A DNA stretch of 17,923 nucleotides. Source: Candidatus Woesearchaeota archaeon (GTDB lineage: Archaea > Nanobdellota > Nanobdellia > Woesearchaeales > UBA11576). The notes beneath the pieces were generated by a model that ran no database searches, was not told where the DNA came from, and saw nothing but the letters and a program-made list of their open reading frames with translations. The number at the start of each line of letters is the position of its first letter. The stretch's first letter is position 1. Positions 1 through 17,923 of the stretch are shown here, one piece after another. The stretch covers positions 1 to 17,923 of the forward strand of contig JAUVBP010000002.1 of NCBI GenBank assembly GCA_030591125.1. Reading direction: 5' to 3'. The position numbers were made by a program, and so were the translations under genes.

Positions 1-154
1 AAATGGCATATATGAGCAAACATATGGAAAATGAGAGTTAAAGCACGTAGAATCAAGAATGTTCGTGTGGTGCAGATATAGGAATATATAGGTTAGAAGG
101 GCTTAAAGCAAGAAAATCAAAAGAAATCAAAATATTTGAGCAGAAGCTAGACCT

Positions 155-352
155 TCAAAACTTCTTGAACTGAGCTGCGATGTCTATTAGCTCCACGTGT
201 CCCATGAGCTGCTGTCTGCAGCAATATCGCTCAAGACCTAGATCATCCAGGACCTTCTTCATGTCCTCACCCTTAGAGGTCCTCATATTGAAGTCCTCCC
301 AAAGGTGTGCTATGGGCTTACCACAGCTCCAGCATCGTATAGGTATTATCAT
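155..352 (-). CDS. rpoN: DNA-directed RNA polymerase subunit Rpo10 (RpoN, RPB10 homologue)
   Basis: This 65-residue protein is the small zinc-binding assembly subunit of archaeal RNA polymerase, which sits with Rpo3 and Rpo11 on the assembly platform. The family signature is visible: an N-terminal start MIIPIRCWSCGKPI with the CxxC pair at residues 7 and 10, then ERYCCRQQL giving the two adjacent cysteines, followed by the conserved HVELID. Length is normal for the family. The start codon is ATG, preceded by an AGGTGA ribosome-binding site a few bases upstream, which fixes the start. It is the last recognisable gene of the ribosomal operon, 124 bp after uS9. That gap holds an A/T-rich element (about 410-425) that could be a promoter of its own. 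Identification is secure; the separate promoter is inference. Confidence 0.96.
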   Translation of the reverse strand: MIIPIRCWSCGKPIAHLWEDFNMRTSKGEDMKKVLDDLGLERYCCRQQLMGHVELIDIAAQFKKF

Positions 353-476
353 CTTTTCACCTTATCCTCAGCAAATATCTGGTCTAAACACGCGAAAACA
401 TGCGAAAAAATCGCAATAATAAACATAAAAAACATGTAAAGTGAGTAGGAGCACACATTTCGGCTCTGTTGTTTGC

Positions 477-881
477 TCACCTGTATGACTTCTGTCTCTT
501 GGCTCTTGCCTTAGAGTCATTAGGTTTCCTGGTCTCCTTGAACCTGGTATCTGCAACAAGGAATGACCGATCATAATCTGCCAGAGCACGTCGCACTTTC
601 TCTCCACCGAACGCGGCAAGAGCCCTGCCCATCGCCTGACGTACTGCGTCGACCTGAGACATGACACCGCCACCAGTCACCTTGATATCCATATGTACTT
701 TAGAGGCAACATCACCTGCCAATATCAAAGGCTCCTGGAGTTTCAACCTGGCCAGCTGCGGCTCATAAACATCGATCATCTTACCATTGATCCTGACCAT
801 ACCCTTACCGGGCTTCAATGTCAGTCTAGCTACAGATCTCTTCCTGGATCCTGATGTCTGAATCACTTTTGTCTTACTCAA
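477..881 (-). CDS. rpsI: 30S ribosomal protein uS9
   Basis: This is small-subunit protein uS9, whose C-terminal tail reaches the P-site tRNA. The sequence shows KVIQTSGSRKRSVARLTL near the N-terminus, the central VTGGGVMSQVDAVRQA motif, and the archaeal C-terminus ending QKSYR. No ATG lies near the expected start. A TTG at 881 is chosen because an AGGTGG element lies 5 bases before it and it gives the usual short lead-in to the KVIQTSG motif. GTG codons at 890 and 866 are alternatives. With the TTG start the gene overlaps the end of uL13 by 8 bases, implying translational coupling. Length is 134 residues, normal for archaea. Function is secure; the exact start is moderately sure. Confidence 0.94.
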   Translation of the reverse strand: MSKTKVIQTSGSRKRSVARLTLKPGKGMVRINGKMIDVYEPQLARLKLQEPLILAGDVASKVHMDIKVTGGGVMSQVDAVRQAMGRALAAFGGEKVRRALADYDRSFLVADTRFKETRKPNDSKARAKRQKSYR

Positions 882-1290
882 CCTTACCACCTAGGAATCT
901 TGATATCTCCTTTATAGAGACTGTGTTGATCATCAGCTTTGACGCTTCAGCTTCCTTTATGCTCTCAGCCTTCTTGTCCTTGAACTCTTCAGGGACTCCG
1001 ATCCAGCACATGATGTTCTGGAATGCTGCACGGCCTTTAGGCTGCTTGTATGGAAGCATATCCCTTATGAAACGCTTGAGAAGCCTGTCAGAAGATCTCT
1101 TGAAATGAGGCCCTTTTGAAGGTATACCTCGGGTCACCTTCTGCTTCATCTTAGCCAGGACAGCCTGCTTCTTACCTGAGATGACTGCATTCTCTGCATT
1201 CACTATGTCAATCTTCTCACCCAGCAGCGCCTTCTTGGCGACCACTGAAGCAAGCCTTCCAACAATCTGGTCTGTCGCGTCTATAAGCAT
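874..1290 (-). CDS. rplM: 50S ribosomal protein uL13
   Basis: This is large-subunit protein uL13. The N-terminus MLIDATDQIVGRLASVVAK matches the family core (IDA-x-x-x-x-GRLAS), followed by the VNAENAVISGKK stretch and the MLPYKQPKGRAAF motif characteristic of archaeal and eukaryotic L13. The ATG at 1290 is preferred over an in-frame start 36 bases upstream because AAAGGTAAC precedes it at normal ribosome-binding distance and homologues begin here. It gives 138 residues, the usual size. It lies between eL18 (38 bp upstream) and uS9 (overlapping), as in other archaea. Nothing odd was seen in the protein. Confidence 0.95.
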   Translation of the reverse strand: MLIDATDQIVGRLASVVAKKALLGEKIDIVNAENAVISGKKQAVLAKMKQKVTRGIPSKGPHFKRSSDRLLKRFIRDMLPYKQPKGRAAFQNIMCWIGVPEEFKDKKAESIKEAEASKLMINTVSIKEISRFLGGKVE

Positions 1291-1328
1291 TTTGTTACCT
1301 TTGAATATGATCCTATGATCGGGCATGA

Positions 1329-1694
1329 TTAGCCAATTATCCTTATCTCTGAAGTCTTAGACCCCTTCTTCATCAGGTCCTGTATCGTAAGTAGGTCGCA
1401 ATTCTTCTGCTTGAGCTTCTCAACAGCTCCATCAGAGAAAGCGAAAGCTGCTATCGTGACCTTATGGTCAAGCACACCTGAACCAAGGACCTTTCCAGGG
1501 ACCACAATGACCTCATTGTCCTTGGTGAACCTGTTTATCCTTGATAGGTTGACAGCTCTCCTGTTCCTTGTAGGTCTCTCTAGGTCTACGGCCAGTCTCT
1601 TCCATAATTTGGATGAATCATCTATGGCCTTCTTCTTCAGCTCCGCAATCAGGTTCCTGAGATGCGGGTTTAATGGACCTGTTCGATTTCCCAT
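1329..1694 (-). CDS. rpl18e: 50S ribosomal protein eL18
   Basis: This is archaeal large-subunit protein eL18 (L18e, the homologue of eukaryotic L18). The sequence shows NPHLRNLIAELKKKA, the RPTRNRRAVNLSRINRF block, and the VPGKVLGSGVLDHKVTIAA core typical of the L18e/L15 family. Two in-frame ATGs exist, at 1703 and 1694. The second gives MGNRTGPLNP and is chosen from homologue-like length (121 residues), but neither has a clear ribosome-binding site. The gene begins about 50 bp after the embedded tRNA-Leu, so its mRNA 5' end may be created by tRNA processing. The order tRNA-Leu / eL18 / uL13 / uS9 is known from halophilic archaea. Confidence 0.94.
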   Translation of the reverse strand: MGNRTGPLNPHLRNLIAELKKKAIDDSSKLWKRLAVDLERPTRNRRAVNLSRINRFTKDNEVIVVPGKVLGSGVLDHKVTIAAFAFSDGAVEKLKQKNCDLLTIQDLMKKGSKTSEIRIIG

Positions 1695-1718
1695 ATTGAT
1701 CATGCATATCTGTTATTT

Positions 1719-1751
1719 TGAAACGATTTGATTGAACTGAAACGATTTGAT
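1719..1751. repeat. 14-bp direct repeat next to the tRNA-Leu 3' end
   Basis: The 14-bp word TGAAACGATTTGAT occurs exactly twice, at 1719-1732 and 1738-1751. The second copy abuts the 3' end of tRNA-Leu(GAG), between the tRNA and eL18. No function is recognised. It may affect 3' trailer processing of the tRNA or be a chance duplication. Confidence 0.6.
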
Positions 1752-1834
1752 GCGGGGGACGGGGTTTGAACCCGCGCAGACACTAAGCCATACGGCCCTC
1801 AACCGTACCCGTTTGACCACTCCGGCACCCCCGC
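1751..1834 (-). tRNA. tRNA-Leu (anticodon GAG)
   Basis: This is a class II tRNA of 84 nt. The acceptor stem GCGGGGG pairs perfectly with CCCCCGC and the discriminator is A. The D-arm holds GGTCAAACGGG, and the anticodon stem TACGG/CCGTA encloses TTGAGGG, giving anticodon GAG. A 15-nt variable arm follows, then a T-arm with loop TTCAAAC. There is no encoded CCA and no intron. It lies between Rpo3 (34 bp upstream) and eL18 (about 50 bp downstream) with no evident TATA box of its own, so it is probably cotranscribed with the protein genes and cut out. Confidence 0.96.
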
Positions 1835-1868
1835 ATGTAAGCGGGAACCAATGTCATCATAACTATCA

Positions 1869-2657
1869 TCACTTGATGAGCTTCACCAGCTCATCACACT
1901 TCTTCTGTATGATGCTCACTGCCTCGGACACTATCTCCTTAGGGTCAAGCTGTCCCCAAGACTCTATAGTGAACATGAAATCAGTATCTGACTCGTTGAG
2001 CTTAATGTGTTCAGGATCCGCATCCGCGCATGCTCCGCACAGATGGCATCTTAGCAATGCATCCTTGTTGATCGTGAGTTCCTTGTTCTTTACTGAAAAG
2101 ATATCCAAAGGGCAGGCATCTGCCACCGCCTTCGGGTCCTTCACGCCTTTCTTGATGTCCACAACAGGCTTATACTTGTAAAACGCCAGAGCAGGTGACC
2201 ATTTAGCGTGCTCCTTACCTCTACCGAGGACGCCTGTAGCCTCGAGCTCGAGGGTCTGGCCCTTTATGAGCTTGACAATAGGGGTCTTAGGATCGACCGG
2301 AACCACCTTTGGGTCCTTTGATTTTATCTCTGAAGCGTAAGCAAATCCAGGTCCCTTAGCCTTAAGTGTAAAGTTCAGCTGGCACTTTGAGCAACCTTCA
2401 CCATTACAGGAGCAGTCTTCAGGAAGCTCATATGACTTCAGGTCTGTAGTTATTGCAACAAGACCAAGTCTATGCGCCACCATCTCATCATAGAAGATTG
2501 AACTGTTCTTACGTATCTCAACATCCTCTATTGCCATGGTAGGCACTTCTTCTATGATTGTCTTCCTCAGCATGCTCGCAAAAGCAGGCGTGGTCCCTTT
2601 GACTAGGAAAGTCATCCTGTTATGCTTCTTGTCCTGGCTTATGAATTCGACATCCAT
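1869..2657 (-). CDS. rpoD: DNA-directed RNA polymerase subunit Rpo3 (RpoD), iron-sulfur type
   Basis: This 262-residue protein is the archaeal homologue of the bacterial alpha N-terminal domain and eukaryotic RPB3, forming the assembly platform with Rpo11, Rpo10 and Rpo12. The alpha-like dimerisation core is visible at residues 1-60 (VKGTTPAFASMLRKTIIEEVPTMAI). Two cysteine groups are present. Cys82, 84, 89 and 92 form a zinc-like group. Cys182, 204, 207 and 210 lie in a ferredoxin-like insert (ACPLDIF and RCHLCGAC) with the four ligands expected for one [4Fe-4S] cluster. Many archaeal Rpo3 proteins keep such a cluster, while others have lost it. The start ATG lies 3 bp after the uS11 stop codon. 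Cluster occupancy is inferred from the cysteines only. Confidence 0.96.
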   Translation of the reverse strand: MDVEFISQDKKHNRMTFLVKGTTPAFASMLRKTIIEEVPTMAIEDVEIRKNSSIFYDEMVAHRLGLVAITTDLKSYELPEDCSCNGEGCSKCQLNFTLKAKGPGFAYASEIKSKDPKVVPVDPKTPIVKLIKGQTLELEATGVLGRGKEHAKWSPALAFYKYKPVVDIKKGVKDPKAVADACPLDIFSVKNKELTINKDALLRCHLCGACADADPEHIKLNESDTDFMFTIESWGQLDPKEIVSEAVSIIQKKCDELVKLIK

Positions 2658-2660
2658 GGT

Positions 2661-3395
2661 CTATACTCTCCTTCCTCGCCTGCCGCCTTTCTTCCTGCAG
2701 CCATCATGAGCTATTGGCGTGACGTCCTGTATGACGCCGACCTTGAGTCCCATCCTTGACAATGCCCTTACTGCTGCCTGAGCCCCTGGACCAGGAGAGT
2801 TAGGTCCCTGATGCCCGCCAGGTGCCCTGATGTTGACATGGATACCCGTTATACCTCGCTCCATGGCAAGCTCTGCAGCACGCTTAGCAGCGATCATCGC
2901 AGCTGTAGGGGATGATTCCATCCTGTCAGCCTTGACAACCTGACCACCTGAAGTCCTTGCAATCGACTCAGTGCCTGTAATGTCAGTTATGTGTATTATA
3001 GTATTATTGAAAGATGAGAATATATGGCAAAGCCCCCATCGTATAGGCCTGCGATCTCTTCGAGGTGCAAAGTTCTGTCTTGGAGCTGGCCTTGGTGGTC
3101 CTCTTGCATCTGGCCTCGGAGCTGGCCTTGGAGCAGAACTTGGAGCAGGAGTTGAAGCAGAACTTGGAGCCGAACTTGGAACCGAAGTTGGAACCGAAGT
3201 TGGAACCGAAGTTGGAACCGGCTTTGGTGCGCCTTCTGCTTTAGGTGCTGAAGCGGTTGCAGGTGCTACTGGCTTAGGTGCAGGAGCTGCTGCAGGAACT
3301 GGAGCTGCTTTTTCAGCTACAGGAGCTGCTGCGGGCTTAGCTTCTTGAGTCTCTTCAGATTTTGGTGCAGGTTTTGCCTTATCTTCGTCAGCCAT
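2661..3395 (-). CDS. rpsK: 30S ribosomal protein uS11 with long N-terminal Ala/Pro/Ser extension
   Basis: The C-terminal half is a standard uS11, a platform protein contacting the mRNA exit region. It shows [19 protein letters not shown], the [18 protein letters not shown] block, and the C-terminal [18 protein letters not shown]. The core starts near residue 112 and is of normal size. Residues 1-111 are a low-complexity extension. They begin with a charged MADEDKAKP segment, run through Ala/Pro repeats, then TSVP/SSAP tetrapeptide repeats (12-bp DNA repeats at 3128-3223), and end in a Pro/Arg-rich basic stretch. The frame is open from an ATG 17 bp after uS4, and no internal start with a better context was seen, so the extension is probably translated. 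Its role is unknown. An internal start nearer the core cannot be excluded. Confidence 0.94.
3128..3223. repeat. Eight tandem 12-bp units inside the uS11 gene
   Basis: Eight consecutive 12-bp units starting TTG are readable on the plus strand. Four are degenerate (TTGGAGCAGAAC-like), three are identical (TTGGAACCGAAG) and one is a final variant. On the minus strand they encode the TSVP/SSAP-type tetrapeptides of the uS11 extension. The unit length is a multiple of three, so copy-number change would keep the reading frame. Identity of the central copies suggests recent expansion. Confidence 0.9.
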
Positions 3396-3412
3396 TTTTG
3401 ATTACCAGATGA

Positions 3413-4111
3413 TCATCTTTTAACAGGAGGTCTATTAACAGGAGGTCTATTAACAGGCGGTCTATTTGCAGATCCTCCTCTTGGAACCTGTCTTCTTGGA
3501 GCGCCTCTCCTTGGACCGCCTCTCCTGAACCTGTTATTCTGCTCTTCACGAGCAGCTTCACGAGCAGCCTGCTTGGCAGCCCTTTCTTTTGCAGTCAGTG
3601 CAGAAGTACGCTCTGGATGCTCAGGATCAGAAAGCCCTGAATTCTCCCTGAATGAAAGCTGGGTCTCCTCACTAATAGGGACCAGATATGCTGGAGAGGT
3701 AATGACCCGGGCATTTATACAGACATGACCATGGGTTATGAACTGCCTTGCCTGTTTTACGCTGTTGCATAGGCTCTTCTTGTATACAAGAGTCTGGAGC
3801 CTGCGCTCCATGACATCCCGCAATGATAATGAAAGTATTGCGTCGATATCCGCTTCCGGTGAAAGCAGACCATACCTGCGCAGCCTGTCAAGCAGAAGCT
3901 GGCGTTCCTTATCCGCCTGAGGGCCTGAAAGCGTGACAAGCTTCTTTGCCTGAGCAGTAGCATTCCTCAGGAACTCACTTACTTTCCATATCTCAGTCTT
4001 ATTCCGGAATCCATACTCTTTGATAAACTTCTTCTCCTCATCAATCCTCTCACTCTGCCAAGGATGACCAGGTGTTGAGTACTTTTTCCGGTGTTTTTTT
4101 GGATCTCCCAT
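3413..4111 (-). CDS. rpsD: 30S ribosomal protein uS4 with basic repeat tail
   Basis: This is small-subunit assembly protein uS4. The archaeal N-terminus MGDPKKHRKKYSTPGHPW and the S4 RNA-binding domain (about residues 103-165, with LQTLVYKKSLCNSVKQARQF, THGHV and INARVITSPAYLVP) are clear. From about residue 170 the protein runs into an Ala/Glu/Arg helix-like segment. It then becomes an Arg/Gly/Pro-rich basic tail ending in three copies of NRPPV, giving 232 residues. The tail is encoded by exact 15-bp DNA repeats. The gene lies between uS13 (35 bp gap) and uS11 (17 bp gap), as expected for this archaeal cluster. The tail may bind rRNA, but that is inference. Confidence 0.95.
   Translation of the reverse strand: MGDPKKHRKKYSTPGHPWQSERIDEEKKFIKEYGFRNKTEIWKVSEFLRNATAQAKKLVTLSGPQADKERQLLLDRLRRYGLLSPEADIDAILSLSLRDVMERRLQTLVYKKSLCNSVKQARQFITHGHVCINARVITSPAYLVPISEETQLSFRENSGLSDPEHPERTSALTAKERAAKQAAREAAREEQNNRFRRGGPRRGAPRRQVPRGGSANRPPVNRPPVNRPPVKR
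3421..3465. repeat. Three tandem 15-bp units at the 3' end of the uS4 gene
   Basis: The unit TAACAGGAGGTCTAT occurs at 3421-3435 and 3436-3450, and with one change (TAACAGGCGGTCTAT) at 3451-3465. On the coding strand they give the NRPPV pentapeptide repeats of the uS4 tail. The unit is in frame, so expansion or contraction would only change tail length. Confidence 0.93.
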
Positions 4112-4146
4112 TTTAATTCAGTCGTTATTGTGATTGGTTACTTTGA

Positions 4147-4632
4147 TTACTTCTTTCCGCCCTTGCCCTTACGCTGGACACCAAGGCTTTTCCCTCTCTT
4201 ATTCCTAAAGTTATTCTTGGTCTTCTGACCCCTGACAGGAAGCCGGGACATATGCCTGACTCCTCTGTAAGTCCTGATCTTCTTCATGATCTTAGTATCA
4301 TTATCTATCTGCCACTTCAGGTCTGCGCCGAGGATATGCTTATCAGCACCAGTCTCTGTGTCTTTCCGCCTGTTCAGCATCCAGATAGGAAAACCATATT
4401 TCAGAGGATCTGCCAGGATAGCATCCAGCCTTGCGACCTCATCCTGACTCAGCTGGCCTGTGAACCGCTTCTTGTCCATATTGGCGAATGTGCATAAAGC
4501 ATTGGAGAATACGAAATTCACACCCTTTATCTTCTTGAGGGCATTTGATATCGACTTAGAACCGTCCAAATCAGTGTTCGCAACCCTGACTATGTGCCTG
4601 AAATTCTTCTTTGCATCCTGATTGTCAACCAT
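4147..4632 (-). CDS. rpsM: 30S ribosomal protein uS13
   Basis: This is small-subunit head protein uS13, which contacts uL5 and the P-site tRNA. It shows FRHIVRVANTDLDGSK at the N-terminus, the helix-two-turn-helix region (ISNALKKIKGVNFVFSNAL), and the C-terminal RTYRGVRHMSRLPVRGQKT motif with a Lys-rich end. Two in-frame ATGs exist, at 4641 and 4632. The second (MVDNQDAKK) is chosen as closer to homologues, although an AGGT element sits just before the first. The length of 161 residues fits archaea. It is the first gene of the operon. A TATA box at 4779-4794 would give a leader of about 125 nt containing a hairpin. Confidence 0.95.
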   Translation of the reverse strand: MVDNQDAKKNFRHIVRVANTDLDGSKSISNALKKIKGVNFVFSNALCTFANMDKKRFTGQLSQDEVARLDAILADPLKYGFPIWMLNRRKDTETGADKHILGADLKWQIDNDTKIMKKIRTYRGVRHMSRLPVRGQKTKNNFRNKRGKSLGVQRKGKGGKK

Positions 4633-4690
4633 TTTAATCATATACCTGATTTGTGTCTTTTATCGAGCAACAAGGACATAGAACGCGGTA

Positions 4691-4713
4691 TTTAGTCAAA
4701 AATCCTGACTAAA
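4691..4713. promoter_or_regulatory. 8-bp hairpin in the uS13 operon leader
   Basis: TTTAGTCA at 4691-4698 and TGACTAAA at 4706-4713 are perfect inverted repeats around a 7-nt loop. They lie between the presumed TATA box and the uS13 start codon, inside the predicted leader. They could be a leader RNA hairpin controlling the ribosomal operon or a DNA operator. Function is inferred from position only. Confidence 0.5.
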
Positions 4714-4778
4714 ACCCTATATGCACTCAAAAAGCCTTTGAACTCGGGTTTCTGAATGAATATTTTCAGATTTGGATT

Positions 4779-4794
4779 GTATATAAAGGTTTGT
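4779..4794 (-). promoter_or_regulatory. TATA/BRE promoter of the uS13 operon
   Basis: On the minus strand the sequence reads ACAAACCTTTATATAC, an archaeal TATA box with an AAACC upstream element like other promoters here. Transcription would start near 4758. It lies downstream of tRNA-His, so the ribosomal operon appears to have its own promoter. Confidence 0.6.
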
Positions 4795-4830
4795 ATGCCC
4801 CAGATAGCCTGCCCCGATAAAGAGTAGAAG

Positions 4831-4947
4831 GGCGGTAGCCGGGACTTCCATCAATAGTCACCTGAACAGACTCTTGCGACGTATTGTTTTGAACCCGGAC
4901 TTAAGGATCCACAGTCCTTTGTGCTGCCAGGTTACACAACTACCGCC
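4831..4947 (-). tRNA. tRNA-His (anticodon GTG) with a T-loop intron
   Basis: Exons fold as tRNA-His. There is an extra G(-1) at 4947 opposite C73 at 4831, and acceptor GCGGTAG pairs perfectly with CTACCGC. The D-stem is GTGT/GCAC, and anticodon stem AAGGA/TCCTT encloses CTGTGGA, giving GTG. The T-stem is CCGGG/CCCGG. Between the T-stem strands are 50 nt instead of 7. Removing 43 nt (4845-4887) leaves loop TTCAAAT and a 74-nt tRNA. A bulge-helix-bulge-like fold supports this: helix TTCA/TGGA (one G-U), bulges AAA and AGT, then helix CAATA/TATTG with one extra A. Because the loop edges are A-rich, a shift of 1-3 nt (loop TTCAAGT) is also possible. No CCA is encoded. A TATA box lies at 4976-4991. 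Confidence 0.92.
4845..4887 (-). other. Predicted 43-nt T-loop intron of tRNA-His (position 59/60)
   Basis: The segment interrupts the T-loop of an otherwise complete tRNA-His. Boundaries come from the AAA and AGT bulges flanking helix TTCA/TGGA. The inner intron helix CAATA/TATTG is next to one unpaired A, so this is a relaxed rather than canonical splice motif. T-loop introns are known in some archaea (for example Thermoproteales). The enzyme would be the tRNA splicing endonuclease, which is not in this window. Confidence 0.75.
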
Positions 4948-4975
4948 ATCTGGCGTTTTCTGGGGGAAGAGAGCT

Positions 4976-4991
4976 CCTTATAAAGGTTTTG
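4976..4991 (-). promoter_or_regulatory. TATA/BRE promoter of tRNA-His
   Basis: The minus strand reads CAAAACCTTTATAAGG. The TATA centre near 4980 predicts a transcription start about 7 nt before the tRNA 5' end at 4947. The AAACC-TTTATA arrangement matches three other promoters in the window. Confidence 0.65.
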
Positions 4992-5044
4992 TTGATTGTC
5001 GTCTAAATTACGCCCGTCGAGAAAAGGTTTTTGAGTAAGAAAAA

Positions 5045-5060
5045 GTTACATTTATGTAAC
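5045..5060 (-). terminator. Palindrome followed by a T-run, possible terminator
   Basis: GTTACAT and ATGTAAC are perfect inverted repeats separated by 2 bp. Read on the minus strand the palindrome is followed at once by TTTTTC. It lies about 54 bp after the stop codon of the membrane protein gene at 5114, so it resembles an intrinsic terminator for that gene. An operator site is the alternative. Confidence 0.45.
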
Positions 5061-5113
5061 ATAAACTTACCTGTTTATTGGCCGAAATGTTTCCGATATG
5101 GTTCAAAGAAGAA

Positions 5114-5770
5114 TCAATACTGCCTTGAAGGCATCATCTGTGAAGGAGGTATCCCTGGAGGAGGGGTTGCGACCTGAGCTTCAGCAGGAGGTTGCCCCGA
5201 GGACTCTCCGGGTGGCGGTGTCGACGGTGGATGATCATCAGGAGGGTGCTTCTGTTTATGTTCCCAGATGAGATCCTTGATCTTGTAGAGGAAGTACGGT
5301 GCGCTAAAACAGACAACATACACGACGCTGATCAGCCATGCACTGTGAGTGTTCGTACTGTTTATCAGGGTGTTGAACCTGTTAGCGACACCGACCATAA
5401 AATATACAGTAACTACGGCAATAGCCGGAATAAACACACCTGCCATGATGTGATGTGACTCATCGACATGTTCTATATCTTTCAGTATGACGCTGAACAG
5501 GGCGCCAAAAACAAGACCCACAATACCTAATATGACAAACACCGGCCCGGGAGAAAGGACCATCAAGAAAGGAATAAGAGTGACAGAAAGTATAAGATTG
5601 CCCATGATAGCGACGACAAGACCTACCCAATAAAGTATAGGGTGCGATGCCTTCACAAAGTGAGCATGCTTCTCACGTTTCTCTTCAGAATATAATATAT
5701 TAAGAGTACCTTCTATCTCCTCTTCAGTCCACCCCTTTTCAAGCAGCCTGTGTCTTAAGCTCTTCGGCAT
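5114..5770 (-). CDS. Four-helix membrane protein, unknown function
   Basis: I do not recognise this 218-residue protein. The N-terminus (MPKSLRHRLLEKGWTEEEIEGTLNIL) looks like a short helical cytoplasmic domain of the GWTEEEI type often seen at the start of archaeal membrane proteins. Hydrophobic segments lie at about residues 45-72, 76-97, 108-128 and 143-163. They are followed by a basic stretch (KIKDLIWEHKQK) and a Pro-rich tail (about 175-218) with PPSTPPPGES and TPPPGIPPS. The tail probably lies in the cytoplasm. The gene has its own promoter, with TATA at 5791-5800 about 26 bp before the ATG, so the mRNA should be leaderless. No catalytic motif was seen. Confidence 0.85.
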   Translation of the reverse strand: MPKSLRHRLLEKGWTEEEIEGTLNILYSEEKREKHAHFVKASHPILYWVGLVVAIMGNLILSVTLIPFLMVLSPGPVFVILGIVGLVFGALFSVILKDIEHVDESHHIMAGVFIPAIAVVTVYFMVGVANRFNTLINSTNTHSAWLISVVYVVCFSAPYFLYKIKDLIWEHKQKHPPDDHPPSTPPPGESSGQPPAEAQVATPPPGIPPSQMMPSRQY

Positions 5771-5790
5771 GACCCTGCCTAAGAGAGTTC

Positions 5791-5807
5791 CATTAATAAA
5801 GGTTTCT
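5791..5807 (-). promoter_or_regulatory. TATA/BRE promoter of the membrane protein gene at 5114-5770
   Basis: The minus strand reads AGAAACCTTTATTAATG. The TATA centre near 5796 is 26 bp from the A of the start ATG at 5770, the archaeal TATA-to-start distance, so a leaderless transcript is predicted. Confidence 0.6.
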
Positions 5808-5877
5808 TAGAAGGAATGAACAGAGAACTGCCGAGAATTTACAGTCAGGCACAACCAAGCAGATAATAATCAAACAT

Positions 5878-5911
5878 CAGCAATAATCAATCCTCGGCAA
5901 TAATCAATCAT
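5878..5911. repeat. 17-bp tandem repeat at the end of a HEPN-like gene
   Basis: Two 17-bp units share the exact 13-bp core GCAATAATCAATC (5880-5892 and 5897-5909). A third degenerate copy precedes them at about 5860-5877. The array covers the stop codon of the gene ending at 5904 and the adjacent intergenic DNA. No function was recognised. Confidence 0.7.
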
Positions 5912-6368
5912 CTTCAGGAGGAAGGATCATCTTCGAGACATGCTCATAGAAATCCTTGATACGCTTGAAATCCTCATTCACTGTATCTATATTGATCTCA
6001 ATCACTTCCTCGTCGACTACTACAGTCATCGTCACATGCCTCCTGAACTCACAGGCCCGTGAAAAATCCGCTTTGCTTATCTTCCTCAGCTTCATGAAGA
6101 AATCCGCAAACACTGGCAGGAACTCATCATCAGGGAACAACTCCTTGATCATCCTTGCTTGAGGTATAGGTGCTTTTGGGACAGTCTCTAGCTTCCCCTC
6201 TTCTTTAAGATGCTCCAGGAGCGCTGTAAACGTGAAACCTATGCAATTTATGAACCGATCAACTATGTGCTTGAGAACATCACAAGTACGGGTATATTTC
6301 AAGCTGACGAATATGAGGTGGTCAGCTCTCTTTATCTCTTCCTGCGCATCATCCAGATAATCATCCAT
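5904..6368 (-). CDS. HEPN-like helical protein, second of a paralogous pair
   Basis: This 154-residue, mostly helical protein is not assigned to a named family. The first half (DDAQEEIKRADHLIFVSLKY followed by a CDVLKHIVDRFINCIGFTF helix) has the helix pairing and hydrophobic spacing of HEPN-like proteins. The second half (LRKISKADFSRACEFRRH, then a short beta-like VTMTVVVDEEVIEI, then a C-terminal helix) parallels the upstream protein. An R-x6-H pattern is present (R-ACEFRR-H), but I would not call it a HEPN RNase motif with confidence. The ATG overlaps the end of the upstream gene by 8 bases and is preceded by GGAG, implying translational coupling and possibly a heterodimer. It closes the Sec61-beta/NAC operon. 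Confidence 0.8.
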   Translation of the reverse strand: MDDYLDDAQEEIKRADHLIFVSLKYTRTCDVLKHIVDRFINCIGFTFTALLEHLKEEGKLETVPKAPIPQARMIKELFPDDEFLPVFADFFMKLRKISKADFSRACEFRRHVTMTVVVDEEVIEINIDTVNEDFKRIKDFYEHVSKMILPPEDD

Positions 6369-6855
6369 CGTTTACTCCTTGCTCGCCCGAAATCGCCTCT
6401 ACTGCCTTATCAACAAATAAACGTGCCCTAAATAAATACTTTTTCATATCCGCCACGGAAATCACATCACAATTGTAATGCTCATCGCATATGACAAACT
6501 TATCCTTTCGCGCGAACTCGACAGGACTGGCCTTGTGCTCACACATAATCTTATGGAGAGTCACAAGCAGCTCTATGTCATCATCCTTGAACCCTGCTTT
6601 TCTCGCTTCCGGGTCAAAGGCCTTGAAAGCAGCATCAAAATCTTCAGTCACCCTCTTTTTTGCTGGAGCGTCTTCCGCACCTTTCCTAACCAAAAAAGCA
6701 CGCATAGCACTGGTAATTGCAGTGTAGACATCACCTGCAACAGCGAGGATGAGCTTAGGATCATCGACGACAGGATATGTCTTTATCAGCAACTGCTCAG
6801 CGACCTGCAGATCCTTCCGCGCCTTTGATAAAAGCTCTTGACAAGAGTCCATCAT
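6361..6855 (-). CDS. HEPN-like helical protein, first of a paralogous pair
   Basis: This 164-residue, predominantly helical protein has no named family that I can prove. The N-terminal helices (LLSKARKDLQVAEQLLIKTY and AVAGDVYTAITSAMRAFLV) have HEPN-like character. The region LHKIMCEHKASPVEFARKDK with VICDEHYNCDVIS and the final helix (KKYLFRARLFVDKAVEAI) aligns in order with the downstream 154-residue protein, suggesting an ancient duplication. Two adjacent ATGs (6855 and 6852) are possible starts. It follows NAC by 26 bp and overlaps its paralogue by 8 bp. The gene neighbourhood with NAC and Sec61-beta points to nascent-chain or RNA-related work, which is inference only. Confidence 0.8.
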   Translation of the reverse strand: MMDSCQELLSKARKDLQVAEQLLIKTYPVVDDPKLILAVAGDVYTAITSAMRAFLVRKGAEDAPAKKRVTEDFDAAFKAFDPEARKAGFKDDDIELLVTLHKIMCEHKASPVEFARKDKFVICDEHYNCDVISVADMKKYLFRARLFVDKAVEAISGEQGVNDG

Positions 6856-6881
6856 GTATAAAGTGAATCGTTCAAGCAGAT

Positions 6882-7220
6882 CTATTCCTGAAGCGACATT
6901 ATAGCGGCTGCGAGGTCTCCCTTGCTCTCCTCAATCGCAGCCCTGGCCTTCTCTTCCGAGACATTGGCCTGTTCCATGACTGTCTTCACATCATCCTCAC
7001 TTATATCCGGCTCTGTAGAGAGAGGACGCTCATGGATGTTGCCCACGATCTGAAGGGTCTCCTGGCCCATCATATTCACCTTAGAGACCTGTGGGTCAGT
7101 TATGACCAACTCAGCCTCAGGAGTCTTGATTATGACCTCGGTGGCAGGAATCTCGACCTGCTGAATACCCATGCGCTTCATCATCTGCGCCATCTTACGG
7201 GGATTCATTCCAGGCATCAT
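6882..7220 (-). CDS. nac: Nascent polypeptide-associated complex protein (archaeal NAC)
   Basis: Archaeal NAC forms a homodimer on the ribosome near the tunnel exit and binds nascent chains. This 112-residue protein starts MMPGMNPRKMAQMMKRMGI, the basic ribosome-binding helix. It continues with the NAC beta-barrel segment (VEIPATEVIIKTPEAELVITDPQV) and ends with a UBA-like domain (SEDDVKTVMEQANVSEEKARAAIEES, ending AAIMSLQE). Length and order are standard for the family. Its ATG lies one base after the Sec61-beta stop codon, so the two are cotranscribed and likely coupled, linking ribosome-associated chaperoning to the translocon. Confidence 0.96.
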   Translation of the reverse strand: MMPGMNPRKMAQMMKRMGIQQVEIPATEVIIKTPEAELVITDPQVSKVNMMGQETLQIVGNIHERPLSTEPDISEDDVKTVMEQANVSEEKARAAIEESKGDLAAAIMSLQE

Positions 7221-7221
7221 T

Positions 7222-7401
7222 TTATTGTAGACCTAAGAAGCCATATCCCTGCAGGTGCAGGAGTATGACAAAAACCATCAAGACAATGCAAAGCACCACA
7301 ACGTGCCCTGGCTTGATCTCTATGTTAGAACTATAATCATCGAAATAACGCGTCAGACCACCCATACCGGACGGAAGATTGACCTTAGTCTGCTTTGCCA
7401 T
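7222..7401 (-). CDS. secG: Preprotein translocase Sec61-beta subunit (archaeal SecG)
   Basis: This is the small tail-anchored subunit of the archaeal SecYE-beta translocon. I translated it directly, giving 59 residues. The N-terminus MAKQTKVNLPSGMGG and the GLTRYFDDYSSNIEIKPGHV motif match the family pattern (PSG-x-G-G-L-x-R-Y-F-x-x-x-x-x-x-I-x-I-x-P). One hydrophobic segment follows (about residues 34-50, VVVLCIVLMVFVILLHL) and then a short tail. Start ATG is at 7401, and a TATA box at 7426-7442 predicts a transcript with almost no leader. The NAC gene follows after 1 bp. Length is normal for archaeal Sec61-beta. Confidence 0.93.
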   Translation of the reverse strand: MAKQTKVNLPSGMGGLTRYFDDYSSNIEIKPGHVVVLCIVLMVFVILLHLQGYGFLGLQ

Positions 7402-7425
7402 GGTGGCTTTTTGGGAGAAGTAGGA

Positions 7426-7442
7426 TGTTTATAAAGGTTGTG
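7426..7442 (-). promoter_or_regulatory. TATA/BRE promoter of the Sec61-beta/NAC operon
   Basis: The minus strand reads CACAACCTTTATAAACA. Its TATA centre near 7431 lies about 30 bp before the ATG at 7401, predicting a very short leader. It is divergent from the rnpB promoter about 60 bp away. Confidence 0.65.
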
Positions 7443-7489
7443 GCAGGGTCCTTCAAGGGCCAGATACTGGTAAGATATTGCTCAAAGAA

Positions 7490-7501
7490 ACACTTTTTAA
7501 G
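7490..7501 (+). promoter_or_regulatory. Promoter of RNase P RNA
   Basis: The A/T element around CACTTTTTAAGTG is centred near 7497, 26-27 bp before the predicted RNA 5' end at 7524. This agrees with the usual archaeal TATA-to-start distance. Confidence 0.55.
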
Positions 7502-7523
7502 TGAGCCAGTCTCACTTCCTTCT

Positions 7524-7855
7524 GTAAGACCACAAGTTGACAACCGGATATGTGGACTTCGTCTTCATAGCTGAGGAAAGTCCGCCCACTTTTGCAGCAA
7601 CTCGTGGAAGCGAGGCGCGGAGACGCGCGGCAACAGCTCAGAAACGAAACCGCCTCAGGGCAGGATGATAGGTGCGAAGCCTTTCGCGAGAGAGGTGAGT
7701 TAACCCCTGGACGTTCCTGAAGGGAGGGATTAAACGGCTAGCCCTTGCTTGTGCAAGTCCTTATGGGCGCTAAGTAGAATGTCAACACAGGCTATCGATA
7801 TCCGGCTCGACCGGGTGTTTTGGGCCTGACAGAAGGCGGCTTATTGTGGTCTTAC
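7524..7855 (+). ncRNA. rnpB: RNase P RNA
   Basis: This is the catalytic RNA of RNase P, which removes 5' leaders from pre-tRNAs. The universally conserved segments are present in order. CR-I/P4 is GAGGAAAGTCCGCC near 7573. The AGTAGAATGTC segment lies at about 7773-7783. The 3' CR-V segment ACAGAAGGCGGCTTA ends near 7842. The ends are set by a perfect 12-bp P1 helix, GTAAGACCACAA (7524-7535) with TTGTGGTCTTAC (7844-7855), giving about 332 nt, consistent with an archaeal type A-like RNA. Downstream lies a T-rich stretch (TCTTTATTTATTCT) that probably terminates transcription. Several tRNAs in the window are potential substrates. Confidence 0.96.
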
Positions 7856-7856
7856 G

Positions 7857-7870
7857 TCTTTATTTATTCT
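7857..7870 (+). terminator. T-rich termination tract after rnpB
   Basis: The stretch TCTTTATTTATTCT directly follows the P1 helix of RNase P RNA. Archaeal polymerase stops at T-rich tracts, so this is the likely 3' end signal. Confidence 0.45.
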
Positions 7871-7876
7871 AGAACT

Positions 7877-7921
7877 CACTACTCTTTCTCGAAAATCAAT
7901 ATACTGAACTCTTCCTTGCCC
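7877..7921 (-). pseudogene. Orphan 45-bp copy of the 3' end of the THUMP methyltransferase gene
   Basis: This stretch is identical over 45 bp to 8018-8062. It holds the last codons of the methyltransferase gene (GKEEFSILIFEKE plus stop) but is not joined to any reading frame. The two copies are 141 bp apart, start to start. The lack of any mismatch in a noncoding copy points to a recent duplication or to selection on the DNA or RNA sequence. Confidence 0.85.
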
Positions 7922-7922
7922 A

Positions 7923-7950
7923 CAACCTTTTTGCTTGCGCAAAAACGTTG
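7923..7950. repeat. Strong hairpin between the 45-bp repeats
   Basis: CAAC-C-TTTTTGC, a 4-nt loop TTGC, then GCAAAAA-C-GTTG form an 11-bp stem with a single C/C mismatch. It lies between the two copies of the 45-bp repeat, downstream of rnpB. It may be a processing or termination structure or part of a small inserted element. Confidence 0.7.
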
Positions 7951-7963
7951 ACGAAAAATCATC

Positions 7964-7990
7964 GTGGTATCTCCCTCTGTTCGATACCAC
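7964..7990. repeat. 8-bp inverted repeat between the 45-bp repeats
   Basis: GTGGTATC (7964-7971) and GATACCAC (7983-7990) are perfect inverted repeats around an 11-nt loop. On the minus strand this hairpin follows the methyltransferase stop codon by about 30 bp and could be its mRNA 3' structure. Confidence 0.65.
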
Positions 7991-8017
7991 TCAAGTCAAA
8001 GAAATAAACCGCGCAGC

Positions 8018-8062
8018 CACTACTCTTTCTCGAAAATCAATATACTGAACTCTTCCTTGCCC
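8018..8062. repeat. 45-bp direct repeat, copy inside the methyltransferase gene
   Basis: This copy lies at the true 3' end of the methyltransferase gene and is exact over 45 bp with 7877-7921. The flanks on both sides differ between the copies, so the repeat edges are sharp. Confidence 0.9.
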
Positions 8063-9156
8063 TGCATCAACTTGAAGTTGGCAGTAAGGTGGAAGTGGTG
8101 CCGCTGGGCATGGTTGAGTATCTGTTGATAGTTCTTCACCAACAGAACAATCCTGCCTTCAGGCTTGAGTACGAAGTCAGCAGTATAGAACAACTCCTGG
8201 AATATCTTCTCCAATCCCTTCTCAGTCAGGAGCCGACACACCTTCGGGGGATTAGATATTATCCTGTCGACAGACTGCTTCTCGAACTTCGTGTCCAGCC
8301 ACTCGACATCCATCCTTGTAAAATTGATCTGCTTGTTGATGCCTGCGATCTTCGCGTTCTTCTCAGCAGAACGCAAGAAACGCTGCTGTGCATCAGAAGC
8401 TGTTATGCCTTTGATGTCATGCACTTCCTTGTCATGCTTCTCAAAGAACGCATCGAAATCAAAATCCTTGAGCTGCGGAAAGTTAAGGAATGCAAACCTG
8501 TCCTTATTGTAGAACCCTACTGGCTTCTTAGAGGCGTGAAGAGCTGCCTCAATCGCGACCACACCTGAATGAGCGAACGGATCAAGAACAATCATACCTT
8601 CCTTGAATCCTCCGAGACGGACAAGAGAGTATGCGACAGTGGCCTTGACAGAATCTGCAAGAGCAAAGATGCGATAAGAACGCTTGCTCAGGTCAAAGCC
8701 TGCAAAATCCACTCCAAAATAAAGGTCATCTTCACATATGTATACATATAGTGTGACATCAGGATCCTCAAGGTCTACAGTGGCACCGCACTTCTCATGA
8801 TACTTCTCATATATCACTCCGCCGACCTCGCGCTCGGTCTCCATTGTGTCGAACATATCATTTTCGACTATCTTACAGCGGACCACGAACTTCCTGTCCT
8901 TGAGCCATTGCTCGAGATCAAGACCTTTTATCACTTCCATTGCCTGTTCAAGATCCTTTGCCGGTGATGCTGTGAAAAGATGGAGCACTTTAACCGCAGA
9001 CTGTGACCTGTAACAGAGAGAGCAGAAATCCTCAAGATTCTCTGTGTCAAAAAGTGCGACAGAACGCTTCAGTGTGCAATCTACACCGATAAGCTCTTTC
9101 GATTCCTTCCCAGAAACAGCCTCTAATCCGGGGTGGGTTATTATCGCGCCTTTCAT
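8020..9156 (-). CDS. THUMP-domain RNA methyltransferase, Trm14/RlmL-like
   Basis: This 378-residue protein probably methylates a guanine N2 or similar position in tRNA or rRNA with S-adenosylmethionine. The N-terminal part (KGAIITHPGLEAVSGKE...) and the segment up to VTLYVYICEDDLYFGVDFAG resemble the N-terminal/THUMP RNA-binding module. The catalytic half has motif I VLDPFAHSGVVAIEAAL (about residues 190-206) and the motif IV site SNPPK (about 301-305). Family members usually have NPPY or NPPF with a G after it, so NPPK is a deviation at the residue that stacks on the target base. The start ATG at 9156 is preferred over a GTG at 9189 because homologues begin near the KGAIITHPGLE segment. Its last 45 bp are duplicated next to rnpB. 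It follows gyrA by 64 bp. Confidence 0.88.
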   Translation of the reverse strand: MKGAIITHPGLEAVSGKESKELIGVDCTLKRSVALFDTENLEDFCSLCYRSQSAVKVLHLFTASPAKDLEQAMEVIKGLDLEQWLKDRKFVVRCKIVENDMFDTMETEREVGGVIYEKYHEKCGATVDLEDPDVTLYVYICEDDLYFGVDFAGFDLSKRSYRIFALADSVKATVAYSLVRLGGFKEGMIVLDPFAHSGVVAIEAALHASKKPVGFYNKDRFAFLNFPQLKDFDFDAFFEKHDKEVHDIKGITASDAQQRFLRSAEKNAKIAGINKQINFTRMDVEWLDTKFEKQSVDRIISNPPKVCRLLTEKGLEKIFQELFYTADFVLKPEGRIVLLVKNYQQILNHAQRHHFHLTANFKLMQGKEEFSILIFEKE

Positions 9157-9220
9157 TTTGGGGTGTAGATGATCCACCTTCCAGAACACAGTCCAGAGGC
9201 AGCTGAAAAATAAGTATTGA

Positions 9221-11710
9221 CTACTCGTTTATAATCTTAGCGGCATCGACCAGCCTGTCATCCTGGCCCATCTTCATCAGCCGCACGCCTTGTGTCGCAC
9301 GACCTATCGCAGATATGTTCCTGACAGGAGTCCTTATGATTATACCATTCTGTGAGATGAGCATGATCTCATCATCATCAGTCACAGACCTGATTGCAGA
9401 AACATTGCCGTTGCGTTCAGAGCAGATTATGTTCTTCACACCTACGCCGCCACGCTTTATGAACCTGTACTCAGATACGTCAGTACGCTTACCATAACCG
9501 TTCTCTGTCACGGTGAGCAGTGTCTTCTCATCCTCTGCACGCACCATCCCTATGACAATATCATCACCTTTCAGGCTTATGCCACGCACTCCTGCAGCAG
9601 ACCTGCCCATAGGCCTTATGTCAGACTCAGCGAAACGGATGGCCATACCATCCTTTGTCGCTATTATGATATTCATATTCCCATCAGTCATCACAACATC
9701 TATGAGCGCATCACCCTCGTTCACGGAGACTGCCCTGATACCGCCCTTCCTCGGCCTAGAGAATGCCTCAAGAGAGGTCTTCTTCACAGTCCCGTTCCGC
9801 GTACACATTATCAGGTAATGCTGGTCGTCAAACTCCTGTACCGGCACAAAAGCCCGGATGTACTCATCCTTGCCGAGCCTGAGCAGGTTGACTATCGCCT
9901 TGCCTTTTGCCTGTCTCGACCCCACAGGTATCTCATAGACCTTGAGCCAATACACCTGCCCTTTGTTCGAGAAGAAAAGCACATTTGAATGTGTCGATGA
10001 GATGAAAAGATGCTCGATAAAATCATCATCTTTTGTGGTGGCAGCGATTATCCCCTTGCCACCGCGTCCCTGATTGCGATATGTGTCCACAGGCAGGCGC
10101 TTTATGTAGCCCGCATGCGTGACAGTGACGACAACATCCTCTTCCTCTATAAGATCAGCTATACATATATCATCATCGTCTTCCATGCTTATCTCTGTCC
10201 GGCGCTCATCAGCATACTTGTCCTTTATCTCGGACAGCTCGTCTTTTATTATGCCCTTCACCCGCTCTTCAGAATCGAGTATCGATCTAAGCTCAATTAT
10301 CAGCTCCAAAAGATCCTTGTGCTCATCCTTTATCTTGACCTGCTCAAGAGAGGCAAGCTTCTGAAGCCGCATCTCCAATATTGCCTTGGACTGTATCTCA
10401 GTAAGGGAGTAATCAGCCATCAAGACAGACTTTGCAGTGTCAGCATCCTTTGACTGCTTGATCTTCTGCACAATATTATCTATGTCATCAAGAGCGGTGA
10501 TCAGCCCTTCAAGGATATGCGCCCGCTCCTCTGCCTTTGTCAGGTCGAACTGAGTGCGCCTCCTCACGACCTCTACACGATGACCGATGAAACAACTGAG
10601 CATATCGTGCAGGTTGACGATCCTGGGAGCCTTATCGATAAGACCCAGACAATTTATCCCGAAAGTCGTCTCCATCCTTGAATGCTTGAACAGCTGGTTA
10701 ATGACTATCTCAGGAGTAGCATCATTCTTCAGCTCTATGACGACACGCATGCCGTCCTTGTCAGACTCATCACGGATATCATATATCCCTAATATGTGCT
10801 TGCTCCTGACAAGATCAGCTATATGCTCGACGAGCAATGCCTTGTTCACCTGATAAGGCAGCTCATGGATTATTATCGCTTCCCGACCGCGGACAGTCTC
10901 GAAGCCGGTCTTTGCCTTGACCTTTATCTTTCCCCTGCCTGTAGCATAAGCATGCCTTATGCCCGAGAAACCTGTTATTATCCCTCCCGTCGGGAAGTCC
11001 GGACCCTTGATGTGCTCCATGAGCTGTTCAGGAGTCGCTTCAGGATCATCTATGAGAGCTATCGTCCCGTCAATCACCTCACCCATGTTATGCGGAGGTA
11101 TGTTGGTCGCCATACCGACAGCTATGCCTGAACTGCCATTGACCAGAAGATTAGGAAACTTACAAGGGAGCACGACAGGCTCCTTGAGCTCATTATCGAA
11201 GTTAGGCTGGAAATCAACAGTCTCTTTCTTGATGTCCTCCAGGATCTCTTCAGAAAGCTTAGACAGCCTGGCCTCAGTATATCTCATGGCGGCCGGTGAA
11301 TCACCGTCGACAGAACCAAAATTCCCCTGGCCTGATATCAGCAGGTATCGTAACGAGAAAGTCTGTGCCATCCGCACCATAGTGTCATAGACTGCCGAAT
11401 CACCATGCGGATGATACTTACCTATGACCTCACCCACAATCCTTGCAGACTTCTTGAACGGCTTGTTCGAGAACATGCCAAGCTCGTTCATCGCGAACAG
11501 CACACGCCTATGGACTGGCTTGAGTCCATCTCTCACGTCGGGTAAGGCACGGCTGACTATGACAGACATAGAATAATCAAGATAAGAACGCTTCACCTCT
11601 TCCTCAACTATCGTAGGTATTATACGCTCATCAGTATCTGTTTTCTGAGGCATGCTTCCCGCATTCTCTTCAGGTGTACTACCTGTTCCGTCATTGTTCT
11701 CTTCAGTCAT
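9221..11710 (-). CDS. gyrA: DNA gyrase subunit A
   Basis: This 829-residue protein is the DNA cleavage and wrapping subunit of gyrase, acting with GyrB to introduce negative supercoils. It has the winged-helix segment [11 protein letters not shown] (Ser and Asp of the quinolone region as in sensitive bacteria), the catalytic tyrosine in [10 protein letters not shown] (Tyr144), and the breakage-reunion core. A C-terminal beta-pinwheel follows with the GyrA box QGRGGKG (about 547-553), which marks gyrase rather than topoisomerase IV. ATG 11710 (MTEENNDG) is chosen. An upstream TTG would add 29 unconserved residues. gyrB is not adjacent: the upstream gene is a zinc ribbon. Bacterial-type gyrase occurs in several archaeal groups and is thought to derive from bacteria. 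Confidence 0.96.
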
Positions 11711-11974
11711 CCTGTACCGCTCTGCCCATGAATTCCCTACTATATCTGTTGTAAAATCTGTATTAAATCTATTGCGAAAATCACTTGAAAATCGCAAGAA
11801 TCTACACTAAAAAAATCCAGACCCTTTATATTTGTTTGGTTTTTAAAAGGCCCGTAGAGAGCTTGTGCTGTATGAATTTAAGGTTTTAGCGACCAAGAAT
11901 TCCGCGGTTAAAAGGGCTGGAAAGGTGCTTTGTCATGTATGTCAGTTGCAAGTCAATTGTAAGTCAATCATAAG
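11711..11974. other. Intergenic region upstream of gyrA
   Basis: No gene was seen in these 264 bp. The region holds two A/T-rich promoter-like elements on the minus strand, CAAATATAAAGGGT (11821-11834) and CCTTTTAAAAACC (about 11838-11850), either of which could serve gyrA. It also holds most of an 11-bp tandem repeat near its right end. Choice between the promoters cannot be made from sequence alone. Confidence 0.55.
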
Positions 11975-11983
11975 TCAGTTCGG
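11940..11983. repeat. Four tandem 11-bp units (AGTCARTTRTA-like)
   Basis: The units TGTCAGTTGCA, AGTCAATTGTA, AGTCAATCATA and AGTCAGTTCGG follow each other without gaps. The period is about one helical turn. The array spans the stop codon of the zinc-ribbon gene and lies 230 bp or more upstream of the gyrA start. It may be a protein-binding array or simple sequence slippage. Confidence 0.65.
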
Positions 11984-12145
11984 CAGCTTTTTCAGTATGT
12001 GATCCTTGACCTTGAAGTTCTTTCCACAGTACACACAGGACTTGCGCCTGTCAGCAAGGATCCTCGTATCCGTATGATACTTCATGTTGTTGCCGCACTT
12101 CGGGCAAAGAAGAAGAAAATAGAATTTTGGCAAGGTATCAAGCAC
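11975..12145 (-). CDS. Small zinc-ribbon protein
   Basis: This short protein of about 56 residues has two CxxC knuckles: CPKC at residues 14-17 and CVYC at 37-40, separated by 19 residues, with a Lys-rich C-terminus (KNFKVKDHILKKLPN). Such single zinc ribbons usually bind nucleic acid or act as adaptor subunits. A specific function is not recognised. There is no suitable ATG. A GTG at 12145 overlaps the scpB stop by 8 bases, and a TTG at 12133 lies just after it with GGGTG upstream. The longer reading frame further upstream overlaps scpB and is not credible. The context suggests cotranscription with scpB. Confidence 0.75.
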   Translation of the reverse strand: MLDTLPKFYFLLLCPKCGNNMKYHTDTRILADRRKSCVYCGKNFKVKDHILKKLPN

Positions 12146-13556
12146 CCTTATCCTGATCTTCCGCAGTCTCTTCAGTAGTTTCGGGAGCATCAGGAGTTTT
12201 GGAAGTATCCGGAGCCTCAACAGGCTCTTCAGGATCTTCTGACCCTTCCTGCTTGGCTGCCTTTTCCTGAGCCTCTTTATCGAACTGGCCAGGATATTCC
12301 TCAACAGGCATATCCTTATCCTTGCCGTCGGCAGAAGACTCCTCTACAGGTGCGCCCCTGTCCTCTACTCTGGCTCCTTCCTCGTCGTGCACTGCACCTT
12401 CTCTCTTCTCTGCTATCTCATCAGAATGATTTTCCTGTCCCTTGGGAGCTATGTGCTCCATAGAACCTGCGACAAACTCTTCAAGCTTAGGATGCAGATC
12501 GCGCTCAGGAAGAGCATCCTCATCATTCTCCTCTTCAGGTTCATCCTCTGCTATCAACTCCTGAGCAAGGCGTTTGGCTTTCGCTTCAGGAGTCTCTTCA
12601 GGAGTCTTTTCATCCTCTCCAGAAGCTTCATCACCACCAGTCTCAGCATCTTCAGCATCTTCAGTATCCGCGCCCTTTACAGTGCCTTCTTCTGCACCTT
12701 CTTCTGCACCTTCAGCAGGCGCTCTCTCACTCCCCTCAGCATCCTGACCAAACGCTTTTATTCCCGTCCCAGCAGCCTTTTCCTGCCTTGGTGGCGCATC
12801 ATTATATATCTCAACTTCTGCCCCTGTATGCGGCTTATGCCCTTCAGGAGGCACATCAATGTAAGGTTCAAGCTCAATCGCACCATCTTCGCCAGTCATG
12901 ATTGTCTTTTCCTCAGCCGCCTTTCCAACAGCCCCATCAGAATCTTCTTTAGCTTTTTTTCCAGACATATCAATCCCCTCCTGCGCATCTTCACCCTCAG
13001 GACCAAGCCGTTCCTCTTCCTTCTCGAACTCATCCACCTTCTTCTGGACAGCTGCCTCAACCTGCTTGAAGTCCTTGAACACTTCCTTGATCGCCTTATT
13101 GTCAGGCAGATCAAAATAATCAAGGAACTTCTGGGTCACCTTGACGAGAAAACTCCGTCCATTACGCTCTTTAGCGATAAATCCCAGACGCTCGAGCTCA
13201 GATATATGCTCATACGCCTTGTTGGTCCTCACTTTTATGACATCAGACTGCAACGCAGGCTGCTTCCATGCGATCACTGCAAGAGTCTCAAGGATCGTCT
13301 TGCTCAGCTCAGTATGCGGATTCACTTTCTGCACAAGAGAGAGGAAGCCCTCTTTGACAGTAAGTTTCCACCCGTCATCTTCCTCGACGATAAGCAGCGG
13401 ACGTTCAGCTTCCCTGTAATCAAGAATAAGATCCTTTATCGCCTCTTTCACAAGGCCAGGATTCTTCAGACCGAGCAATGACTGGAATTCATCCATGCTC
13501 ACTGCCCTGCCTGCCGCGAACAGTATAGCTTCAACCTCTTTTTTTATATCAGTCAT
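12138..13556 (-). CDS. scpB: Segregation and condensation protein B (ScpB) with long acidic tail
   Basis: ScpB binds the kleisin ScpA of the SMC complex and works in chromosome compaction. The first 165 or so residues match ScpB: EVEAILFAAGRAVSMDEFQSL, LSKTILETLAVIAWKQP and the second winged helix with KAYEHISELERLGFIA. From about residue 180 to the end at 472 the protein is low-complexity, rich in Glu, Asp, Ala, Gly and Pro, with a coiled-coil-like EFEKEEERL entry and no recognisable domain. ScpB is usually about 160-200 residues, so the tail more than doubles its length. ATG 13556 is chosen over a GTG at 13589 that overlaps the upstream stop codon. No ScpA or SMC gene lies in the window. 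Confidence 0.9.
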   Translation of the reverse strand: MTDIKKEVEAILFAAGRAVSMDEFQSLLGLKNPGLVKEAIKDLILDYREAERPLLIVEEDDGWKLTVKEGFLSLVQKVNPHTELSKTILETLAVIAWKQPALQSDVIKVRTNKAYEHISELERLGFIAKERNGRSFLVKVTQKFLDYFDLPDNKAIKEVFKDFKQVEAAVQKKVDEFEKEEERLGPEGEDAQEGIDMSGKKAKEDSDGAVGKAAEEKTIMTGEDGAIELEPYIDVPPEGHKPHTGAEVEIYNDAPPRQEKAAGTGIKAFGQDAEGSERAPAEGAEEGAEEGTVKGADTEDAEDAETGGDEASGEDEKTPEETPEAKAKRLAQELIAEDEPEEENDEDALPERDLHPKLEEFVAGSMEHIAPKGQENHSDEIAEKREGAVHDEEGARVEDRGAPVEESSADGKDKDMPVEEYPGQFDKEAQEKAAKQEGSEDPEEPVEAPDTSKTPDAPETTEETAEDQDKGA

Positions 13557-13585
13557 AGTGTAATGTTCTCTCGCGTAGTTCAATC

Positions 13586-14230
13586 TCACTTATTCTTCAA
13601 AGAATAAAGATCTTCTTTTTTCTCTATTATTCCTGCCTTCTCAAAAGTTCCAAGAATAGCGTCGACATTATCCGGAGGTATCCCCATTATCTTGGCGACA
13701 TCCGATCCGGAGCGAGGCTCTGCAAGGACAAAATGAAGGAAGTTCCTGATCAGCGTGTCTGTGTTCTTCTCTACCAACTGCGACTTTGCGACCTCATCTT
13801 TCAGCTTAAGGCCGATATCATGCATCTTAAGCAGGAAATCATTGAAGAATCCTGAAAGGAACCTTGCCTTGAGGATCTTTTCAGTAGGCTGCATTATCTC
13901 TACAGATGAGGGTGTGAAGTCAAAGAGGAACTTGGACAGTTCATCTACGCTACCGAACCAGATCTCCATCTCTGAGAAAGTCGAGAACAGTTTTCCCTTA
14001 GGCTCTGCCTCATAGGTCGACTCGGAGACAAGCTCTAGCTTATCTGTCTTGGCCACGCGGTCAGCTACAAGCTGGGCAGCCTCTTCAACATACTCCTTAG
14101 GAGCTCCGAGAATCTCGATTATCATCCGCGCAAGGACCTGACCTTTCCTGACCCGCTCACTATCAGTAAGCTTCTCTTCAGTCTCTTCTGTCTTTTTCTC
14201 TGTCTTTTTCTCGCCTGATTTTTCAGCCAT
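13586..14230 (-). CDS. Conserved archaeal-type protein with C-terminal winged helix, unknown function
   Basis: This 214-residue protein cannot be placed in a named family. After a charged Lys/Glu/Thr-rich start (about 1-30) it has a helical segment (RKGQVLARMIIEILGAPKEYVEEAAQLV). Next comes a mixed region with GKLFSTFSEMEIWFGSVDEL and FTPSSVEIMQP, then long helices (FLSGFFNDFLLKMHDIGLKL). It ends with a winged-helix-like segment from about residue 170 (GSDVAKIMGIPPDNVDAILG, then a FEKAGIIEK helix). It directly precedes scpB, where scpA sits in many genomes, but I see no ScpA motif. ATG 14230 follows a TATA box by about 30 bp, so the leader is very short. A role with ScpB is inference. Confidence 0.82.
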   Translation of the reverse strand: MAEKSGEKKTEKKTEETEEKLTDSERVRKGQVLARMIIEILGAPKEYVEEAAQLVADRVAKTDKLELVSESTYEAEPKGKLFSTFSEMEIWFGSVDELSKFLFDFTPSSVEIMQPTEKILKARFLSGFFNDFLLKMHDIGLKLKDEVAKSQLVEKNTDTLIRNFLHFVLAEPRSGSDVAKIMGIPPDNVDAILGTFEKAGIIEKKEDLYSLKNK

Positions 14231-14253
14231 CGTGAAGAAGAAAAAATTAAGTC

Positions 14254-14267
14254 TGTTTATATATGTT
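14254..14267 (-). promoter_or_regulatory. TATA box of the winged-helix/scpB operon
   Basis: The minus strand reads ACATATATAAACAG. Its centre near 14260 is 30 bp from the ATG at 14230, consistent with a nearly leaderless transcript of the three-gene unit. Confidence 0.55.
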
Positions 14268-14284
14268 ATGGTTGCACGCAAACG

Positions 14285-14430
14285 CCAGAAAGCCGCGGTT
14301 TAAACCAGTTGATAAATGGCCTTCTGGAGTTTGGTGCACAAAACTCTACGAGTTTTGGCACAAAAACATCTTTGGATGTTTTTTGTGTCCTAAAAATCCG
14401 CCTGTTAAAAAGCGTGGCACGCTCGGCGGA
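14285..14430. repeat. Cluster of four consecutive hairpins in a gene-free gap
   Basis: A: CCAGAAAGCC (14285-14294) with GGCCTTCTGG (14318-14327), one mismatch, with palindrome GGTTTAAACC (14297-14306) between. B: GTGC-a-CAAAACTC, loop TAC, GAGTTTTG-GCAC (14334-14361), 12 bp with one bulge. C: CACAAAAACATC, loop TTTG, GATGTTTTTTGTG (14359-14387), 12 bp with one bulged T. D: TCCGCC/GGCGGA enclosing AGCGT/ACGCT (14397-14430). B and C overlap by 3 nt. The block lies between two minus-strand genes. It could be termination or processing structures, an unannotated RNA, or a palindromic repeat element. Confidence 0.75.
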
Positions 14431-14473
14431 GTTTTATGACTTAAGAAGGTATAAAAACTTCAGGAATGGAGTG

Positions 14474-15496
14474 TCACAGCCTCTTGAGAATAAGCACGAC
14501 CAGCAGAATGACAAGGAGCGCAATCAACAGATATGGGATCAGTCCCCTTGCTTTTGCAGAGCTGGACCGATAGACAACACTCTCGTCATTACCTGTGACA
14601 TCAGAGTCGGAGAGAGTGCGCCTTGTCGACTTCGCCGTCTTGTCGGGTGCCTCGGCGGATGTCGATACAGCTGCCTTCGCTTCTGCATGAGGGATGGGAT
14701 CTCCATCCTTCACGATGCGTATCGGAAGAGTGATCTCCTTCGGAGTCTTACGGTCAGACCGCAGGAACTTCAGCTTCAACAGGTATTCACCGGGTGCGGC
14801 ATCGACAACATTATCAAGGTCAAATGTCACGTTTGAAAATGCAGGAAGGTTGATGCGTCTCCTGTTCTGCTCCCGGTCGCCAGAGTATGATACTGAAGAA
14901 CGGTAGACATAACTCCATGCATCAACCTCAAGATATGCGCTTGATGGATTGCGGATCAGCACACGATTCGTAAAAGATCTGCCTGACTCTACCTGCTCAG
15001 GAGATGAAACCACTGAGAATGTGACTTTACCTTCTTTCACCTCTGCAACGAGGTCCGGAGCGTCAACAGAGCCGACAGCACAATTGAAATCAACAAACAC
15101 TTCGCGCGTAGTATCCGCATCGATCCCTTCAACAACAAGAGTATAATATCCTGAATGTAAACAAGAGCTCATCGTCAGGTTGATTGAAAGATTGTAATGC
15201 TCAAACCGGGTAGTGAGCGATGCTTTGCCTTTGGATGAGATGCGAATTCCCTCATCATCTTCGAACCAGGCATAGACTGTACGTTTCAATGTCTTTCCAC
15301 GGTACGCGTTAAGAGATACTGTCACACCCTGGTCTGTATCGACAATGTAATTGTCCTGCTCTACAATGATCTGAGATATATTTGTATCATCCATCTTTCC
15401 AAGACCTATGCTCAATGTGATCTGCTCCGGTGATGCAGAGGCATCCATCGCAAAAAGAACACACAAAAGCATCAACAAGAGCATCAAAAGCTTCAT
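14474..15496 (-). CDS. Secreted or surface protein with signal peptide and C-terminal membrane anchor
   Basis: The 340-residue protein begins with a signal peptide (about 1-21, MKLLMLLLMLLCVLFAMDASA) and ends with one membrane helix (about 318-338, GLIPYLLIALLVILLVVLIL) and KRL. The region between is beta-rich. The segment with SSPEQVESGRSFTNRVLIRNPSS and VVDAAPGEYLLKLKFLRSD looks like an extracellular Ig-like/CARDB-type domain. An earlier beta domain (about 25-140) precedes it. A Ser/Thr/Lys-rich linker (about 275-317) leads to the anchor. It is therefore probably a cell-surface protein with an outward-facing ectodomain; its partner or ligand is unknown. A TATA-like element about 26 bp upstream predicts a leaderless transcript. 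Confidence 0.85.
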   Translation of the reverse strand: MKLLMLLLMLLCVLFAMDASASPEQITLSIGLGKMDDTNISQIIVEQDNYIVDTDQGVTVSLNAYRGKTLKRTVYAWFEDDEGIRISSKGKASLTTRFEHYNLSINLTMSSCLHSGYYTLVVEGIDADTTREVFVDFNCAVGSVDAPDLVAEVKEGKVTFSVVSSPEQVESGRSFTNRVLIRNPSSAYLEVDAWSYVYRSSVSYSGDREQNRRRINLPAFSNVTFDLDNVVDAAPGEYLLKLKFLRSDRKTPKEITLPIRIVKDGDPIPHAEAKAAVSTSAEAPDKTAKSTRRTLSDSDVTGNDESVVYRSSSAKARGLIPYLLIALLVILLVVLILKRL

Positions 15497-15755
15497 GGCA
15501 ATACCTATGCAGATAAGAAATAAATTGATTGACCCGAGTATCCTGGACAGATGCCGGATTCTCCGAATAAGTTACGTAATATAATAACACGGCTCCGAAA
15601 ACAAAGGTAATATGTGAAGATATACCGGCTGAAGCGCACAATATACGCAGTTTCAGAGCCTGGACTGATCTGTTGTCACTATTCCAGAATACTAATATAA
15701 TTTTAAATAGACTAAGAGATAGTCATCCCAGAGTAGATTTATTGGGGGTTATTTA
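15497..15755. other. Divergent intergenic region with two promoters
   Basis: No gene was found in these 259 bp. On the minus strand an AATTTATTTC element (about 15519-15528) lies 26 bp before the surface-protein ATG. On the plus strand ATAATTTTAAATAG (about 15698-15711) lies about 50 bp before the ATG at 15756, and GGGGGTT (15744-15750) is the ribosome-binding site. A short inverted repeat, GACTA/TAGTC, lies near 15712-15726. The middle part shows nothing recognisable. Confidence 0.55.
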
Positions 15756-16724
15756 ATGGGAATTTTTGGCTTTTTGAAGAAACCTAAAGCAGGGACTACA
15801 GAAGCAGGCATGGAACTTCCACCTGTGCCAACGATAGAAGGTGCAGAAGGGTTCCCTGAGATGAACACACAAGATACTCCTTCACTACAGGATAATTCTC
15901 TACCACCGCTGCCCACAGATGTACCTGGTGCAGTGCCGCCAAAACCTGAGGCGCAAGAGCTGGATACTCCAAAGATGGAACTGCCTGCGACTCCAGAGAT
16001 GATGCCGCAAGCGACACCTGAAAAGGTAGTGCCCGAGATGCCACCTGTCCCTGATATGCCTCCTGCTCCAGATGCGCAGCCCATTCCGGAAGCGATTCCA
16101 GAGATGCCTGCAATACCCGTGGCACCACAGGAAGGAGCGCCGATACCTCCACCACCGATGGAAGCAGCAGGAACAGCAGCACAACCAAGTCCGCAAGCAG
16201 AAGGTGCGGTTCCAACTGTCCCCGCAATGCCTCCTACTGAAATGCCAGAGATGCCTCCACAGTCAGAATTCCCTGCAGTGCCTGAGATGCCTGCACATGA
16301 CGCGATACCTGATACCATACCTCCACTTGAAGATCTTCCGGAGGCTCCTACCTACGTACCTCCAACATCAAAAGAGGAACTTGATACTACATTAGATAAT
16401 CTTGAGGCTGAACCTGAAGGTCTTCCACCGATGCGCCTTGATGAAGAGATGCCCTCTTCAGCAGATACCACTGAAACACCCATCAAGAAGATGCGTAAAG
16501 TGCTGAGAGGACCAGCATACCTCAAGACAGAGAGTTTCAAAGCGATACTCAACGATATAGAGAAGATAGGTACCCGGGCAGGAGAAGTCGATGAGATGCT
16601 ATTCCGGCTCAACGATTTCAAGAACGGCCAGGACCAATGCCTTGAGGACTTCAAACAGACAATTGAGGATGTGCAAAGAAAACTACTGTTCATAGATAAA
16701 CTCCTTTTCGATACAAACAGGTGA
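15756..16724 (+). CDS. Pro/Glu/Met-rich protein with C-terminal coiled-coil domain, unknown function
   Basis: This 322-residue protein is not recognised. It starts with a short hydrophobic/basic segment (MGIFGFLKKPK) that could be an amphipathic membrane-binding helix. Residues about 14-230 are a disordered-looking tract of Pro, Ala, Met and Glu with repeated EMP/PEM and PPVP-type words. From about 235 (PIKKMRKVLRGPAYLKTES) it becomes helical. Residues 258-319 align without gaps to residues 11-72 of the next gene's product, with 16 identities in 62 by my count, including a shared RK-x-x-FID pattern. A strong GGGGGTT ribosome-binding site precedes the ATG. It opens a three-gene operon. A scaffold role is conjecture. 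Confidence 0.85.
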   Translation: MGIFGFLKKPKAGTTEAGMELPPVPTIEGAEGFPEMNTQDTPSLQDNSLPPLPTDVPGAVPPKPEAQELDTPKMELPATPEMMPQATPEKVVPEMPPVPDMPPAPDAQPIPEAIPEMPAIPVAPQEGAPIPPPPMEAAGTAAQPSPQAEGAVPTVPAMPPTEMPEMPPQSEFPAVPEMPAHDAIPDTIPPLEDLPEAPTYVPPTSKEELDTTLDNLEAEPEGLPPMRLDEEMPSSADTTETPIKKMRKVLRGPAYLKTESFKAILNDIEKIGTRAGEVDEMLFRLNDFKNGQDQCLEDFKQTIEDVQRKLLFIDKLLFDTNR

Positions 16725-16731
16725 GCAAAAA

Positions 16732-16962
16732 ATGGAAAGACAAGCACCACTGTTCGTCAAAGTCGACGAGTATAAGGATGTACTTGACATAGTCGACCTG
16801 GTGAAGAACAAGCTCGGCGAAGCCAAGTCAAAGATAAGCGAGATCACAGAACTGAAGAACCAGGAAGATTCTGAACTCGAGATATGGTCCAATGAGCTGT
16901 CTGACATAGAGAGGAAGATAGACTTCATCGACCAGACACTGCTAGAGCCAGAGAATGTATAA
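16732..16962 (+). CDS. Small coiled-coil protein, paralogue of the preceding C-terminal domain
   Basis: This 76-residue protein is almost entirely helical and charged (PLFVKVDEYKDVLDIVDLVK, then KISEITELKNQEDSELEIW, then DIERKIDFIDQTLLEPE). Residues 11-72 align without gaps to the C-terminal domain of the upstream 322-residue protein. Shared residues include K, L, GE, KN, D, LE, D, RK, FID and L in order. The ATG lies 7 bp after the upstream stop codon, and the ribosome-binding site AGGTGA contains that stop, so translation is probably coupled. It could form a hetero-oligomeric helical bundle with its neighbours. Family not recognised. Confidence 0.85.
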   Translation: MERQAPLFVKVDEYKDVLDIVDLVKNKLGEAKSKISEITELKNQEDSELEIWSNELSDIERKIDFIDQTLLEPENV

Positions 16963-16963
16963 G

Positions 16964-17302
16964 ATGGAAGAGAGCCAGTATTTCGTACATATCAACGATC
17001 CTCTGGACATGAGGAGAGATCTACTAGGCAGCTCAAGGCAGATAATCCAGATACTGCAGAGATATGATCGGATAAAACAACTAAGAGTCAAGAAAGTAGA
17101 GAAGATACACGACCTCAAAGCAACAACAAAAGAGATAAATCTTCTCATAACAAAGATGAAGACCGTGCTTCCAGCATACAAAGTAAGGATTGACCTTGAC
17201 AACGAGAACAGACCGAAACGCAGGGGAATGACCGGCAATGAGCTCAAACATCTTGAAGAAGAGCTCAAGAAGATAGAAGATAAGATAGGGAATTTAAGTT
17301 AA
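16964..17302 (+). CDS. Charged coiled-coil protein, third gene of the operon
   Basis: This is an unrecognised 112-residue protein. It is helical and strongly charged (DPLDMRRDLLGSSRQIIQIL, QLRVKKVEKIHDLKATTKEI), with a central break near KMKTVLPAYKVRID and a final coiled coil (GNELKHLEEELKKIEDKIG). The first ATG (16955) would overlap the previous gene by 8 bases. The ATG at 16964 begins one base after its stop codon and gives MEESQYFVHINDPLD, which looks like the natural N-terminus. Neither has a strong ribosome-binding site. Tight spacing puts it in one operon with the two preceding coiled-coil genes. The stop codon lies inside a 19-bp palindrome. Confidence 0.83.
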   Translation: MEESQYFVHINDPLDMRRDLLGSSRQIIQILQRYDRIKQLRVKKVEKIHDLKATTKEINLLITKMKTVLPAYKVRIDLDNENRPKRRGMTGNELKHLEEELKKIEDKIGNLS

Positions 17303-17310
17303 ACTTAAAT
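17292..17310. promoter_or_regulatory. Perfect 19-bp palindrome at an operon end
   Basis: ATTTAAGTT-A-AACTTAAAT is perfectly symmetric. It covers the stop codon of the coiled-coil gene and overlaps the start of the TATA-like element (about 17304-17314) for the gene at 17335. It is followed by a T-rich stretch. It can therefore be a terminator of the first operon, an operator of the next gene, or both. Confidence 0.55.
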
Positions 17311-17334
17311 AATACTTTTCTTATAATTTCTAAA

Positions 17335-17592
17335 ATGGGATTACTATTAAGAATATTTATGGTAATAATCATATTAGCCACCATAGCATTTGACATATGG
17401 TTAGTGATTGCTGCGACAATAGGTTCTGAAGAATGTATGCAGATGGGACTTGAAGATGGGCGAAGCTCAGATGATGCGCAAAGTACATGTGACTTCATGA
17501 GCGGCATCACAAAACATAAACTGACACTCCTAGGAGTGTCTGGTGCGACAATTCTTGTGTGTGCCTTGGTGTTCTATTTCAAGCGAGACTGA
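17335..17592 (+). CDS. Small two-helix membrane protein, unknown function
   Basis: This 85-residue protein has two hydrophobic segments (about residues 4-29 and 62-82) joined by a polar loop holding two cysteines (Cys34 and Cys52) that could form an external disulfide. It ends in a short KRD tail. The N-terminus MGLLLRIFMVIII could be an uncleaved signal anchor. No family is recognised. An A/T element about 26 bp upstream predicts a leaderless transcript independent of the coiled-coil operon. Base composition is more A/T-rich than the surrounding genes at its start. Confidence 0.78.
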   Translation: MGLLLRIFMVIIILATIAFDIWLVIAATIGSEECMQMGLEDGRSSDDAQSTCDFMSGITKHKLTLLGVSGATILVCALVFYFKRD

Positions 17593-17601
17593 CAATAAGA
17601 T

Positions 17602-17616
17602 TAATTTTATATACAG
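17602..17616 (+). promoter_or_regulatory. TATA promoter of tRNA-Leu(CAA)
   Basis: The plus strand reads TAATTTTATATACAG. Its centre near 17610 is about 26 bp before a predicted transcription start near 17637, a few bases ahead of the tRNA 5' end at 17643. Confidence 0.6.
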
Positions 17617-17680
17617 ACAAGGATTTCTAGGATTGTACAGATGAGGGGGTGCCGGAGCGGTCAAACGGGCCAGACTCAAG

Positions 17681-17734
17681 GCACTTGAGTGCTGAGTGCT
17701 CATATCAATGAGTGCGATGAAGAACGTGTGGGTC
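17681..17734 (+). other. 54-nt intron of tRNA-Leu(CAA) at canonical position 37/38
   Basis: A bulge-helix-bulge motif is visible: helix CTCA (exon, anticodon loop) with TGGG (intron end, one G-U), 5' bulge AGG and 3' bulge TCA. An inner helix starts CAC/GTG. This is the standard archaeal intron site, one nucleotide 3' of the anticodon. Confidence 0.88.
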
Positions 17735-17766
17735 ATCTGCTGGCTTAGTGCCTACCAGGGTTCAAA

Positions 17767-17804
17767 ACAGTCGGTTACAATGAACCAGTAACCACCCGTG
17801 AAAT
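17767..17804 (+). other. 38-nt T-loop intron of tRNA-Leu(CAA) (position 59/60)
   Basis: Helix TTCA/TGAA is perfect, with 3-nt bulges AAA and ATT. The intron forms an inner stem GGTTAC/GTAACC. Cutting each bulge after its second nucleotide leaves T-loop TTCAAAT. The 5' splice context GGGTTCAAAACA is identical to that of the tRNA-His intron in this window. Confidence 0.87.
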
Positions 17805-17846
17805 TCCCTGCCCCCTCATATATTTTCATCTGGAGAAATGATTGAA

Positions 17847-17923
17847 ATGATAATGGATTTCCACCAGCCTTTTAAGAAAAGCCTGGGGAAAACACGTGCG
17901 GCATTCGCAATGTTACACATTGC
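17847..17923 (+). CDS. Possible 5' fragment of a gene cut by the window end
   Basis: From ATG 17847 (or 17838 in the same frame) the frame is open to the end, about 25 codons, reading MIMDFHQPFKKSLGKTRAAF and onward. An A/T-rich CATATATTTTC element lies about 26 bp upstream, fitting a leaderless start, and GGAG lies at 17832-17835. The fragment is too short to identify and could be a chance open frame. Confidence 0.3.
   Translation, partial: MIMDFHQPFKKSLGKTRAAFAMLHI

Follow-up and report, generated by a model that had tools for sequence, protein, structure and literature searches.

The closest described counterpart of the locus reported here is the intron of euryarchaeal pre-tRNA-Trp (Haloferax; sR50 of Pyrococcus), which is located at position 37/38, carries C/D boxes and acts as a guide on its own tRNA at nucleotides 34 and 39 (accessible text of PMC7994747 and PMC11408192), giving Cm34 and Um39 (PMC7994747). 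The C/D boxes and the fifth-nucleotide rule are described in PMC6770171, the accessible part of which states that a symmetrical two-module RNP is essential in archaea. According to the accessible text of PMC7994747, separately encoded C/D sRNAs of Pyrococcus are also directed at the wobble position of tRNA-Leu(CAA); C34 of this tRNA is listed as a predicted site in P. furiosus, and several such predicted sites were undetected in the tRNAs analysed (accessible text of PMC7668247). Among DPANN archaea, the tRNA-Met intron of Nanoarchaeum equitans contains C/D boxes, and circularisation corrects the box order of the permuted circular sRNA24 of the same organism (accessible text of PMC3491384). 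Noncanonical BHB introns at position 59/60 and multiple tRNA introns have been described in Thermoproteales, ARMAN and Asgard archaea (PMC4090602, PMC4033280, PMC11291895), including Asgard genomes in which more than half of the tRNA genes contain multiple introns (PMC11291895). The α4 type of the splicing endonuclease EndA is described, in the accessible parts of PMC4033280 and PMC6379350, as restricted to canonical bulge-helix-bulge (BHB) motifs.

The tRNA-Leu(CAA) gene analysed here contains a 37/38 intron that shares its position, its C/D-like boxes and its predicted self-targeting with the pre-tRNA-Trp intron. Unlike the latter, it belongs to a set found in tRNA-Leu(CAA), tRNA-Leu(UAG) and tRNA-Cys, and it has one D/C module and one guide, not two. 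The predicted target is that of the Pyrococcus wobble-base sRNA, whereas the guide is an intron of the target gene and not a separate gene. The N. equitans tRNA-Met intron is similar in its DPANN origin and in the presence of C/D boxes within a tRNA intron, and a circularisation that corrects box order is also proposed here; however, the tRNA is a different one, the accessible text of PMC3491384 gives no self-target, and the N. equitans EndA is an (αβ)2 enzyme, unlike the α-type found here. The second intron, at 59/60, resembles those of Thermoproteales, ARMAN and Asgard archaea, but occurs together with what appears to be a single α-type EndA gene, the class described as limited to canonical BHB motifs. 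In the titles and abstracts searched, a set with subscription papers mostly outside it, no self-guiding intron of tRNA-Leu or tRNA-Cys and no similar intron of Woesearchaeota was found.

The window, that is, the whole stretch of 17,923 nucleotides analysed, is contig C73 of a Candidatus Woesearchaeota assembly of 1.31 Mb that is 67% complete. Removal of the two introns (Table 1) from 17643–17818 (+) left a tRNA-Leu(CAA) of 84 nt. As the initial annotation had pointed out, this is also the length of the tRNA-Leu(GAG) at 1751–1834 (−), and the D loop and variable arm of the two are nearly identical. At the exon–intron borders of each intron, a BHB core was recognized in which 4 bp separate two 3-nt bulges. 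The H helix of the 37/38 intron is formed by CUCA (17675–17678) and UGGG (17729–17732), with bulges AG/G and UC/A and an h helix of CAC/GUG; that of the T-loop intron is formed by UUCA (17761–17764) and UGAA (17799–17802), with bulges AA/A and AU/U and a weak outer helix consisting of a C-G pair followed by A.C (a run of 1). These motifs predict junctions 17680/17735 and 17766/17805. The spliced product shows full pairing of the acceptor (7/7) and the T-stem (5/5), and a C.C mismatch at 27.43 is its sole flaw. The gene was listed neither by ARAGORN nor by Rfam nor by an RF00005 search of the genome. By nearest-neighbor energy, the cloverleaf with both BHB motifs (−45.8 kcal/mol) was worse than the unconstrained minimum (−65.6 kcal/mol). 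At the level of sequence, the predicted two-intron tRNA-Leu(CAA) was confirmed. Elsewhere in the window, an archaeal RNase P RNA was found at 7532–7847 (+) with 122.3 bits, an ScpB-like protein is encoded at 12138–13589 (−), and a DNA gyrase subunit A (NCBIfam), here in a DPANN archaeon, is encoded at 9221–11797 (−). The RNase P RNA, RpoD and ribosomal proteins mark the source as archaeal.

Table 1. Predicted elements of the tRNA-Leu(CAA) gene, in window positions
Feature	Positions	Strand	Description
Exon 1	17643–17680	+	Acceptor 5′ strand, D arm, nucleotides 27–37; from the sequence and the spliced 84-mer
Anticodon C34 A35 A36	17677–17679		Within exon 1
Intron 1	17681–17734	+	Position 37/38, 54 nt; canonical BHB core
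Predicted guide CUUGAGU	17684–17690	+	Complementary to A31–G37 of its own exon 1 (17674–17680)
Box D-like CUGA	17692–17695	+	GA at 17694–17695 supplies one side of the tandem G.A pairs
C-stem hairpin of the kink-turn	17696–17715	+	8 bp, GUGCUCAU/AUGAGUGC, loop AUCA; from the fold
Bulge and box C-like element	17716–17723	+	3-nt bulge GAU, tandem GA, A-U and G-C pairs; box C-like AUGAAGA at 17717–17723
Exon 2	17735–17766	+	Nucleotides 38–59 with long variable arm, 5′ part of the T arm
Intron 2	17767–17804	+	T loop, position 59/60, 38 nt; BHB core 3-4-3
Exon 3	17805–17818	+	T60, T-stem 3′ strand, acceptor 3′ strand, discriminator A

To place the gene among its relatives, tRNA-Leu(CAA) genes of the order were collected with R1, an intron model, and by blastn. 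R1 matched 202 of the 352 genomes of the order and 106 of the 180 good-quality genomes. Of 134 tRNA-Leu genes, 119 were parsed as tRNA-Leu(CAA) by a simple parser that is not model-based, and 15 were excluded (14 lacked a CTCAA anticodon loop, and one was atypical). Two or three introns were present in 81 of the 119, a set chosen in a way that favors intron-bearing genes because it consists of R1 and blastn matches; 37 genes had one intron, 62 had two, 19 had three and one had none. The 37/38 intron was found in 118/119. An empty site for it is provided by L105, in which the anticodon loop is intronless. The remaining positions were 30/31 (59 genes), the D loop (21), 53/54 (5) and 59/60, for which the raw count of 11 became 10 after removal of L180 as misparsed; this removal shifts one gene from three introns to two and leaves the 81 unchanged. 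The statement in the initial annotation that multi-intron tRNAs are rare outside Thermoproteales did not survive this census, biased as it is, nor the Asgard data in the accessible text of PMC11291895. The intron near 30/31 is recurrent, and in several genes (L101–L104, L110, L111 and others) it has the common core TTTGG...GGTACTAAAC..TCCAA. L201 and L216 contain, in addition to the 37/38 intron, what looks like an insertion following TTAG in the variable arm.

A blastn search with the tRNA-Leu(CAA) gene against 59 genomes (its own and 58 relatives) yielded loci L090–L119, among which L091 and L092, from the same genus, were the best relatives. Both contain the 37/38 intron, and their T loop, TTCAAAT, is uninterrupted at the predicted junction of the second intron. 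With this empty site and the BHB motifs, the two introns, their positions and the junctions proposed in the initial annotation were all upheld, and the comparison showed that both are insertions into a normal tRNA. A clear 59/60 intron was found in ten of the 119 parsed genes, including the gene in the window. All ten retain 4/4 pairs in the H helix (TTCA/TGAA, or TTCG paired with a corresponding 3′ strand), are 23–46 nt in length and by eye have little in common beyond the BHB ends. Four further T-arm insertions exceeded the length accepted by the parser and were left unclassified; among these, the T-arm regions of L156 and L244 span 100 and 107 nt, and their ends resemble that of a 59/60 intron (CGAAAG/T). 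No kink-turn was seen by eye in the second intron of the window. We propose that the T-loop insertion is specific to the lineage and would carry no guide. It is somewhat unlikely that it is instead an old intron that was lost in G002 and G003 and not gained in the source lineage. T-loop insertions in the tRNA-Leu(CAA) gene of G001, a member of the same genus, where it follows TTCAAA, and in the tRNA-Leu(UAG) gene of G008, a member of the same family, would suit such an origin, but the scarcity of clear cases and the restriction of sequence likeness to the BHB ends argue against it.

A second alternative concerns the function of the gene itself. If the T-loop insertion were not spliced, the locus could be a nonfunctional copy or an artifact of assembly, and another tRNA-Leu(CAA) would serve the cell. 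The incompleteness of the assembly, the C.C mismatch and the failure of the tRNA finders to report the gene are compatible with this, but we regard it as highly improbable in view of the BHB core at the insertion, the nine other tRNA-Leu(CAA) genes with 59/60 introns and all four H pairs, the otherwise intact exons with their complete acceptor and T-stem, and the lack of a second tRNA-Leu(CAA) among the own-genome matches listed. The best three of seven own-genome blastn matches were the gene itself, the tRNA-Leu(GAG) and a tRNA-Leu(CAG) at C126, and R1 gave one own-genome match; as far as these matches and a 67% complete assembly extend, no other complete tRNA-Leu(CAA), the finding that the initial annotation had named as contrary to its reading, was present.

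Candidate genes for splicing and guided methylation are present in the genome. A single gene exceeded the cut-off for PF01974, and it encodes an α-type EndA (as judged from a 67% complete assembly; a diverged β subunit, or one encoded in the missing third of the genome, may exist). Across the 59 genomes, PF01974 matched at E ≤ 1 in 58 and over the cut-off in 57, with exactly one such gene in 55 of the 57. The best match of the EndA was the N. equitans α subunit (3iey_A), the insertion of which it does not have; at that site its length is that of Methanocaldococcus jannaschii EndA (1a79), with most of which it aligns. Since both BHB cores are canonical, the two introns do not conflict with an α-type enzyme, and the suggestion of the initial annotation that a broad-specificity enzyme is needed was not borne out. 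Also present were an RtcB gene, adjacent genes for fibrillarin and Nop5, and an L7Ae-family match over the cut-off (L370; G000:C121:3332-3595) that contains one in-frame TGA.

A kink-turn combines tandem G.A pairs with a 3-nt bulge, and an element of this geometry is predicted within the 37/38 intron (Table 1); the initial annotation had noticed neither this element nor the self-complementary guide. We examined 110 loci, of which 107 were parsed as tRNA-Leu(CAA) with a 37/38 intron and three were unparsed; the intron measured 40–59 nt in 105 of the 107. The order of the module is 5′-guide-NUGA-hairpin-NAU-GA. A loose search, which demanded GA/AA, an NAU bulge and GA/AA and allowed a short hairpin, passed 105/107 introns (L214 and L219 failed); this result is weak on its own, because 1328 of 5350 shuffled sequences (25%) also passed and because the NAU bulge had been required. 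When a C-stem of at least 3 bp was demanded, 101/107 introns passed versus 271/5350 shuffles (5%), and the strict contiguous form was found in 93 of the 119 genes versus 111 of 5950 shuffles (1.9%). Box D is mostly NUGA, and the box C-like element is AUGA followed by A in 79/105, not RUGAUGA. Inspection of the tRNA-Leu(CAA) introns revealed one C/D module and no second C/D or C′/D′ module. Given one module and no symmetrical pair, we regard the element as a putative C/D-guide-like variant and not as a standard archaeal C/D sRNA. The only Rfam match at the locus in a search up to E = 10, SNORD10, had E = 5, far below the cut-off, and was discarded as providing no evidence.

The predicted guide, which precedes the D-like box, matches the anticodon loop of the same gene, and 17687, the fifth nucleotide before the box, pairs with C34. 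For this gene alone the evidence is modest (a 7-bp helix, with P 0.07 when all targets are considered and 0.0075 for nucleotides 34 or 39). Among the relatives, the six bases ending 1 nt before the D-like box form 6/6 pairs with nucleotides 31–36 of their own exon in 73/105 genes and five or more in 88/105; in other registers, no gene reaches six pairs and at most five genes reach five. The top target by the N+5 rule (longest helix) was nucleotide 34 in 89/105 genes with ties counted and in 84 without ties, versus about 5.2/105 in which shuffled guides would be expected to equal that score at either of nucleotides 34 and 39; these statistics come from related sequences, and guide-bearing introns had served to construct R1. 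By family, 35/41 included a gene with 6/6 pairs and 38/41 a gene with five or more. Nucleotide 31 and the guide were found to change together, C31 in L227 and L230 being matched by a guide G and G31 in L109 by a guide C. Among strictly anchored genes, the guide leaves nucleotide 31 unpaired in 10/93 and nucleotide 35 in 19/90. A universal match was rejected, as 17 of the 105 genes have fewer than five of six pairs and 3/41 families have no gene above four.

The RpoD of the source genome matched Woesearchaeota SURF_58 at 51%, an archaeon at 55% and, most closely, a bin labelled Methanosarcinales at 58%, and it points to a DPANN archaeon, probably of the Woesearchaeales. R1 was also run over the nine genomes behind these loci, one of which was matched (E 0.004). 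The matched genome (JAFCBX010000023.1; L010, L368) is the bin labelled Methanosarcinales, and the label looks wrong. Its tRNA-Leu(CAA) intron (L368) reads UUGAGU-A-AUGA followed by a short hairpin and contains the same guide.

The same kink-turn was found in the 37/38 introns of tRNA-Cys from the source genome (L008) and eight relatives and of eight tRNA-Leu(UAG) genes. Here the guide upstream of box D is complementary to exon 2 and to the final two nucleotides of the intron. In the tRNA-Cys of the source genome (L008:1501-1617; G000:C117:1829-1945), this complementarity extends over 9 nt, with G39 at N+5. Nucleotide 39 was the top N+5 target in 9/9 tRNA-Cys genes (one tie with 37) and in 7/8 tRNA-Leu(UAG) genes (L266 prefers 43). 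In all 17 introns, guide positions −5, −6 and −7 form Watson–Crick pairs with the last intron nucleotide, nucleotide 38 and nucleotide 39, respectively. The pair forms were A-U (5) and G-C (12) at −5, U-A (15) and G-C (2) at −6, and G-C (10) and C-G (7) at −7; some of the 17 genes are close kin, so that the independent changes are fewer than the rows. An eighteenth gene, the tRNA-Cys L295, fits by eye and shows a third form, C-G, between −5 and the last intron nucleotide. The last intron base lies in a BHB bulge and covaries with the guide, which favors the view that the guide pairs with unspliced RNA, and the span of these guides from the 3′ splice site to nucleotide 39 implies action on the unspliced precursor. 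The spacing on the C side varies from 7 to 10 nt in tRNA-Cys (by eye), and the register to box D is fixed. In the tRNA-Leu(UAG) gene L115, which is outside the eight, the 37/38 intron contains no kink-turn under the criterion used, and four tRNA-Cys genes are intronless.

Applied to a tRNA-Trp intron (L356), the same procedure placed C34, a known target of the Trp intron, at N+5. Among the 40 distinct intron-bearing ARAGORN calls from the source genome, G002, G004 and G013, only two passed the strict form of the kink-turn, the tRNA-Thr L350 and the tRNA-Trp L356, so that the element is not general in these introns; ARAGORN misplaces the intron of the source tRNA-Cys, which the scan consequently missed.

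These data bear on the main alternative, in which the gene is an ordinary two-intron tRNA, the kink-turn alone is the conserved feature and the guide match is a by-product; the hairpin and UUGAGU would then be kept for folding, as a long kinked helix that presents the BHB motif, or as a guideless L7Ae site. The guide strand could instead pair with a 3′ segment of the intron, a cis helix of 4 bp or more being possible in 62 of the 73 full-match genes and in 28 of the 32 others, and the kink-turn persists where the guide match is lost: the 17 genes with fewer than five pairs keep it, some of them with compensated cis stems (for example L236 and L215, by eye). Against this, 11 of the 105 genes, including the one in the window and its genus mates L134 and L135, have 6/6 pairs and no cis helix of 4 bp or more, and the guide keeps a constant register to box D whereas the spacing on the C side is variable. 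Furthermore, the tRNA-Leu(UAG) and tRNA-Cys guides have as their partner exon 2 together with the two nucleotides that end the intron, and compensatory changes occur at three positions; this pairing excludes the anticodon stem and would thus be odd as a splicing structure. The two predicted targets, 34 and 39, are both known sites of the Trp intron. Weighing these observations, we consider a purely structural role unlikely, and the 37/38 intron is likely to be a one-module guide for the wobble base of its own tRNA, akin to the tRNA-Trp system.

We therefore favor, as the probable reading of the sequence data as a whole, a two-intron tRNA in which the 37/38 intron is a one-module C/D guide for Cm34 and the T-loop intron is guideless. 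EndA would cut both BHB motifs and RtcB would join the exons. The D box, hairpin and C box of the 37/38 intron would fold into a kink-turn for L7Ae, to which L7Ae, Nop5 and fibrillarin may bind, and the guide on nucleotides 31–37 would direct fibrillarin, in cis or in trans, to 2′-O-methylate the wobble C34. The linear intron has D ahead of C, which would correspond to a D′/C′ arrangement; circularisation of the excised intron would give the order stem-C-guide-D-stem. The introns of tRNA-Leu(UAG) and tRNA-Cys would contain the same module aimed at nucleotide 39 beyond the 3′ splice site, which would imply that it acts there before splicing.

As a tentative and still doubtful extension, these introns may form a self-guiding class in at least four tRNAs (Leu-CAA, Leu-UAG, Cys and Trp) of this DPANN order, mostly with one module, that methylates nucleotides 34 or 39 of its own precursor. 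Because guide pairing and the BHB motif with the anticodon stem are mutually exclusive, methylation at nucleotide 39 would on this reading have to come before splicing and would act as a checkpoint that places modification ahead of intron removal. If the guide function itself is correct, intron-encoded tRNA methylation would no longer be confined to tRNA-Trp but would include three or more further tRNAs, and a single C/D module may suffice in archaea. The occurrence of multi-intron tRNAs together with what appears to be only an α-type EndA is relevant to the view that enzymes of this class restrict intron diversity. A guide function would explain why the 37/38 intron recurs across many families and the T-loop intron comes and goes, and, with its rule that N+5 is 34 or 39, it would bear on why archaeal tRNA genes retain introns.
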